From Limibacillus halophilus (GTDB lineage Bacteria; Pseudomonadota; Alphaproteobacteria; Kiloniellales; CECT-8803): a stretch of DNA of 64,000 nt. Shown piece after piece: positions 1 through 64,000 of the stretch. The stretch spans positions 372,001 to 436,000 of the forward strand of contig NZ_JACHXA010000002.1 of the NCBI RefSeq assembly GCF_014191775.1. Reading direction: 5' to 3'. The position numbers were made by a program, and so were the translations under genes. The notes below the pieces were generated by a model. It had not been told where the DNA came from, did not search any database, and worked only from the letters and a program-made list of their open reading frames with translations. Numbering within the stretch: position 1 is the stretch's first letter; every line of letters starts with the position of its first letter.

Positions 1-2
1 AA

Positions 3-668
3 CCGCTGCTGCAAAGCCTGATTGCCCGAGTTGACATCGAACAGGAGGAACGCGACGCCCTTCTGGCCGCTATCCTTGATTGGCGGGACAGCGATGATGC
101 GAAGCTGGTGCTTGGCGCGGAAGACCGCGATTACAAACGCGAGGGCGCGCCACACGGCGCCGGTGACGCTCCTTTCGTCCATGTTAGCCAGCTCCGCAAC
201 GTCCTGGGTGTGACCGAAGATGTTTATGATGCAATGCTGCCGGTAATCACGATCAACAGTCGAAGCGGTCGATTGAACCCCATTACCGCCACACGCGACA
301 CCCTGAACCTTCTGCCTGGAGTCGATGCGGGAGTTCTGGAAACGCTCTTTGCCCTCCGCGCAGAGGTGCCGGTCGATGTTGCGGCGGTACGCGCCACGCT
401 CGCAGGCGATACCGCCCTGTTGGATTTCAACAGCGGACCGATCTTCACCGTGACGATCATGGGCGAGTTGGAGAGTGGACTTAACTTCAGCCGTGAAGCC
501 GTGATTTGGCTTCAACCTGACGACAAGGCCGCCTATCGTATAGTGGAATGGAGGGAGCCGCAGATTCCAGCCTCGCTGCTGGAGGACTGGGCGACACTCC
601 GCGAAGAACGGGCGCGGGATTTAAACCCGACCGCAGAATCCACTGGGGGCACCAAGGAAAGCGGATGA
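3..668 (+). CDS. gspK: Type II secretion minor pseudopilin GspK, C-terminal part
   Basis: The frame is open from the window edge, so the true start lies upstream; a GTG at 108 is internal. The visible part has the GspK-type stretch ILDWRDSDD near its start, followed by a region (LPVITINSRSGRLNPITATRDTL) typical of the helical domain of this large minor pseudopilin. In the known system GspK caps the pseudopilus tip with GspI and GspJ in the periplasm. The next gene starts inside its stop codon (ATGA overlap), and two further genes of the same machine follow, which supports the call. The N-terminal prepilin signal cannot be seen here. Confidence 0.8.
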   Translation, partial: PLLQSLIARVDIEQEERDALLAAILDWRDSDDAKLVLGAEDRDYKREGAPHGAGDAPFVHVSQLRNVLGVTEDVYDAMLPVITINSRSGRLNPITATRDTLNLLPGVDAGVLETLFALRAEVPVDVAAVRATLAGDTALLDFNSGPIFTVTIMGELESGLNFSREAVIWLQPDDKAAYRIVEWREPQIPASLLEDWATLREERARDLNPTAESTGGTKESG

Positions 669-1783
669 ACATGACCGCAAGCAGCCACATGGAACGTAAT
701 GCCAGTCGACGGGATGGTTCATCTTCCGGGTTGGCTGCCTGGTGGTGGGACAGGCTTGCGGGCCTGCTGCAAAGGGCTCTGCCGGGCCGACACCAACAGC
801 GCGTGATCCTGCAGGAGGCCGACGACCAACTGGTGATCGTTGCCGAAGGCGGCAAGACCGGCGATCCGAAACAGATATCACTTCGCCAACAGCCGCAGGC
901 CATTGCTTCCGAGTTGCGCCAGCATCTAAAGGCGCTACGTGCTTCGCAGTCGGTTATCGTCGGGCGGCTCAGTGCTGACCACGCGATACAGCGGATCGTA
1001 GAATTGCCGCGCGCCGCTGAGGCGAATCCCCGCGCGGTTTTGCACCACCAGATCGACCGCCTGACGCCCTGGCCTGCCAATCACTGTAGCTTTGATGTCG
1101 AATCGCTCGGCTACAGCGAGGACGGCCGAAGCCTCCGCCTACGCCTTACCGCAGCCTCTAAACCAGCGGTGACAACGCTCCATCAAAAGCTGACATCATG
1201 GGGGTTGCGCCCGAACGCAATAGACGCTGAAGGGCTCGTTTCCAACGGCGGTCACCAGATCAATCTCCTGCCCCATGATCTGGAAGCCTTTCAGCATCCC
1301 CGACGACTTCTGAACACCCTTGGCCTGCTTGCGCTGCTAACCGGCGTGGGTTTGCTGGGGTTCCAAGCTTATCTGCTCTACGAACAACAAGAGCGCCTCG
1401 ACACAATACAGGCTCGGTTGGAAGCGCTTGAACCACAGCGCATCGCAACCCGCGATGTTGCGGATCAAGTCATCAAGCTGCGTGAACAGCGATCGTTTCT
1501 CTACAATCGAAAGCTCCAAGCGCCATCCTCGACCCTGTTGCTTGAACGCCTGAGCGCGTTGTTGCCCAAGGATGTTTGGCTCGAACAGATGCGGGTTGAA
1601 GGTGAAAAGGTATATCTGGTCGGCAATGCCGACCGGGCCTCGGACCTGATCGCACTGATCGAAAGCTCACCCTCATTCACACGCGCGGGCTTCACCGCCT
1701 CAACCCGTAGAGATGCAAAAAGCGGCAAGGAGCGTTTCCAGATCGAAGCGGGGTTCGACGAGCGCATGGGGAGCAAGCCATGA
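665..1783 (+). CDS. gspL: Type II secretion inner-membrane platform protein GspL-like
   Basis: A 372-residue protein starting at the ATG that overlaps the gspK stop. The cytoplasmic N-terminal part is actin-like, with the motif QIDRLTPWPA that is typical of GspL/PilM-type proteins. One membrane segment follows at about residues 218-238 (LNTLGLLALLTGVGLLGFQAYLLY), then a coiled coil and a PilN-like periplasmic domain. GspL links the GspE ATPase to GspM and the pseudopilus. The frame is open for 39 codons upstream, but those lie inside gspK and the coupled ATG is the better start. Its own stop overlaps the gspM start in the same ATGA manner, so translation of the three genes is probably coupled. 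Confidence 0.78.
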   Translation: MNMTASSHMERNASRRDGSSSGLAAWWWDRLAGLLQRALPGRHQQRVILQEADDQLVIVAEGGKTGDPKQISLRQQPQAIASELRQHLKALRASQSVIVGRLSADHAIQRIVELPRAAEANPRAVLHHQIDRLTPWPANHCSFDVESLGYSEDGRSLRLRLTAASKPAVTTLHQKLTSWGLRPNAIDAEGLVSNGGHQINLLPHDLEAFQHPRRLLNTLGLLALLTGVGLLGFQAYLLYEQQERLDTIQARLEALEPQRIATRDVADQVIKLREQRSFLYNRKLQAPSSTLLLERLSALLPKDVWLEQMRVEGEKVYLVGNADRASDLIALIESSPSFTRAGFTASTRRDAKSGKERFQIEAGFDERMGSKP

Positions 1784-2373
1784 GCAGCCTTGGCCGCTTG
1801 CCCGGTTGGCAGCAAGACCTGTTAGCGCTGCTGTTACTTGGTGTGTTGCTTGCCGGTTTTGCCGCGGCCTTTCTTGAACTGCGCGATACCACAAGGGACT
1901 TACGAGCCAAGGCGGATGCCACAGGCCGATCGATCCCCAAGGTCGAGCACTTTATCGACTCGCGCCAAGCGCTGGAGGACCTGCGCCAGACACTGGAAAC
2001 GGACGGTAGCGATAAAGCCAGTCTACTGTTGGCACGCAGCCCGAACCTCGCTGGCGCCGAACTGCAGCAGCGTCTCAACACGATCATCGAGAACAGGGGC
2101 GGACGCGTCGATACTTCGCTCGTCCTTGCCCAGAACGATGACGGTCGGTTCCAGCGAATTACCGTGCGCGTCAACGCAGCCTTGGATGTCGCCCAACTAC
2201 AAGGCGTTTTATGGGAGATCGAAAGCGGCGAACCGCTGCTCTTTGTCGAGGAAATGGCAATCCAGCCGACGAAGACCCGGCGTGATCAACAAGCCCGCAA
2301 CCAGCGCCCCAATCTACAGGTCTCGCTGACGGTTCACGGTTTTATCAGCGCGTTGGAGGCTAGTGATGGGTAA
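1780..2373 (+). CDS. gspM: Type II secretion protein GspM-like
   Basis: A 197-residue protein with a very short cytoplasmic N-terminus, one membrane helix at about residues 13-33 (LLALLLLGVLLAGFAAAFLEL), a coiled-coil stretch and a ferredoxin-like periplasmic domain. This is the layout of GspM, the partner of GspL in the inner-membrane platform. The ATG overlaps the gspL stop. Sequence conservation in this family is low, so the call rests on topology, size and position in the operon rather than on catalytic motifs. Confidence 0.7.
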   Translation: MSSLGRLPGWQQDLLALLLLGVLLAGFAAAFLELRDTTRDLRAKADATGRSIPKVEHFIDSRQALEDLRQTLETDGSDKASLLLARSPNLAGAELQQRLNTIIENRGGRVDTSLVLAQNDDGRFQRITVRVNAALDVAQLQGVLWEIESGEPLLFVEEMAIQPTKTRRDQQARNQRPNLQVSLTVHGFISALEASDG

Positions 2374-2980
2374 TCGCCGTCTGTTGCTTCTTGGCGCCGT
2401 GGCTTCGGTTTTGGCCCTTCTCTACTACTGGGACATCCAAACCCGTGACGACGAGATAATCCGCGCCGTTCACTCCGACCGACCATCGTCGGAGACCATC
2501 TCGATAACGGAGGACAGCGCTCCGACAACCAAAACCTTGCCGGGCCTAGCGGTCGACGATGCCCTATTGCCACCGCTCACGGGAAACCCCTTGGCCGGGC
2601 TCAAGCTGTCAGATTTGCAAGCCACCCGAAATAGACCTCTTTTTACGCCTTCCCGCCGGGCCCCTCGTCCCGCCACAAACGCCAATGCCAACAATTCGGC
2701 GTCATCGTCAACCCAGCCTGCCGGCCCTGAAACCAAGCAAACGCCGGACCCGGAGGAAGCGACCAAAGCCGGTCAGTTCGTTTTGATGGGCGTTGTCAAA
2801 GGCGATAGCGAGCGACTGGCGCTGCTGCGCCACAAAGCAACGGGCGAGCTATTGCGTTTGCGTGAAGGCGATATCTTCGACGGCTGGTCACTGGATTCCC
2901 TGGAAAGCGACAGAGTGCACCTGAGCAAGGGCGGCTTGCAGGAGGTCATCGTCCTGTTTCAGGAGGACGAGTCAGGCTGA
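2366..2980 (+). CDS. Type II secretion GspC/GspN-like protein
   Basis: A 204-residue protein with one N-terminal membrane helix (LLLLGAVASVLALLYYW), a Pro/Ser/Thr-rich linker at roughly residues 75-130, and a compact C-terminal domain (FVLMGVVKGDSERLALLRHK... GWSLDSLESDRVHL). That C-terminal domain resembles the homology-region domain of GspC, which contacts the secretin GspD. Start chosen at ATG 2366 rather than GTG 2363 because GGAGG lies about 7 bases upstream. It overlaps the end of gspM by 8 bases. It is shorter than a full GspC and has no PDZ domain, so GspN-like or 'GspC-like adaptor' are equally fair names. Confidence 0.6.
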   Translation: MGNRRLLLLGAVASVLALLYYWDIQTRDDEIIRAVHSDRPSSETISITEDSAPTTKTLPGLAVDDALLPPLTGNPLAGLKLSDLQATRNRPLFTPSRRAPRPATNANANNSASSSTQPAGPETKQTPDPEEATKAGQFVLMGVVKGDSERLALLRHKATGELLRLREGDIFDGWSLDSLESDRVHLSKGGLQEVIVLFQEDESG

Positions 2981-3122
2981 TACCAGCGTCGCACAGGCCT
3001 AAACCTGGAGATTTTGCCGATTCTGGGTTAGGCTCTGTTTACATAAGCGAGACACAAACAAAACAACGAACAAGGGCAACCATCCCAGGACCTTGCAACC
3101 TTGTCGCTTTTTGGGGGCCGGA

Positions 3123-3851
3123 ATGGGTGACTTCACACGATCAGTGGGCTGTTGGCGACTCCTTGCCTGTGGCGCAGTGTTCTTCACGCTAGCCCAGGTT
3201 GCCGAGGTGCGCGGCGAAGTTCAGTTCGCCGTCCCGGAGGCGCGTAACACAGCCATCGCAATCAAACTCAAGGACGCCAAGCTGGATGAGTTCCTAACCA
3301 GCCTAACCGAGCGATTCGGGATCGATGTTCAAATTAGGAGCGCGCTCTCTGCGGGCAATTTGAACGGCGCCTTCAATGGCCGCTTGTCCGAGTTGTTGCC
3401 TCGTATCCTGCGCGGCCATGATTACCTGCTCGTGCGCGGTCAGCAGGGTTTACCCGGGTCGGATGGCATAGAGCGCATCGTGCTGTTGAAGTCGGCAAAG
3501 GGTAACAATGCCGGATTGATTTCTCGAACGTCGCAAGCACAACGACCCGGTGACGCAGTGCGAAGTCTCAACCCTCTGGTACCAGCACAAACGGCGACAG
3601 CCACTAGCGGAGCGGAAACGGCAAGCAAGGATCGCCCCTCGGCCCCAAGCGGCGACCTGCAGCACGCTTTCGAAACGGGATTAAGTCCGGAGAACGCAGG
3701 CGATCCCAACCGCACAAACTCTTACGCCTCGGAAGAAGAACAGGCACAAGCTCTCGTCCAACAAGCGCGAGAGCAAGTCAACCGGATTGCCGATCGGATG
3801 CACCAGGTATGTGTCGCATCGGGGCGCTGCGACAAAGTGCCGGAAAAATGA
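3123..3851 (+). CDS. Exported protein with STN/secretin-N-like domain
   Basis: A 242-residue protein. The ATG at 3123 begins a clear signal peptide (hydrophobic core CWRLLACGAVFFTLAQVAEV). Residues about 45-110 (KDAKLDEFLTSLTERFGIDVQIRS... LSELLPRILRGHDYLLV) look like the short STN/secretin-N fold found at the N-terminus of secretins and TonB receptors. A low-complexity tail and a final helix with two Cys (VCVASGRC) follow. The gene lies 142 bases after the type II secretion operon and faces a similar gene tail to tail. A role in that secretion system is inferred from position only. A TTG at 3093 is in frame but would spoil the signal peptide. Confidence 0.55.
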   Translation: MGDFTRSVGCWRLLACGAVFFTLAQVAEVRGEVQFAVPEARNTAIAIKLKDAKLDEFLTSLTERFGIDVQIRSALSAGNLNGAFNGRLSELLPRILRGHDYLLVRGQQGLPGSDGIERIVLLKSAKGNNAGLISRTSQAQRPGDAVRSLNPLVPAQTATATSGAETASKDRPSAPSGDLQHAFETGLSPENAGDPNRTNSYASEEEQAQALVQQAREQVNRIADRMHQVCVASGRCDKVPEK

Positions 3852-3860
3852 GATACGAGG

Positions 3861-4460
3861 TCAGTTATTGCTTCGTCCCAAACGGCGAAGAATGTCTTCA
3901 CGCTGCTGCTCGGCGCGCTGAAGCATTTCGGGCGTCAACGGCGTTGCTGGACCACCCCGTACATTCGTCGGACCGCCGCGGCTGTCCGTCGGGCCGCCAA
4001 TGATCTGCGATCTTGCCCCAGCTTCACGAACACTGGCTGTCACTGGCGCCGAATCGTTGACCGCAGGCAAAGGGTCCTGACCGGCACCAACGCCGCCATT
4101 CAACACGATAACCTTATAGAGCCGGGATTGCCCACTGTCGTCCCGACGACTTCTCAGCATCAGATTGTAGCTTGGCAAAAGTCTCGGCAGCAGGTCGCCG
4201 ATCCGACCCGTCATGCGTAGATTGACCGGCTCTTCGACTGGCGGTGACTCCGGTAAGCTTAAGTCGAACCCGACCTGTTCCGATAAGGCGCGGAGAACCT
4301 CAAGCGGCGTTGCCGCTTCCGCACTCACCGACAGGCGATCCGCTTCCAAGCTCTCGATTTCGATCCGTTCGCTTGCCAACCCGGCGGAAAACGTCAGAAC
4401 CATCAGTGCGCAACCGGCGCCCAATGTCTTGAGCAACGCTATCGGTCCAAGGTTCATCAT
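3861..4460 (-). CDS. Exported protein with STN/secretin-N-like domain, paralogue of its neighbour
   Basis: A 199-residue protein with a signal peptide (KTLGAGCALMVLTFSAGLAS). An STN-like segment follows (TPLEVLRALSEQVGFDLSL... IGDLLPRLLPSYNLML), then a Gly/Thr/Pro-rich stretch with repeated RGGPT units, and a terminal helix. The plan, the order of parts and the 'LLPR-L...Y-L' segment match the convergent neighbour at 3123-3851, and only 9 bases separate the two stops. The two genes look like old paralogues. No catalytic motif is visible. Function is unknown; assembly or chaperoning of the secretin is a guess from context. Confidence 0.55.
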   Translation of the reverse strand: MMNLGPIALLKTLGAGCALMVLTFSAGLASERIEIESLEADRLSVSAEAATPLEVLRALSEQVGFDLSLPESPPVEEPVNLRMTGRIGDLLPRLLPSYNLMLRSRRDDSGQSRLYKVIVLNGGVGAGQDPLPAVNDSAPVTASVREAGARSQIIGGPTDSRGGPTNVRGGPATPLTPEMLQRAEQQREDILRRLGRSNN

Positions 4461-4517
4461 CCGATGAGTTTAGCAGGAGGAAGGCCCTCCGGTCACGGAA
4501 CTTGCGCCTTTGCGGGG

Positions 4518-5591
4518 CTAAGCTTCCCCAAAGAGAAAGGCCAAGAGAGCAAAGCGGCGACCTTTGCGCATGGCCATCACTTCATGCAGTAGCGAGCAGG
4601 AGAACACGATCGCCGCCCCTGTAGGTGTCTTGTAGGTCGCCTCCCCAAACTCGGCGAAACGAAGCTCCGCCCCTTCATAATCTTCCGCGTTCAGATTGAT
4701 CGTTACGGCAAAGCGCCTATGCGCCACCATGGGCAATGTATTGTCCCGGTGTCCATGACGCGAAGCCTGACCTGGCCCTTCATAACAAGCGATGCGATAG
4801 CGCTCGTGCCCGGTAACTTTGTAGTGGTAGGCCTTTTTGATTTCCGGCAGTAATCGGCGAGCGATACGCTCGTCGATGAAAGCATTGCTCTTGGGTGAAC
4901 AGATCCAGTGATCCGTCCGATCCGAACGCCCATAATCGGGTACTTTCATCTTACAGTCGGTTGTTCTGCCCTGCAGCCGGTTGTGTCCTGGCTCCACATA
5001 CTCATGCCCATCGTTCTCGTAGATGCCAATGAGCTTCCGACAGTCAGCCCTGCTGAGAACATCTGGAACAATCAACGCGGGGGGGTGGATCTGCAAAGCC
5101 ACGCTTGAGCGCCGCAGATCCACGCGGCCTTCGATTTCCGCAATGACATCAGACAGCGTGTCGGTCGCATGCCCCGCCCACCAGGATGCAAGTATCCGTT
5201 GGTTGGGACCTATCACCAGCACCAAGACACTGTCTCCCTTGATCTTGTCCCCTGCTAAGTCGAAGCCCGCCGCCTGAAAAGCCTTACTCTCCGGATCGTG
5301 CAGACGTTCGAACGGCAAATCCGCGTGTGCCTTTGAGCCGGGAACAACGTTGAAGGACAGCACCGACAAAGCGAGAAGCCGATCTCGCAACGCTGCCAAC
5401 TCGGCGAGGACCGGCTGTACCTTTGGCCGGGAAGGGTCGCCGCTTAAAACCAACAGGTAAAATCTGCCCGCATCCGCATCGCCATGCGGGTCGAAAGAGC
5501 TGCCGTCGCCACGTTGTAGACGCCAGCGCGGCATCAAGTCTCCAGGCTCAAGCTTGGTCCCGGGTGCGGTTTTTCTATTGCTGCGAGTCAT
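4518..5591 (-). CDS. 2-oxoglutarate/Fe(II) prolyl-hydroxylase-like oxygenase fused to a thioredoxin-fold domain
   Basis: A 357-residue protein. The C-terminal half (about residues 170-357) is a P4H-type dioxygenase. It has the iron ligands H281-R-D283 in GHRDN, the distal H336 in LLHEV, and an Arg pair at 345-346 for the 2-oxoglutarate carboxylate. The N-terminal half (about 10-150) resembles an AhpC/TSA peroxiredoxin fold (GDLMPRWRL... FYLLVLSGDPSRP... VLVIGPNQRI) but has no Cys where the peroxidatic Cys should be, so it is probably not a peroxidase. The substrate is unknown. The ATG at 5591 is used; a TTG at 5597 has better Shine-Dalgarno spacing (AAGAGG) and adds two residues. No obvious operon partner. 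Confidence 0.75.
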   Translation of the reverse strand: MTRSNRKTAPGTKLEPGDLMPRWRLQRGDGSSFDPHGDADAGRFYLLVLSGDPSRPKVQPVLAELAALRDRLLALSVLSFNVVPGSKAHADLPFERLHDPESKAFQAAGFDLAGDKIKGDSVLVLVIGPNQRILASWWAGHATDTLSDVIAEIEGRVDLRRSSVALQIHPPALIVPDVLSRADCRKLIGIYENDGHEYVEPGHNRLQGRTTDCKMKVPDYGRSDRTDHWICSPKSNAFIDERIARRLLPEIKKAYHYKVTGHERYRIACYEGPGQASRHGHRDNTLPMVAHRRFAVTINLNAEDYEGAELRFAEFGEATYKTPTGAAIVFSCSLLHEVMAMRKGRRFALLAFLFGEA

Positions 5592-5597
5592 AGTCAA

Positions 5598-5908
5598 TGG
5601 GGCCTCTTAACGGGCTGAAACATGAATGCACAATAGAGCAAATGTACCCTGATCGGAGAAGGACAAAAAAAGCGGCTGCCGTTTAAGGCAGCCGCTGAAG
5701 TTCCGATGCTCTTCTCACGATCAGCCCTCTTTCCGTCAAAACGGACCCAGAGTACTGGAATCGCGTGCCAGGTAACGCACGACCCAAGATCGACTACTTG
5801 CTTTCTCAATCGGGAGGATAGGAAAGCAAACTGGCCTGAAAAATAAACCACTTTTCCTATGGCAAAATCCAGGGAAAACTGTTTGGAAAGGTAAGAAATC
5901 TCAACGAG
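5598..5908. other. Intergenic spacer
   Basis: About 310 bases between the oxygenase and a regulator, both on the minus strand. It holds one strong minus-strand terminator, listed separately. A short minus-strand frame (5594-5851) runs through that terminator hairpin, has no recognisable content and is not accepted as a gene. Confidence 0.6.
5664..5696 (-). terminator. Rho-independent terminator (minus strand)
   Basis: A 10-bp perfect stem, AGCGGCTGCC pairing with GGCAGCCGCT around a 6-base loop. Read on the minus strand it is followed directly by a run of T. It lies about 213 bases beyond the stop of the regulator gene, so that transcript has a long 3' tail or a separate short RNA ends here. 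Confidence 0.85.
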
Positions 5909-6340
5909 TCAATCGCAACTGCTGTTGCGGACTTCAGCCAACTCCCTGGCCGTCTGCATGACCATGCGCGCCCAGCGATCTGTCATAGCAACGGTATCAC
6001 GCACGCCTGTCGCCGAAGAGCAGACCGACGTGCGATTGCCGACCCGCTCCACGACTACAGTACCTTGCTCTTGCAATGCCAAAACCTTGCGGCGCACGGT
6101 AGGGCGGGAGATTCCGGTGATAGCCGCGATGGTTGAAATATCTACCGGCGCATTGTTCATGCGGCCGAGCCCGACAGCCATCAAAACATAGGTGGTCTCA
6201 AGATCGCCGAACTGTTCTTCGAAGAGCGCGCGGGTCCGCAGCCAAAGTCGAGAAAGCAAGAGTCGCTGGGCGTCATCGGGGCTTCTATATATTACATCAT
6301 CTGAAACCTCGGTATTCTCGGACTCTCCGTTATCTCGCAT
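5909..6340 (-). CDS. Small winged-helix (MarR-like) transcriptional regulator
   Basis: A 143-residue protein. Residues about 70-105 (DISTIAAITGISRPTVRRKVLALQEQGTVVVERVGNRT) form a clear helix-turn-helix plus wing, of the kind seen in MarR-like regulators. A helical N-terminal part could serve for dimerisation, and the C-terminus has Cys residues (VCSSATG, SSCD) that might sense redox state, though this is speculative. The upstream gene is divergent from nothing obvious, so the target is unknown. The following spacer ends in a strong terminator. Confidence 0.65.
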   Translation of the reverse strand: MRDNGESENTEVSDDVIYRSPDDAQRLLLSRLWLRTRALFEEQFGDLETTYVLMAVGLGRMNNAPVDISTIAAITGISRPTVRRKVLALQEQGTVVVERVGNRTSVCSSATGVRDTVAMTDRWARMVMQTARELAEVRNSSCD

Positions 6341-6520
6341 GTTTTCCCCATTTTAATATCATTTAACAATAGCGGTACTATAGCAGGTCGCGATGTACCG
6401 ACAAGCCAGCAACAGCGTAAGAATCCTAATTTTGCAATTAATTACCGTAAAAAGCCAAATCGCATGGTCGAGCCCTTCAATGGCGTGGCTCGGCAAACTG
6501 CAAATCACAGGGCACGAATA

Positions 6521-7303
6521 TCAGAAAAGAGACCCTTGGTCGGGATCGTCGGTTGATCTGCCTATTGCTTTGTGCGGCGACCCCTCGCCTCCATCCGGGT
6601 CCTCATCGCTCACTTCGGCAGCGACATCTTCGGGTGCATCCAACAGCCCTGCCCCGTCGTTCGTCACTTTGTTCACGCGGCTGGAAACAGGGCGTGCGAC
6701 CCAAGCCTCCTCCGCCGCCGGACGAAGGAGTTGTTGCAGATCGGCTGAACCGCTGGTCGGCCGCAACCACTGATCACAAGCTTCCTGCCCTTCCAAAATC
6801 ACCGGCATCCGATGATGGACCGGACGCAGGACGTCGTTAGCCCCGGTGGTCACGATGCTGCAGGTTTCCAAAGTAGCCGCTTGCTCTTTTTCTTCCCAGC
6901 TTTCCCAAAGTCCAGCGAAGGCGAAGGGTGCTAGATCGCGGCGCTGGATGACGTAGGGTTGTTTCGTGCCGTCTTCGCGCTTCTGCCATTCATAAAAGCC
7001 ATCTGCAAGAATGAGGCAACGGCGATACCGAAAAGCCGCACGGAATGCAGGCTTCTCTGCCAAGGTTTCGGCGCGGGCATTGATCATGCGCGCGCCTATA
7101 TCACGGCTCTTCGCCCAAAACGGTACCAACCCCCAACGCAACAAAGCCAGGTGATGTCCCGCAAGCTCCGGATCGGATCGGACGACCGCAACGGACTGGG
7201 TTGGCGCGATGTTGTAACGAGGTGCAAGATTAGGGCGCTCGGGAAACCCGAACAGACGACCCAGGCTTTCGACCGGCGAAGTAAGAAGAAAACGACCGCA
7301 CAT
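6521..7303 (-). CDS. yedK: SRAP family (YedK/HMCES) DNA-protein crosslink repair protein
   Basis: A 260-residue SOS response-associated peptidase. The start is fixed at 7303 because the family needs Cys2 after processing of the initiator Met (MCGRF); the frame runs 19 codons further upstream. The other signature residues are present: the Asn in MINARAET, the Glu in GFYEWQ and the His in HHRMP. These proteins cross-link through Cys2 to abasic sites in single-stranded DNA and protect the lesion. The C-terminus carries an acidic extension of about 50 residues. A LexA box lies 70 bases upstream in the spacer shared with nrdA, consistent with SOS induction. Confidence 0.9.
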   Translation of the reverse strand: MCGRFLLTSPVESLGRLFGFPERPNLAPRYNIAPTQSVAVVRSDPELAGHHLALLRWGLVPFWAKSRDIGARMINARAETLAEKPAFRAAFRYRRCLILADGFYEWQKREDGTKQPYVIQRRDLAPFAFAGLWESWEEKEQAATLETCSIVTTGANDVLRPVHHRMPVILEGQEACDQWLRPTSGSADLQQLLRPAAEEAWVARPVSSRVNKVTNDGAGLLDAPEDVAAEVSDEDPDGGEGSPHKAIGRSTDDPDQGSLF

Positions 7304-7372
7304 AAGTCTGAAGGCTAGAGAAACTGCGGTAATCCGCAAGCCCTTGACGCCGGCTGCCAATCAAAGTTCAAT

Positions 7373-7387
7373 GTTCATGATATGTTC
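7373..7387 (+). promoter_or_regulatory. LexA (SOS) box, alphaproteobacterial type
   Basis: GTTC-ATGATAT-GTTC is an exact match to the GTTC-N7-GTTC operator known for alphaproteobacterial LexA. It sits 70 bases upstream of the SRAP start and 114 bases upstream of nrdA, so it could serve either gene. A further GTTC at 7365 precedes it. Confidence 0.75.
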
Positions 7388-7410
7388 GCATCGACAAAAA
7401 ACGGTCATAT

Positions 7411-7426
7411 CCGCTACATTTAGGGT
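7411..7426 (+). promoter_or_regulatory. NrdR box 1 (distal)
   Basis: The core CTACATTTAG matches 8 of 10 positions of the NrdR core CWATATATWG. It starts exactly 31 bases before the second box. That spacing of about three helical turns is the usual arrangement for paired NrdR boxes. Confidence 0.65.
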
Positions 7427-7441
7427 CATACGGTTTTGTGA

Positions 7442-7457
7442 TCGCAATATATTGTGC
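7442..7457 (+). promoter_or_regulatory. NrdR box 2 (proximal)
   Basis: The core CAATATATTG is a perfect palindrome and matches the NrdR core exactly. It lies 44 bases before the nrdA start. With the distal box it predicts repression of nrdAB by ATP/dATP-bound NrdR. Confidence 0.8.
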
Positions 7458-7500
7458 ACAATCCATCCATTCCACAGCTGTGGACGAGGGGAGACGAGCG

Positions 7501-9564
7501 ATGGAGAATTCGGCAGTTTACCGGCAAAACGACGGCTTTGAAGGCGCAGATGCGCCTGTGGAAAACCACAAATCCGGCGGTCTGCCTGGAACCGAATCCC
7601 CCTCCAAAGCGCCTGTCGAATCCCGCGCCGAATCCCCGGTCGATGCTTCTGAGGAGTTGCAAAACGGATTTGTTGCGCCGGAAGGCGACCTATTCCATGA
7701 AACCCGAATCCGGGACGTATTCCAGAACGAGCGCGGCATCGTCGTGCGCATGGACCGAAGCCGTGATGCCAAGTTGACGGCCTTTGGAAAGGCGACGCTG
7801 ACCGACCGTTATCTTATGCCCGGCGAATCCTATCAGGATCTTTTTGCACGAGTCTCCGCTCACTTCGCAGACGACAGCGCGCATGCGCAACGTGTCTACG
7901 ACTACATGTCGAATCTTTGGTTCATGCCTGCAACGCCGGTGCTGTCTAACGGCGGCACGAACCGGGGCCTGCCGATCTCCTGTTTCCTCAATGAAGCGAA
8001 CGATTCGCTGGAAGGTATCGTTGGTCTTTGGAACGAGAACGTTTGGCTAGCAGCGCGCGGCGGCGGCATCGGCAGCTATTGGGGCAATCTGCGCTCCATC
8101 GGCGAAAAGGTCGGGCGCAACGGGAAAACCTCCGGCGTGATTCCTTTCATCCGGGTCATGGATTCGCTGACACTGGCCATTTCTCAAGGATCGCTACGGC
8201 GCGGCTCCGCGGCTTGTTACATCCCCATCTCGCATCCAGAGATTGAGGAGTTCATCGAGATGCGCCGTCCGACCGGCGGTGACCCGAATCGTAAGGCGTT
8301 GAACCTGCACCATGGAATTGTCATTTCCGACGCCTTCATGCGCGCAGTCGAGAACGACGAGGAATGGGCGCTAACCAGCCCCGCCGACAACCACGTTGTT
8401 CGCAAGGTCAAGGCGCGCGCTTTATGGGTTCGGTTGCTGACAGCCCGCATCGAAACCGGCGAGCCCTACATTCTTTACGGCGACCACGTGAATCGGGCCA
8501 TTCCCGAACATCAGAAGCTGGCTGGCCTGTCCGTGAAAATGTCGAACCTCTGTAGCGAAATCACGCTACCCACCGGCCTCGACCACAGGGGTGAGCAGCG
8601 CACGGCGGTTTGCTGCCTGTCGTCGCTCAATCTGGAGACTTATGATGAGTGGGAAAACGAAGAAGGCTTGATCGAGGATGTCATGCGGTTCCTCGACAAT
8701 GTGCTTTCAGACTTCATCGCCCGCGCGCCCGAATCGATGGCCCGCGCCCGCTATTCAGCGATGCGCGAACGCTCCGTCGGGCTAGGCGTGATGGGCTTCC
8801 ACTCCTTCCTGCAGGCACGTCGGATTCCTCTGGAAGGCGTGATGGCAAAGGTCTGGAACAAGAAGGTTTTCGAGAAAGTTCGCAAGGAAGCCGATGCCGC
8901 CAGCATAAAGCTCGCAGATGAGCGCGGCGCTTGCCCCGACGCTGCGGAGTTTGGCATCAAGGAACGCTTCTCCAACAAAATGGCGATTGCACCCACCGCT
9001 TCGATCTCGATCATTTGCGGAGGGGCGTCTCCGGGTATAGAACCTTTTGCCGCCAATGCCTTTACACACAAAACCCTGTCCGGGTCATTCGCCGTGCGGA
9101 ACAAGCATCTCGAAGAGTTGCTGGAGGAAAAAGGTCATAACGACGACCAGACCTGGAGCTCGATCACCATTAACGAAGGGTCCGTGCAGCACCTCGATTT
9201 CCTGACGCAAGACGAGAAGGACTGCTTCAAGACCGCCTTCGAGTTGGATCAGCGATGGCTCATTGAATTGGCTGCGGACCGGGCACCCTTCGTATGCCAG
9301 GCGCAGTCCCTGAACGTGTTCCTTCCCGCCGACGTGCATAAGCGCGATCTGCACCAGATCCACTTCCAGGCCTGGAAGAAGGGTGTGAAGTCGCTCTACT
9401 ACTGCCGCTCCAAGTCGTTGCAGCGGGCGGAAAGCTCGATGGGCGACAAGGCGGGCGACAAGACCGCGCTGCCGTTCTTGGGCAAGGTCAACAGCGCCGA
9501 CCGGCCGGTTGTTGAGACCGTCGCCGCCAGTACCGATTACGAGGAATGCCTGAGCTGTCAGTGA
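7501..9564 (+). CDS. nrdA: Class Ia ribonucleotide reductase, large subunit
   Basis: A 687-residue catalytic subunit that reduces ribonucleoside diphosphates to deoxy forms. The active-site cysteines are seen in PISCFL, NLCSEI (thiyl radical Cys) and AVCCLSSLNLE. The glycine-rich TASISIICGGASPGIE loop and the YYCRSKSLQ segment are present, and the C-terminal redox pair C683-L-S-C686 is four residues from the end. No N-terminal ATP-cone is visible: the first 80 residues are a polar, probably disordered extension. Start taken at ATG 7501 with GAGGGGAGA upstream; a GTG at 7438 lies in the NrdR box and is rejected. nrdB follows 57 bases on. Confidence 0.95.
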   Translation: MENSAVYRQNDGFEGADAPVENHKSGGLPGTESPSKAPVESRAESPVDASEELQNGFVAPEGDLFHETRIRDVFQNERGIVVRMDRSRDAKLTAFGKATLTDRYLMPGESYQDLFARVSAHFADDSAHAQRVYDYMSNLWFMPATPVLSNGGTNRGLPISCFLNEANDSLEGIVGLWNENVWLAARGGGIGSYWGNLRSIGEKVGRNGKTSGVIPFIRVMDSLTLAISQGSLRRGSAACYIPISHPEIEEFIEMRRPTGGDPNRKALNLHHGIVISDAFMRAVENDEEWALTSPADNHVVRKVKARALWVRLLTARIETGEPYILYGDHVNRAIPEHQKLAGLSVKMSNLCSEITLPTGLDHRGEQRTAVCCLSSLNLETYDEWENEEGLIEDVMRFLDNVLSDFIARAPESMARARYSAMRERSVGLGVMGFHSFLQARRIPLEGVMAKVWNKKVFEKVRKEADAASIKLADERGACPDAAEFGIKERFSNKMAIAPTASISIICGGASPGIEPFAANAFTHKTLSGSFAVRNKHLEELLEEKGHNDDQTWSSITINEGSVQHLDFLTQDEKDCFKTAFELDQRWLIELAADRAPFVCQAQSLNVFLPADVHKRDLHQIHFQAWKKGVKSLYYCRSKSLQRAESSMGDKAGDKTALPFLGKVNSADRPVVETVAASTDYEECLSCQ

Positions 9565-9621
9565 AGATCGCGCGCCCTACGGCGCGGACCTTAGATCACC
9601 TATTTGAAGAGAAGACCGACA

Positions 9622-10581
9622 ATGTCGCTGCTTGACGCCGATCCGATTTATAAGCCTTTCAACTATCCCTGGGCCTACGAGGCCTGGCTCCAGCAACAGC
9701 GCATTCACTGGCTGCCCGAGGAAGTGCCGCTGGCCGACGACGTAAAGGACTGGCAATACACGCTGAATGATGCGGAACGCAATCTGCTCAGCCAGATATT
9801 TCGTTTCTTCACCCAGTCCGATGTCGAGGTGAACAACTGCTACATGAAGCATTACGCGCGGGTCTTCAAACCCACCGAAGTGCAAATGATGCTAGCGGCT
9901 TTCTCGAACATGGAAACGGTTCACATCGCGGCCTACTCCCACCTTCTCGACACCATCGGTATGCCAGAAACGGAGTACTCTTCCTTCCTGAAATACAAAG
10001 AAATGAAGGATAAGTACGACTACTTCCAGCAGTTCGGTGTTGAAACCAAGGAAGACATCGCCAAGACACTGGCTGTGTTCGGTGCTTTCACCGAGGGGCT
10101 TCAGCTCTTCGCTTCCTTTGCCATCCTGATGAACTTCCCACGCTTCAACAAAATGAAGGGCATGGGTCAAATCATCTCCTGGTCGGTGCGTGACGAGACA
10201 CTGCACACCCACTCCATCATCCGACTTTTCCGCACCTTCATGAGCGAGAATCCGGAGGTCTGGAGCGAAGCCCTCGAAAGCGATCTTTACAAATGCTGCG
10301 AGACCATCGTGACCCACGAGGACGCCTTTATCGATCTCGCCTTCGAGCAGGGCGCCATCGAAGGGCTGACCGGCGAAGAAGTTAAACGCTACATTCGCCA
10401 TATTGCCGACCGGCGCCTAGGTCAGCTCGGCCTGCAGCCGCTTTTTCATGCAGAGAAAAATCCCCTCCCCTGGCTGGACGCAATTCTCAACGGCGTTGAA
10501 CACACCAACTTCTTCGAGAATCGCGCCACCGAGTACTCCAAGGCCGCAACGCAAGGGAGCTGGGAAGAGGCTTTCGCCTGA
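9622..10581 (+). CDS. nrdB: Class Ia ribonucleotide reductase, small (radical) subunit
   Basis: A 319-residue diiron protein that generates the tyrosyl radical for NrdA. Ferritin-like helices carry the metal ligands in SDVEVNN, METVHIAAY, FTEGLQLF and RDETLHTHS. Start at ATG 9622 after GAAGAGAAG; the frame extends six codons upstream to a TTG. No ATP-cone is fused to this subunit either. If that reading is right, overall activity control by dATP must come from elsewhere, such as NrdR at the promoter. The gene ends about 40 bases before a strong terminator that closes the nrdAB transcript. Confidence 0.95.
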   Translation: MSLLDADPIYKPFNYPWAYEAWLQQQRIHWLPEEVPLADDVKDWQYTLNDAERNLLSQIFRFFTQSDVEVNNCYMKHYARVFKPTEVQMMLAAFSNMETVHIAAYSHLLDTIGMPETEYSSFLKYKEMKDKYDYFQQFGVETKEDIAKTLAVFGAFTEGLQLFASFAILMNFPRFNKMKGMGQIISWSVRDETLHTHSIIRLFRTFMSENPEVWSEALESDLYKCCETIVTHEDAFIDLAFEQGAIEGLTGEEVKRYIRHIADRRLGQLGLQPLFHAEKNPLPWLDAILNGVEHTNFFENRATEYSKAATQGSWEEAFA

Positions 10582-10900
10582 TCGCTTCGTGGTTTCTTAT
10601 TAACCAGAGAAAGCAAAAAGGGCCGACCCCTGATAGGAGCCGGCCCTGAGTTTTTGGTGAACGTGAGAGCCCCAAAGCTGGTCAATGAGCCAGATGCTTT
10701 TCGATGGAATCCGTTTCCGGGGGAATACCTTCAGATCACGGCATCAACGACCAGCGGTTATTGTAACGCGGGCAGCTGCCAAGATACTCGGAATCTTTGT
10801 ATAGATTTGTAACACCCTGCTACTCCGCTGTTGCAACGAGGCCTTCATCGGTGCGCGGCTAAGCGCTGCGACCTTAAGCGACAAGATGCACCTGATAGTT
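10582..10900. other. Intergenic spacer after nrdB
   Basis: About 320 bases between nrdB and the convergent outer-membrane protein gene. The first 75 bases hold the nrdAB terminator. I see no gene or repeat in the remainder. Confidence 0.6.
10619..10656 (+). terminator. Rho-independent terminator of nrdAB
   Basis: The stem AGGGCCG/CGGCCCT with further inner pairing is followed by GAGTTTTT. An A-run precedes the stem, so it could also work for the convergent gene. Confidence 0.8.
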
Positions 10901-11902
10901 TTAGAAGCGCACCCGCCCTTCCACCATTATGGCATGAGATTGCGCTCGCTGCGTGTCAAGCTCGGCAGGCCCTGTTCCTGACAGCTTAATGTCCGGCATT
11001 CCGAAGTTGCTGTAGGAGTAGCTGAATTCGGTTGTGAAGGATCCAACCTCGTAATGGATCCCGGCGCCCAATGTGAAGCCAACATTTAATTTGCTGTCAT
11101 CGAACTTAACTTGATCGTAAGGGCCCATCGTACCGGGGGTAAGACGGGCGAAGCCGTCTGTCTCATCATAATTAAACTGGGTATTGGCGTCGGCGAATAC
11201 CTTCAACCCGGGAACGATGTCGGGACTCAAGACCTGCACGCCCAAATCAACGCCCCAACTCATAGTGTCCAGCTTGCTATCGTATTGGAACGGGAAGGTC
11301 ATACCGTTCGTATAGGCGGAAAACATCTCCTGCACTTTGATGTTTCCATAGCTCAGATTTATCGAAGGCTTGACGAGTCCATCTGGCGATCCATGGGCCG
11401 ACGGCATGAAGTCGAATCCCAAGTAAGTCGATAATCCCAACGTAAAATCGTAATAATCCATTTCGGACATGTAATTTACGTTGTAAAGATCACCGAAGCC
11501 CGGCGCCGTGATAAATCCATTTCCGATGGGGCTAATGATCCCAAGCTGGTATCCCATTGCCGAGATATTCTGCGCCTCGAAATTATACTTATGATCGCTC
11601 GTTATGATTCCGAAATGCCCCAGGGTGTGAATACCCCAAAGATTCAGCCATGCAGCCAGCCCAAAGTGGAACTTGCTGTACTCATCGTCGATGTCGGGTA
11701 CGCCAAAACTGCGATCCGTGACCGTACCGCCCAGCTCCAAGCGCAAAAATTGGGAACTCGGGCGCCAGACCCAACCGAACCCGGCACCTGCGTCGACTTG
11801 GACGCTATAATCGTCATCTGGTGCCCCAGTATGAAAAGCCGTTGCTTGCCCTGCGAACAGAGAAATCACGGGAATTGCAATTAGTGCCAACAAACGTCTC
11901 AT
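10901..11902 (-). CDS. Outer-membrane beta-barrel protein (function unknown)
   Basis: A 333-residue protein with a signal peptide (LLALIAIPVISLFAGQATA) and alternating hydrophobic/polar strands rich in Tyr, Gly, Asp and Phe. It ends in a C-terminal Phe (VEGRVRF), the usual signal for insertion by the Bam complex. Segments such as LRLELGGTVTD and LNVGFTLGAGIHYEVGSFTTEFSYSYS read as barrel strands. Size suggests 12-16 strands. No specific family is recognised; a channel or adhesin-like porin is possible. The start has GGGGGCC just upstream, and the promoter region beyond is AT-rich. It is transcribed alone. Confidence 0.65.
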   Translation of the reverse strand: MRRLLALIAIPVISLFAGQATAFHTGAPDDDYSVQVDAGAGFGWVWRPSSQFLRLELGGTVTDRSFGVPDIDDEYSKFHFGLAAWLNLWGIHTLGHFGIITSDHKYNFEAQNISAMGYQLGIISPIGNGFITAPGFGDLYNVNYMSEMDYYDFTLGLSTYLGFDFMPSAHGSPDGLVKPSINLSYGNIKVQEMFSAYTNGMTFPFQYDSKLDTMSWGVDLGVQVLSPDIVPGLKVFADANTQFNYDETDGFARLTPGTMGPYDQVKFDDSKLNVGFTLGAGIHYEVGSFTTEFSYSYSNFGMPDIKLSGTGPAELDTQRAQSHAIMVEGRVRF

Positions 11903-12291
11903 CTTGGCCCCCAGTTATTACTTTTTTTATCTATATTTTATTATTTTATTATAATCGGTGGATGATCAAGAACGGGTTATTTGTACTTTTTTGTACTTAC
12001 CTCCGGCAAACCACCTAGCGCATTGATATTTGGCGCACCCCCTCCCCATCGATACCGCTCATGAAACATCCTCCCGGTAGATGATGGTTTTCCGCCAATC
12101 CCGAATTTTTCCGGCGAGCCTGTCATTCATCACGTGATGCAAGCTCTATGAAAGCAGTGGGGCTTCTTGCTAAGCTGGTCATACCAATTGAAAAATCCCT
12201 GCTGAGACAGCAGGATAAGCGGAGCCTAGCGCCTTACTGGACCTGCGGGCTCGGCAACCTATCCAAGACAACGGCAGGAACGACAAAGACC
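11903..12291. other. Divergent spacer, AT-rich promoter region
   Basis: About 390 bases between the outer-membrane protein gene (minus) and the FadR-type regulator (plus). The part nearest the barrel gene is strongly AT-rich (11917-11955). The part near the regulator contains the TGGT-N3-ACCA operator at 12176. The regulator frame is open back to 12148, but I see no reason to start there. Confidence 0.6.
12176..12189 (-). promoter_or_regulatory. FadR/PdhR-type operator, site A
   Basis: TGGT-CAT-ACCA is a perfect inverted repeat. Read on the minus strand the site is AATTGGTATGACCA, which resembles the TTGGT-N3-ACCAA operators known for PdhR/LldR-type regulators. It lies 103 bases upstream of a FadR-family gene, which suggests autoregulation. 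A 13-of-14 match occurs in front of glcD at 26690. Confidence 0.65.
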
Positions 12292-13050
12292 ATGACGATA
12301 AGACCAGACCCACGCTTCACCACGATCGAGCGCGAGCGCGTCGCCGATCGCGTTGCCGAGGAGCTCAAACGCCTGATCACAGGAGGCAAGCTTGCACCGG
12401 GTGAGCGCCTGCCTGGAGAACGTCAGCTAGCTGATATGATGGGCGTGTCTCGGGTCTCTGTCCGCGCGGCCTTGCAGCAATTAAAAACACAGGGCCTTGT
12501 CTTTGCCGTGCAAGGCGGTGGCACACGGATCATCGCCTCCGCCGAAGAGTTGGATAGTGCTCTCACCCACCTTGTCCAGGCCGATCTATCCAATCTGCGA
12601 GATCTGATGGAAATCCGCAGTCATCTGGAAGTCTGGGCCGCCGCCAAAGCGGCAGAGCGTGCCGATCCCGAGGATCTGGCACGCATGCACGATGCGCTGG
12701 AAGTCATGTGTGACCCTACCCGGGAACCTCATCACAAGGCGGAAGACGACTATCAGTTTCACTTGTCCATCGCCAAGGCAGCAGGAAGCGCGGTCTATCT
12801 GCATCTGATGACAGTCTTGGGCGACGTAATGGAATCGATGCTGGAGTTTCACCGCTTCACTCTCTTGGGTACTGACGAAGAGGATAACCTTCTCTTGGAG
12901 CAGCACCGCAAAATCTGCACCTCGATAGAGCAAGGCGATCCGCAGGCCGCCGCCGCCGCGATGGCCGAACACTTGGATCACATCATTAGTTGCTACGCAC
13001 AGGAAGAGCAGAAAGACGGCAAACCCTCCTCCCGGCGCCTGGCAGGCTGA
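12292..13050 (+). CDS. FadR-subfamily GntR transcriptional regulator (glycolate/glycerate regulator candidate)
   Basis: A 252-residue regulator. Residues about 12-80 form the GntR winged helix (VADRVAEELKRLI... GERLPGERQLADMMGVSRVSVRAALQQL). The C-terminal helical FCD ligand domain follows, with the metal-type motif in DLMEIRSHLE, the DYQFHLSIAKAAG segment and later HRKICTSIEQGD. FCD domains commonly bind small carboxylates through a metal and His/Asp residues. It starts a run of co-directional genes (MFS carrier 6 bases on, then glycerate kinase and pyruvate kinase). Its operator-like site also occurs upstream of glcDEF, so a GlcC-like role is a reasonable inference. The start at 12292 gives the normal family N-terminus. 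Confidence 0.85.
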   Translation: MTIRPDPRFTTIERERVADRVAEELKRLITGGKLAPGERLPGERQLADMMGVSRVSVRAALQQLKTQGLVFAVQGGGTRIIASAEELDSALTHLVQADLSNLRDLMEIRSHLEVWAAAKAAERADPEDLARMHDALEVMCDPTREPHHKAEDDYQFHLSIAKAAGSAVYLHLMTVLGDVMESMLEFHRFTLLGTDEEDNLLLEQHRKICTSIEQGDPQAAAAAMAEHLDHIISCYAQEEQKDGKPSSRRLAG

Positions 13051-13056
13051 TAGAAC

Positions 13057-14334
13057 ATGAACATCGAAACTTCGAGGCCGCCGCAGCGCGGCGCGTTGGG
13101 TAGCACGCGAGCTTGGATCGTCTGGGGGATGGGCGCCCTCACCTTCACCTACGCCTTCGTGCAGAGGGTCAGCCCTAGCGTGATGATCGACCAATTGATG
13201 GCCGACCTGATGGTCAGCGGCGCCGTCCTGGGCAACCTCACGGCATTCTACTTCTATGCCTATGCGGGATTGCAGGTGCCCGTCGGCATGATGCTCGACC
13301 GTTTTGGGCCAAGGCGCATGATCGCCGCAGCCTTGTTGCTGGCTGCGGGCGGCAGCGTGATCTTCAGTCAAGCGACGACCGTGGAGGCTGCATACCTGGG
13401 CCGACTCTTGGTCGGCATCGGTGTTGCTTTTGGCTACGTTGGGTCGCTCAAGCTCGCGACGAACTGGTTTCCGCCCAGGCGGTTTGCTTTGTTATCCGGC
13501 CTCACAATGGCCTTTGGCATGCTTGGCGGCATTCTCGGACAAAGCCCGGTGGCCGCTTTGGTCGAGTTCACGAGTTGGCGGCAAAGCATGCTTATCCTGG
13601 GCATCATCGCTGCAATACTCGCCGTGATCTTCTGGTTAGTGGTACGCGACAACCCGATACGCGAGTACAGCGCTTCAACCGAACCGGGCCCCAGCCCTCT
13701 CAAAGGTCTCGGAATTATTCTATCCAAACGCCAGAACTGGCTGCTCGCTCTGACGTCGGCTGCCATGACGGCGCCATTGCTGGCGCTGGCTGGATTCTGG
13801 GGTGTCGCTTGGTTGATGCAGATACACGACCTCACACGGGCGGAAGCCTCCGCCGTCAGTTCCATGATGTTTATTGGTTGGGGCTTTGGTTCACCGACCG
13901 CCGGCTGGCTTTCCGACCGCTTTGGGCGGCCCAAGATCATCATGCAGTGCTTTATCGGGATAGCGCTCGTCAGTCTTTCGGCCATGCTCTATCTGCCGAT
14001 ACCGACGGCGGCCATACTGGTTCTGCTGGCAATCTCCGGCTTTACCCTGGGTGGCATGGTTACGGGCTTTGCGATGGCGCGGTACAGCAACCCTGTCTCG
14101 GTGACCGGCGCAGCTTACGCCTTTGTAAACATGGCGGTCACCGCGACCGGTGCGTTATTCCTGCCGTTAATTGGCTGGTTGCTTGATCTCAGCTGGGATG
14201 GGGTGATGCACGAAGGCGTCCGGATTTATGATGCCACGGGCTACACGCTCGGGTTTTCGGTGTTACCTGCCTTCTTGCTCATGGGATTGCTTGCTACCCT
14301 GTGGATCAAGGAGGATCGGATCGATGAATCCTGA
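13057..14334 (+). CDS. MFS transporter, probably for glycerate or a related acid
   Basis: A 425-residue protein with 12 predicted membrane segments and two MFS halves. Motif-A-like sequences follow helix 2 (MMLDRFGPRR) and helix 8 (GWLSDRFGRPK). It starts 6 bases after the regulator gene and its last 11 bases overlap the glycerate kinase gene, so the three are almost surely one transcript. The family resembles MFS anion:proton symporters. The substrate cannot be read from the sequence; glycerate, hydroxypyruvate or glycolate are suggested by the neighbours only. Confidence 0.8.
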   Translation: MNIETSRPPQRGALGSTRAWIVWGMGALTFTYAFVQRVSPSVMIDQLMADLMVSGAVLGNLTAFYFYAYAGLQVPVGMMLDRFGPRRMIAAALLLAAGGSVIFSQATTVEAAYLGRLLVGIGVAFGYVGSLKLATNWFPPRRFALLSGLTMAFGMLGGILGQSPVAALVEFTSWRQSMLILGIIAAILAVIFWLVVRDNPIREYSASTEPGPSPLKGLGIILSKRQNWLLALTSAAMTAPLLALAGFWGVAWLMQIHDLTRAEASAVSSMMFIGWGFGSPTAGWLSDRFGRPKIIMQCFIGIALVSLSAMLYLPIPTAAILVLLAISGFTLGGMVTGFAMARYSNPVSVTGAAYAFVNMAVTATGALFLPLIGWLLDLSWDGVMHEGVRIYDATGYTLGFSVLPAFLLMGLLATLWIKEDRIDES

Positions 14335-15601
14335 CCTATCCGAACCCAGGACGTTTCTGCGACAGCTGTTCGCCGAAGCATTGGCGGCGGCCGATCCAGG
14401 GAAGGTCGTGCCCGCACACCTGCCGTCTAAACCCAAGGGACGCACCGTCGTCGTGGGCGCGGGCAAGGCCGCCGCGGCAATGGGGAAAGCGGTTGAGGAT
14501 GCTTGGCCAGGCCCGCTCGAGGGTCTTGTTGTAACGCGCTATGGTCATGCCGTCCCCTGTCGCCACATTGAGGTCGTCGAAGCCTCGCACCCCGTACCCG
14601 ATGCCGCTGGGCGCGAGGCCGCGCGGCGCATTCTAGATCTTGCGCAAGGCCTGGGCGCCGATGACCTTTTGCTCTGTCTCATATCCGGCGGTGGCTCCGC
14701 CCTACTCTCACTGCCTGCCGAGGGTTTGACGCTGGAAGATAAACAGGCGGTCAACAAGGCGCTCCTTCGCTGCGGCGCGGATATTTCCGAAATGAACTGT
14801 CTGCGCAAGCACCTCTCCGCGATCAAGGGCGGGCGTCTGGCCGCAGCCGCGCATCCGGCAAAAGTCGTCTCCCTGATCATCTCGGATGTGCCCGGTGACG
14901 ACCCCGCAACCATTGCCAGCGGCCCAACCGTCGCGGATCCGACGAGTTTTTCCGACGCCCGCATAGTTCTGGAAAAATACGGCATCACGCCGCCAACCGC
15001 CGTGGCCAAACACATGGCATCAGGACAAGACGAGACGCCAAAGCCGGGCGACCCGCGGCTTGCCGACTCTGAAGTTCGCATGATTGCGGCGCCGCAGGCT
15101 TCCCTCGAAGCGGCGGCTGCCTTTGCGCGCAAAATGGGCGTAACCCCCGTCATCCTCGGTGACTCTATCGAAGGGGAGGCGCGCGAGGTTGCAAAGGTCA
15201 TGGCAGGAATTGCGATGCAGGTACGCAAACACGGTCAGCCAGCCGCAGCCCCCAGCGTCCTGCTTTCAGGGGGAGAAACGACTGTGACCCTGCGCGGCAG
15301 CGGTCGTGGCGGCCGCAATGCGGAATTCCTGCTGGCCTTGGCGGTTGCAACCCAATCAACGCCTGGCATCTATGGCTTCGCGGGCGATACGGACGGCATT
15401 GATGGGACCGAGGACAACGCAGGTGCGGTCTTTGGCCCCGACAGTTTGTCCCGCGCCGACGCGATGGGGCTTAGCGCCAAAGCCCTATTGGCCAACAACG
15501 ATGGTTACGGTTTTTTCGAGACGCTTGGCGACCTGATAGTGACCGGGCCAACTCTTACGAATGTGAACGATTTTCGCGCTGTCCTTATTCTGCCAGAATA
15601 A
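14324..15601 (+). CDS. gckA: Glycerate 2-kinase, MOFRL type
   Basis: A 425-residue enzyme of the type-2 glycerate kinase/TtuD family that phosphorylates D-glycerate to 2-phosphoglycerate. Family signatures are present: VVVGAGKAAAAMGKAVE near the N-terminus, the ISGGGSALLSLP loop, LRKHLSAIKGGRLA, and the C-terminal MOFRL domain with GGRNAEFLLALA and FAGDTDGIDG. The ATG at 14324 has a strong GGAGG 10 bases upstream and overlaps the end of the MFS gene. Older annotations call this family hydroxypyruvate reductase. Pyruvate kinase lies 105 bases downstream, so glycerate carbon has a direct local route towards pyruvate, needing only enolase. Confidence 0.9.
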   Translation: MNPDLSEPRTFLRQLFAEALAAADPGKVVPAHLPSKPKGRTVVVGAGKAAAAMGKAVEDAWPGPLEGLVVTRYGHAVPCRHIEVVEASHPVPDAAGREAARRILDLAQGLGADDLLLCLISGGGSALLSLPAEGLTLEDKQAVNKALLRCGADISEMNCLRKHLSAIKGGRLAAAAHPAKVVSLIISDVPGDDPATIASGPTVADPTSFSDARIVLEKYGITPPTAVAKHMASGQDETPKPGDPRLADSEVRMIAAPQASLEAAAAFARKMGVTPVILGDSIEGEAREVAKVMAGIAMQVRKHGQPAAAPSVLLSGGETTVTLRGSGRGGRNAEFLLALAVATQSTPGIYGFAGDTDGIDGTEDNAGAVFGPDSLSRADAMGLSAKALLANNDGYGFFETLGDLIVTGPTLTNVNDFRAVLILPE

Positions 15602-15706
15602 TAGGCTAAAGTAGGGTTATTCACCGCAAGCGTTCGCAGGGATGTCGAATCACCACCGCGATTGACGTCCTGGTGTCGCGAAACTGAGAAAGAGGCTGCA
15701 CAGACC

Positions 15707-17125
15707 ATGCGTCGAAACCGCAAAGCCAAAATTGTCGCGACCCTTGGACCAGCCTCGTCCGATGAGGCCATGATCCGGAAACTCTTTATGGCCGGCGTCG
15801 ATGTCTTTCGGCTGAACTTCAGCCACGGCAGTCACGAAGAACACAAGGCACGCTTTGACATCATTCGAAGCCTTGAGAAGGAGACCGGTCGGCCCATTGC
15901 GATCCTGGCTGACCTACAGGGCCCGAAACTCCGCGTCGGCAAGATCAAGGATGGTTCCATGACCTTGAAGCGCGGCGACAAGGTTCGTCTCGACCTGAAG
16001 GCAAAGCTTGGCGAGGACGGTGTAATTCCCCTCCCCCACAAGGAAATTTTCGCAGCCCTAGCACCTAAGGCTCCGGTCTTGATGGACGACGGCAACCTAC
16101 GGCTGGAGGTCATTTCCTGCGACAACACCCATGCGATGGCAAAGGTGATAACGGGTGGCCCCCTGTCGAACCACAAGGGTGTCAATGTCCCCGGTGTCGT
16201 TATGCCGATCAGCCCGATCACGACGAAAGACCGCAAGGATTTGCGGTTCGCGCTGCAAATCGGTGTCGATTGGATTGCGCTCTCGTTTGTCCAGCGCCCC
16301 GAAGATGTTGCGGAAGCGCGGCGTCTGATTGCCGGGCGCGCCGCCATCATGATCAAGATCGAAAAGCCGCAGGCTGTCGAACGCCTTGAAGAACTGGTTG
16401 AGGTCGCAGACGCCGTCATGGTGGCCCGCGGCGATCTTGGCGTCGAGTTGCCGCCCGAAGACGTGCCTGATCGTCAGAAGGAGATCATCGAGGCCTGCCG
16501 CCTAGCAGGAAAACCGGTGGTGGTCGCGACACAGATGCTCGATTCGATGGTGGAATCGCCCGCCCCCACACGCGCCGAAGCCTCTGACGTGGCGACCGCG
16601 GTCTATGACGGCGCCGACGCCGTGATGCTGTCGGCGGAGTCTGCAGCAGGCAACTATCCGAAGCTGGCTGTGGAGATGATGGATCGCATCATCAAGCGCA
16701 CCGAGCATTCCAGCTATTACCGCAAGATCATCGATGCGTTGCACCCTCAACCGGAACCAACGGCACCCGACGCGATCTCTCATGCGGCTGCCCAGGTTGC
16801 TGCGACATTGGGAGCATCGGCTATCGTCTGCTACACGACATCCGGCTCGACATCGCTGCGTGCCGGTCGCGAACGCCCGCGGGTCCCGATCCTAACCGTC
16901 ACAGCCAGCCTGGAAACCGCCAGGCGTCTGGCGGTTGCCTGGGGCCTGCATTGCGTTCACACAGCCGACGCACGCAGCTTCTCGGAGATGGTGCAAAAAG
17001 CCACACGGCTTGCGGTTTCCGAAGGCTTTGCCCGAAAGGGCGACAAGTTGGTGATCACCGCGGGGGTCCCCTTTGGAACTCCAGGCGCCACAAACATCCT
17101 ACGCATCGCCTGGGTCGAAGGCTAA
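15707..17125 (+). CDS. pyk: Pyruvate kinase
   Basis: A 472-residue enzyme that transfers phosphate from PEP to ADP. The family motifs are all visible: KIVATLGPAS and FRLNFSHG at the N-terminus, LADLQGPKLRVG, the active-site IMIKIEKPQAVE and MVARGDLGVELP, then QMLDSMVESPAPTRAE and AVMLSAESAAGNYP. The C-terminal regulatory domain follows from about residue 355. Start at ATG 15707; a TTG at 15662 adds 15 unlikely residues. It lies after the glycerate kinase gene in the same direction. The stop faces the rarD stop only 4 bases away. Confidence 0.95.
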   Translation: MRRNRKAKIVATLGPASSDEAMIRKLFMAGVDVFRLNFSHGSHEEHKARFDIIRSLEKETGRPIAILADLQGPKLRVGKIKDGSMTLKRGDKVRLDLKAKLGEDGVIPLPHKEIFAALAPKAPVLMDDGNLRLEVISCDNTHAMAKVITGGPLSNHKGVNVPGVVMPISPITTKDRKDLRFALQIGVDWIALSFVQRPEDVAEARRLIAGRAAIMIKIEKPQAVERLEELVEVADAVMVARGDLGVELPPEDVPDRQKEIIEACRLAGKPVVVATQMLDSMVESPAPTRAEASDVATAVYDGADAVMLSAESAAGNYPKLAVEMMDRIIKRTEHSSYYRKIIDALHPQPEPTAPDAISHAAAQVAATLGASAIVCYTTSGSTSLRAGRERPRVPILTVTASLETARRLAVAWGLHCVHTADARSFSEMVQKATRLAVSEGFARKGDKLVITAGVPFGTPGATNILRIAWVEG

Positions 17126-17129
17126 AGCG

Positions 17130-18053
17130 TCACCCGGCCTGATTGGCCGCTGCGGCAATCGCGGCGGCACGCCTTGTGCGCGACGCCCGCAGACTGTCGA
17201 AACTGTAGATCGCCAGGGCGGTCCAGATGCATGCAAAGGTAATCAGATGTGCGGTGGTGAATGGCTCGCCAAACAGGAAAACCGCGACAAGTACGATGCA
17301 GGTCGGTGCCAGATACTGAAACAGTCCAATCGTGCTGAACCGCAACCGCCGGGCGCCCGATGCGTACCAAATCAGCGGCAATGCAGTTACCGGGCCCGAT
17401 AGAATCAACAGGAACAAACCGGACCAGCCGGTCTCGCCGACCGTGCCCTGGCCGCCGATTTCGAGAAAGAAAATATACCCCAACGCAAAGGGCGTAAGCA
17501 GGACGGTTTCCATAAACAGCCCCTCCATCGACGCCAAGGGCGCAGTCTTTCGAATCAATCCGTAGATGCCAAAAGTGCAAGCGAGTGTGAGCGCCAACCA
17601 GGGTACGCTACCAAGCTGAAGGGTCAAGTTGATCACCCCTGTCGCCGCGATGGCGACCGCGACCATTTGGGCACGGTTCAGGCGCTCCCTTAGAACGATA
17701 AACCCCAGCATCACGTTGACCAACGGATTGATATAGTACCCTAGCGCGGCCTCGACTGCCTGTCCGCTGGAGATCGCCCAGATGTACGTGATCCAGTTCA
17801 GCGATACGAAGATTGCCGCTGCAAGCAGTACAAGGAGCGTGCGGCGCTGCCCGAGGGATCGCCGCAAGCCCGCGTATCGTCGCCAGAAGTAAAGCAGAAT
17901 ACCGACCAGCACCAGCGACCATACTATCCGGTGCGCCAATATCTCCAACGGCGGTATTGCCGATGCCCATTTGAAGTAAAGCGGTGTCACCAGCCCCCAA
18001 AACAGGAAAGCGCAAAGGGCGAACGCCACGCCGGTCTTACCTTCGCTTTCCAT
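17130..18053 (-). CDS. rarD: RarD-type EamA transporter
   Basis: A 307-residue membrane protein with about ten hydrophobic segments in two EamA repeats. It has RarD-type sequences (FLFWGLVTPLYFKW near the start, LNWITYIWAI, EAALGYYINPLVNVMLG). Members are exporters of uncertain substrate, named for a chloramphenicol-related phenotype. The start is taken at ATG 18053; a GTG lies one codon upstream. Only 3 bases separate it from the stop of the upstream MFS gene, so the two are co-transcribed. Confidence 0.85.
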   Translation of the reverse strand: MESEGKTGVAFALCAFLFWGLVTPLYFKWASAIPPLEILAHRIVWSLVLVGILLYFWRRYAGLRRSLGQRRTLLVLLAAAIFVSLNWITYIWAISSGQAVEAALGYYINPLVNVMLGFIVLRERLNRAQMVAVAIAATGVINLTLQLGSVPWLALTLACTFGIYGLIRKTAPLASMEGLFMETVLLTPFALGYIFFLEIGGQGTVGETGWSGLFLLILSGPVTALPLIWYASGARRLRFSTIGLFQYLAPTCIVLVAVFLFGEPFTTAHLITFACIWTALAIYSFDSLRASRTRRAAAIAAAANQAG

Positions 18054-18056
18054 CAC

Positions 18057-19289
18057 TTAGATTCCGGTTGCAGGTGCAGGCTGTCGTTGCAGTGCCTTAT
18101 CGGAAATCGGGAAGTGAATCAGGGCCGCAAAAACACCCAAGCCAACTGAAATCCACCAGACCGGTTCGTAACTGCCGTAAAAATCAAAAGAGATGCCGCC
18201 CAGCCACGCACCAAGGAAAGCGCCGATCTGGTGACTCAACATCACTAGCCCAAACAACGTGCTCATGTAGCGCGACCCAAAAATGTCACTTACTACCCCC
18301 CCTGTCAGCGGCACGGTGGACAACCACAGCAGACCGAAACTGGCGGAGAACAGCCAAACTGCGATCTCGGTCTTGGGTCCCAGTATGAAGAGGGCTATCA
18401 CGACGGCCCGAGCGAGATAGATACCCGATAAAAGGTTCTTTTTCCGATACTTACCCCCCAGAACACCCGCCAGCAGCCCGCCGATGATATTAAAGAAGCC
18501 AATCAACCCCAACGCGGTCGCGCCGATCATGCCGGTCAGATTACAAGTCAACAGATATCCCGGTAGATGAGTGGCGACGAAGGCAACGTGAAAACCGCAC
18601 ACAAAAAAGCCAATGGTGAGAAGCTGATAACCTCGATGCCGTCCGGCCTCGCTGATCGCAGCCTTCAATGAGGATGGGCCGTGCTCAGCCTGGTGGCTTC
18701 CCGCGCGCCCCTTCAAAGCCGCAGCCATCGGCACAATCAATAGCGCCAATGCAGCAAGCACCAAAAGCGCCCCAAACCATTCCAGGCTGCCGATCAACTG
18801 CTGGGTAAATGGCAGCAGCACAAACTGACCGGCCGATCCGCCGGCAGAGGCAAATCCCAGTGCTCTCGCGCGCGTTTCCGGCGGCGTCAAACGTGCCACG
18901 GCACCCAGCACCATTGGGAACCCGCAGGCGGCGACAGCCATTCCGACGAGGATGCCGCCACCGAAATGTACGCCGGCTTCGTTACCCATGAAGGCCATCG
19001 TCGCCAAGCCGACAGCATAAAGCAGACCGCCGCCAACCAGCATACGCGCGGTGCCGAAGCGATCCGACATGGCCGCCATGATCGGTGTTGCCAGACCCCA
19101 AAGAAGATTCTGGACCGCCACCGCCAGAGAGAAACTGCCAACGGAAATACCAATCGACTCGTTCATCGGTGTGATGAACAAACCGAATGTCTGGCGGATA
19201 CCCATGTTGAGGCTCAGGACAACGCCTGCGCAAAGAATCACGACAAGTGGTGTCCGCCAGGAAGACTTGCTGCCATCTACTATGTTCAT
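18057..19289 (-). CDS. MFS transporter
   Basis: A 410-residue protein with 12 membrane segments. The motif-A-like AMSDRFGTARM follows helix 2, and the N-terminus RQTFGLFITPMNESIG is typical of the oxalate/formate antiporter-like MCT group. Substrate unknown. It is followed closely by rarD in the same direction, and a TPR gene also on the minus strand ends 95 bases upstream of its start. Confidence 0.8.
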   Translation of the reverse strand: MNIVDGSKSSWRTPLVVILCAGVVLSLNMGIRQTFGLFITPMNESIGISVGSFSLAVAVQNLLWGLATPIMAAMSDRFGTARMLVGGGLLYAVGLATMAFMGNEAGVHFGGGILVGMAVAACGFPMVLGAVARLTPPETRARALGFASAGGSAGQFVLLPFTQQLIGSLEWFGALLVLAALALLIVPMAAALKGRAGSHQAEHGPSSLKAAISEAGRHRGYQLLTIGFFVCGFHVAFVATHLPGYLLTCNLTGMIGATALGLIGFFNIIGGLLAGVLGGKYRKKNLLSGIYLARAVVIALFILGPKTEIAVWLFSASFGLLWLSTVPLTGGVVSDIFGSRYMSTLFGLVMLSHQIGAFLGAWLGGISFDFYGSYEPVWWISVGLGVFAALIHFPISDKALQRQPAPATGI

Positions 19290-19383
19290 CGCCGCATTCT
19301 AGAATGCAAATGGATGCGCGCCACCTGTTTCATCAGCATAGGGGGGCTGCAGGAAGAACAGGGCTAAGGCAAATCATGCCTCG

Positions 19384-19935
19384 CTAGATACGGTTCTTGT
19401 CGAGCTGCTTGGCGAGCGTTTCAATATTGTACTTCACGCCTTCCATGTGCGGGTTCACCGCCAGTGCCGCCTTGAAAGCCTCAAGCGCCAGGTCGGGCCT
19501 GTCGAGCTGCAGGTAAACTAGCCCCTGGCCGGACAAAGCTCCGAAATGCCGGGGCTCCAGCGCCAGGGTTCGCCGGATATCCGACAATGAGCCTTCGTAA
19601 TCGCCCAACAGGTAAAGCACGGTTGCACGCTTGTTCCATCCCTCCGCGAAACTGGGCTCCAGTTCTACGATCTTCTGGAATGCTATTAGGGCGCCCGCAT
19701 AGTCTTCACGCGCAATGGCTTGGCTCCCGGTTCGCATGAGGATAGAGACGGCACCATTATTGCTGTCGGACCAGATACGCCAGATTTCAAACTCGATCTG
19801 TTTGGCTTGATTCGCGTCCAGCTTCGCCTGCAGTTCCTCGAACAAGCCGACAAGACGCGAATCTGTCTGGTCCGCTTGAAGCGGCCCGGTCGTCCAAAAC
19901 ATCACGAATGCAAGCAGCAAAAACACCTTTCGCAT
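19384..19935 (-). CDS. Exported TPR protein
   Basis: A 183-residue protein. The ATG at 19935 begins a signal peptide (VFLLLAFVMFWTTGPLQA); the frame is open 32 codons further upstream without a plausible start. At least three tetratricopeptide repeats follow from about residue 70 (EDYAGALIAFQKIVELEP, GDYEGSLSDIRRTLALEP, DRPDLALEAFKAALAVNP). TPRs mediate protein contacts. A periplasmic scaffold role is likely, but no partner can be named. It is divergent from the DUF2817 gene. Confidence 0.75.
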   Translation of the reverse strand: MRKVFLLLAFVMFWTTGPLQADQTDSRLVGLFEELQAKLDANQAKQIEFEIWRIWSDSNNGAVSILMRTGSQAIAREDYAGALIAFQKIVELEPSFAEGWNKRATVLYLLGDYEGSLSDIRRTLALEPRHFGALSGQGLVYLQLDRPDLALEAFKAALAVNPHMEGVKYNIETLAKQLDKNRI

Positions 19936-20042
19936 GGCGTCAAGTATGGCGCAGCTTTGAAAAAAGGTAAAAGGCCGCTTCAAGTTCGAGCGCGCCATCG
20001 CTACCTTCAAGAGATCATAACTCCGTGACAAGAGGACAACAT

Positions 20043-21134
20043 ATGCCGAAGGCCACTCCCTATTTCTCGCAGGATTACGATGAGGCCCGAGCCAAGTTCA
20101 AGGATGCGACCAAGGCGGCGGGCGGCACGATGGAGCGCTTTTTGAACGAGGCCGAGCGGGGTCTGAAGGGCGAAGAGCTTTCGACCGATGTTGCTTGGCA
20201 TGGACCTAAAGATGCCGAAGCGGTGCTTGTAACCATCTCGGGAACGCATGGCGCGGAGGGCTTCTGCGGGTCCGGTGTTCAGATTGGCTGGCTTGAGAGC
20301 GGGCTGATTGAAGAGATGCCGGCGGATACGGCATTGCTGCAGATTCATGCCATCAACCCTTACGGCTTTTCATGGATTCGCCGGGTGACGGAAGACAACG
20401 TCGATCTCAACCGAAACTTTTTGGATCATGCCGCCGGAAACTGGCCGGAAAACCCAGGGTACAATGAACTGGCAGAAGTCATCTGCCCAAAGGAGTGGGA
20501 CGACGCCACCATTGCCAGCGCCAATGCCGTGTTGCTGGCCTATGCCGATGAGCATGGCGCAACCGCCCTGCAAAGCGCGATCTCCGGCGGTCAGTATAAT
20601 CATGCGGACGGCATTTTTTACGGCGGGCGGCATGATACCTGGTCGAAAGTCACCCTGAACAGAATTCTGGATCGCTATCTCGGCAAAGCCAAACGCGTGG
20701 CCTTGATCGATTACCATACCGGTCTGGGGCCGCGCGGCTACGGCGAACGCATCTGCGTTCATAAGCCCGGGTCGCCCGGAATTCAGCGCGCCGAAGCCTT
20801 CTATGACAGGGATATCACCTCACCCTACCTGGGCAGTTCATCGTCGGTTCCCTTGCATGGCGTTAACTTGCTGGGGATCGAAGCGACCCTTCCGCACGCT
20901 GAGTTAACCGCGGTCGCCTTGGAGTACGGCACGCGACCGACTCTTGAGGTCAAGCACGCCCTGCGCGCCGATAACTGGCTGCATCTCCATGGAGAGATCG
21001 ATAGCAAGAAGGGCCAGGCCATCAAGGAAGACATCCGTGCGGCCTTCTATCAAGACGCCGATGACTGGAAAACCATGATCTGGGAACGTGGGGTGGAAAC
21101 ACAGCGCATGGCCCTCAAAGGCCTTTGGTCTTGA
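20043..21134 (+). CDS. DUF2817 family zinc hydrolase (M14-like)
   Basis: A 363-residue protein of the DUF2817 family, related to M14 zinc carboxypeptidases. Zinc-site sequences are GTHGAEGFCG (His and Glu) and DYHTGLGPRG (His). The conserved NPYGFSW and NVDLNRNF segments lie between them. The natural substrate is not known for the family. Start at ATG 20043 with AGAGGA upstream rather than the GTG at 20025. No signal peptide, so it is cytoplasmic. It stands alone between divergent TPR and convergent MFS genes. Confidence 0.85.
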   Translation: MPKATPYFSQDYDEARAKFKDATKAAGGTMERFLNEAERGLKGEELSTDVAWHGPKDAEAVLVTISGTHGAEGFCGSGVQIGWLESGLIEEMPADTALLQIHAINPYGFSWIRRVTEDNVDLNRNFLDHAAGNWPENPGYNELAEVICPKEWDDATIASANAVLLAYADEHGATALQSAISGGQYNHADGIFYGGRHDTWSKVTLNRILDRYLGKAKRVALIDYHTGLGPRGYGERICVHKPGSPGIQRAEAFYDRDITSPYLGSSSSVPLHGVNLLGIEATLPHAELTAVALEYGTRPTLEVKHALRADNWLHLHGEIDSKKGQAIKEDIRAAFYQDADDWKTMIWERGVETQRMALKGLWS

Positions 21135-21170
21135 CGGTTTTTTTGTGCTGCTTAGCCGACGTTCACGCTT

Positions 21171-22484
21171 CTACCGCCCGCTCGCCTGCGAAGAGCTGAC
21201 GCTTTCTGTTTGAGCGGCACCTGGCGCGGTGTGCCCGGTCGCCCAGCGCATCAGCATGGGCGAGGTGCGCAGCAAACCGACAAAGCGTTTCTTTGCAGAC
21301 ATCGGAACCGTCGCACGGCGGCCCATGCGGTAGATGATGAACAGAATGAGCGAGCCATGCAGGACCGTCATGTACAGGAAGAAATAGGAAGGCGCCGCCA
21401 CCTCCAGCACCCAGGCGGCCAGGGTCGGCCCGACAATTGCCCCGGCTGAATAGAATAGCATTAAGGTCGCCGAGAGATCGATAAAGTCTTCGGGCTCCGC
21501 GAAATCGTTGGCATGGGCAACGGACAAGGAATAGAGCGGACTGGAAAAAGCACCGAACATGAATGCGCCGACCATCAGCGCCATTTCGCTGCTATCCGCA
21601 AAGACCGTCATGTAAAGCCCGGACAACGCTGCCAAGCCCGTGGTCAGCATCAGCACGCCGCGTCGGTTCATGCGGTCTGACAGCCAACCCAAAGGATACT
21701 GAGTAACAGCGCCCCCGACGATCCCAAGACTCATGAAAGTAGCGACCTGGGCTACAGCTAGCCCCATCTCCTGGGCATAAAGCGGGCCCACCATGCGAAA
21801 GGCCGAATTGGTCAGGCCAATCGTCACGCAGCCGATCGACGCGAGCGGCGAAATCATATAGCTGCGGCGGATATTGAGCGTCGCTGAGGTTGGTACCGGT
21901 GGCGTTTTCTGCCGCGACAACGTAAGTGGCAAAAGCGAGAGGCAGTAGATCATTGCCACCACGGCGAAGATATCGAATCCAACGGCGCCAACCCACGGCA
22001 AAACAAACTGTCCGCTGGTCACGAACAGCAAATCGACAATCCGGTATATGCTCAGGATCCGACCCCGATCACCCCTTTCGGATTGTGCGTTCAACCAGGA
22101 CTCCACGATCGATAGCAGGCCGGAAAAACAGATGCCCATGATCATGCGGACCACGAGCCAGACAACGGGGTGAATGACCAATACCATCAGCAATGCGCCG
22201 ATGGCGCAAAGGGCGCAGAAGGCCGCGAAAACTCTGATATGCCCCGCGCGGCGTATCAGCCAGGGAACAAAGAGGCAGCCGGCGCCAAAGCCGATGAAAT
22301 AGGCGGTGCCCACATAGCCAACAAAAGAGGGCCCGAAACCCTCCAGGTTCGCGCGCACGGCCACGAGGGTGCCAAAGAGCCCGTTGCCGCCCAAAAGTAT
22401 GCCGGCAGAGAACAGAAGCGGTGCAAAATTCCACGCTCGGCTCAATACACCGAGTGGTCTAACCGTAGGCTCCAAACCAGCCAC
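21171..22484 (-). CDS. MFS transporter, YcaD-like
   Basis: A 437-residue protein with 12 membrane segments and a YcaD-like N-terminal half (GTAYFIGFGAGCLFVPWLIRRAGHIRVF, ESWLNAQSERGDRGRILSIYRI). It starts with GTG at 22484 and the ribosome site is weak, so the true start may be slightly different. It begins 53 bases after glcF in the same direction and may be the last gene of the glycolate oxidase transcript. A role in moving glycolate or a related acid is possible but not shown. Confidence 0.78.
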   Translation of the reverse strand: MAGLEPTVRPLGVLSRAWNFAPLLFSAGILLGGNGLFGTLVAVRANLEGFGPSFVGYVGTAYFIGFGAGCLFVPWLIRRAGHIRVFAAFCALCAIGALLMVLVIHPVVWLVVRMIMGICFSGLLSIVESWLNAQSERGDRGRILSIYRIVDLLFVTSGQFVLPWVGAVGFDIFAVVAMIYCLSLLPLTLSRQKTPPVPTSATLNIRRSYMISPLASIGCVTIGLTNSAFRMVGPLYAQEMGLAVAQVATFMSLGIVGGAVTQYPLGWLSDRMNRRGVLMLTTGLAALSGLYMTVFADSSEMALMVGAFMFGAFSSPLYSLSVAHANDFAEPEDFIDLSATLMLFYSAGAIVGPTLAAWVLEVAAPSYFFLYMTVLHGSLILFIIYRMGRRATVPMSAKKRFVGLLRTSPMLMRWATGHTAPGAAQTESVSSSQASGR

Positions 22485-22537
22485 CTTTGAGCACGGCGGA
22501 CCGACGGGTCCGGCTTCCTGCGCTCATCTTAAAACCC

Positions 22538-23890
22538 TTACTCCGCAGCGTGTAAAGGGGCAGCAGGTTCAATCTTGCCAGAAAGGTTGTTTCGCAATTC
22601 CTCCGGCAGCGGTCCGCCGGTCGCCCAATCAAGAAGAACAGCGGTATGAACGATGGGCAGGACCGATCCGCTGGCGATCTGAGTCATGCATCCGATGTTT
22701 CCGGCAGCCACTAAGTCGGCGCCGGTACTTTCGATGTTCGCGATCTTGCGCGCCTTGAGCTTCCCGGCAAGTTCGGGCTGCAATATGTTGTAGGTTCCCG
22801 CGGACCCACAGCACAGATGGCTTTCCGGTACTTCCTTCACGGCAAAGCCGGCCGACCTGAGCAACGCTCGTGGCGGTTCGCTTAGTTGCTGGCCGTGTTG
22901 CATGGAACAAGCCGAGTGATAGGCCAGTGTCAAAGACCCGGTATCGATCACCGGCGCCATCAAGCCGAACTCATGAAGAAACTCGGTGATATCCTTCGTG
23001 ATCGCCGAGACTTTTGCCCCCCGCTCTGCCCACGCGGGATCGGAGCGCAACATGAAGCCGTAGTCTTTGACGGTGGTGCCACAACCTGACGCGTTGATGA
23101 TAATTGCGTCCAGCCCATCGCCCGCCATTTCCCGAGACCAGGCGGCGACGTTCGCTTTCACCGAAGCGAAAGCTTGCTCTTCCTTGCCCATATGATGGGT
23201 CAGCGCGCCGCAGCAACCGGCACCATTGGCGATCACCACCTCGACTCCATGACGGCGCAAAAGACGAACCGTCGCCTCATTGATCCCCGGAGCCAACACC
23301 TGCTGGGCGCAGCCGCTCAGCATCGCCACACGCGCCCGGCGCGTCCCCTCGGCCGGGAAGACCTGAGGCCGGTCAACTGGAGAAGCCGCAGGAACACGGG
23401 CCGGCGCAAGCGCCAGCATCGCGCCGAGACGCTGAGGTAGGAGCTTTGCCAAGGGACGCGCAAGCGGCCGGGCTAGCGACGCCGCTTTCAGCGCTAACCG
23501 AAAACGACTGGGGTAAGGCAGAAGCTTGGCCAACAGGTCACGCAACAAACGATCCATCAGAGGCCGCCGATAGGTTTCCTCAATATGACCGCGGGCTTGA
23601 TCGACAAGGTGCATGTAATGCACACCCGAGGGACAGGTGGTCATGCAGGACAAACAGGAGAGGCAGCGATCGATGTGCTTGACGGTCTTTTCGTCGGCGG
23701 GCCGGTCCTTTTCCAGCATGTCCTTGATCAGGTAAATGCGGCCGCGCGGACTGTCCAGTTCATCCCCCAGCAGCACGTAGGTCGGACAGGTTGCCGTGCA
23801 GAAACCGCAATGTACGCAGGATCGCAGAATGCTGTTCGCCTCGGCGATATCCGGGTCGGCTAGCTGTGCCAGAGTAAAGTTCGTTTGCAT
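22538..23890 (-). CDS. glcF: Glycolate oxidase iron-sulfur subunit
   Basis: A 450-residue subunit of membrane-associated glycolate oxidase. It has two 4Fe-4S motifs (CVHCGFCTATCP at about residue 26 and CLSCLSCMTTCP at about 77) and two CCG domains (GAGCCGALTHHMG and HLCCGSAGTYN), which pass electrons towards quinone. The start has AAGGAG upstream, and the gene lies 27 bases after glcE. Confidence 0.95.
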   Translation of the reverse strand: MQTNFTLAQLADPDIAEANSILRSCVHCGFCTATCPTYVLLGDELDSPRGRIYLIKDMLEKDRPADEKTVKHIDRCLSCLSCMTTCPSGVHYMHLVDQARGHIEETYRRPLMDRLLRDLLAKLLPYPSRFRLALKAASLARPLARPLAKLLPQRLGAMLALAPARVPAASPVDRPQVFPAEGTRRARVAMLSGCAQQVLAPGINEATVRLLRRHGVEVVIANGAGCCGALTHHMGKEEQAFASVKANVAAWSREMAGDGLDAIIINASGCGTTVKDYGFMLRSDPAWAERGAKVSAITKDITEFLHEFGLMAPVIDTGSLTLAYHSACSMQHGQQLSEPPRALLRSAGFAVKEVPESHLCCGSAGTYNILQPELAGKLKARKIANIESTGADLVAAGNIGCMTQIASGSVLPIVHTAVLLDWATGGPLPEELRNNLSGKIEPAAPLHAAE

Positions 23891-23917
23891 GGCGGCTTCT
23901 CCTTGGACGCCTGTCGT

Positions 23918-25141
23918 TCAGCTTCCGGCGCGCATACGGCCAGGATTGAGAATACCCACTGGATCAAAAGCTTCCTTGACCCGGTGGGACAGCGCCGCCA
24001 TCGCCGGATCCTGAGGTTGGAAGACCTCTATCCCGGCACGCAAGTTATCGGGTGCGCGCAGCAACGTTGCGTGACCGCCTCCGGCTGCCGCAATCGCCGA
24101 ACGAATCACCGCAGCCGCACAGTCGCCCTCGGCAGGCGTTGCCAGCAACAGCAAGCCACCACCCCAATCGAAGAAATGCTCGGCAGCGACTTGCGCAGTT
24201 ATTGCCGCGGCTACTGCCGGACCGGCTTGCGGCGCGACGGAAATTCGCCAAACTGCCCGCTCGTCACCGACGAAGGGCTTGATATCTCTTACCTCGCGCC
24301 AAAAGCTATTGCTGTTATGACTGTGCAGCTCTTCGGTCGAACCAAGGTCGGCCAAGAGGTCTCGCAGCGCCTGGCAGCGGTGCGCGACCGAACCCGCAGG
24401 CCCTTCCACGCGAACCGCCGCCACGCCGCCGTCGCTGTCACGAACATAGCCCACGCCGGAGCAAGCCGCGATAACCTGCGGCAGATGGGCAGCGGCGGAG
24501 ACCTCATGCGACGAGGTCAGGGCCCGTGTCATCGCCAGCAACCCCGCAGCATCGTCAAGGCCCCGGACCAGCACTGTTCTTGTCTTCTCGGGGACTGGGA
24601 GGACTTTCACCGTGACATCGGTCATGACGGCGAGGGTCCCGTAAGACCCTGCCAAAACCTTACAGAGATCGTAACCGGTGACGTTCTTGACCACGCGTCC
24701 GCCAGTCTTAAAGAGTGTTCCCCGCCCGGAATAGGCGCTGGCGCCCAGGAAGTGATCACGAGCGGCACCAGCCTTAATGCGACGGGGTCCAGACAGGTTG
24801 CAGGCTAGAACCCCACCTATGCTGGCCTGTCCCTCTTCACCACCCAAAAGAGGCCCAAGATCGCAAGGCTCGAAAGCCAGCTCCTGTTTTTTCTCAGCAA
24901 TCGCAGCTTGGATTTCCGCCAGTGAGGTCCCGGCCCTTGCTTGTAAGACCAACTCCTCTGGCTCGTACAGCGTGATGCCCGACAACGCGGAAAGATCAAG
25001 GCTGTGGGCGGCCTGCGTGACGCGGCCGAGCTTGCGCTTGCTACCCCGCCCGATAACCTCAACCGGCTGTTCCTCGGCCAAGGCCCAGGACAAAAGCTCC
25101 GCGACCTGTGTATCGCTTTCGGGACGAAAGGTTTCGGTCAT
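23918..25141 (-). CDS. glcE: Glycolate oxidase FAD-binding subunit
   Basis: A 407-residue FAD_binding_4 protein. The FAD loop is IGRGSKRKLG followed by the segment GGVLACNLSGPRR, with GRVVKNVTGYDLCKVLAGSYGTLAVMTDVT further on, which is characteristic of GlcE. It works with GlcD and GlcF in oxidising glycolate to glyoxylate. The start has GGAGAACGG upstream and the gene lies 12 bases after glcD. Confidence 0.93.
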   Translation of the reverse strand: MTETFRPESDTQVAELLSWALAEEQPVEVIGRGSKRKLGRVTQAAHSLDLSALSGITLYEPEELVLQARAGTSLAEIQAAIAEKKQELAFEPCDLGPLLGGEEGQASIGGVLACNLSGPRRIKAGAARDHFLGASAYSGRGTLFKTGGRVVKNVTGYDLCKVLAGSYGTLAVMTDVTVKVLPVPEKTRTVLVRGLDDAAGLLAMTRALTSSHEVSAAAHLPQVIAACSGVGYVRDSDGGVAAVRVEGPAGSVAHRCQALRDLLADLGSTEELHSHNSNSFWREVRDIKPFVGDERAVWRISVAPQAGPAVAAAITAQVAAEHFFDWGGGLLLLATPAEGDCAAAVIRSAIAAAGGGHATLLRAPDNLRAGIEVFQPQDPAMAALSHRVKEAFDPVGILNPGRMRAGS

Positions 25142-25153
25142 ACCGCCGTTCTC

Positions 25154-26641
25154 CTAGAAACGCGGCAGGTCGGGGAATCGAACCTGACCTCTGCTAATGT
25201 GTACACGGCCAAGCTCCGCACAGCGGTGCAACTGGGGAAATACTTTTCCGGGATTGAGCAACGAATCCGGATCAAAGGCGCATTTGACCCGCTGCTGCTG
25301 TTTGAGATCCTCTTCGCTGAACATCGTGCCCATCAAGTCACGCTTCTCGACGCCAACTCCGTGCTCGCCCGTCAGCACGCCGCCAACCTCGACGCAGAGC
25401 TTCAGAATCTCAGCGCCCATCTCTTCGCAGCGTTCGAGCTCTCCCGGCTTGTTGGCATCATAGAGAATAAGCGGATGGAGGTTGCCATCCCCGGCGTGGA
25501 AAACATTAGCCACGGCCAGGCCGTACTCCTTGCTGAGTTCACCCATGCGATTCAATACGACCGGCAATTGGTGCCGGGGAATGGTGCCATCCATACAATA
25601 ATAGTCCGGCGAGATACGCCCCACGGCGGGAAAAGCATTCTTGCGCCCGGCCCAAAGCAGCAAGCGTTCCGCCTCACTCTCGGAGACCCGCATAGTGACC
25701 GATCCCGCGGCTTGGGCAATGGCGGACACCCGGCCGATCAACTCATCGACCTCGGTCTCAGGGCCGTCGAGTTCGATCAACACTAAAGCTTCGACATCCA
25801 GGGGGTAGCCAGCCTTGACGAAAGCTTCGACCGCATGAATAGCGGGCTTATCCATCATCTCCATGCCGCCGGGTATGATACCCTCGGCGATGACCCGACC
25901 GACGCAGTTACCGGCGGCATCGTTACTCTGGAACCCGAGCAGCACGGCGCGCGCCGTCTCCGGCTTCTTCAGGATTCGCACGGTCACTTCGGTGATGACG
26001 CAGAGCAGGCCCTCTGACCCGGTTAACAAGCCCAAAAGATCATAGCCATCAGAATCCAGATGCTTGCCACCGAGGCGAAGTACGGTGCCATCGATCAACA
26101 CCACCTCAAGGCCCAGCAGGTTATTCGTCGTGACCCCGTACTTGAGGCAGTGAACACCGCCGGAGTTTTCCGCGACGTTGCCACCAATCGTGCAGGCGAT
26201 CTGGCTTGACGGGTCTGGCGCATAGTAGAAGCCCGCATGTTCGACCGCTTTGGTGATGCCGAGGTTAGTGACTCCCGGTTGCGCCCGCACCGCTCGATTG
26301 TCGGTATCGATCTCCAGTATCCGATTGAACTTACCCAGACCCAGGGTAATGGCGTCAGCCAACGGCAAAGCGCCGCCGGACAACCCCGTGCCGGCACCGC
26401 GCGGCACAATCTTGATGCCCTCCCGGTGGCAATAGGCCATCACTTTGCTGACCTGCTCCGTGGTCTCCGGCAACGCGACGATCAAGGGTAGTTGCCGATA
26501 AGCCGTCAAGCCGTCGCTCTCGTAAGCGCGCAACTCTTCTTCCGCCGTGATGACGCACTCGCCCGGCAAAATTTTCTGCAAGGCAGAAACGATCTCCCGC
26601 CGACGGGCAATAACGGCCTGATCTGCCTCTGGCATCTGCAT
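25154..26641 (-). CDS. glcD: Glycolate oxidase catalytic FAD subunit
   Basis: A 495-residue flavoprotein that oxidises glycolate (and D-lactate in some homologues) to the keto acid. It shows the FAD-binding PRGAGTGLSGGALP loop, the segment GGNVAENSGGVHCLKYGVT, and the C-terminal FAD-oxidase motif HAGDGNLHPL... GGVLTGEHGVGVEKRD. First gene of glcDEF. A GAGGAG lies upstream of the ATG. A FadR-type operator sits 49 bases before the start, on the proposed transcript start. Confidence 0.95.
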   Translation of the reverse strand: MQMPEADQAVIARRREIVSALQKILPGECVITAEEELRAYESDGLTAYRQLPLIVALPETTEQVSKVMAYCHREGIKIVPRGAGTGLSGGALPLADAITLGLGKFNRILEIDTDNRAVRAQPGVTNLGITKAVEHAGFYYAPDPSSQIACTIGGNVAENSGGVHCLKYGVTTNNLLGLEVVLIDGTVLRLGGKHLDSDGYDLLGLLTGSEGLLCVITEVTVRILKKPETARAVLLGFQSNDAAGNCVGRVIAEGIIPGGMEMMDKPAIHAVEAFVKAGYPLDVEALVLIELDGPETEVDELIGRVSAIAQAAGSVTMRVSESEAERLLLWAGRKNAFPAVGRISPDYYCMDGTIPRHQLPVVLNRMGELSKEYGLAVANVFHAGDGNLHPLILYDANKPGELERCEEMGAEILKLCVEVGGVLTGEHGVGVEKRDLMGTMFSEEDLKQQQRVKCAFDPDSLLNPGKVFPQLHRCAELGRVHISRGQVRFPDLPRF

Positions 26642-26689
26642 CGCGCGTCTCCTCGCTAGTCACAACCTGCGGACTCTTGATGGCCGACA

Positions 26690-26703
26690 AATTGGTATTA
26701 CCA
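26690..26703 (+). promoter_or_regulatory. FadR/PdhR-type operator, site B (glcDEF)
   Basis: AATTGGTATTACCA contains the perfect inverted repeat TGGT-ATT-ACCA. It matches 13 of 14 positions of site A upstream of the FadR-type regulator at 12292. It lies 49 bases upstream of glcD, next to a TATACA-like sequence on the minus strand (26707-26712). Confidence 0.65.
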
Positions 26704-26794
26704 CTTTGTATAACTATGTGCGAAGGAAAGGCTTAGGTCAATCCTTGAGCCACCGGGAAACCGGCAAGAATCGGGCAAGTTGGGCCAGACAAAC

Positions 26795-26832
26795 GAAAAC
26801 CGCGCCGCCCGTTTAGGGGCAGCGCGGTTTTC
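26795..26832 (-). terminator. Rho-independent terminator of rpmJ
   Basis: An 11-bp stem, GAAAACCGCGC pairing with GCGCGGTTTTC, with A/T-rich ends that give a T-rich tail on either strand. It lies 52 bases beyond the rpmJ stop. Confidence 0.8.
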
Positions 26833-26883
26833 AAAACTCTCCCACACATCCGGGGCGAACCCGGAGGCGCGGTAACTCTCGCC

Positions 26884-27009
26884 TCAGCCCTGGCGGGCTT
26901 TGAAGCGCGGGTGCTTCTTGTTGATCACGTAGATGCGTCCACGGCGCCGAACGGTACGGCAGCCCTTTTCCCGCAGCTTCGCGGTCCGGAGCGAGTTACG
27001 AATCTTCAT
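26884..27009 (-). CDS. rpmJ: 50S ribosomal protein L36
   Basis: A 41-residue basic protein, the complete length for this family ([20 protein letters not shown]... [13 protein letters not shown]). It keeps only one Cys, so it is the form without the four-residue zinc ribbon. The frame is open 20 codons upstream, but ATG 27009 is the normal family start. It stands alone between two terminators. Confidence 0.95.
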
Positions 27010-27098
27010 CGTCCGATCCTCAATCAAATGTGCAAGGCCCCACTGTCGGGGACCTACGCTTGAATCCAAGGCCTCTGTAGCGAGCCGGGAAAATAGGC

Positions 27099-27129
27099 GT
27101 GCGGCCCGGCCTTGTCAACCGGCCCGCAC
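27099..27129 (-). terminator. Terminator of ilvC
   Basis: A symmetric stem, GTGCGG-CCGG pairing with CCGG-CCGCAC and a single mismatched pair. On the minus strand it is followed by GCCTATTTTCCC. It lies 16 bases beyond the ilvC stop. The T-run is short. Confidence 0.6.
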
Positions 27130-27144
27130 GCACTTGGCTCGCTT

Positions 27145-28248
<1,104 letters not shown>

Positions 28249-28369
28249 CTAAGGCAACAGAAGTTATGCGATAGCTGCCATTCGCGAAAGAAAGGTGCCT
28301 TGCCCGCGGCTTTAAGTTTGTATTCGAGTCCCTCACGAATTAGCAAAACACCAAGGAGAAATCTGTCCC

Positions 28370-28651
28370 ATGCTGCCCGCTTTTCTCACGATTTTTCTAA
28401 CGGTATTCCTGGCCGAACTTGGCGACAAGACCCAGCTTGCGACCCTCCTGTTTGCAACAGAAGAAAACCGATCGCCCTGGTTGGTGTTCGCCGCCGCCGC
28501 CCTGGCGCTGGTCGCATCCACCGGATTGGCGGTCCTTCTCGGTAGCATGGCGGAGCGGCATCTAAGCGCACTACCCCTCAAGCTGATCGCTGGTGTCGGC
28601 TTCATGGTGATCGGCGCCTGGACGCTCTGGGGGCATTTCCAAAGCGCCTGA
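28370..28651 (+). CDS. Single-repeat GDT1/TMEM165 (UPF0016) membrane protein
   Basis: A 93-residue protein with three hydrophobic segments and the family motif ELGDKTQLATLLFA. The family transports Mn2+ or Ca2+ across membranes. Many members have two copies of this unit, about 190 residues; here only one is present and no second half lies next to it. It would have to work as a homodimer or pair with a gene elsewhere. It is convergent with ilvN. Confidence 0.85.
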   Translation: MLPAFLTIFLTVFLAELGDKTQLATLLFATEENRSPWLVFAAAALALVASTGLAVLLGSMAERHLSALPLKLIAGVGFMVIGAWTLWGHFQSA

Positions 28652-28678
28652 ACCAGATATCGACAGCAAGACCTGGAA

Positions 28679-29218
28679 CTAGCTCTGCGGCCCTTGCCTG
28701 CCGTGCAGGATTTCAGGGCCCCGCGCCATGGCGACCACACCGGTCCGGGCGATCTCAATGCTACCCAACGAGGTCATCAGGTCGATAAAGCGGTCGATCT
28801 TATCGCTCCTGTGATGCACCTGAAAGACGAAGTGATCCAAACCAGCGTCCACGACCTCAGCTTTAAAAATATCCGCGATCCGCAGGCATTCGACACGCTT
28901 TTCGCCTGTAGAGCGAACCTTGACCAGCGCCAATTCCCGCTCAATGTAGGGGCCTTCCTTGGTAAGGTCGCGAACCTCGTGGACCGGAACCAACCGATCA
29001 AGCTGCGCTTTGATCTGCGCCAGCACCATGGGCGTTCCCGACGTGACGACGTTAATGCGTGACAAACCCTTGTCGCGATCGACGACGGTCACCGTCAGAC
29101 TTTCAATATTATAGCCGCGACCTGAGAACAGGCCGATCACCCGCGCAAGAACGCCTGGCTCGTTATCCACCAGGACAGCCATTATGCGATATTCAATCGT
29201 CGTTTCCTTCGGCGCCAT
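28679..29218 (-). CDS. ilvN: Acetolactate synthase small (regulatory) subunit
   Basis: A 179-residue regulatory subunit. The N-terminal ACT domain is clear (MAVLVDNEPGVLARVIGLFSGRGYNIESL), with a second ligand-sensing domain after it. It binds valine and feedback-inhibits the large subunit. It follows ilvB by 67 bases in the same direction. Length matches the IlvH/IlvN family. Confidence 0.95.
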   Translation of the reverse strand: MAPKETTIEYRIMAVLVDNEPGVLARVIGLFSGRGYNIESLTVTVVDRDKGLSRINVVTSGTPMVLAQIKAQLDRLVPVHEVRDLTKEGPYIERELALVKVRSTGEKRVECLRIADIFKAEVVDAGLDHFVFQVHHRSDKIDRFIDLMTSLGSIEIARTGVVAMARGPEILHGRQGPQS

Positions 29219-29285
29219 CGCCTGTAGGTTCCTTCTTGTACTCGCTTATTACGCCGTTCCGAAAATCTGTGTGCCCGAGCGAGGC

Positions 29286-31046
29286 TTAGACCAGAACCAT
29301 ACCTTCCTCGGAAATAGGCTTGCTCGCCTTATCGTCCGGCCCCAGCAGCATCTCGTAATGCGCGGCGCCGGAGGGGATCATCGGGAAGCAGTTCTCGTCG
29401 CGCGCCACCAGGCAATCGAAAATGACCGGCTTATCACAGGCGAGCATTTCCAAGATTTTACCGTCCAGTTCCTCCGGTTTCTCGCAACGGATGCCGACGG
29501 CTCCAAAGGCTTCGGCTAACTTCACGAAATCGGGCAGCGATTCCATATAGCTTTCCGAATAGCGCTCGCCGTGCAGCAATTCCTGCCACTGGCGCACCAT
29601 GCCCATGTACTGGTTGTTGACGACAAAGACCTTCACGGGCAGACCGTACTGCATGACGGTGGACAGCTCCTGAATATTCATCAGGAACGACGCCTCGCCT
29701 GCCACATCGATCACCAGGGATTCCGGATGGGCCACCTGCACGCCAATGGCGGCGGGGAAGCCGTAACCCATCGTACCCAAACCGCCGGATGTCATCCAAC
29801 GGTTCGGCTCGTCGAAGCGGAAGAACTGCGCCGCCCACATCTGGTGTTGTCCGACCTCGGTGGTGATGTAGACGTCACGGTCTTTCGTCAGCTCATGCAG
29901 ACGCTGGATGGCGTACTGTGGCTTGATAATCGGCCCCTTCTGCTCATAGCGCAGGCAGTCCCGGGCGCGCCACTCCGCAATCTGCTTCCACCAGACCTTA
30001 GACGCCTTCGCATCGAGTTTGTGATTGCCGGCATTCCAAGCGGTCAGCATTGCTTCCAGGGTGCGGCCCACATCACCCACCACCGGAATATCCACCATCA
30101 CGTTCTTGTTGATGGAGCTTGGATCGATATCAATGTGAATCTTGATGGAGTTGGGCGAGAACTCGTCCAGTCGTCCCGTCACCCGGTCATCGAAACGCGC
30201 ACCGACGGCAATCATGACGTCACAGGAATGCATCGCCAGATTGGCTTCATATGTGCCGTGCATGCCCAGCATGCCCAGGAACTGTTCGTCGTTGCCCGGG
30301 AAAGAACCAAGGCCCATTAGGGTATTGGTAATCGGCATGCCGGTCATCTTGACGAAGCGAGCCAGCAGTTCACAGGCGCGCGGTCCGGAATTAATGACGC
30401 CGCCGCCTGCATAAACGATCGGACGTTTTGCCTTTGAAATGGCCTCAATGGCCGCTGCCACTCGTGCGGCATCGGGTTCCATCTGCGGGCGATAACTACG
30501 GCGCTCAACATTCTCCGGGCCGATGTAATTGCCGAGAGTCTGAAGGATATCTTTCGGCAGATCGACGACCACCGGGCCGGGACGACCGGCTTGTGCCACA
30601 TAAAAGGCCTCATGCAGAACGCGCGGCAGATCCTCGATCGTTTTCACCAAGTAATTGTGTTTGGTGCAGGGGCGCGTGATGCCGGTGGTATCGGCCTCCT
30701 GGAACGCATCATTGCCAATCAGGTGCGTCGGCACCTGCCCCGTCAAACAAACCAGCGGCACGGAATCCATCAATGCATCGGTCAAGCCGGTCACTGCATT
30801 GGTTGCACCGGGACCTGAGGTCACCAACACAACACCGACTTTGTCGCTCGAGCGGGCATACCCTTCGGCTGCATGGACGCAGCCTTGCTCGTGACGGCAG
30901 AGGATATGGCGCACGGCATTTTGCTTGAAGAACTCGTCATAGATCGGCAGGACAGCGCCGCCAGGATAGCCAAATACGTGCTCAACACCTTGATCCGCCA
31001 AGGCTTTCAGCACCATTGCTGCTCCCGTCATTCGTTCCTGCGCCAT
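29286..31046 (-). CDS. ilvB: Acetolactate synthase large subunit
   Basis: A 586-residue ThDP/FAD enzyme that joins two pyruvate molecules, or pyruvate and oxobutyrate. Seen: the catalytic Glu region FGYPGGAVLPIYDE, LVTSGPGATN, the FAD-linked central domain, and the ThDP motif in VIDVAGEASFLMNIQELSTV... NNQYMGMV. The start has AGGGA upstream. It begins 118 bases after the miaA stop. That spacer carries a perfect 18-base palindrome and a 20-codon frame, discussed in the findings. Confidence 0.95.
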   Translation of the reverse strand: MAQERMTGAAMVLKALADQGVEHVFGYPGGAVLPIYDEFFKQNAVRHILCRHEQGCVHAAEGYARSSDKVGVVLVTSGPGATNAVTGLTDALMDSVPLVCLTGQVPTHLIGNDAFQEADTTGITRPCTKHNYLVKTIEDLPRVLHEAFYVAQAGRPGPVVVDLPKDILQTLGNYIGPENVERRSYRPQMEPDAARVAAAIEAISKAKRPIVYAGGGVINSGPRACELLARFVKMTGMPITNTLMGLGSFPGNDEQFLGMLGMHGTYEANLAMHSCDVMIAVGARFDDRVTGRLDEFSPNSIKIHIDIDPSSINKNVMVDIPVVGDVGRTLEAMLTAWNAGNHKLDAKASKVWWKQIAEWRARDCLRYEQKGPIIKPQYAIQRLHELTKDRDVYITTEVGQHQMWAAQFFRFDEPNRWMTSGGLGTMGYGFPAAIGVQVAHPESLVIDVAGEASFLMNIQELSTVMQYGLPVKVFVVNNQYMGMVRQWQELLHGERYSESYMESLPDFVKLAEAFGAVGIRCEKPEELDGKILEMLACDKPVIFDCLVARDENCFPMIPSGAAHYEMLLGPDDKASKPISEEGMVLV

Positions 31047-31164
31047 CGTTCCGTTCCCTATGTGACAAAGTGAACCCGGCCACGTGGCCGGGCGCTAACC
31101 TCAAGCAAAGATTGAGTCATCGACCCCGATCCTGCGGGGAGCCGCCAAACTAGTCCCAAGATGT

Positions 31165-32148
31165 TTATTCGGTCAATAGGGACTCGCGAATTTTCGTAAA
31201 GATTTTTTGCGTGTGGCTTTCTGAATATTGCTCAGTTAGCAAAAGGCGCCCCTCACCCTCCAGGCCCACCTGGGTCCGCAACCAGGTCGCTTGACGCTTT
31301 GCGTAGCGCCTTGTTGCCGCCTGTGCTTGCGTCGTCGCATCACTCAGCGACAATGCCCCGCCCAGGTACGCACCAAGCTCGCGGACCCCGATGGCTTTCA
31401 TGACCGGTAGATTGGCCGGCAAGTTCCGCGCCAATAGTGCACCGACCTCCTCAAGTGCGCCGTGGGCGAGCATCATCTCAAAGCGCTCATCGCAGCGCGT
31501 CCGAAGGACTTCGCGCGGCGGCATGAGCACCACGATCATGAATCGGTAGGGTGCCGGATCGCCAGATGGCAGAGCCTGCCATGCTGCCAGGGAGCGCCCT
31601 GTAGCCTCCAGCACGGACCAGGCACGCAGCATACGTTGCGGGTCGCTAGCACGAAGGCGCGCGCCCATTTCCGGGTCCTTTTCAGTCAGGGCTGCGTGAA
31701 AGGCCGCGTTGCCGAGCCGCGTCAGTTCCCCCGCCGCCGCCTCCCGAACCGCGATAGGCACCGTCGGAACAGGGGCGAGCCCTTCTACTAGAGCCTTGAT
31801 ATAAAGGCCGCTGCCGCCGCAGAGGATCGGCAGTCGGCCCTGCGCCCTGGCCTCCGCCATCTGCTCAAGCGCCAAACCGCGCCACAGGCCCGCCGAAGCG
31901 GCTTGTCGCGCTTCCAGCACACCATATAGCCGATGCGGCGCGCGCGATTCATCGGCGGCATCCGGTCGCGCTGATAGCACGCGCAGGTCACGGTAAAGCT
32001 GCAAGGCATCCGCGTTGATGACCGTACCGTCGAGGGCTTCCGCCAGATCAAGCGCGAGCGCCGACTTACCGCTTGCGGTCGGGCCGGCCACAATGAGCGC
32101 GGGCGGGCGGCGATCCTGCGTTGGCTTTTTCGGCTGCTTAGCCGTCAT
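31165..32148 (-). CDS. miaA: tRNA dimethylallyltransferase
   Basis: A 327-residue enzyme that adds the isopentenyl group to A37 of tRNAs reading UNN codons. The P-loop VAGPTASGKSALALDLA, the INADALQLYRDLRVLSARP segment, GGSGLYIKALVEGL and the C-terminal ATRRYAKRQATWLR are family marks. It is divergent from serB with only 44 bases between the starts. Confidence 0.94.
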   Translation of the reverse strand: MTAKQPKKPTQDRRPPALIVAGPTASGKSALALDLAEALDGTVINADALQLYRDLRVLSARPDAADESRAPHRLYGVLEARQAASAGLWRGLALEQMAEARAQGRLPILCGGSGLYIKALVEGLAPVPTVPIAVREAAAGELTRLGNAAFHAALTEKDPEMGARLRASDPQRMLRAWSVLEATGRSLAAWQALPSGDPAPYRFMIVVLMPPREVLRTRCDERFEMMLAHGALEEVGALLARNLPANLPVMKAIGVRELGAYLGGALSLSDATTQAQAATRRYAKRQATWLRTQVGLEGEGRLLLTEQYSESHTQKIFTKIRESLLTE

Positions 32149-32192
32149 CTCTCACTTGCTCCAGAACCCGGCAGCGGCTATCTAGCGCGGCC

Positions 32193-33068
32193 ATGGACAA
32201 TGTACTGACCCTTCTTGGAACGCCACTGGCCGAATGGCAAGTCTCCGCCGTGGCCGAGGCGCTTGAAATCAACAACGATCAAATCGTCTGGCTGGCCGAA
32301 GGGCAAGCGGCCGATCTTTTCTTCGAGCACATCGAGCCCGAAGAGGCGGAGGCCGACGCCCGAAGAATACTGGAGGATTCCGAGGTTGATATGGCCGCCC
32401 AACCGGTGCCGGGACGCCGGAAGCGGCTGCTGATTGCCGATATGGAATCGACCATCATCGAAGAGGAAATGCTCGACGAACTCGCGGAAATGGCGGGGCT
32501 TGGCGATGCCATCGCCGAAATTACGGCGCGGTCCATGAGCGGAGAGTTGGATTTCGAGCAATCATTGAAGCAGCGTGTTGCGCTGCTGGAAGGTTTGCCG
32601 CTATCGCTGTTGGAAGAGGCGGCAGAGCTGATGACGGTTAATCCGGGCGGCCGTCGACTCGTGCAAACTATGCGTCAGCACGGTGCTTACACAATGTTGG
32701 TCTCCGGCGGGTTCAAAGTATTCACCGATCGAGTCCACGAGGCTTTGGGTTTTCACGAGTCGCGCGCCAACGATTTGCTGCACAGCGGCGCGCTTCTGAC
32801 CGGCAGCGTGCGCGACCCCGTTTTGGATCGCAACGCGAAGTTAACCGCAATGCGTGAAGCCTGTAGCGAACATCATCTGCAACTTTCCGAGGCGGTTGCG
32901 GTCGGTGACGGCGCGAACGATCTGGCGATGGTAACCTCAGCGGGCATGGGCGTTGCCTACCGCGGCAAGGCGATTTTGCGCGAAGCGGCAAGATTCAAAC
33001 TCGACCATTTCGATTTGACCGGGCTTCTCTACTATCAAGGCTACAAGGCGTCGGATATTCGGGATTAA
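32193..33068 (+). CDS. serB: Phosphoserine phosphatase
   Basis: A 291-residue HAD phosphatase, last step of serine synthesis. An N-terminal ACT-like region (about residues 1-70) precedes the HAD core. Motif I is D83-M-E85-S-T: the nucleophile Asp is present but the second acidic residue of DxD is Glu. Motif II is LVSGGF, and motifs III/IV include GDGANDLAMV. Asp-to-Glu at the acid/base position may be normal in relatives, but I cannot check this. The divergent partner is miaA. Confidence 0.92.
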   Translation: MDNVLTLLGTPLAEWQVSAVAEALEINNDQIVWLAEGQAADLFFEHIEPEEAEADARRILEDSEVDMAAQPVPGRRKRLLIADMESTIIEEEMLDELAEMAGLGDAIAEITARSMSGELDFEQSLKQRVALLEGLPLSLLEEAAELMTVNPGGRRLVQTMRQHGAYTMLVSGGFKVFTDRVHEALGFHESRANDLLHSGALLTGSVRDPVLDRNAKLTAMREACSEHHLQLSEAVAVGDGANDLAMVTSAGMGVAYRGKAILREAARFKLDHFDLTGLLYYQGYKASDIRD

Positions 33069-33080
33069 CAGAGGCCCCGA

Positions 33081-34292
33081 TCAGAAAACATCAAGCTGGC
33101 TGCCTGGCTCGGGCGTTTGGGTGAAGCGCCCGGCAAATGCCAGCAGTGTCTCGTCGCCTCCCTGTTGTGCCATCAGCGAGAGCCCCATCGGCAAACCGCC
33201 AACTTGCGCCACCGGCAGGCTGATCTGCGGTGTACGGGCCAAGGGAGACGCACAGGAGATGCGCAAGGTGTTCAATCGCCATTCGCCCAGTGAGTCTATC
33301 GGTTGATCCAAGCGCGGAGCCGGACCCAGGGCGCTGGGTAGGCAAAGCAACGCACCCTCGTGAAGCAGCTCGCTCAACCATTCGGTATAAACAACACGTT
33401 GCTTTTCAGCTGCCTGGACTTGCACATCGGTTACCGCGGCGGCTTGGTGGAAACGTTCGGCGACGTCGGGGCTGATATCCTCCCAGTGCCGGGTGACCCA
33501 ACCTCCCTGCGCCGTCCAGGCCTCGCGCGCCTGAATAAGGCGGAAGACCTCCCGAAGGTTCTCCAGGTTGCCCATTGGTCCCGCGAGATTTATCGCCGTC
33601 ACACTCCCGAAGCGGTCCTTCAAGCGTTTTACCTGAGGGTCGAGCGCGGTCCGTACCGCCGGGTCCAACAAGGCAAAGGCATCTTCGGCCAACAGCAGGC
33701 GGCGTGGTTCAAAGGACGCGACTGCCTCGCGATTCAAGAGCAAGGCGGCGATACGCGCCAGCAGGGCGGCGTCACGGGCGAACCAGCCTACTGTATCGAA
33801 GCTGGGGGCGAGCGGTACGACGCCTACTAGAGGCACGCGGCCATGCGTCGGGCGCAGACCGAAAAGACCGCAATAGCTGGCCGGCACCCTGACTGAGCCG
33901 CCTGTATCGCTGCCCAAGGCAAAATCGCAGAGGCCACCGGCGACAGCCGCTGCCGATCCGCTGGAGGAACCGCCAGTCACTCGGCCCGGCGCTTCCGAAT
34001 TAGTTGGCGCACCGTAATGGCCATTGATCCCATTCATGCCATAAGCGAATTCATCGGTGATGGTTTTGCCGATTAATCGCGCGCCGGCCGACAGGAGACG
34101 TGCAACAGACGCGGCGTGTGCGGATGCCTCCGGATGATCACGACGAAAAGCCGGATTTCCTGCACTGGTCGCCTGCCCGGCGACGTCAAACAGGTCCTTG
34201 ACGGCAAAAGTCAAACCGGCAAGCGGCCCGACCTCGGTTTCCTGCAGACTGAACAAGCCGTCCGGCATAAAGGCGCCCAGGGGATCTTGCAT
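33081..34292 (-). CDS. Amidase signature family protein
   Basis: A 403-residue amidase. The Ser-cisSer-Lys triad is in place: Lys in TFAVKDLFDVAG (about residue 33), and the two serines in the GGSSSGSAAAVAGG and SDTGGSVRVPAS segments. It hydrolyses an unknown amide; the length is short for GatA, and no gatB or gatC is nearby. Start at ATG 34292; a GTG lies one codon upstream. The P1-type peptidase gene upstream ends 44 bases before its start, so the two may be one catabolic pair. Confidence 0.88.
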   Translation of the reverse strand: MQDPLGAFMPDGLFSLQETEVGPLAGLTFAVKDLFDVAGQATSAGNPAFRRDHPEASAHAASVARLLSAGARLIGKTITDEFAYGMNGINGHYGAPTNSEAPGRVTGGSSSGSAAAVAGGLCDFALGSDTGGSVRVPASYCGLFGLRPTHGRVPLVGVVPLAPSFDTVGWFARDAALLARIAALLLNREAVASFEPRRLLLAEDAFALLDPAVRTALDPQVKRLKDRFGSVTAINLAGPMGNLENLREVFRLIQAREAWTAQGGWVTRHWEDISPDVAERFHQAAAVTDVQVQAAEKQRVVYTEWLSELLHEGALLCLPSALGPAPRLDQPIDSLGEWRLNTLRISCASPLARTPQISLPVAQVGGLPMGLSLMAQQGGDETLLAFAGRFTQTPEPGSQLDVF

Positions 34293-34336
34293 CACAACTC
34301 TTTCTTCAATCCTAAACGCGGCCGCACCAGCAGTGT

Positions 34337-35416
34337 CTAGCGGGCCACACGAGCCAGAACCCTTTGCACGACGGAATCCGGCAATGCAGGGACGAAGTTG
34401 CTGTCTCGTCCAGTCATGTCCTCGTTGACGAAGATGCTGTCCAGGATTGCTTCGTCACTGGCCTCGACCACCGCTTCGAACAACGGGTCGAGGCTGTCGT
34501 TTGCCAAATAGGTTGCCGTCGCAAAGCCGTCTCTAACCGCGGCCGCTTGGGCATTGGCGGTCGAAAACGCCAGGAAAATATCACCAGAACCGTTGTGCGA
34601 AATACTGCCCGAGCGCGCCATACCAAGCCCGACGCGCTGAGCCAGACGGCGTAACTGATGGGGCAACAAAGGCGCATCCGTCGCGACGACGCCGATGATA
34701 GAACCCGCGGGCTTTCCACGGAGCTCGTCGCTGCAATCCAGTTCCAAACCGATCGGCACCCCACAAACCACAAGCTCACGACGACGACCGAAGTTCGCTT
34801 GCACGAAGACGCCCAGGTTGTAGTCGGCGCCACAAACCCGCACCCGGCGCGATGCGCTGCCGCTACCGCCCTTGTAGCCGTAACAAATCATGCCTGTGCC
34901 GCCCCCTAGGCTGCCCATCGGCAAGACGCCTGAGGAAGCTGCGTCCAGAGCCGCCATCGCATGCTCCGGGCGGACATGAAAACCGTTGATATCATTCAAC
35001 TCGCCATCATAGGTCTCGCCCACTACTGGTAGACCCCAAGCGGTCAGGCGTTTGTGTCCCTGCTGCAATCCCCAGCGCAGCACCCCTTCGTGGACGGCAC
35101 CCACGGAATGCGTATTGGTGATGGCGATCGGCCCTTCCAACAGCCCGCCTTCAGCAATCCAGTGGCAGCCGCTTAACTCACCGTTGCCGTTCAGCGAATG
35201 GTAGGCTGCGAAGACGGGCGTCCCAACAGCCTTCAGACCGCGCGGCAGGATGGCGGTGACGCCGCTGCGCACCGGCCCCTGTCCAATCACCAGCGGCCCG
35301 TCGCCCTGGATCAACGTGCTATAGCCGACCGCCACGCCGGGCACGTCGGTGATGGCGTTAAAGGAACCGGGAGTTCCGGGGAGCGGCAAACCCCACTCCC
35401 GCGCACGCTTCGTCAT
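34337..35416 (-). CDS. P1 family peptidase (DmpA/BapA-type aminopeptidase)
   Basis: A 359-residue protein of the self-processing DmpA family (beta-peptidyl or D-/L-aminopeptidases). Family signatures are PGVAVGYSTL near the N-terminus, TNTHSVGAVHEG, GGGTGMICYGYKGGSGSASR, and the GSGDIFLAFSTAN segment that should hold the Ser nucleophile exposed by autocleavage. Substrate specificity cannot be read from the sequence. It precedes the amidase gene on the same strand. Confidence 0.88.
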   Translation of the reverse strand: MTKRAREWGLPLPGTPGSFNAITDVPGVAVGYSTLIQGDGPLVIGQGPVRSGVTAILPRGLKAVGTPVFAAYHSLNGNGELSGCHWIAEGGLLEGPIAITNTHSVGAVHEGVLRWGLQQGHKRLTAWGLPVVGETYDGELNDINGFHVRPEHAMAALDAASSGVLPMGSLGGGTGMICYGYKGGSGSASRRVRVCGADYNLGVFVQANFGRRRELVVCGVPIGLELDCSDELRGKPAGSIIGVVATDAPLLPHQLRRLAQRVGLGMARSGSISHNGSGDIFLAFSTANAQAAAVRDGFATATYLANDSLDPLFEAVVEASDEAILDSIFVNEDMTGRDSNFVPALPDSVVQRVLARVAR

Positions 35417-35440
35417 GATTCTACCTCGCTGAGGCTTCGT

Positions 35441-36820
35441 TCAACGGTCCACAAAGGCTCTTATCTCCCGACGGGAGACTAAATGGAAGCGGAGTGAAAG
35501 CAAGATGGCTGCGGTCATGAGTCCGGCGGACATACCCAGGAACAGGCCCTTCACACCCATTTCCTGATGCAAGCCCAGAAACCAGGCCAGCGGCACCGCC
35601 ACGATCCAGAAGGACGTGAAATGGAACAACGTCGGAAAGAGCACATCTCCCGCCCCCCGCAAGGCCCCCAACATCACGGCCTGTGCGCCATCGATCAGGA
35701 TGTAGAGAGCGATGATACTCAAGGCTGAAGCAGCGACCGCCATAACGGCGGCATCATCCGTGTAGAGTCCCGCGACCCATTCGAGGTCGAGATTGAGCAA
35801 GATCGAGATCACTAACATACAGAACAGCACCAGCCCCATGCCTGTCCAGCCGGCCAGGGCTAAGCCGATGCGATCCCCTCTGCCGACCGCGTTTCCGACC
35901 CGCACGGAGGCGGCGACCATCAGGCCCAAGCCGACCATGAAGATCAGTGCATTCACGTTCATCGCCGCTTGATAACCGGCCAGGCTCGTCTCGCCCATGA
36001 GGCCCGCGAACATTGCAACGGTCGAAAAAGCCAGGGTCTCTGAGCCGATCGCCAAGCTATAGGGGACGCCAATCCTAAGGAGGTCGGTAAAGCGCGCACC
36101 GGCAGGGTCGCCGCGCCCCGGTCGAAGGGCATACTTGCCGACCTCGGGAAGATTGAAGGCGAACAGCAATAAGGCCGCCGCCATTGCCCAACGGGTAATC
36201 GAGGTCCCCAGCGCGGCGCCAGCCGCTCCCATCGCCGGCGCGCCGAGATTGCCCTCGATCAGGAGCCAGTTGAGGCCAAAATTGAGGAAATTCGCTAGAA
36301 AAGTGACCAAGGTCACGAAGCGCTCTCGACCGATGGTCTCTAACATGAAGCTTGTGGTTATGAAGATAAGCAACCCCGGCATGCCGTAACCAAACATCTC
36401 CAACACGCGCGCACCGCCGGCAGACAAATGCGCGGACTGTCCGATTGCCGTGAAGAAGCTTTGGCCGAACAGAGTCATGATTCCGGTGATCAATCCCAGA
36501 ACCGTCGCCAAGATCAGACCCGTGCGCCAAATCGGCCCGCAGCGCGCAAAACGCCCTGCGCCGTCCGCTTGGGCTATCAGCACAGGGACCCCGCTAAGCA
36601 ATCCCAGGCTGATTACGAAGAGCGGCATGTGCGGAGCGAATGCCAGGCCGTAAAATGCCAACTCCTCCGAACCGGTCTGGCCGACCATGACCGTATCGAC
36701 GGTAATGAAGGCTACCGTTCCCGCACGCGATAAAGTCACTGGAATCGAAAGCGTCAGGGTTCGTCGGACATTGTATCCGATCTGGTGAAACTGATTATCC
36801 GGCTCGCGTCCACTGAACAT
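35441..36820 (-). CDS. norM: MATE family multidrug efflux protein
   Basis: A 459-residue protein with 12 membrane segments in two bundles, of the NorM branch of the MATE family. Conserved pieces include TLSIPVTLSRAG, VDTVMVGQ in the first bundle and RIGVPYSLAIGSETLAFS in the second. It exports cationic drugs in exchange for Na+ or H+. It begins a minus-strand run with the P1 peptidase and amidase genes, 24 bases from the former. Confidence 0.88.
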   Translation of the reverse strand: MFSGREPDNQFHQIGYNVRRTLTLSIPVTLSRAGTVAFITVDTVMVGQTGSEELAFYGLAFAPHMPLFVISLGLLSGVPVLIAQADGAGRFARCGPIWRTGLILATVLGLITGIMTLFGQSFFTAIGQSAHLSAGGARVLEMFGYGMPGLLIFITTSFMLETIGRERFVTLVTFLANFLNFGLNWLLIEGNLGAPAMGAAGAALGTSITRWAMAAALLLFAFNLPEVGKYALRPGRGDPAGARFTDLLRIGVPYSLAIGSETLAFSTVAMFAGLMGETSLAGYQAAMNVNALIFMVGLGLMVAASVRVGNAVGRGDRIGLALAGWTGMGLVLFCMLVISILLNLDLEWVAGLYTDDAAVMAVAASALSIIALYILIDGAQAVMLGALRGAGDVLFPTLFHFTSFWIVAVPLAWFLGLHQEMGVKGLFLGMSAGLMTAAILLSLRFHLVSRREIRAFVDR

Positions 36821-36969
36821 GGCGAAGACGCTAATGCAAGCAAACGCCGGGGGAAAGGATTGGTGGCCTCAACTCAGCTCTTTGTAATTGTGGGTTGTGC
36901 GCAAGCGCCGGTAAGGGTAAATAAGACAGGATCGTGCGGGACATACCCGCACTCTCGAAGAGCGAGCGA
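36821..36969. other. Spacer between norM and the leuA leader
   Basis: About 150 bases of divergent promoter region. It must hold promoters for the MATE gene (minus) and for the leuA leader transcript (plus). I see no convincing -35/-10 pair or palindrome. Confidence 0.4.
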
Positions 36970-37107
36970 ATGATGCAAACGACGCGTCACCACGACAGCA
37001 CGACGATCTCGGCCCAGGCGGCCGCGCGTACTGCTGCCCGCTCGACCCTCCTTTCAGCTTGCGACCTCGGCCTCGGCCTAGAGGCCCTGCTCCTTATTCG
37101 CCCCTGA
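36970..37107 (+). CDS. leuL: Leucine-rich leader peptide of leuA
   Basis: A 45-codon frame with ATG at 36970 (a second ATG follows directly) and GAAGAGCGAG just upstream. Eight Leu codons fall within residues 27-42, including a run of three at 40-42; codons used are CTC, CTT, CTA and CTG. The peptide is otherwise Thr/Ala/Arg-rich and unlike any folded protein. Its stop (TGA, 37105) lies inside the 5' arm of a strong hairpin (37101-37147), and leuA starts 97 bases later. This is the layout of a translation-sensing attenuator: scarce Leu-tRNA would stall ribosomes at the Leu codons and change the downstream fold. Confidence 0.65.
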   Translation: MMQTTRHHDSTTISAQAAARTAARSTLLSACDLGLGLEALLLIRP

Positions 37108-37147
37108 TCGCCCGAGCGGCCCGTTAGCGGCTGCAAGTGGTCAGGGG
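37101..37147 (+). promoter_or_regulatory. Leader hairpin upstream of leuA (candidate attenuator)
   Basis: CCCCTGATCGC (37101-37111) pairs with GTGGTCAGGGG (37137-37147), an 11-bp stem with two G-U pairs. An alternative hairpin, GGCCTC/GAGGCC (37069-37074 with 37081-37086), lies within the Leu codons. No T-run follows the main stem, so control may be by Rho or by ribosome access rather than by a classical terminator. Confidence 0.5.
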
Positions 37148-37204
37148 ATTGAAACGGCGAGCAACGTAGGGTCTTACCGACCGCTTATCACGAGGAACGA
37201 GATC

Positions 37205-38761
37205 ATGAGTACCAAGACAAACAAATCCAATCGCGTCATCATTTTCGACACCACCTTGCGCGACGGCGAGCAGGCACCGGGCTGTTCGATGAACCTGGAA
37301 GAAAAAATTCAGGTCGCCCAGGTGCTCGACGAAATGGGTGTGGACGTTATCGAAGCTGGCTTCCCCATCGCCTCCAACGGCGATTTCCAGTCGGTTCAGG
37401 AAGTCTCGAAGCGGGTCAAGAATGCTCAAGTGGCCGGTTTGGCCCGCGCCACGCGCAAGGATATAGACCGTGCGTGGGAAGCTTTGCAGCCTGCTGTTAA
37501 CCCACGCATTCACAGCTTCCTGTCCACGTCGCCTCTGCACATGAAGTACAAGCTGCAAATGGAGCCGGAAGCCGTACATCAAGCGGTGGCCGACAGCATT
37601 TCCTACGCCCGCAACCTCTGTGACAACGTCGAGTGGTCACCCGAAGACGGCACCCGAACCGAGCATGATTTCCTGTGTCGCTGTGTCGAGACCGCCATCA
37701 AGGCCGGCGCCAGCACGATCAACATTCCAGACACGGTCGGATACACGGTGCCTGAGGAATTCCATGCCCTGATCGAGATGCTGATGAATCGGGTGCCCAA
37801 CATCGACAAGGCGATCATCTCGGTACACTGCCACAACGATCTGGGCCTGGCGGTCGCCAACTCCCTGGCAGCTTTGAAAGCTGGTGCCCGGCAGATCGAA
37901 TGCACGATCAACGGTATTGGCGAACGGGCCGGTAACTGCGCCATGGAAGAAGTTGTCATGGCCTTGCGCACCCGTAGCGATGCGATGCCCTACGAGAGCG
38001 GCGTCGACACAACCCAGATTATGCGTGCGTCCCGCCTGGTATCGACGGTCACTGGCTTTTCCGTCCAGCCCAACAAGGCCATCGTCGGCGCCAATGCCTT
38101 CGCCCATGAAAGCGGCATCCATCAGGACGGCATGCTCAAGAATGCCCAAACGTACGAGATCATGACGCCGGAGTCGGTCGGGTTGACCCGCTCGAACTTG
38201 GTGATGGGCAAGCATTCGGGCCGCCATGCCTTCAAGGCGAAGCTAGAGGAGTTGGGTTTCGAGTTGGCGGAGAACGAGTTCCAGGATGCTTTCGTCCGCT
38301 TCAAGGATTTGGCGGACCACAAGAAAGACATCTACGACGAGGATATCGTTGCCTTGGTCGATGATGCGGTGGTACGCACCAACGATCACATCCGGTTTGT
38401 CTCCCTTCAGGTCGTCTGCGGTTCGACCGGTCCGCAAACCGCCGAGTTGGCTTTGACCGTAGAAGGTGAGAGCAAGGCCAACAAGGCGGAAGGAAACGGC
38501 CCCGTCGACGCGACTTTCGCTGCAATTCGCAGCATTGTCCCGCATGAGGCCAAGTTGCAACTCTATCAAGTGCATGCCGTGACCGGCGGCACCGACGCGC
38601 AAGCTCAGGTTACGGTTCGGTTGGAAGAAGACGGCAAAACCGTCATCGGCCAAGGAGCCGACCATGACACGCTGGTCGCCTCTGCGCGTGCCTATGTCAA
38701 TGCATTGAACAAGCTGTTGGTTAAGCGCGAAAAGGGACTGCCGGAAGCCATGACAGCGTGA
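37205..38761 (+). CDS. leuA: 2-isopropylmalate synthase
   Basis: A 518-residue enzyme, first step of leucine synthesis from 2-oxoisovalerate and acetyl-CoA. The catalytic barrel shows FDTTLRDGEQAPGCSM, the metal-binding HCHNDLGLAVANSLAAL and NGIGERAGN. The C-terminal regulatory domain from about residue 395 (VSLQVVCGSTGPQTAELAL) binds leucine for feedback. Length matches the type I family. The start has an AGGAACGAG ribosome site. Behind the leader peptide, both translation sensing and feedback by leucine are likely. Confidence 0.96.
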   Translation: MSTKTNKSNRVIIFDTTLRDGEQAPGCSMNLEEKIQVAQVLDEMGVDVIEAGFPIASNGDFQSVQEVSKRVKNAQVAGLARATRKDIDRAWEALQPAVNPRIHSFLSTSPLHMKYKLQMEPEAVHQAVADSISYARNLCDNVEWSPEDGTRTEHDFLCRCVETAIKAGASTINIPDTVGYTVPEEFHALIEMLMNRVPNIDKAIISVHCHNDLGLAVANSLAALKAGARQIECTINGIGERAGNCAMEEVVMALRTRSDAMPYESGVDTTQIMRASRLVSTVTGFSVQPNKAIVGANAFAHESGIHQDGMLKNAQTYEIMTPESVGLTRSNLVMGKHSGRHAFKAKLEELGFELAENEFQDAFVRFKDLADHKKDIYDEDIVALVDDAVVRTNDHIRFVSLQVVCGSTGPQTAELALTVEGESKANKAEGNGPVDATFAAIRSIVPHEAKLQLYQVHAVTGGTDAQAQVTVRLEEDGKTVIGQGADHDTLVASARAYVNALNKLLVKREKGLPEAMTA

Positions 38762-38828
38762 AATAGCCGCTGTGGAGGATTTCGTTACGATTGGTAAAAG
38801 ACAAAAAAACGAAAGACTGCCTTGAAAT

Positions 38829-38869
38829 CGTCACGGCGGAGCGTTAAGCGTCAACGCACCGCCGTGACG
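38829..38869 (+). terminator. Long hairpin between leuA and mreB (probable terminator)
   Basis: CGTCACGGCGG pairs with CCGCCGTGACG, and inside it GCGTT pairs with AACGC: 16 base pairs with one A-A mismatch and a 7-base loop. Only a short CTTTC follows, so it may be a Rho-independent terminator of weak type or an RNA-stability element. Confidence 0.55.
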
Positions 38870-38896
38870 CAACCTTTCATAGGGTATTTAGTCTAA

Positions 38897-39937
<1,041 letters not shown>

Positions 39938-40074
39938 GAAATCGCGATAATCTTTTGCCTTTGTTAAGGCATTTGGTTTATAAAATACTATATAGGCTGC
40001 TTTTATGACACTGATACTACCAGATGATGGTGGTGTAGTGGAAAGATTGCAGGGTTAAGCGCCTAACCGAGGGG

Positions 40075-41031
40075 ATGTCCGTGAAACGGCGAGAAAGCCC
40101 TATTTCCAAAGCTAGTTCTCCCTTCAAGGGTTGGACGAACCGCTTCGCCTTCGGCGCATTCATCGCATTATCTTTTTCGCTGATGCTACTCGGCAAAGCC
40201 GACACTGTTGCGGTCGAGCGCTTGCGAAGCACTGTTGCCGATCTGTCGGCACCCGTTCTCAGCTTGATCGCCGAACCTATCGCCACGGTGCGCGACACGA
40301 TCTCCCAGATTGATTCCTATCGCAGCTTACAGCAGGAAAATGCGCGCCTCATCGCGCAGAACCGGCAACTCATGGAATGGCAGGGTGTCGCGCGGCATCT
40401 GACGAGCGAGAACGAAAAGCTCCGCACGTTGTTGAATGTCGCGCCGCGGCCGTTCATGAACAGCATGACCGCCCGAATCATCGCCGACAACCGCGGCGCC
40501 TTCGCACGCACCTTGCTGGTAGATGCCGGATATCAGCAGGGTGTGGAGAAGAACCAAGCAGCAGTCACCGAGGCCGGTCTCGTAGGACGGGTCGTGGAAG
40601 TCGGCCGTCGCTCCGCGCGCCTATTGCTGATCACGGACATCAACAGCCGCATTCCGGTAATGCGCCAGAGCGGCGGCGATCGAGCCGTGCTTTCGGGCAC
40701 CAACGGCGACCGCCTGAAGTTGCTTTATCTCGATCCCAGCAAACCTCTGCTTATCGGCGAGAGGATCGTGACCTCGGGTAACGGCGGGATTTTTCCACCG
40801 GGCATCCCCATCGGTCGGGTCGCAAAGATCGAAGGCGAGCAGATCGCCGTCGAGCCTTTCGTTGATTGGGGACACCTCGAGTACCTCAAGCTGATCAGCT
40901 ACCGCCCGGACGATAGCCTGCTACCGCTTGGCTTTGCGGCCAGCATGCAGGCCATCGTCAATGGGCCTGACGACGGCACCCGGGGGTTTGAAAAAGCTTC
41001 AGCGGGCGGGGCCGTACTCTCGCACCCGTGA
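40075..41031 (+). CDS. mreC: Rod-shape determining protein MreC
   Basis: A 318-residue bitopic protein. One membrane helix lies at about residues 24-42 (FAFGAFIALSFSLMLLG), then a coiled coil (SYRSLQQENARLIAQNRQLMEWQ) and the beta-rich periplasmic domain (ARIIADNRGAFARTLLVDAG, LLITDINSRIPVM). It links the elongation machinery to MreB and PBP2. Its stop overlaps the mreD start (GTGA). A GAGGGG ribosome site precedes the ATG. Confidence 0.94.
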   Translation: MSVKRRESPISKASSPFKGWTNRFAFGAFIALSFSLMLLGKADTVAVERLRSTVADLSAPVLSLIAEPIATVRDTISQIDSYRSLQQENARLIAQNRQLMEWQGVARHLTSENEKLRTLLNVAPRPFMNSMTARIIADNRGAFARTLLVDAGYQQGVEKNQAAVTEAGLVGRVVEVGRRSARLLLITDINSRIPVMRQSGGDRAVLSGTNGDRLKLLYLDPSKPLLIGERIVTSGNGGIFPPGIPIGRVAKIEGEQIAVEPFVDWGHLEYLKLISYRPDDSLLPLGFAASMQAIVNGPDDGTRGFEKASAGGAVLSHP

Positions 41032-41558
41032 TCCCTGCGGGGCGAGAGGTGAAGGGACCTTTTCTCCAACGAGTCGACCTGGCGCTTCGTAGTGCCGTCC
41101 CTTTGGGATTCAGCTTCTTTCTCGTGCTGGTCGGGCAGGTCCCCTTCGGCATGAGCGGCGGTGCCGTGCTGGCACCGCATCTGGCGTTGATTTGTGTTTT
41201 CTATTGGGCGGTTCACCGGCCCGACCTGATGCCTGCTTGGGGGGTGTTCTTGCTGGGCCTTTTCCAGGACCTCTTGACCGGCGGCCCTCTGGGCGTGGGT
41301 AGTTTTACCCTGTTGTTCGGTTACGGGATCATCGTTTCCCAGCGCCGTTTCCTCGTCAGCTTCGGCGTGCCGCTTCTATGGCTGTCCTTCGCGGTTACCG
41401 CCTTCATCGTGATGACGATAGCCTGGCTCGCTTCAATCCTATTGATGTGGCGCCTTTTAAGCCCCAGCCAACAGATCTTTCAGTTTTCCATGTCGGTCGC
41501 CGTCTACCCCTTGTTCGCCTGGATCTTAGCGCGTACACAACAGAGCTTGATCCGATAG
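41028..41558 (+). CDS. mreD: Rod-shape determining protein MreD
   Basis: A 176-residue membrane protein with about five helices (for example LGFSFFLVLVGQVPFG and AWGVFLLGLFQDLLTGGPLG). The motif FQDLLTGGPLG is typical of MreD. Start at GTG 41028, overlapping the mreC stop; a GTG at 41049 is an alternative. Eleven bases separate it from mrdA. Confidence 0.85.
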   Translation: MIPAGREVKGPFLQRVDLALRSAVPLGFSFFLVLVGQVPFGMSGGAVLAPHLALICVFYWAVHRPDLMPAWGVFLLGLFQDLLTGGPLGVGSFTLLFGYGIIVSQRRFLVSFGVPLLWLSFAVTAFIVMTIAWLASILLMWRLLSPSQQIFQFSMSVAVYPLFAWILARTQQSLIR

Positions 41559-41568
41559 ACTGTTTGCC

Positions 41569-43449
41569 ATGGCCAGAAACAGCAACGACCAGGACAGATA
41601 CCGTAGCTTCACCCGCCGGGCGGCGATGTTGGGCTTGGGGCAGCTCGGGTTGTTCTCGTTACTCGCAGGGCGTCTCTATTACCTGCAGGTGGTCGAATCC
41701 GACCGCTATGTGATGTTGGCCGAAGACAACCGGATCAACGTACGCCTGCTCGCCCCGCCACGCGGTCTTATCCTAGATCGCTTCGGTCGCGAACTTGCCA
41801 GTAACGAACCTACCTACCGTGCCATTGTCGTTCCGGAGCAAACCAACGATCTGAACGCTTTGTTGGATGAGATGAGCCGCTATTCGGAGATATCCGAGGC
41901 GGAACGTGATCGGGTGTTGCGCGAAGCCCACCGAAAGAGATCATTCCTCCCGATTACGGTGAAAGAGAACCTGACTTGGGAAGAAGTCAGCCGCATCGAG
42001 GTCAACGCACCCGATCTACCCGGTGTCACCATCGAGGCCGGGGAAACACGAAGCTATCCTTACGGTGTTTCCATGTCGCATATCGTCGGTTATGTCTCGG
42101 CGGTTTCCGAGGAAGAGCTGACGGGCGACCCCCTGCTGGAACTCCCCGGCTTTCGGATCGGCAAAAGCGGTATCGAGAAAAATTACGACACCGTGCTCCG
42201 TGGCAGTCCAGGCAATCGGCAGGTCGAGGTCAATGCCGTTGGGCGGGTCATTCGGGAACTCTCACGCCAGGAGGGCGTTGCCGGAAAAGCGACCCGGCTG
42301 ACGATCGACGCCGGATTACAGGCCTATGCCTATGGCCGCCTCAGCGGTGAGCGCAGCGCGTCTTCCGTGGTGCTCGACGTCGAAACCGGCGACGTTCTAG
42401 CCCTCGCGAACTATCCTTCTTTCGATCCCACGCCCTTCACCCGCGGCTTGACCCAGCTAGAGTGGGACAACCTCGTCAAGGACCCCAGCAATCCACTTTC
42501 GAACAAGGCGACCCGCGGCGCCTACGCCCCCGGCTCAACCTTCAAGATGATCGTCGCGCTTGCCGCCTTGGAAATGGGAATCGACGCCAAGCAGGAAGCC
42601 TTTTGCCCCGGCTATGTTACGCTTGGAAATGCGCGATTTCACTGCTGGAAGCGTTGGGGCCACGGCAAGATGGACATGCATCGCGCCATCCGCCATTCCT
42701 GTGACGTTTATTTTTACGAGCTCTCGAAGAAAGTCGGCATTGATCGCATTTCCGATATGGCCAAGCGTCTTGGGCTCGGCCTCGAAACAGGCATTGATCT
42801 GCCCGGCGAGAAAAGCGGCCTGATTCCTACGCGCGGATGGAAAGTCAGCACGATCGGCGAACCCTGGCAGATGGGCGAAACGCTGATCACCGCAATCGGA
42901 CAAGGTTTCGTGACGGCGACACCCTTGCAGCTTGCCGTCATGACCGCGCGGCTCGCCAGCGGGCTGGAGATCAAGCCAAGGCTGCTGCAAGAGCCTGCCA
43001 ATCCGGATTTTGAGGGCGACGCGCCACCGGCATCAGCCAGCCTAAACATCCCGGAACGCCATCTGGAGATCGTGCGTCAAGCGATGGACGCCGTGACCAA
43101 CGACCAGCGCGGTACTGCTTACCGCGCCCGCATTGCCATTGAAGGACAGGAAATGGCCGGAAAGACCGGCACCAGCCAGGTTCGACGAATTTCCATGGCC
43201 GAACGCGAGGCCGGTGTGGTCAAGAATGAAGACCTGCCCTGGCGCCGACGCGATCACGCACTTTTCGTCGCTTACGCCCCAGTCGAGAAGCCCCGCTATT
43301 GCTGCTCGGTGGTGGTGGAGCACGGCGGCGGCGGTTCGACGACGGCGGCGCCCATCGCTCGTGACATCCTGATCGAGGCGCAACGCCGTGATCCACTCGG
43401 GAAGAGCACCGCCGAACAACTGGCCCGCGCCTCCAAGGAGGATAGTTGA
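41569..43449 (+). CDS. mrdA: Penicillin-binding protein 2 (transpeptidase)
   Basis: A 626-residue monofunctional transpeptidase for cell elongation. It has an N-terminal membrane anchor (MLGLGQLGLFSLLAGRLYYLQVV), a PBP dimerisation domain (AEDNRINVRLLAPPRGLILDRFGRELA) and a transpeptidase domain with S323-T-F-K326, the second motif in RHSCDVY (SxD instead of the common SxN) and K532-T-G. Length fits the family. Its gene ends 4 bases before rodA. Confidence 0.95.
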   Translation: MARNSNDQDRYRSFTRRAAMLGLGQLGLFSLLAGRLYYLQVVESDRYVMLAEDNRINVRLLAPPRGLILDRFGRELASNEPTYRAIVVPEQTNDLNALLDEMSRYSEISEAERDRVLREAHRKRSFLPITVKENLTWEEVSRIEVNAPDLPGVTIEAGETRSYPYGVSMSHIVGYVSAVSEEELTGDPLLELPGFRIGKSGIEKNYDTVLRGSPGNRQVEVNAVGRVIRELSRQEGVAGKATRLTIDAGLQAYAYGRLSGERSASSVVLDVETGDVLALANYPSFDPTPFTRGLTQLEWDNLVKDPSNPLSNKATRGAYAPGSTFKMIVALAALEMGIDAKQEAFCPGYVTLGNARFHCWKRWGHGKMDMHRAIRHSCDVYFYELSKKVGIDRISDMAKRLGLGLETGIDLPGEKSGLIPTRGWKVSTIGEPWQMGETLITAIGQGFVTATPLQLAVMTARLASGLEIKPRLLQEPANPDFEGDAPPASASLNIPERHLEIVRQAMDAVTNDQRGTAYRARIAIEGQEMAGKTGTSQVRRISMAEREAGVVKNEDLPWRRRDHALFVAYAPVEKPRYCCSVVVEHGGGGSTTAAPIARDILIEAQRRDPLGKSTAEQLARASKEDS

Positions 43450-43453
43450 GGCC

Positions 43454-44611
43454 ATGTCGCTCAGTTTTACCTCCCTGCGCCCGAACCCGCGCCTGACACT
43501 GGTTCAAAAGGTCTGGAACATAAGCTGGGGTTTGGTACTCCTGATCCTTTTGCTGGCGGTGATCGGTGGCGGAATGCTCTATTCCGCAGCCAATGGGAGC
43601 TTTGATCCCTGGGCCTCGCGCCAGGCATTGCGCTTCGGTGGCGCCTTCCTGCTGATGATCGTCATTGCCTTGATCGATGTGCGCAAGTGGTACGCGATCA
43701 GTTACCTGGGATACTTCGGCGTGGTGGCGCTGCTGATCTCGGTGGAACTATTCGGCGAGATCGGTATGGGCGCGCAGCGTTGGATCGACTTGAAGGTTAT
43801 CCAACTTCAGCCCTCTGAAATGATGAAGGTCGCCCTGGTCATGGCGCTGGCGCGGTACTTTCATGGCCTTAACCTGGAGGATATCGGCCGCCCAACCCGC
43901 CTGCTTATTCCCTTGGTAATGGTCCTGGCGCCGGTCGCTCTCGTACTCAAGCAACCCGACCTGGGAACCGCCCTGACCTTGCTGGCGATCGGCGGCGGGG
44001 TTTTCTTCATTGTCGGAGTGCGTCTTTGGAAGTTCGCACTGGTTGTAGCGGGCGCGCTGGCGGCTATCCCCGTGGCGTGGCAGTTCCTGCACACTTATCA
44101 AAAGAACCGCGTCCTCACCTTCTTGAACCCGGAGACCGATCCCTTGGGTGCCGGGTATCATATTACCCAGTCCAAGATCGCCCTCGGGTCGGGGGGCGTG
44201 GTCGGCAAAGGCTTTCTCCAAGGCACGCAGAGCCACCTCAATTTTCTCCCCGAGAAGCAAACTGACTTCATCTTCACCATGCTCGCCGAAGAATTCGGCA
44301 TGGTTGGAAGCCTTTTGTTGTTGAGCGTCTATCTGGCTTTGATCATTTACGGCTTCGCCATCGCCCTTCGGTCCCATAACCACTTCGGACGCATCCTCGC
44401 GATGGGCCTGACCCTGAATTTGTTCCTCTATGTCTTTATCAACACGGCCATGGTCATGGGATTGATCCCTGTGGTCGGTGTCCCCCTGCCGCTCATTTCC
44501 TATGGTGGCACGGCAATGATTACCGTAATGGCAGGCTTTGGTCTGATGCTTTCGGTATTTGTTCACAGGGACATCCGTATACCGCGCCAGGGCCCCGGTA
44601 GTATGGATTGA
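43454..44611 (+). CDS. rodA: Rod-shape SEDS glycosyltransferase RodA
   Basis: A 385-residue SEDS protein with ten membrane segments that polymerises glycan strands with PBP2. Family marks are QPSEMMKVALVMALARYFH, KQPDLGTALTLLAIG and SHLNFLPEKQTDFIFTMLAEEFG. ATG 43454 follows AAGGAGG; the frame is open 22 codons upstream inside mrdA. The TGA stop overlaps the TTG start proposed for the gamma-glutamyltransferase gene. Confidence 0.95.
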   Translation: MSLSFTSLRPNPRLTLVQKVWNISWGLVLLILLLAVIGGGMLYSAANGSFDPWASRQALRFGGAFLLMIVIALIDVRKWYAISYLGYFGVVALLISVELFGEIGMGAQRWIDLKVIQLQPSEMMKVALVMALARYFHGLNLEDIGRPTRLLIPLVMVLAPVALVLKQPDLGTALTLLAIGGGVFFIVGVRLWKFALVVAGALAAIPVAWQFLHTYQKNRVLTFLNPETDPLGAGYHITQSKIALGSGGVVGKGFLQGTQSHLNFLPEKQTDFIFTMLAEEFGMVGSLLLLSVYLALIIYGFAIALRSHNHFGRILAMGLTLNLFLYVFINTAMVMGLIPVVGVPLPLISYGGTAMITVMAGFGLMLSVFVHRDIRIPRQGPGSMD

Positions 44612-46233
44612 ACGACGTGCCTGAACTGACCCAAACAACCGCCCATTACAACGACCGTTTCTCCAACAACCAAACCGTCCGGAAAGCCAGCGCCCAAGGC
44701 CGCAACGGTGCCGTTGTGTCGCAAAGCCGGGTGGCGACGGAGGCTGGACTCAAGGTCTTGCGCGCAGGAGGCAATGCCGTGGACGCGGCGATTGCTACCA
44801 GTTTGGCCGTGGGCGTCGCAGAGCCTTGGATGAGCGGTCTGGGCGGCGGCGGCCTCTGCCTGATCTACCGCGCACGCGATCAGAAGGTATTCGGCTTTGA
44901 CTTCGGCATGCGCGCGCCGCGGGCCCTCGACCCTGCCGATTACCCACTGGACCCCGACGGCGGCATGGCTGGTGATCTCTTCGGTTGGCCAAAGGTGGTT
45001 GAGGACCGCAACTTGCATGGCGCAACAGCAGTTGCCGTGCCGGGCATGACAGCGGGCTTGGGACTGCTGCACGAACGCTTTGGCAGCCGCTCCTGGGCCA
45101 GCCTGTTCGAGAGCGCTATCGCGCTTGCCGACGAAGGATTGCTGGTCGATTGGTTTGCACAGCACCACATCGCGAACAATGCGAGCGGCCTGGTTCGCGA
45201 CCCGGGATGCCGAGCCATCTTCCTGACACCGGAAGGTCTGCCCCCTGCCCCGGTCACCGACCGTCCGCGCTGCCGTAACGTGGCGCTGGCGGCAACCCTG
45301 CGGACTTTGGCGGATCAAGGGGCCGCCGCTCTGCACGAGGGTCCGCTTGCCCAGTCCGTCATCGCCGACCTTCAGGCGTTGGGCAGCCGCATGACTCTGC
45401 AGGACCTGGCGGATACGAAACCGCATACTTATCAACCGGTGCAAGCGCCCCTTGGCTGCGGCCGGGTCTGGGTGCTTCCTGAGTTGAACGGCGGCCCGAC
45501 GATCCTGCGCGCCCTGCAGTCACTGCAATCAAAGGAGGACCCCTTCAAGGGCGCGGCGCCTGACCCGGCGTTCTTCGTAGCTTTTGCCAAGGCAATGCAG
45601 GAGTCCTTTCGCTACCGTCTGGGTGAGCTTGGCGACCAGGAGGGCCGCAGGGGCGTCGAGAGTTGCACCACACACCTCTCGACCGTCGATGGCGAGGGCA
45701 ACATGGTCGCGATGACGCAAACACTGCTATCGGTGTTCGGCTCCAGGGTCTTGCTTCCCGGCAGCGGCCTGCTCATGAACAACGCCATCAACTGGTTCGA
45801 TCCACGTCCCAGCGAAGACGACGACCCGCGCCCCAACGCACTGGCGCCCGGCAAACGGCCACTTTGCAACTATGTGCCATTGATCGGCGAGGATGTTGAT
45901 GGGCGCTTCGCGGTCGGCGGTTCGGGAGGGCGGAAAATTATCCCGGCCGTCGCGCAGCTAGCCGCCTGGCGATTGGGCTACGGCTTGGAGCTCGACACGG
46001 CCATGGCACAGCCACGCCTGGATGTAAGCAGCCCGGAGAGCGTCGGGCTCGACCCTCGTATCGGTCAGGATACAATTGAGGCACTGAACAACGCTGGCAT
46101 TTCCACGCAGGTACTCCGCTGGGGGCCAGCGCCCAACAATTTCGCGATTCTAGGCTGCGCCGAGAGCAGCGACCAAGGCGCCAAAGCCGCCGCCGACCCC
46201 TATCATCCCTGGGCCGAAGCAATGGCATTCTGA
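44608..46233 (+). CDS. ggt: Gamma-glutamyltransferase family protein
   Basis: A 541-residue Ntn hydrolase homologue. It has the N-terminal AEAGLKVLRAGGNAVDAAIATSLAVGVAEPWMSGLGGGG signature and the processing site at T354-T355 in ESCTTHLSTVDGEGNMVAMTQTL, the second Thr region being the expected nucleophile of the small subunit. The C-terminal GGSGGRKIIPAVAQL segment binds the substrate carboxylate. There is no signal peptide, so it is probably cytoplasmic, unlike E. coli Ggt. It starts at a TTG overlapping the rodA stop; a GTG at 44617 is possible. It may act on glutathione or a related gamma-glutamyl compound. Confidence 0.85.
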   Translation: MNDVPELTQTTAHYNDRFSNNQTVRKASAQGRNGAVVSQSRVATEAGLKVLRAGGNAVDAAIATSLAVGVAEPWMSGLGGGGLCLIYRARDQKVFGFDFGMRAPRALDPADYPLDPDGGMAGDLFGWPKVVEDRNLHGATAVAVPGMTAGLGLLHERFGSRSWASLFESAIALADEGLLVDWFAQHHIANNASGLVRDPGCRAIFLTPEGLPPAPVTDRPRCRNVALAATLRTLADQGAAALHEGPLAQSVIADLQALGSRMTLQDLADTKPHTYQPVQAPLGCGRVWVLPELNGGPTILRALQSLQSKEDPFKGAAPDPAFFVAFAKAMQESFRYRLGELGDQEGRRGVESCTTHLSTVDGEGNMVAMTQTLLSVFGSRVLLPGSGLLMNNAINWFDPRPSEDDDPRPNALAPGKRPLCNYVPLIGEDVDGRFAVGGSGGRKIIPAVAQLAAWRLGYGLELDTAMAQPRLDVSSPESVGLDPRIGQDTIEALNNAGISTQVLRWGPAPNNFAILGCAESSDQGAKAAADPYHPWAEAMAF

Positions 46234-46355
46234 CGTAGCGGAAAGACGCTTCAGGGCTTTTATCGGCGCCGCGTACAGAAACCCTTTGCAAAGCGCCCGC
46301 GAATTGCTATCTAAGCGCCCGTTGTTCCCGACACCGTCGCGGACGACACCTCGGT

Positions 46356-46431
<76 letters not shown>

Positions 46432-46723
46432 ATTAAATCAGCAAATACAATAGATGATGAATCGCGTGCTGAGCCGCTGCCAACCGTGTTGCCGCGGGAA
46501 GAAACTGTAAAGCAGCGGAAAGGCGGATCGCGCTAGACGGCGGTTATGTGCTGCGCAAAGAATGACGGCCCCGATGTGGGGCCGTTTCTGTTCTTGCTGG
46601 CAAAGCTGATAGAGGTATTTGCTTAACCACCGCCCCATCGGAGCCGCCAGCCCGGAATGCAACACCCGGAGGGGTTTGTTGCGGGATCCGGGGCTGCGGC
46701 TCCTGGTAGGTTATTGCAGGCTC
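46432..46723. other. Spacer after tRNA-Lys
   Basis: About 290 bases. It contains the tRNA terminator (46565-46595) and a long imperfect inverted repeat at 46651-46692 (CCCGGA/TCCGGG with GCAAC/GTTGC inside) without a T-run. The latter may help end the CMD-family transcript on the minus strand. Confidence 0.55.
46565..46595 (+). terminator. Rho-independent terminator after tRNA-Lys
   Basis: ACGGCCCC pairs with GGGGCCGT, 8 bp around a 5-base loop, followed by TTCTGTTCTT. Confidence 0.75.
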
Positions 46724-47293
46724 TTATTCCGCTGCGGCGCGACTGGGCGGAGTCCAGCCGAAAGCGGCGAATGCTGCGTCGGTCGGCGTGTTGGCAATAT
46801 GATTGACGTAGTTCGACATGACCTTCTGAGCCAGACCGAGGATTACATCCAACACATGACGCTGGGTGTATCCAGCGTCCAGGAAGGCCTGTACATCCTG
46901 TTGACTGACATGGCCGCGTTCACGAACGACTTGGAGAGTGAAGGTCCGCAGGGCTTCAAGCTTTGGATCGGCCAGCGGCGTGTTGTCACGCAAGGCTTTC
47001 ACTGTTTCGTCGTCAACACCCTGCATCTTGGCGATCGCGCTGTGCGCAGGGACACAATAGGTGCATTCATGCTCTACATTGATTGCAAGCCACACGACGT
47101 TGCGCTCGGCCGTGCTCAGGCTGGTTTTCTGGAACAGCCCATGCAGCTGCTGGTAGGCCTCCAGATGCTCCGGCGATTCAGCCATCACGGCATGAAGGTT
47201 TGGAATTCGCCCGAAGCTCTTCTCCGACGCTTCCAACAAACGCTTTGCATCGGCTGGCGCCGTCTCTTTGGTGTGTAGCGTGAAATCAACCAT
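46724..47293 (-). CDS. Carboxymuconolactone decarboxylase/AhpD-like peroxidase-related protein
   Basis: A 189-residue helical protein with the AhpD/CMD motif E-x-x-C77-x-x-C80-x-x-x-H84 (EHECTYCVPAH), a redox-active thiol pair. Such proteins act as alkylhydroperoxidases or their adaptors. Start at ATG 47293 with GGAGAGA just upstream; the frame runs 30 codons further upstream. Single gene, perhaps co-transcribed with the Popeye-domain gene 114 bases upstream. Confidence 0.85.
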   Translation of the reverse strand: MVDFTLHTKETAPADAKRLLEASEKSFGRIPNLHAVMAESPEHLEAYQQLHGLFQKTSLSTAERNVVWLAINVEHECTYCVPAHSAIAKMQGVDDETVKALRDNTPLADPKLEALRTFTLQVVRERGHVSQQDVQAFLDAGYTQRHVLDVILGLAQKVMSNYVNHIANTPTDAAFAAFGWTPPSRAAAE

Positions 47294-47407
47294 ATCTCTC
47301 TCCAATCCATTAAGTTTCCTACAAGCGCCACTCCCGGCGCCCAACTGTCCGTGCCATTTTGTGACGATCGTTCTTTTTTTCAAGAGATGATGGGAAACGT
47401 CACTGTC

Positions 47408-48115
47408 TCACAGGGGGGTTGCAAACTCGGACCTGCGCTGAATTGCAATGTTGTTGTCGCCGATCTTTCGCGCCAGATCGGAACCGAGGGCACTTTCCAT
47501 GGCCAATCGAAAATCGGAATCCTTCTCGAAAAGCTTCCGCAATTTCTTGACGCTCCAACACAGCACGCGGGGTCCGGCGCTGTCCTCGTTCGAAAGGGCA
47601 ATCGTGGTGGCGCTGGCGGGACGACCTGCGATGAAGCCAACCTCTCCCACGAACTGGCCGCACCCCAGTTGGGCTATCGGTTGGTTCTTCAACGTGACCT
47701 GGACACATCCGTCCGCCACGACATAAACGCACCCAGCGAAATGCTCCTCTCGGGTCAGCCGAAAGCCCGGCTCGAGTGTTTTCCATCGCCCCTGACGCAT
47801 GAGCCGCTTTGCGGGCTGGCGCGACAGAGCCGGAAAGGCGCAGGCATGGAGTGCCGCTTCTTCCGGCGTAAACTTCCACAACCGCCGCTGATAGATCAAT
47901 AAAAGCGCGTGTCCCAGGTTGATGACGGTAAAGCCCAGATACCAGGGCAGGAACTCCCACATCACCTCGGGCCCACGACTGATCGCTACGACGCTGAAGA
48001 TAAGATAGGAGCCGACAGCGACAAGCCGCAGCCAGAGGATGTCGCGAAACAGGTAGGCAAGCCCGGCAACGGCAAAGCCAATGTGCAACAAGAAACCTTC
48101 CAAAAACTCAGCCAT
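47408..48115 (-). CDS. Popeye-domain-like membrane protein with cyclic nucleotide-binding fold
   Basis: A 235-residue protein with three hydrophobic N-terminal helices (about residues 6-75, including FTVINLGHALLLIYQRR). A C-terminal beta-roll like a cNMP-binding domain follows (GFRLTREEHFAGCVYVVADGCVQV, GCGQFVGEVGFIAGRPASATTIA). The linking segment WKFTPEEAALHACAFPALSRQPAKRLMRQGRW matches the plan of the Popeye (POPDC) family, which binds cAMP. Start at ATG 48115 with weak ribosome site; a GTG at 48148 adds 11 residues. A class III cyclase lies at the window end, but no direct link is implied. Confidence 0.6.
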   Translation of the reverse strand: MAEFLEGFLLHIGFAVAGLAYLFRDILWLRLVAVGSYLIFSVVAISRGPEVMWEFLPWYLGFTVINLGHALLLIYQRRLWKFTPEEAALHACAFPALSRQPAKRLMRQGRWKTLEPGFRLTREEHFAGCVYVVADGCVQVTLKNQPIAQLGCGQFVGEVGFIAGRPASATTIALSNEDSAGPRVLCWSVKKLRKLFEKDSDFRLAMESALGSDLARKIGDNNIAIQRRSEFATPL

Positions 48116-48265
48116 GGCGATGATATCCCGACAATCGACTTGGAACACGCGCGCTTCAGGAGCTCAGGTGTATCTATGAGGGTTTCACGGTTCCAATGTA
48201 GGATCACGGTATAATGTAAAGGCATCAATAAACGGTGAGCTTTCCGCAGTCGGTCTAGCCTTGTT

Positions 48266-49042
48266 TCAGATGAGCGGCTGTAGGAACTCCCGGATCAATG
48301 CGACGGTGACCTCTGGTTGTTCGAGATGGGGAGCGTGGCCGCAATCAGGTATCAAGGCGCTACTGGCGGAAAAACCGATACCCGCAACGATGGCGGCGAC
48401 CTGAAACGGCGTCCCATACTGGTCTTCCGCACCCTGAAGGATAAGCGCGGGAACCTCGATATCCGGCAAGAAGGCCTCCAGGTTCCAGTCTCGGAAACCC
48501 GCACTGAGCCAAGTATCGTTCCAGCCGTAAAAGGCACAGTCCACATTTGCGCCATGATACTTTTCCAAACGATCGCGCAAATCGCCGGTTTCAAAGGCTT
48601 CGCGGGCTTCCCGAATGCCTTGGATGCTCAGCTCTTCGTTGAATACATGCGCAGCCAGGGTAACGATCGCTTTGACGCGCCCGGCGGCATCGGCGCTCGC
48701 ATGAATGAGCGCAATGGAACCGCCGTCGCTATGCCCGATAAGAACAGCCTCTTGGACACCTGCTCTGTCCAACACCCTGGGCAGCACCTCCAGCGCCTCG
48801 GCGTGTAGATAAGTCGGAGGTCGCGGTAAAGCGCAGGCGTCGGAGCGGCCATAACCCGCCCGACTGTAGACGATGCCACGCAGCCCAAGCGCCTGGCACA
48901 GTACCTCAGGAAAGCCCCGCCACAGCGCAACGCAACCCAAACCCTCGTGCAAAAACACCAGCACCGGTCCCTCGGCCTCCGCCTCACCGACCCAGCGGTA
49001 TTCGAGACGGGTGCCGTCGATGACCATGTAGTCTTCAACCAT
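48266..49042 (-). CDS. Alpha/beta hydrolase
   Basis: A 258-residue alpha/beta-fold hydrolase. The nucleophile elbow is GHSDGG, the acid is probably Asp in GAEDQYGT and the His is in CGHAPHLE. The oxyanion region is FLHEGLGCVALW. The substrate is unknown; the family covers esterases and C-C hydrolases. Start at ATG 49042 with AGGGA upstream rather than a TTG at 49060. A possible 31-residue small gene lies 28 bases upstream on the same strand. Confidence 0.85.
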   Translation of the reverse strand: MVEDYMVIDGTRLEYRWVGEAEAEGPVLVFLHEGLGCVALWRGFPEVLCQALGLRGIVYSRAGYGRSDACALPRPPTYLHAEALEVLPRVLDRAGVQEAVLIGHSDGGSIALIHASADAAGRVKAIVTLAAHVFNEELSIQGIREAREAFETGDLRDRLEKYHGANVDCAFYGWNDTWLSAGFRDWNLEAFLPDIEVPALILQGAEDQYGTPFQVAAIVAGIGFSASSALIPDCGHAPHLEQPEVTVALIREFLQPLI

Positions 49043-49070
49043 CCGATTTCCCTGCTGCAAAGTCAGAAGG

Positions 49071-49166
49071 CTATTCGATCAACAAGGTCTTTGGCGAGAC
49101 AGCAGTGGATATCCCCGACGCCAGCGCGCCAGAAAATGTTCTCTTTAGCACCGAAATGGTCAGCAT
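49071..49166 (-). CDS. Possible small protein (31 residues)
   Basis: A 31-codon frame with an ATG at 49166 and a very good ribosome site: GGAGGG six bases upstream. The peptide (MLTISVLKRTFSGALASGIS...) has a hydrophobic-basic start and is rich in Ser, Thr and Ala, with no Cys. It lies 28 bases before the alpha/beta hydrolase gene, so it may be a short co-expressed protein or a translational leader for the hydrolase. I do not recognise it, and coding cannot be shown from one sequence. Confidence 0.35.
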   Translation of the reverse strand: MLTISVLKRTFSGALASGISTAVSPKTLLIE

Positions 49167-49644
49167 CTTAAACCCTCCGTCATATGCTTGAACTGGTATC
49201 GACCGCTTCCAAAAGCTTCTACTGCGCGGCCTAGGGCCGTAAAGTCCGGGGGTGTAGGCAGGCAACGCCCGCTTTTGCGAAGCGACTCTTTCGAATGGCC
49301 GTGGAGCGAGAGATTGGGCATCAAAACCACCGATACTTTTAATGAATTACGAAAACCGCATAAGCTAGTTTATAGAATGACTGAATGTAATGTAGGCGAC
49401 TAAGAAACCAAACGCACTGAAGGAAATTTAGACTTTTTGTGAGTATAATTGGGCAATATCCGCATCTGGTTTTCTTGATGTTCTCTCGTTCATTCAATAT
49501 TCCACCTGCTCTTCAATTTACAGCCTTCCGCCGAATACTCAGACACAGGATGGACACCGCAAAACTACAATCTTGACGCACACAGCCTCGGATCACGCCG
49601 TTAGTTTCTCCCCAAATCCCCACAGCACTTGATCAGAGGTTGGA
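49167..49644. other. AT-rich spacer upstream of the MscS gene
   Basis: About 480 bases of lower GC content than the neighbours, between the small frame and the mechanosensitive channel gene. I see no repeat, RNA gene or coding frame here. It probably carries the MscS promoter. Confidence 0.5.
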
Positions 49645-52020
49645 ATGTTCAAAACGAAAGCGACTTCATTGCTGGCGGTTCTGGTGTTGGCCATTCAACT
49701 GCCCCTTTTGGCGAGCGTCACACTGGCACAAACTCCCGATGCGTTAGCTCCCCAACTAGATCAGCTTGAGCAATCTCTCCAAGAGGCGCAGACCCGTATC
49801 GAGCGCCCCTGGGCATGGCGTGGCGCTCTTCCTAATGCCCGCAAAGAGGTCACCGCAATCATCACAGAGGCTGATCGCTTGCAACTGGCAGCGCAAGAAC
49901 TGGCCGTAACTCAAAAGCAACTCCTTGAGGCTTTGGGCCCAAAGCCGGAGGAAGGCGCAAAGGAGGCCGAGGATATCGTCAATCGGCGTGCCATGATCGA
50001 AGAAAAGCTGTCGCTGCATGAGGCGGATACTAAACGCGGGCGCCTGCTTAAGGCTCGCGCTGGCGAACTTCGTGACACCATAGATGATATGATCGCCCAA
50101 GCCCGAGCCCGCAGCTTGCTGGATCGCGAGCGAAACATACTCGAGCCTAGTTTCTGGCTCGATACGGGGGAATCGCTGCGCAAACTGTCCGATCACGCGG
50201 CGAGCGACGAACGACCCAGTCGCAGTCTCCCAGAGTTCTCTCCCAGGGCTTTTGCTTTGATTCTGGTCGGTCTCTTGTTGGCCTGCGCCATTGCAAGGGC
50301 TGTATCACGCTCGGGATTCGCGAGCGATTCAAGTAGCGAAGCCAGGAGATTCCTGCGGGCAATTGCCGCAGCGTTGCCGGCCGTTCTGCTGACTATCGTA
50401 ATCGATGGTTTGCGCCAAGCCGCCCTGATCTCGGTTACACTTGGCGATATTCTGGTGATTGGCGCGACCAGTCTCGGCCTTGTAATGTTCGCGACCGCCC
50501 TGGCGCAAGGTGCTGCCGAATCCTTTACATTAAATCCGTCTCGCCGGAGCTGGCGCCTGTTCGTCGCCATCGCCTCAACCATCGGCCTGATCTTCTTCCT
50601 CAGCCGAATGAACGGGGCGGTTCTCCACGCGCCAGGTCTGTTCCCCGCAGGGCAGTTTCTGCTTGGGTGTCTGATATCGCTGTTGGCGCTGGCAGTGGCA
50701 CAGCGCCGCCTTTTGGAATCCGGACAGCAAAGTTCCCGCAGCGGCACCAGCCTGCTGGCTGCCGCCAGGCATAGCCGGGCGCGGCCTTGGCTCACCCTGC
50801 TACGCCTTGCCACCTGGGTTGTCTTAACGGTCTGGATCACCTACCCCGTTTTGTTCGCGCTCGGCTACAGGAATCTGTCTGACTGGCTGTTGTTCGGCAC
50901 CAGCGGAACCTTGCTTGCCGTCATTACCTGCCTGTACCTCGCTCTTGCCTACCGCCTCGCTTGTGATCGCTTCGTCATGCGCGTCCTACGCCCTTTCATG
51001 CTGACGCACATGGGGCGTCGTCTCGGCTTTAAGCGAAGCCGCCTCCTGCGGTTCTGGACGATCACCATGCTTGACCTCCTGATGCTGCCCGCGGCGATCG
51101 CGTTGCTGGCGATGATCTGGGGTTTTGATCTGTATAGGCCCGTCGAGTGGCTGCAGGCCTTGGGCGAGGAGATCCGCATCGGCAGCATGGTACTGACGTT
51201 GCAAGACGTTGCCTGGGCATTGGCGTTAGCCGTTATTCTCCTGCTGATCACCAAAGTTGTGCAGAAAGTGCTGGAGCAGCGGATTCTACCCTCACTGGAT
51301 GTGTCGGAAGGGCCGCGCAGCGCTATGGTCAGCATGACGGGATATCTGGGCGTTGGGCTGGCGCTCGTTGCCGGTTTGGCTACCTTACAGATCGATTTCA
51401 GCAAGATCGTGGTTGTTGCCGGGGCCCTGTCGGTGGGTATCGGCTTTGGCTTACAGCACGTAGCGAACAATTTCATTTCCGGCCTCATCATGCTGATCGA
51501 GCGCCCGGTCAATGTCGGTGATTGGGTCGTCGTCAACGGCCAGGAAGGTATGGTCCGCCGTATTCGTGTGCGTGCCACGGAGATCCAAACATTCCAAAAG
51601 GCCTCCGTTCTGGTTCCCAATTCGGATCTTGTATCCGGCACTGTCACCAACTGGACCTTGAAGGACCGCACGACCCGAATCGAAATCCGTATCGGTGTTT
51701 CCTTTGACTGCGACGTGGAACTGGTCGAGCGCCTCCTGCTCGATTGTGCGGGCAGTCACCCCGACACCTTAAGCGAGCCTCCCCCGCGTGCCGTGCTATT
51801 TAATTTCGGTGAGAACGCGTTGGAATTCGAGCTATGGGCTTACATCGATACGGCTGAAGTAACCCGCAAAACGATGGTCGAGAGCGATATTCGCAAGCGC
51901 ATCATCTGCGCCTTCAACAGCCATCAGGTTCCCTGGCCTGTGGCACAACGGGATGTCCACGTCACCCACACCAACGCTGCTTGGACGCAAAGCCCGTCGC
52001 TGGCGAAACCCGGTTTCTAA
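49645..52020 (+). CDS. MscS-family mechanosensitive channel with DUF3772 N-terminus
   Basis: A 791-residue protein. A signal peptide (LLAVLVLAIQLPLLASVTLA) is followed by a periplasmic coiled-coil DUF3772-like region (about residues 35-190), a run of about ten membrane segments and the MscS pore/beta domain near residues 580-760 (SVGIGFGLQHVANNFISGLIMLIERPVNVGDWVVV). It releases solutes on hypo-osmotic shock, a useful counterpart to ectoine accumulation. The start has GAGG upstream. Small exported proteins follow in the same direction. Confidence 0.92.
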   Translation: MFKTKATSLLAVLVLAIQLPLLASVTLAQTPDALAPQLDQLEQSLQEAQTRIERPWAWRGALPNARKEVTAIITEADRLQLAAQELAVTQKQLLEALGPKPEEGAKEAEDIVNRRAMIEEKLSLHEADTKRGRLLKARAGELRDTIDDMIAQARARSLLDRERNILEPSFWLDTGESLRKLSDHAASDERPSRSLPEFSPRAFALILVGLLLACAIARAVSRSGFASDSSSEARRFLRAIAAALPAVLLTIVIDGLRQAALISVTLGDILVIGATSLGLVMFATALAQGAAESFTLNPSRRSWRLFVAIASTIGLIFFLSRMNGAVLHAPGLFPAGQFLLGCLISLLALAVAQRRLLESGQQSSRSGTSLLAAARHSRARPWLTLLRLATWVVLTVWITYPVLFALGYRNLSDWLLFGTSGTLLAVITCLYLALAYRLACDRFVMRVLRPFMLTHMGRRLGFKRSRLLRFWTITMLDLLMLPAAIALLAMIWGFDLYRPVEWLQALGEEIRIGSMVLTLQDVAWALALAVILLLITKVVQKVLEQRILPSLDVSEGPRSAMVSMTGYLGVGLALVAGLATLQIDFSKIVVVAGALSVGIGFGLQHVANNFISGLIMLIERPVNVGDWVVVNGQEGMVRRIRVRATEIQTFQKASVLVPNSDLVSGTVTNWTLKDRTTRIEIRIGVSFDCDVELVERLLLDCAGSHPDTLSEPPPRAVLFNFGENALEFELWAYIDTAEVTRKTMVESDIRKRIICAFNSHQVPWPVAQRDVHVTHTNAAWTQSPSLAKPGF

Positions 52021-52150
52021 CCACCCGTCAATTCATGTGTCGGGCCACAGAATGGTCACAGCGATCCTTCCCCGCTGTCACGGCGTAACTGCCACATTGA
52101 AGCTACGGAGGCGCCCGCTTGGCGCTGAGAAGAAACGAAGGAGAAGCACA

Positions 52151-52411
52151 ATGTACAGAACCCTGGCGCTCACGGCATTCATAACCCTGGCGGGGGTGGG
52201 CTTAGCCGAGGCAAGCCACACTGATTCATCCTTGCCGATCAAAGCAGCGCAAGCAGACGAGGACGCGGCACAGGAAACCAGCACATCTGTTGCCGTGTTG
52301 CCGACGGCGCGAAACGCCAGAGCCATTGACGGCCTAACCCTGGCTGACGTCGCAGCAAATGTGAAGTGGCGGCGCAAAACCTTCACACGCCTCGTCACCT
52401 GGAACAATTAA
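52151..52411 (+). CDS. Small exported protein, unknown function
   Basis: An 86-residue protein with a signal peptide (MYRTLALTAFITLAGVGLAEA) and an acidic-then-basic mature part with no Cys. The ATG 52151 has AAGGAGAAG upstream. It lies 130 bases after the MscS gene and 40 bases before another small exported protein. I do not recognise a domain. Confidence 0.6.
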   Translation: MYRTLALTAFITLAGVGLAEASHTDSSLPIKAAQADEDAAQETSTSVAVLPTARNARAIDGLTLADVAANVKWRRKTFTRLVTWNN

Positions 52412-52451
52412 GGGAACCAAAAGCTCGCCGCATTTACCCGGAGTCTAAAGA

Positions 52452-52817
52452 ATGTACCGCAGACACCTGAAGGCTCTCGCGCTCTCGGTCATGCTTACCG
52501 CTTTAACGTCGCAAAGCGCGTCCGCCAGCGATCATGAAGCAGATAAAGTGTCGCGCGACGCGTACGAACAACGCATGAGCCGCCAGCTTGAGCAGTATCG
52601 CGCTGCATCAAGTGGCCGCAGTTTCTCGTCGGACCTCGCGAATGCCTGGGGGGCCGTCCAGCGGGACTGGGGCAATCTTGTCGAGGCTACCGAAGAGAAC
52701 TGGCAGGAAGCGCAAAAAAAGATGGATGATGCTTGGTCGTCGTTTGAGAAAAACTGGGACGCCGAAACCAGCGCCACGTCGGAAACCGCTAAAACCTCTA
52801 AAGCTGTTGAACAGTAA
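52452..52817 (+). CDS. Small exported helical protein, unknown function
   Basis: A 121-residue protein with a signal peptide (LKALALSVMLTALTSQSASA). The rest is predicted to be helical, with repeated Trp-spaced heptads (WGAVQRDWGNLVEATEENWQEAQKKMDDAWSSFEKNWD) that suggest a coiled coil or surface-binding amphipathic helix. No family recognised. It is co-directional with the previous small gene and convergent with the histidine kinase gene. Confidence 0.6.
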   Translation: MYRRHLKALALSVMLTALTSQSASASDHEADKVSRDAYEQRMSRQLEQYRAASSGRSFSSDLANAWGAVQRDWGNLVEATEENWQEAQKKMDDAWSSFEKNWDAETSATSETAKTSKAVEQ

Positions 52818-52845
52818 TCCGGCACCCGCGCTTTAGTCCGGCCGG

Positions 52846-54366
52846 TTAACCCCGGCGGACCAAAGGAAAACGCAGCTCGACGGCAAAGCCCCCTTCTGGG
52901 CGGTTGCGTGCGACAACCCGCCCGCCCATAACCTCGACGTTCCGCCGCACCACCCACAGCCCGATACCGAAGTTTCCATGCGTGGAGGTTCGCTCCTCCC
53001 GGCTGCTGTAGTATCGCTCGAAAATACGGTCCAAGTCTTCTGGAGGCACGCCTGGGCCTTCGTCAATCACGGCTACAACGGCTTCGCCGCCGACTGTTTT
53101 CGCCGAGAGAAGAACCCCACCTCCTTCGGCTGTGAAATCGCCAGCATTCTCTAGTAAATTTTCCATGCAGACTTCCAGCAGATCGCTGTTGGCCTTGATG
53201 CGAAGTGAGCTCGCAATCTTGGTTTCCAGCTTGATGCCGCGCGCTCCCAGCACCTCGCGGAAATCGTCAGCCAGATTGACCAGCAAGGGCGCTACGTCAA
53301 TGGGCTGCAGCGAGCGATCCATGATCTCGGCGGTCGCCTCCTCAATTTTTCGTGCCGCGCTGATGAGAGAATCGAGCCGGTCGACAGACTGCTCGATCAA
53401 GCGCACCGCCCTTTGGCCGCTTTCATTATCTTCGGCCATTGCGCGCCTGACGCGCTCATTGGCCTGCGAGATCACGGCCAGCGGGCCTTTGAACGCATGT
53501 GCATTTTCCTCCGCTGCCTGCCGGATCAGATCTTCGGATCGTCGCAAAGTGGCAACCAGGTCATCGAACTCCTGTACCACGCTCTGCAGTTCTGGAATTT
53601 GGTTACGTTCGGCAAAGGACAGGTTCTGCCCCCTACCGGCCCGAATGGCGCGTGCGGTTCGCCGGAAACGATGCAGATTGCGCCAGACATCGGCCAACGT
53701 GACCAGCACGATCACGGCCATCAACAGGTAGATCGCCAAGGCCAGCTTGATCTCGGTACGGCCCCAGTAGCTTTCCTCGATCGACGCATCCAAAACCTGG
53801 TTTGGCGCCTGCGAAGTCAGGACAACCCAACAACCGTTTTCAACCAGCCTCGAACGAACGAAGGTCAGCACTTCACTGCCGCCGGCTGCATTTACGTACC
53901 GTACCGCCAAGGACTGTTCGCCACCGCAAGAGCGTGCAAACTCAGCCAGCAAGCCAGTACCGACAATCTCCGCGCGCTCCTCCTCGAAGGCCGCACCGGC
54001 AACAGGCGGATGCATCGCCACCAGAAAAAAGCCAGCGTCTGGCGCATCCTCCTTGGGCGCTGGGCGAAACAACAATTTGATCTTGGCCCCTTCGGCAGCC
54101 AAACGCGGTAATAGTGCATTGATCTGCTCTGCTTTCTTTGGGGAGAAGTCCGTGAGAAGCGGAAACAGGGCCTCGGCGATCAAACGGCCTTTATCCTGCA
54201 CGGACTGCAGCAACAGTGCGTTGCGCTCGTCATCCACCGACCGCAACAGGCTGAAAATCAGCAAGGGGACCGTGGCGAAGATGACAAGCGTGACAATCAT
54301 CTTGCTGGCAAAAGAGCGTCTGACATGAGACCACCAACCGCTGCCTAGCTGCCTGATTGTCTGCAT
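52846..54366 (-). CDS. Sensor histidine kinase
   Basis: A 506-residue membrane kinase. Two membrane helices (about residues 23-40 and 208-227) flank a periplasmic sensor domain. A HAMP-like linker follows, then the phospho-accepting region with H290 in ENAHAFKGPLAVIS, and an HATPase domain with N-box ENLLENAGDF, VIDEGPGVPPEDLDRIFERYY and GNFGIGLWVVRRNVEVMGG. The H-box is unusual (HAFKGPL instead of HELRTPL). The ATG overlaps the stop of the response regulator (TAATG), so the two are translationally coupled. Confidence 0.9.
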   Translation of the reverse strand: MQTIRQLGSGWWSHVRRSFASKMIVTLVIFATVPLLIFSLLRSVDDERNALLLQSVQDKGRLIAEALFPLLTDFSPKKAEQINALLPRLAAEGAKIKLLFRPAPKEDAPDAGFFLVAMHPPVAGAAFEEERAEIVGTGLLAEFARSCGGEQSLAVRYVNAAGGSEVLTFVRSRLVENGCWVVLTSQAPNQVLDASIEESYWGRTEIKLALAIYLLMAVIVLVTLADVWRNLHRFRRTARAIRAGRGQNLSFAERNQIPELQSVVQEFDDLVATLRRSEDLIRQAAEENAHAFKGPLAVISQANERVRRAMAEDNESGQRAVRLIEQSVDRLDSLISAARKIEEATAEIMDRSLQPIDVAPLLVNLADDFREVLGARGIKLETKIASSLRIKANSDLLEVCMENLLENAGDFTAEGGGVLLSAKTVGGEAVVAVIDEGPGVPPEDLDRIFERYYSSREERTSTHGNFGIGLWVVRRNVEVMGGRVVARNRPEGGFAVELRFPLVRRG

Positions 54367-55148
54367 TAGGTATTGTCCACGGTGTTCCAACGGTAGCCAA
54401 ATCCGGGGTAATTCTCGATACAGTCAAAATCCGGATCCAGGTCGCGGAATTTCTGGCGCACGCGCTTGATCGCCGACCGCACGTTGGCACGGTATCCTTC
54501 GCCGCCGAAGCCAGCTTGAAAGCCTCGGCCACGCACCACATCATAGATCTCACGGTATGAAACATCCTTGCCGCGACGGCCGGCGAGGGCTTCGATGATG
54601 GCAAACTCGGTCAGCGTCAGTTCCAGTTCCTGATCACGCCAATACCCCCGGCGCGAGGCGCTGTCGAGCCGCAAGGCACCGAGATTAAACTCACTAGCGA
54701 CGTTGGTCTTTTTAGGCGCGTCGGCACCGGCTGCGGCTTCACGCCGATCCAGTATATTTTCAACACGTCTTAGAATTATGGAGAAACTTCGTGATTTTTC
54801 GACGAAATCGACCGCCCCTCCCAACAGAGCCGCTTCCTCATAGATTTGGTCACTCAGCACTGTCAGAAAAATGACCGGCAGTTCAGGTCGCTGCGTCCGC
54901 AGTTGACGCAGCACCTCGATGCCATTCATCTCCGGCATCTTCCAATCCAGGAGAACCAAATCGGCCGAGGCGCCGTCCGAAAGAGCAGAAAGAAAAGCCT
55001 TCCCGGCATCATAGTCCGTTACTTCATAACCGGATTCGATCAGGTTTTGAGCGATGGACTCTCTGAACAGAGGATCATCGTCAACGATCGCTATGCATGA
55101 CCTGTGACTTTGGTCCTGGTCATCCAGATCTGGCGATTTTCTCTTCAT
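54366..55148 (-). CDS. Response regulator, OmpR-type winged helix
   Basis: A 260-residue regulator. The receiver domain has the acidic pocket IVDDD and phospho-acceptor D68 in LVLLDWKMPEMNG, with FLTVLSD and the Lys in DFVEKSRS further on. A C-terminal OmpR-like winged helix follows (LTLTEFAIIEALAGRRGKDVSYREIYD... ANVRSAIKRVRQKF). ATG 55148 has GGGAG upstream. Its first 29 bases overlap the lipoprotein gene, and its last bases overlap the kinase gene. Confidence 0.92.
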   Translation of the reverse strand: MKRKSPDLDDQDQSHRSCIAIVDDDPLFRESIAQNLIESGYEVTDYDAGKAFLSALSDGASADLVLLDWKMPEMNGIEVLRQLRTQRPELPVIFLTVLSDQIYEEAALLGGAVDFVEKSRSFSIILRRVENILDRREAAAGADAPKKTNVASEFNLGALRLDSASRRGYWRDQELELTLTEFAIIEALAGRRGKDVSYREIYDVVRGRGFQAGFGGEGYRANVRSAIKRVRQKFRDLDPDFDCIENYPGFGYRWNTVDNT

Positions 55149-55605
55149 GGAGCGCTCCCGCACAACTTGAAACATCACGCTCTTTCGGCTCGGCCTCGTA
55201 GGTCAACACCCGATAGGCGTTCGCGTTGACGTCCATATAAAAGAACAGAGCCAACCCACAGTCGCGACCCGCATAACGCCAGATGACTGCTGGCGGGTCT
55301 TGGGATACTGACGCCGGCTTGCCGAAGAGCTTTTCGGTCTGCGCCTCGGAAAGACCAATAAGGCTTGCCTCGTTGACAGTTTGTGTCTGACCAGTGGACT
55401 GCTCACTCTTGGTTGGCTTTTCAGGTGGCGGCGTCGTTACCTTGGCACCCGCAGACCCCGTACCGGCCGTCGACTGTACCTTGCTGCTGCCCGACGGCAG
55501 ACGCGACACCAGATCATCGATACGGCTTTTGTCGCATCCTGCCAGGACCGCTATCAGGCCCAGGCACGGCAAAAGTTTCACAATACCAGATCTGGCTACG
55601 GTCAT
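55120..55605 (-). CDS. Lipoprotein of a two-component operon
   Basis: A 161-residue protein with a lipobox (LIAVLAGC) at the signal peptide end. A Ser/Thr/Pro-rich linker follows, then a C-terminal part (SLIGLSEAQTEKLFGKPASVSQDPPAVIWRYAGRDCGLALFFYMD) with two or three Cys. That C-terminal part resembles short SmpA/BLIP-like folds. It is co-transcribed with the regulator/kinase pair (29-base overlap). It may be an auxiliary sensor for the kinase; this is inferred only from position. Confidence 0.6.
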   Translation of the reverse strand: MTVARSGIVKLLPCLGLIAVLAGCDKSRIDDLVSRLPSGSSKVQSTAGTGSAGAKVTTPPPEKPTKSEQSTGQTQTVNEASLIGLSEAQTEKLFGKPASVSQDPPAVIWRYAGRDCGLALFFYMDVNANAYRVLTYEAEPKERDVSSCAGALHEEKIARSG

Positions 55606-55715
55606 ACCTCGGCACCACAAGGATCAGAAGCTGCAATGCTACTTCAGTCCTGTGGCGCCGAGAAAGGCTTTTAGGTCAACTCTTTCACCCCGAGTGCTTC
55701 AGCAAGCGCCGTTTA

Positions 55716-56306
55716 TCACCCAGGGACATGCCAAACATCGTCATCACCCCGGCAAGCCAGACGCTCGTATCGCTCGTCGTCGCCACCCGCCTGGATGACG
55801 TAACGTCGGCAGACTCGCCCATCATCGGCCGAGTAGGTTGAAATTGGCCGAAGTGCGTAACTGCGTCGCGTTTGCGTATTCTCCCAGCGGATCATCTCGC
55901 CATCTTTGAGGCGCGTCAGACCCTGCGCCGTGCAGGCACGGTCAACCTTATCCACTTCGCGACCGAGATGCCCACCGATTATTGCGCCTAGCACGGCACC
56001 GCCGATGATCGCAGCCGTTCGCCCGGAACCCTTGACCGTCGAGCCAATCGCACCGCCTGCGACCGCGCCTATGGCGGCGCCAACGGCATCGCTGTTGCAG
56101 CGGAAAATATTGCCGTCGACCCGGTCGATATAGGCCACATCGTGATGGTGCTTGTCGTGTTTGGCGCGCCAACCGTGTGCCGGCGCCCAGGGGGGCGGGT
56201 CGGCCAGCGTCGGCGGGACAGTTGTGAAGCCGATGACAAGCACCGCCACCGCTGCGCAAACCCGGCGCGTCGCGGTGCGTTTACTATGCATTCCAGCCTC
56301 AGACAT
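55716..56306 (-). CDS. Glycine-zipper exported protein
   Basis: A 196-residue protein with a signal peptide (RRVCAAVAVLVIGFTTVPPTLA), a His/Lys-rich segment (HDKHHHD) and a glycine-zipper membrane-like stretch (AVGAAIGAVAGGAIGSTVKGS... GGAVLGAIIGGHLGREVD). The C-terminus has RRYVIQAGGDDERYE, seen in surface-antigen-like proteins. Start at ATG 56306 with GAGGAG upstream, though ATG 56291 is also possible. It follows the small lipoprotein gene by 53 bases. Confidence 0.65.
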   Translation of the reverse strand: MSEAGMHSKRTATRRVCAAVAVLVIGFTTVPPTLADPPPWAPAHGWRAKHDKHHHDVAYIDRVDGNIFRCNSDAVGAAIGAVAGGAIGSTVKGSGRTAAIIGGAVLGAIIGGHLGREVDKVDRACTAQGLTRLKDGEMIRWENTQTRRSYALRPISTYSADDGRVCRRYVIQAGGDDERYERLACRGDDDVWHVPG

Positions 56307-56359
56307 TCTTTTCTGCTCCTCATGTGTTGAAGGTAAAAGGCAACGCTGTCTGGCATCCC

Positions 56360-56587
56360 CTAGTTGGATTTTCCTTCGTGGTAGAGGTAGCCCGCCGCCG
56401 TACCGATGGCGCCACCAACAACCGCGCCGCAAGCCACACAACCGCCGGTAATTACTGTCGCCGCAGCACCTGTGCCGGCGCCGATAGCACCACCGCTCAG
56501 CATCCGCTGCTCCTTGGTGTTTAGCCCAGAACAGGCGCTAAGGCCGAGGGCCGCAACCATCAATCCTACAGTCGCAATGCGTTTCAT
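56360..56587 (-). CDS. Small glycine-zipper lipoprotein
   Basis: A 75-residue protein with a lipobox (LGLSAC) and a glycine zipper (GGAIGAGTGAAATVITGGCVACGAVVGGAIGTAAGYLYHEG). It has the size and plan of osmotically induced or YMGG-type lipoproteins. ATG 56587 follows AGGAGAAAA. It appears to be first in a two-gene unit with the larger glycine-zipper gene. Confidence 0.7.
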   Translation of the reverse strand: MKRIATVGLMVAALGLSACSGLNTKEQRMLSGGAIGAGTGAAATVITGGCVACGAVVGGAIGTAAGYLYHEGKSN

Positions 56588-56850
56588 CTTCTTTTTCTCC
56601 TGTTCCTGTCTGGCCGCCATGGGTCAGGTCGGCTTGTCCAGCACAATATGGATCGAGCCAGGTGTCATGGGGGCATCAAGATTGTGATAAAACTGTGATC
56701 GTAAATTTGGTGTTCCATCACGGGCGGGGAAAGTGAATCCGCTTGCACGGTCGATAGTGCCGGGACAACACTGACGGCTTCCTCGCGGACCAGCCCTGAA
56801 AGGGGCAACGTCGGTGTTGTTGTACTCCTAGATTCCAAGGTTTCCGTCGC

Positions 56851-57840
56851 ATGCCAAAGAACCCCATCTTCAGCGAAATCGACCTTGACGGTAACGGGCG
56901 GCAGTCGGGCTATCTGGCTTTGACTCATTCGGTCCACCGCTCGGCTTACGGTTATATTCCGATCCCCATCGCCTCGCTGAAGAACGGACCGGGCCCGACC
57001 GTGCTTTTGATGGCTGGCAACCATGGTGATGAATACGAAGGTCAGGTTCTGATTTCGGAGTTGATCCGCACCCTCGACCTGGAGGACATCACCGGTCAGT
57101 TGCTGCTCCTGCCCATGGCAAACTTCCCCGCGGCGGCGGCCGGACTACGCACCTCGCCGATCGATGACGGAAACTTAAACCGTAGTTTTCCCGGTAACCC
57201 ACGCGGTACGGTTACAGAGATCATTGCCCACTTCATCGAATCCGAACTGATTGCACGCGCCGATTTCATGGTCGACCTGCATTCGGGCGGTAGCTCCCTG
57301 CTCTATCGCCCGTCGTTGCTCCTTCCCTGGAACGACGGCGACGAGATCAACAACAGGAAGAAAGCACTCATTGAAGCCTTCGGCTTGCCTCAGACTTTGT
57401 TGCTCCGCCGCAATTCTGAAGGTTGGTATTCCTCCTCTGCGGCGCTACGCCAGGACACGCTCTCGCTCACGACCGAACTCGGCGGCGGCGGTTTCGTTGG
57501 GCAGGAAGCGCTTCGTTTGGGACGTGCGGGCCTATTGCGCGTCCTAGAGGAGATGGGCCTGTACCACGGCCCTCAACCCGACCGGGATTTTCGAGAAACG
57601 CCGCAGATCTTCCAGAGTGATTCCTATGTCTTTGCGAATGAAGCGGGACTGGTCGAGCTGCTGGTCGAACCGGGTGATAAGGTGACGGCGGGGCAACCCG
57701 CTGCCCGTCTCCACCAAACCGAGACACCCGGGCGCGATCCGATTGAACTGGCCTTCGAAGAGGCGGGAATCGTTCTGGCCAAACGTGTGCCCGCCAGATG
57801 CCTGCGCGGCGATTGCCTGTTTCACGTAGGCACCCCTTGA
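56851..57840 (+). CDS. doeB: N-acetyl-diaminobutyrate deacetylase (DoeB)
   Basis: A 329-residue zinc deacetylase of the succinylglutamate desuccinylase/aspartoacylase superfamily. Zinc-site residues are H58 and E61 in GNHGDEYEGQ, with a third His in MVDLHSGGSSLL; NRSFPGNPRG and ELGGGG follow. In ectoine breakdown DoeB converts N-alpha-acetyl-diaminobutyrate, made by DoeA, to diaminobutyrate. No doeA, doeC or doeD is seen in the window. It faces the aspartate kinase gene tail to tail with 11 bases between stops. The specific substrate is inferred from family and context. Confidence 0.75.
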   Translation: MPKNPIFSEIDLDGNGRQSGYLALTHSVHRSAYGYIPIPIASLKNGPGPTVLLMAGNHGDEYEGQVLISELIRTLDLEDITGQLLLLPMANFPAAAAGLRTSPIDDGNLNRSFPGNPRGTVTEIIAHFIESELIARADFMVDLHSGGSSLLYRPSLLLPWNDGDEINNRKKALIEAFGLPQTLLLRRNSEGWYSSSAALRQDTLSLTTELGGGGFVGQEALRLGRAGLLRVLEEMGLYHGPQPDRDFRETPQIFQSDSYVFANEAGLVELLVEPGDKVTAGQPAARLHQTETPGRDPIELAFEEAGIVLAKRVPARCLRGDCLFHVGTP

Positions 57841-57851
57841 ACCATCCTTGT

Positions 57852-59318
57852 TCAGGCTGCGAGCGTGGACGCGCTTCGCGCGGCCCGCTCTTCCATGAGC
57901 GCATGGTGCAAAAGGCGGATGGCTTTTTCATAGTCTTCTTCCGACAGCACGAACTGTAGATCGACGGCGCGGCTGGGACAGATGCTGGCCAGTGGCCGCA
58001 CGCCGCCTTTCTGAAGGGCGGCGACGGCTTCACTGAACAACGGAGCCGCATCGAGTCTGGCGCCTATGACCGAGACGATTGCTACCTTCTGGGTTCTTAT
58101 CTTCGCCTCCGGCCGTGCGGCCTCAATGACAGCAATCGCGCGACGTACCTGCTTCAACGGTGCTGTTACGTAGTGAGTGACGCAGTTCGCGTTGATGGAC
58201 TTGGTAACGGTAGGAATTTTGAATCGACTGAGCGCCGTCACGATCGGTTCTTCTGACCCCGGTTGTCCGACATGATCCTGGTCGAAGACCTCAATTTCCA
58301 TTGCGGAAGATATTCCGGTGATGATCTCTGGGCCGGTGGTATCGGGTAACCAGCCGTCCTCGATAGCGGTGCCGGGGTGATCCGGCTCGAAGGTGTTGAC
58401 CACACGCAACGGGATACCACGTTGGCGCAAGGCCTTGGCGGCACGCGGATGAATCGCTTCCATTCCCATGTTGGAGAGTTGGTCGGCTACGTCGTAGTTG
58501 GTGCGCCCGATGGGTCGGACACGGTCGGCGCCAATGATTTTCGGGTCGCCGCTGCTTAAGTGATATTCTTTGTGAATGACCGCTTCTCGTGCCTTGGTGA
58601 CATAAGCGATCCGCGAGAACGTCACCTCGCTGTAGCCCCGGCCATAGCGGCGCATCATCCCATCTTGGGCCTGCGCGTACCCGGTCACGATAGGAAGCTC
58701 GCGTGCAAGATCGCGCCCCGCCAGTGCCTGTGTGATTCGTTCATCCAGGTTCAAGGAGTCGGGGTCACGCCATCCCGAGAGATCGACCAGCACGGCATTG
58801 ACGCCCTCCTTCTTCAGCAGCAGCACCGTGTTGTGTGCGCTATGAAGCTCGCCCAGAGCACTCAACATTTCCCGCACGGTGTCCAAGTGCTCCTGCAACT
58901 TGAAGTGACCAAATGCACAAAGCCGGTGAAGGTCCATTAAACAGGAACGCGTACCCTCGATGCGCTCCCGGATAAAAGCGTCCGCAATTTTCTGTTCCGG
59001 GCTCGATCCAAAAATTTCACGGTTACGGCGATACATCTGATCGGCTACGGCTGTGAGCGCATCACCCCACGCCCAATCCGAGTCGGATCCGGCGTAGAGG
59101 TGAAAGACACCCGGCTCGCCGGTCTTTTTGTTTTCAAGCAGCAAGTCGGTGAAGCCGCTGTAAGCTGAAACCACGAAGATTCGCCCATAAATCTGCTGCC
59201 GAGAGCGCTTCCCGAGAAAGATGTTCTCAAGCACCGCTTTCGTATCGGCCATCGAGGTGCCGCCAATTTTGTGAACACTGTGGTACCCGCGTCCGGGTGA
59301 CGCGTTATCGGAGTGCAT
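57852..59318 (-). CDS. ask: Ectoine-type aspartate kinase
   Basis: A 488-residue aspartate kinase of the Ask_Ect branch that supplies aspartyl phosphate for ectoine synthesis. The kinase domain begins HKIGGTSMADTKAVLENI and contains the ATP/aspartate regions VTGYAQAQDGMM and RGYSEVTFSRIAYVTKA. The C-terminal ACT domains follow (VIGARLDAAPLFSEAVAAL). Ask_Ect enzymes escape normal lysine/threonine feedback. ATG 59318 has GAAGGA upstream; 17 extra codons upstream are rejected because they reach almost to the ectC stop. Last gene of ectABC-ask. Confidence 0.92.
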   Translation of the reverse strand: MHSDNASPGRGYHSVHKIGGTSMADTKAVLENIFLGKRSRQQIYGRIFVVSAYSGFTDLLLENKKTGEPGVFHLYAGSDSDWAWGDALTAVADQMYRRNREIFGSSPEQKIADAFIRERIEGTRSCLMDLHRLCAFGHFKLQEHLDTVREMLSALGELHSAHNTVLLLKKEGVNAVLVDLSGWRDPDSLNLDERITQALAGRDLARELPIVTGYAQAQDGMMRRYGRGYSEVTFSRIAYVTKAREAVIHKEYHLSSGDPKIIGADRVRPIGRTNYDVADQLSNMGMEAIHPRAAKALRQRGIPLRVVNTFEPDHPGTAIEDGWLPDTTGPEIITGISSAMEIEVFDQDHVGQPGSEEPIVTALSRFKIPTVTKSINANCVTHYVTAPLKQVRRAIAVIEAARPEAKIRTQKVAIVSVIGARLDAAPLFSEAVAALQKGGVRPLASICPSRAVDLQFVLSEEDYEKAIRLLHHALMEERAARSASTLAA

Positions 59319-59372
59319 CGTCTGTCCTTCAATTTGGTTTAGGGTTACAGGCGCCGGTGCATTGACCAAACC

Positions 59373-59777
59373 TCAGGCATCCTCGGCAAGCGGTTCGGCA
59401 CCTAGTGCGTAAGCGCCATCGGCGTCGTGCACTTCCCGGCCGTTGATGGGCGGGTTAAACACACAAGCCAGCTTCAACTCGCTGGTCGCCCTCAGGAGGT
59501 GCTTGTCGTTTTTGTCGAGCGCGTAGATGGTGCCCGGTTGGATCGGATAGATTTGACCATCGGAAGTCGTTTCGATCTCCCCTTCGCCTTCGATGCAGTA
59601 AACGGCTTCCAGGTGGTTCTTGTACCAGATAGGCGTCTCGGTGCCCGCGAAGATCGTCGTCACATGAAATGAGAACCCCATCTTATCGTTGGCCAAAAGC
59701 AACCGAGTGGATTCCCAAGTCTCGGTGGTGACCCGGCGATCGCTGGCTTCGGCTTCCTTGAGGGTACGTACGATCAT
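59373..59777 (-). CDS. ectC: Ectoine synthase
   Basis: A 134-residue cupin that closes N-gamma-acetyl-diaminobutyrate to ectoine with loss of water. The family start [38 protein letters not shown] and the metal/substrate pocket segments [16 protein letters not shown] and [13 protein letters not shown] are clear. Length is normal. It lies 52 bases after ectB. Confidence 0.97.
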
Positions 59778-59829
59778 TTTTCTGTTCCTTCCTAATTGTG
59801 TGATTTCCAGGCGCGCGGTTGGTAGGCGG

Positions 59830-61152
59830 TCAAGCCGCCGCGGTCGTTTCCCGGTGACATTCTCTTTGGCCCAGCACCTCGGTGAAGGCCGCTTCCAGAA
59901 TGTCGAAGCCCTGATTCAGCTCGTCCTCCGATGTCGTCAGAGCCGCCAGACACTTGACCACTTCGCCGTCTGCACCGCTGGTTTCGATCACCAAGCCATT
60001 GCGGAATGCAGCCGAGCAAATGTCGGCTGCCTGGCTGCCGGACGTCATCGCGACGCCCTGCATCATACCCCGACCGCGCACTTCCACACAGGCTTGCGGC
60101 CAAGCATCCGCTATGGCGGTGAAGCGATCCCGGACGAGCGCGCCCTTGCGGCGCACCTCCGGTGCGAAGCTATTGCCGCCCCAGAATTTTTCCAAAGCCG
60201 CCGCGCCGGTTACGAAGGCATGGTTGTTGCCCCGGAAAGTGCCATTGTGCTCGCCAGGCTCCCATACATCGAGCGCGCGTCGGATCAGCGTGACTGCCAT
60301 CGGCAAACCCATGCCCGACAACGATTTGGATAGCGTTATAATGTCCGGCTCGATCCGAGCTTCCTCGAAGCTGAAGAAATCGCCCGTCCTGCCACATCCG
60401 GCCTGGATGTCATCGACGATCAGCAGCATGTCGTGCTTGCGGCAAACCCGTTCCAGGTTGCGCAACCATTCGCTACCAGCAACATTCAACCCGCCTTCGC
60501 CTTGCAGGCACTCGACGATCACGGCGGCAGGCAATGTCACGCCGCTGGAGCCATCGCTCAGAACCTGGTCGAGATATTCGGTCGTATCGACGCCCTCCCC
60601 TAAGTACCCGTCAAACGGCACGGTTGGGGAGTTTCCAAGCGGCACGCCCGCGGCTGCCCGATGATGCTCGTTCCCGGTCACTGCGAGCGCGCCGAGCGTT
60701 ACGCCGTGGAAACCGTTCGTAAAACTAATGACGCCTTCGCGCCCCTTGATCCGGCGCGCCAGTTTCAAGGCCGCCTCCACGGCGTTCGCGCCGGTCGGGC
60801 CGGTGAACTGCACCACGTAATCCAAACCACGCGGCTGGAGGATCAGCTGCTCAAAGCTTTCCAGAAACCGACGCTTGGCGCGGGTATGCATATCCAGCCC
60901 CTGCGTGATGCCGTTAGCCTGGATATAGTGGACCAGCGCCTCGGTCATATCAGGGTCATTGTGGCCATAGTTCAAGCTGCCGGCACCGCAGAGGAAATCC
61001 AGGTAACGTTTGCCGTCGGTATCTGTAAGCCAAGCGCCTTGTGCTTTATCAAACACCGTCGGAAAGGACCGTGCATAGGATTGGACCTCCGACTCGCGTC
61101 GCTTGAAGATCGATTTCGAGTTCTGGATCGAGGTTTCTTCGAGTGTGGACAT
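59830..61152 (-). CDS. ectB: Diaminobutyrate-2-oxoglutarate transaminase
   Basis: A 440-residue class III aminotransferase that makes diaminobutyrate from aspartate semialdehyde and glutamate. PLP-binding marks are [36 protein letters not shown] and the Lys in [15 protein letters not shown]. Start at ATG 61152 (MSTLEETS) with GGGA upstream; 26 upstream codons are rejected. It follows ectA by 104 bases, a rather long gap for an ect operon. Confidence 0.96.
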
Positions 61153-61256
61153 GGAATGTCTCCCTTCGAGAATAAAGGACGGCAACCTGCCACCCGGTAA
61201 ACCCGGGCAGGTCGCTATGAATGGGTTCAATGGATTGAAGCGGCGAAGGCCTGCGT

Positions 61257-61895
61257 TCAGGCAGCACGCCCGACTGACTGAGCGCCCAAGGTGTCAGATG
61301 GCAACACAACAGCCTCTGGATCGAAAGGTCCGATATCCCACAAGACCTCACTCTGCTGATCGCCGCCGAAATGCCGCTCGCGATCAAAAAGAATCCGTTG
61401 CTCGACTGGAGCGTCAAGCTGCTCTGCAAGCGTGGAGAATAGCGCCTGCGACGCTTTGTTCGTGGGCGTGATGGTGGTCTGCAAACCGGAAACGTTCAAA
61501 CAGGCCGGACGGTGCAATAGCTCCAGAATCATGGACTGTGCCAGTTTGCGGCCCCGTGCGCGCTTATCCACCGCCACCTGCCAGATAAACAAGGTTTCGT
61601 CATCGCGAGGCAGGAGATAGCCGGACACGAAGCCCAGCACCTTGTCCTCCGCTTCGGCAAGCACGCAGGTTTCATTGAAGTGAGAGCACTGCAGAAGATT
61701 GCAGTAGATGGAGTTCTCGTCCAATGGCGCGCAGCGCTCGATCAAGTCGTTGACAGCAGCGCCATCGCCGGCCGTTGGCGATCTCAAGACTATCTGGCTT
61801 TGAAGCGATCTATGGAGGGCAGTCTGGTTTGAGGAGTCTAGGGATGGGCGGGCATCCGAAAGCTCGGGTGCCTTCTTGTCACGTTGGAGGGTCAT
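61257..61895 (-). CDS. ectA: Diaminobutyrate acetyltransferase
   Basis: A 212-residue GNAT acetyltransferase that acetylates diaminobutyrate at the gamma amino group. Marks are IVLRSPTAGDGAAVNDLIERCAPLDENSIYCNLLQCSHF, FIWQVAVDKRARGRKLAQSMI (acetyl-CoA loop) and TITPTNKASQALF. An N-terminal extension of about 30 polar residues precedes the domain. ATG 61895 has AAGGAGACA upstream. First gene of the ectoine operon. Confidence 0.96.
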   Translation of the reverse strand: MTLQRDKKAPELSDARPSLDSSNQTALHRSLQSQIVLRSPTAGDGAAVNDLIERCAPLDENSIYCNLLQCSHFNETCVLAEAEDKVLGFVSGYLLPRDDETLFIWQVAVDKRARGRKLAQSMILELLHRPACLNVSGLQTTITPTNKASQALFSTLAEQLDAPVEQRILFDRERHFGGDQQSEVLWDIGPFDPEAVVLPSDTLGAQSVGRAA

Positions 61896-61939
61896 TGTCT
61901 CCTTCTTCTGCGTTGTTCCCAGGGCGGGTGAACGGGCAG

Positions 61940-61968
61940 AATGTAACAATCGCGACCTTCTACATCAA
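61940..61968 (-). promoter_or_regulatory. Candidate sigma-70 promoter of ectABC-ask
   Basis: On the minus strand, TTGATG and TACATT are 17 bases apart, four of six matches each. The predicted transcript start is about 38 bases before ectA. Weak boxes are usual for osmotically controlled promoters. No transcription data. Confidence 0.4.
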
Positions 61969-62047
61969 GGGTCCGTCTAAAAAATGTTTATTTTCAATTA
62001 TTTCTTGAGCTTTCTATAAGTCGCAAAAAGGACATCTATTTCTTTCG

Positions 62048-62106
62048 GGACGATCAGGGGGCGCCTAATCCGGGTATCACACCCCCTGTCGTCCTTCTTT
62101 TTATTT
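62048..62106 (+). terminator. Rho-independent terminator on the plus strand (orphan)
   Basis: GGACGA-(tc)-AGGGGG pairs with CCCCCT-(g)-TCGTCC: 12 base pairs with a small internal loop. It is followed on the plus strand by TTCTTTTTATTT. No plus-strand gene ends nearby, the closest being doeB at 57840. On the minus strand no T-run follows, so it is less likely to end the membrane protein transcript. Confidence 0.65.
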
Positions 62107-62154
62107 ATGGGGCAAACCGTACCCGGACAGTAGCCCCGGCCCCCTTCGAAACTT

Positions 62155-62853
62155 CTACGCCGTTGGCTGATGCCGGATCGTAGAACGTCTAATTTGTATG
62201 AACTGAAACAGAGCGATCAGATGCGCGATGACGAAGAACGGCACCAGAAAGCTCGGGAAAACGTTCAAGGGCCAAACCTCCAGCGGCGCACTGGTGATCC
62301 CGCCTGAAACCAGCCCAGGCAGCACGCCACTGGTCAGGTTGGCGGCGACGATGGCTACGACGAAATCCATCAACCCGAGGAGATGAAACGCGAGAAATCC
62401 ACCATGCCCCGCAAACCTTGGGTTTGCCAAAAGCCTGCTCAACACGACCGCAGCTGCAAAGCCGATCGCCAAATCGCCCAACCCCGCCGGCCAGGCAAAG
62501 ATTGGCGGCAATCCATCCAGGGCGAGCACCAGCAGAAACGCAAATCCTATGACCCGCCAAAGCTGCAGCGCCGTCAGCATCCGAAGATCCTGAGCAAGCA
62601 TGAAGCGGCGGAACCGGGCCAAGAACGCAAATGCGAGCAGAAACAATAGAATCGGTCCGACGACTGTCAGCGCAATCGGTGACATCAAGCTTGGCTCTGC
62701 GCTGGCCAACCAGCCCTTGGAACCGACCAAGTAGGCCAGAAGAAAGAAGAACGCCACGACAGCCAGCCCCAATGTCGCTCTTTTGGCGCACCAACGGCCG
62801 TCGCCTCCGGTCACTTCGTATGAATCGGCCGTGTTGTCGCTTCCGTCGGTCAT
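62155..62853 (-). CDS. Multi-pass membrane protein, unknown function
   Basis: A 232-residue protein with about six membrane segments (for example LGLAVVAFFFLLAYLVGS, IALTVVGPILLFLLAFAFLA, FFVIAHLIALFQFI). No catalytic motif seen. ATG 62853 follows a TTG; the ribosome site is AAGGCAAG. The palindrome GTGTA-TC-TACAC lies 16 bases upstream and resembles the site before the MarR gene. It is probably controlled by that regulator. Confidence 0.65.
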   Translation of the reverse strand: MTDGSDNTADSYEVTGGDGRWCAKRATLGLAVVAFFFLLAYLVGSKGWLASAEPSLMSPIALTVVGPILLFLLAFAFLARFRRFMLAQDLRMLTALQLWRVIGFAFLLVLALDGLPPIFAWPAGLGDLAIGFAAAVVLSRLLANPRFAGHGGFLAFHLLGLMDFVVAIVAANLTSGVLPGLVSGGITSAPLEVWPLNVFPSFLVPFFVIAHLIALFQFIQIRRSTIRHQPTA

Positions 62854-62869
62854 CAACTTGCCTTTTATA

Positions 62870-62881
62870 GTGTATCTACAC
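62870..62881. promoter_or_regulatory. Candidate MarR operator, site 1
   Basis: GTGTA-TC-TACAC, a perfect 5-bp inverted repeat, 16 bases upstream of the membrane protein start. Shares the AGTGTAT...CAC pattern with site 2 in front of the MarR gene. Confidence 0.5.
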
Positions 62882-62924
62882 GCTTTTTGTTAGCCTAACG
62901 CGCCCGTCAATTTCCTGTCGATGT

Positions 62925-63407
62925 TCAGACTCGGGGTTGTTTCGCCATCGAGATTACGTCTTTGAGATCACCAAGCAGTCCGTTCCAACGTTCTGGCCCG
63001 AATCCCTCCGAGAAGCGATTCTGCACCGTCCGCCACAGCGGCTTTGCTTCTTCGAACAACGCCCTTCCGTCATCGGTTAGGCGCACCTTGTGCACGCGCT
63101 GATCGCTACCCTGGCCTTGTTCGACTTCAATCAAACCGCGCCGCACCAATGGCTGCAGATTGCGGGTCAAGGTCGTGCGATCCATGACCATCAACGCGGC
63201 CAAACGCGTGATCGGCACCTCTCCCGCGAGGCTCAGGGTCCCCAACAGCGTGAACTGTGTCGCTTTCAGCTTCACCGGCCGCAGCGCCGCATCATAGGAC
63301 TGGGTAACCACCCGGGCCACACGGCGAAAATTGGCGCAGGTGCAAGCCATGATTTCTGCGGGTGATTCGCCCTTGCTTCCCGTCGATTTGCCGTCTCGCT
63401 TCTGCAT
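62925..63407 (-). CDS. MarR family transcriptional regulator
   Basis: A 160-residue regulator. The winged helix covers about residues 62-110 (VPITRLAALMVMDRTTLTRNLQPLVRRGLIEVEQGQGSDQRVHKVRLTDDGRALFEEA). A Cys pair near the N-terminus (MACTCANFRRVARVV) may respond to oxidants. It is transcribed in the same direction as the membrane protein gene and the ect operon. It could be an EctR-type regulator, but EctR genes usually lie directly next to ectA, and here the membrane protein intervenes. A palindrome lies 3 bases upstream of its start. Confidence 0.85.
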   Translation of the reverse strand: MQKRDGKSTGSKGESPAEIMACTCANFRRVARVVTQSYDAALRPVKLKATQFTLLGTLSLAGEVPITRLAALMVMDRTTLTRNLQPLVRRGLIEVEQGQGSDQRVHKVRLTDDGRALFEEAKPLWRTVQNRFSEGFGPERWNGLLGDLKDVISMAKQPRV

Positions 63408-63409
63408 AC

Positions 63410-63425
63410 GAGTGTATATGCACTC
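63410..63425. promoter_or_regulatory. Candidate MarR operator, site 2
   Basis: GAGTGTATATGCACTC is symmetric at 14 of 16 positions and ends 3 bases before the MarR start codon. A repressor bound here would block its own promoter or the ribosome site. Confidence 0.55.
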
Positions 63426-63587
63426 TTTTCAATTTGCAGTCAAGTCCCCCATGGAAGTATTCTGGCACAATACGGAAGTGCTTGGCGCTCCGCCTCGCCC
63501 GAGGCATGCTATCGGCCAGCGCGATAGGCCCGGCCAATGCCGAGGCCGCAGGAGAGAGTTCCAAGCGCTCAACCAGGACTCTCGAAA

Positions 63588-64000
63588 ATGAAGTCACCTA
63601 TGCAAAAGCGAAGGTTGGCCGCTATCGTCGCCGCTGACATGGTGGGCTACAGCAAGCTCATGGAGCACGATGAGGCGGGAACGCATGCGCGCCTGAAGGC
63701 GCATCGCATAGAGCTGATCAACCCCGTCATCGACAGAACCGGCGGCAATATCATCAAGACCACCGGCGACGGCATGCTGATTGAATTCCCCAGCGTCGTC
63801 GACGCTCTGGCCTGTGCCGTGGAGATCCAGACCCGCATGGCACGGCGCAACAGCGACCTGCCGGAGACCTCGCGAATTGAGTTCCGAATAGGCATTAACC
63901 TCGGTGATGTGATCGTCGACGAGGACGACATCTTCGGTGACGGCGTGAACCTCGCCGCCCGCCTGGAGCAGTGCGCCGACCCGGGCGGCATCTGCGTCAG
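63588..64000 (+). CDS. Class III adenylate/guanylate cyclase, N-terminal part
   Basis: Frame open to the window edge: at least 137 residues. The cyclase homology domain starts almost at once: AADMVGYSKLME holds the first metal Asp, then TTGDGMLIEF the second, and RIGINLGDVIVDEDDIFGDGVNLAARLE is a family signature. Start at ATG 63588 or 63600, with no strong ribosome site. It is divergent from the MarR gene. In this family TPR or other domains often follow the cyclase domain, but this cannot be seen here. Confidence 0.85.
   Translation, partial: MKSPMQKRRLAAIVAADMVGYSKLMEHDEAGTHARLKAHRIELINPVIDRTGGNIIKTTGDGMLIEFPSVVDALACAVEIQTRMARRNSDLPETSRIEFRIGINLGDVIVDEDDIFGDGVNLAARLEQCADPGGICV

Follow-up and report, generated by a model that had tools for sequence, protein, structure and literature searches.

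How could leucine supply act on leuA at a locus in which a short leucine-rich reading frame and a hairpin precede the gene, and which part of this leader would carry the response? In the window, the whole stretch of 64,000 nucleotides from Limibacillus halophilus that was analysed, the initial annotation had described a 45-codon frame with eight Leu in sixteen residues, ending with TGA inside an 11-bp hairpin and followed by leuA 97 bases later, and each of these features was found again when the sequence was re-read (Table 1). The Leu-rich stretch is LLSACDLGLGLEALLL, and the peptide ends in ...EALLLIRP directly before the TGA. A second in-frame ATG is present at 36973, and a GTG at 36934 would lengthen the frame to 57 residues. 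The second hairpin that had been reported over the Leu codons is present in the predicted fold of the window as a local 4-bp GGCC/GGCC stem (37075-37086). The leuA product scored 735.6 bits against TIGR00973 (cut-off 598.7) and is, judged by its sequence, a bacterial-type 2-isopropylmalate synthase. The MatE transporter gene upstream (35441-36820) runs in the opposite direction, so that the leader and leuA head a unit of their own, and mreB follows leuA. On the minus strand (33081-36820), genes for an amidase, an S58-family peptidase and the MatE transporter stand in a row, divergent from leuA.

Table 1. Features of the leader and of leuA in the window.
Feature	Position	Strand	Basis
Leader ORF, 45 codons (ATG at 36970) plus TGA (37105-37107), ending ...LLSACDLGLGLEALLLIRP*	36970..37107	+	sequence
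Helix P0, 5' strand (putative anti-Shine-Dalgarno), codons A-C-D-L-G-L	37057..37074	+	MFE fold; swap tests over relatives
Leu codons CTG CTC CTT, likely stall codons, directly 5' of ANN-NRC-CCC-TGA	37087..37095	+	sequence; pattern in relatives
Hairpin P1, 5' arm, holding the Pro codon and the stop codon	37101..37111	+	sequence, fold, covariation
Hairpin P1, 3' arm GTGGTCAGGGG, no T-run after it	37137..37147	+	sequence, fold, covariation
Helix P0, 3' strand, covering the leuA SD and start codon	37192..37210	+	MFE fold
leuA Shine-Dalgarno (SD) GAGGA, inside the P0 3' strand	37192..37196	+	sequence; fold
leuA (start at 37205), 2-isopropylmalate synthase, candidate regulated gene	37205..38761	+	Pfam HMGL-like and LeuA_dimer; TIGR00973

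Known families did not account for this leader. Its region (36850-37260) had no match in Rfam release 15 at E values up to 10, the window and 20 loci yielded only tRNAs and no leader family at the Rfam gathering thresholds, three leader peptides had no match in NCBIfam, and a search for a plasmid copy of the leader gave no match. The 256-base leader RNA was predicted to be more stable than its shuffles (z -2.41, 2 of 200 equally good), a value that is weak by itself; the evidence that the element is not a product of chance is its conservation, as read from the sequences of relatives.

Relatives were compared, as the initial annotation had proposed, and both conserved Leu codons and a stem with compensatory changes were found. 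The first set comprised 130 loci (80 leuA loci from genome contigs, the leuA loci of 49 whole genomes and the window), all of them retrieved as relatives of the LeuA in the window and one of them (L081) a duplicate of the window. The motif CTT-[ACG]NN-N[GAT]C-CC[CT]-T[GA][AG] was present upstream of leuA in 97 of the 130 loci (94 distinct; 88 with a narrower pattern). Loci missed by the motif include 7 of 8 from Pelagibacteraceae and one from Paramagnetospirillum, and several others are variant or decayed. In most relatives an upstream ORF with the C-terminus LLLxxP* or LRLxxP* is evident. A held-out set was derived from 88 loci with LeuA by dropping 10 off-pattern loci, 7 duplicates and 3 loci with a distant LeuA, which left 68 loci, 60 of them non-redundant; both sets together gave 140 non-redundant loci. 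In all 140 the leader frame could be read without a stop from a start codon 8 or more codons upstream; in the other two frames this held for 80 and 60 loci. Leu codons averaged 2.65 in the leader frame vs 0.91 and 0.36 in the other two, counted over ten codons with the pair next to the motif excluded. The stop position held TGA in 121 loci, TAG in 7, TAA in 6 and TGG in 6, of which only the proportions are informative as the pattern demanded a stop or TGG; in the six TGG loci the frame ends 3-8 codons later. The presence of CTT in 154 of 154 loci is likewise an effect of the pattern, and covariance-model matches with CTA exist. In four loci with TGG (Trp) at the usual TGA position (L022, L061, L070 and L038), P1 can still pair through G-U. 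A Leu-Arg-Leu type of leader, in which CTN-CGA-CTT-A replaces CTN-CTN-CTT-A, was also seen (for example in L014, L114 and L118), and CGA (Arg) occupied the codon before CTT in 59 of the 154 loci.

The hairpin that carries the stop codon, P1, pairs CCCCUGAUCGC with GUGGUCAGGGG over 11 bp, two of them G-U. In an alignment of the relatives (A1; 94 rows, 91 distinct), 92.3% of the cells over 10 pairs were paired and 6 of the 10 pairs had changed on both sides, and none of 500 shuffles reached either value; cells changed on both sides numbered 28 vs 7.5 in shuffles (28 reached by 0 of 500), and further pair types reached the observed count in 8 of 500. Sliding the partner by 1-3 columns lowered pairing to 26-54%. 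The second base of the stop codon covaried with its partner (G-C in 80 loci, A-U in 8, G-U in 3). All of these values are inflated by the choice of the 3' arm for its complementarity to the 5' arm. When the first downstream GGGG was taken as the 3' arm, all three stop-codon positions paired in 62 of 94 loci, against a permuted mean of 57.3 and a maximum of 62 over 2000 permutations. The three inner pairs, which lie outside the choice of the arm, had 17 cells changed on both sides and 26, 13 and 16 of 90 cells each unpaired. The arms are also kept in sequence beyond their pairing (CCCCUGA/UCAGGGG), partly due to the search pattern, and the interior of P1 varies in length and sequence among loci. 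Between the P1 arm and a point just beyond the leuA start lie 18-199 bases (median 68). P1 probably folds the spacer between the strands of a second helix, described below, and brings these strands together. Two candidate structures of the linker were rejected: the linker as an alternative partner of the P1 3' arm gave no signal (z -0.2), and a linker hairpin had no general extra stability (mean z -0.29; 11 of 130 below -2). The interior of P1 and the linker had weak extra complementarity (z about -3, not localised), which perhaps reflects a pseudoknot or shared ancestry.

The arms of P1, being conserved in sequence and not in pairing only (though partly through the search pattern), agree with a structured RNA that is bound by a protein or a small molecule and whose ORF mainly keeps the region open, as does the dispensability of the exact stop in the six TGG loci among 140. 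A ligand-binding RNA of this sort was at one time put forward for the LEU element of Actinobacteria, which is described below. Such an RNA leaves unexplained that the Leu enrichment is specific to one frame, and it fits poorly with the variable interior of P1, and we regard it as decidedly unlikely.

The absence of a T-run after the main hairpin, stated in the initial annotation, was borne out by a terminator scan of 36700-38950, which returned no site on the plus strand and one on the minus strand. Of 94 loci, 3 have TTTT directly behind the P1 3' arm and 4 carry TTTTT at some place in the linker. By the scan and these counts an intrinsic terminator was ruled out in the window and in almost every relative. 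Transcription termination is the textbook mechanism of amino-acid attenuators, and the enterobacterial leu operon attenuator (Rfam Leu_leader) combines a Leu-codon leader peptide with a downstream hairpin, leuA being the first gene. The locus studied here has the same order of Leu-codon leader, hairpin and leuA as first gene, but it has no T-run terminator and no Rfam match, and the SD, not a terminator, looks like its expression platform. That P1 acts as the terminator of a classical transcription attenuator is thus hardly credible on the T-run counts, even though a Leu leader overlaps a G+C-rich hairpin and, right before leuA, one locus (L050) has a hairpin with TTTTGCTTTTTT after it.

The same lack of a T-run after P1 (TTTT in only those 3 of 94 loci) would be expected if the position of the leader ribosome decided whether Rho loads in the gap between leader and leuA, the helix at the SD being secondary. 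The tnaC leader, which ends Pro-stop with no intrinsic terminator after it, is a case of such ribosome-controlled Rho termination. The leader studied here likewise ends Pro-stop without an intrinsic terminator and is followed by untranslated RNA (median 68 bases); it differs in that no nascent-peptide signal is evident and that the six TGG variants of 140 stop only 3-8 codons later. Rho-dependent termination predicts neither the complementarity between leader and SD that is described next nor its match to the SD of whichever gene comes first, and we consider it unlikely.

In the predicted fold of the free RNA of the window, the leuA SD pairs with the leader at a probability of 0.73, in an interrupted helix (P0) whose longest run is 5 bp. 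Pairing of this kind was compared across loci with a swap test, in which each leader was paired with the SDs of other loci, so as to discount the pairing that any pyrimidine-rich Leu codons would make with a purine-rich SD. With a leader window of -22 to +1 from CTT and an SD window of -22 to +1 from the start codon, own pairs reached -12.99 kcal/mol and swapped pairs -11.25 kcal/mol in 82 non-redundant loci (z -5.7, 0 of 2000 permutations). The signal was found with leader windows starting at about -46 to -14 and with SD-side windows at -46 to -22; leader windows at -86 to -54 and linker windows at -58 or farther gave z values of -0.9 to +0.8, and the three leader windows most distant from CTT (-110 to -94) were exceptions at z -1.2 to -1.8. 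In the 60 held-out loci own pairs again exceeded swapped ones (z -5.9 and -6.4, 0 of 2000 permutations), and there the signal was centred on the Leu codons (leader windows -30 to -6; -46 and -38 only about -1). Uninterrupted helices of at least 8 bp, one G-U permitted, occurred in 38 of 140 own pairs vs 12.2 among swapped pairs (0 of 5000). A GC-matched swap left the own pair better in 95 of 137 loci (p 6e-8). Control positions elsewhere than at the SD and the leader end gave own pairs no significant advantage on either side and at several of them a disadvantage, and pairing of the linker with the SD was below that of swapped linkers (z +2.8, 80 loci).

The real codons were also set against synonymous codons drawn from pooled codon usage. 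They paired better than the mean of the draws in 76% of the 140 loci and were among the best 5% in 30 of the 140 (p 3e-10), so that the complementarity does not come from the Leu codons only. RNA pairing thus seems, from these sequences, to limit the choice of codons more than the peptide alone would; in the window itself, 28% of synonymous leaders pair equally well. In the first swap test only 2 of 94 loci had their own SD as the best partner (median rank of the own SD 26). When the own SD was replaced by those of the five nearest relatives the difference was insignificant (-16.14 vs -15.37, p 0.11), replacement of the own leader by those of the neighbours gave -14.30 (p 9e-7), and both sides combined gave p 7e-4. 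Part of the swap signal is common to close relatives.

Loci that had been dropped for pattern or for a distant LeuA could be used as a further comparison. A helix of at least 7 bp with the SD of the first gene was found in 8 of 12 such loci and in 17% of swaps; these 12 are the 13 drops minus L211, and L171/L173 as well as L170/L177 look like close relatives. In L163 and L165, 8-bp leader helices match, at each locus, the SD of a cupin-like gene. Taken with the swap tests, the comparison suggests that the Leu-codon end of the leader probably pairs with the SD of its own leuA. Weak own-over-swapped pairing was also seen between leuA positions +2 to +25 and leader positions -34 to -11 (z -2.9 in the 82 loci, -2.8 in the held-out loci), and P0 may continue into the beginning of leuA.

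We propose, with a probability of about 0.65, that the element is a leucine-sensing translational attenuator whose Leu codons serve as the anti-SD. Comparison of sequences supports the leader ORF with its Leu enrichment, P1 and the complementarity between leader and SD; from these we infer stalling, the direction of the response and control at the level of translation. The last third of the leader, rich in Leu codons, would double as the anti-SD strand against the leuA SD, and P1, enclosed by P0, would draw the two P0 strands together. With ample leucine, ribosomes would complete the leader and depart, P1 and P0 would form, and leuA would be translated poorly. With scarce Leu-tRNA, a ribosome would stall on the Leu codons and cover or unwind the anti-SD strand, and the leuA SD would be freed. 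The initial annotation had read the locus as a leader of attenuator design that is not a classical intrinsic-terminator attenuator, and this stands, with frame, Leu codons and hairpin conserved; as to the device, it had offered Rho termination or translational coupling as possibilities, and the comparative data point instead to sequestration of the leuA SD by the leader end.

The effect of ribosomes on this structure was modelled crudely, with an assumed footprint and with trailing ribosomes ignored. Ribosomes on the three Leu codons raised the mean accessibility of the SD from 0.24 to about 0.42 over 135 of the 154 loci (the other 19, without a scorable SD, were left out), and the gain was above 0.3 in 50 of the 135. 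A ribosome at the stop codon gave a mean of 0.39 across loci, near the Leu-codon value, and in the window, under the multi-locus settings, the SD was most open with the ribosome at the stop (0.68; Leu codons 0.25-0.41). In the simulation of the window alone, an A site at -27 to -3 from the last Leu codon left SD-leader pairing at 0.00-0.23 vs 0.73 in the free RNA. With the upstream RNA free to fold, the SD then paired elsewhere (unpaired 0.18-0.38 vs 0.22); with the RNA behind the ribosome ignored, accessibility was 0.51-0.72, except for 0.18 at -15. A stall on the last Leu codon left P0 intact in the masked model, and in the masked simulation a break of P0 alone did not free the SD.

Modelled ribosomes at the stop thus opened the SD about as well as those on the Leu codons, and any ribosome on the leader end would open P0, both of which suit simple translational coupling, where translation of the leader opens the leuA SD without sensing leucine. 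Coupling gives no reason for the frame-specific Leu enrichment, nor for the Leu codons being retained at the leader end in loci whose best duplex is located farther upstream (L096, L107 and L110 among them), and it appears very improbable to us. The proposed attenuator has a relative in the translational attenuation of erm resistance genes, in which a ribosome stalled on the leader frees the SD of the next gene and the signal is a drug. A stalled leader ribosome would likewise free the SD of the next gene here, but the signal would be a codon-specific shortage of an amino acid, and the anti-SD would lie in or beside the sensing codons.

The distribution of the element was assessed with a covariance model (R1). 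It matched in 124 of 385 alphaproteobacterial genomes, which partly overlap those whose element built the model, with one copy in each bar one genome with two, and the matches cover 97 of the 277 alphaproteobacterial genera sampled. Ninety of the 125 matches were inspected, namely the 30 best and 60 more, 20 of these from the weak end. The best 30 all lie directly before a leuA, and a LeuA homologue was nearby in 88 of the 90, the other two (L164 and L178) being weak matches. In a phylum-wide sample 55 of 299 genomes had a match, all of them Alphaproteobacteria, a count that is not evidence of absence elsewhere as the classes of 224 genomes were unlisted. The element is present in Bradyrhizobium (L065), Rhodoblastus (L060), Methylobacterium (L058) and Caulobacter (L070), groups in which laboratory strains exist.

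An element of comparable design, the predicted LEU element, has been described before leuA of Actinobacteria (Seliverstov et al., 2005; PMC1262725); in the accessible part of that paper it consists of a Leu-codon leader and a pseudoknot, with a base stem between the Leu run and the leuA SD, and a protein ligand is favoured. The same part reports a similar leuA region of Streptomyces in which mutations of the leader deviated from the predictions of classical attenuation (PMC1262725). In both elements leuA is preceded by an ORF that contains a Leu-codon run, and the proposed base stem, formed by this run and the leuA SD, encloses a further structure; that text reports no terminator. There the enclosed structure is a conserved pseudoknot; in the present element the stop-codon hairpin takes its place, with a pseudoknot weakly hinted. 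The two elements, one from Actinobacteria and the other from Alphaproteobacteria, are set side by side by design and not by sequence homology. The idea of pairing between Leu run and SD is itself already known from the LEU element; new, with respect to the accessible text, are the spread across Alphaproteobacteria, the comparative support and the different inner structure. The element also bears on the unsettled mechanism of the LEU element, as it offers the same kind of pairing with a simpler inner structure and many sequences to test on.

In the literature covered by our search, which did not include the texts of the likeliest sources (Vitreschak et al., 2004; Lopatovskaya et al., 2010), no recognisable description of the element in Alphaproteobacteria was met. 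An alphaproteobacterial ilvB leader peptide is credited to Vitreschak et al. (2004) in the accessible part of PMC1273637. A term search of the accessible text of PMC1273637, PMC8632094, PMC2965389, PMC4833913, PMC10272879 and PMC10117765 did not find the element.

The odds are in our estimate even that this is an undescribed, class-wide alphaproteobacterial leucine sensor in which the sensing codons are the anti-SD. Such a sensor would do in translation what the enterobacterial leu attenuator does in transcription, and would be convergent with the LEU element; it would also be a movable unit, which stands before two distant kinds of LeuA and, in one lineage, has its pairing adapted to the SD of a cupin-like gene. 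If this is true, Leu codons that act both as sensor and as anti-SD would make a compact translational attenuator.

Several loci depart from the arrangement of the window. In L166, L168 and L214 the element precedes a LeuA only about 29-30% identical to that of the window, which from the N-termini we take to be of the yeast type; the control unit may have stayed, or moved, during a change of enzyme type. L163 and L165 have the order element, cupin-like gene (named by eye) and leuA. In L050 a Leu-rich leader (...LLTLLRLTLIPASGG*) is followed by a terminator-like hairpin (a CCCCCGG arm, then TTTTGCTTTTTT) right before leuA, in the bases before 1428, and this locus is apparently, from its sequence, a similar sensor on a transcription platform.
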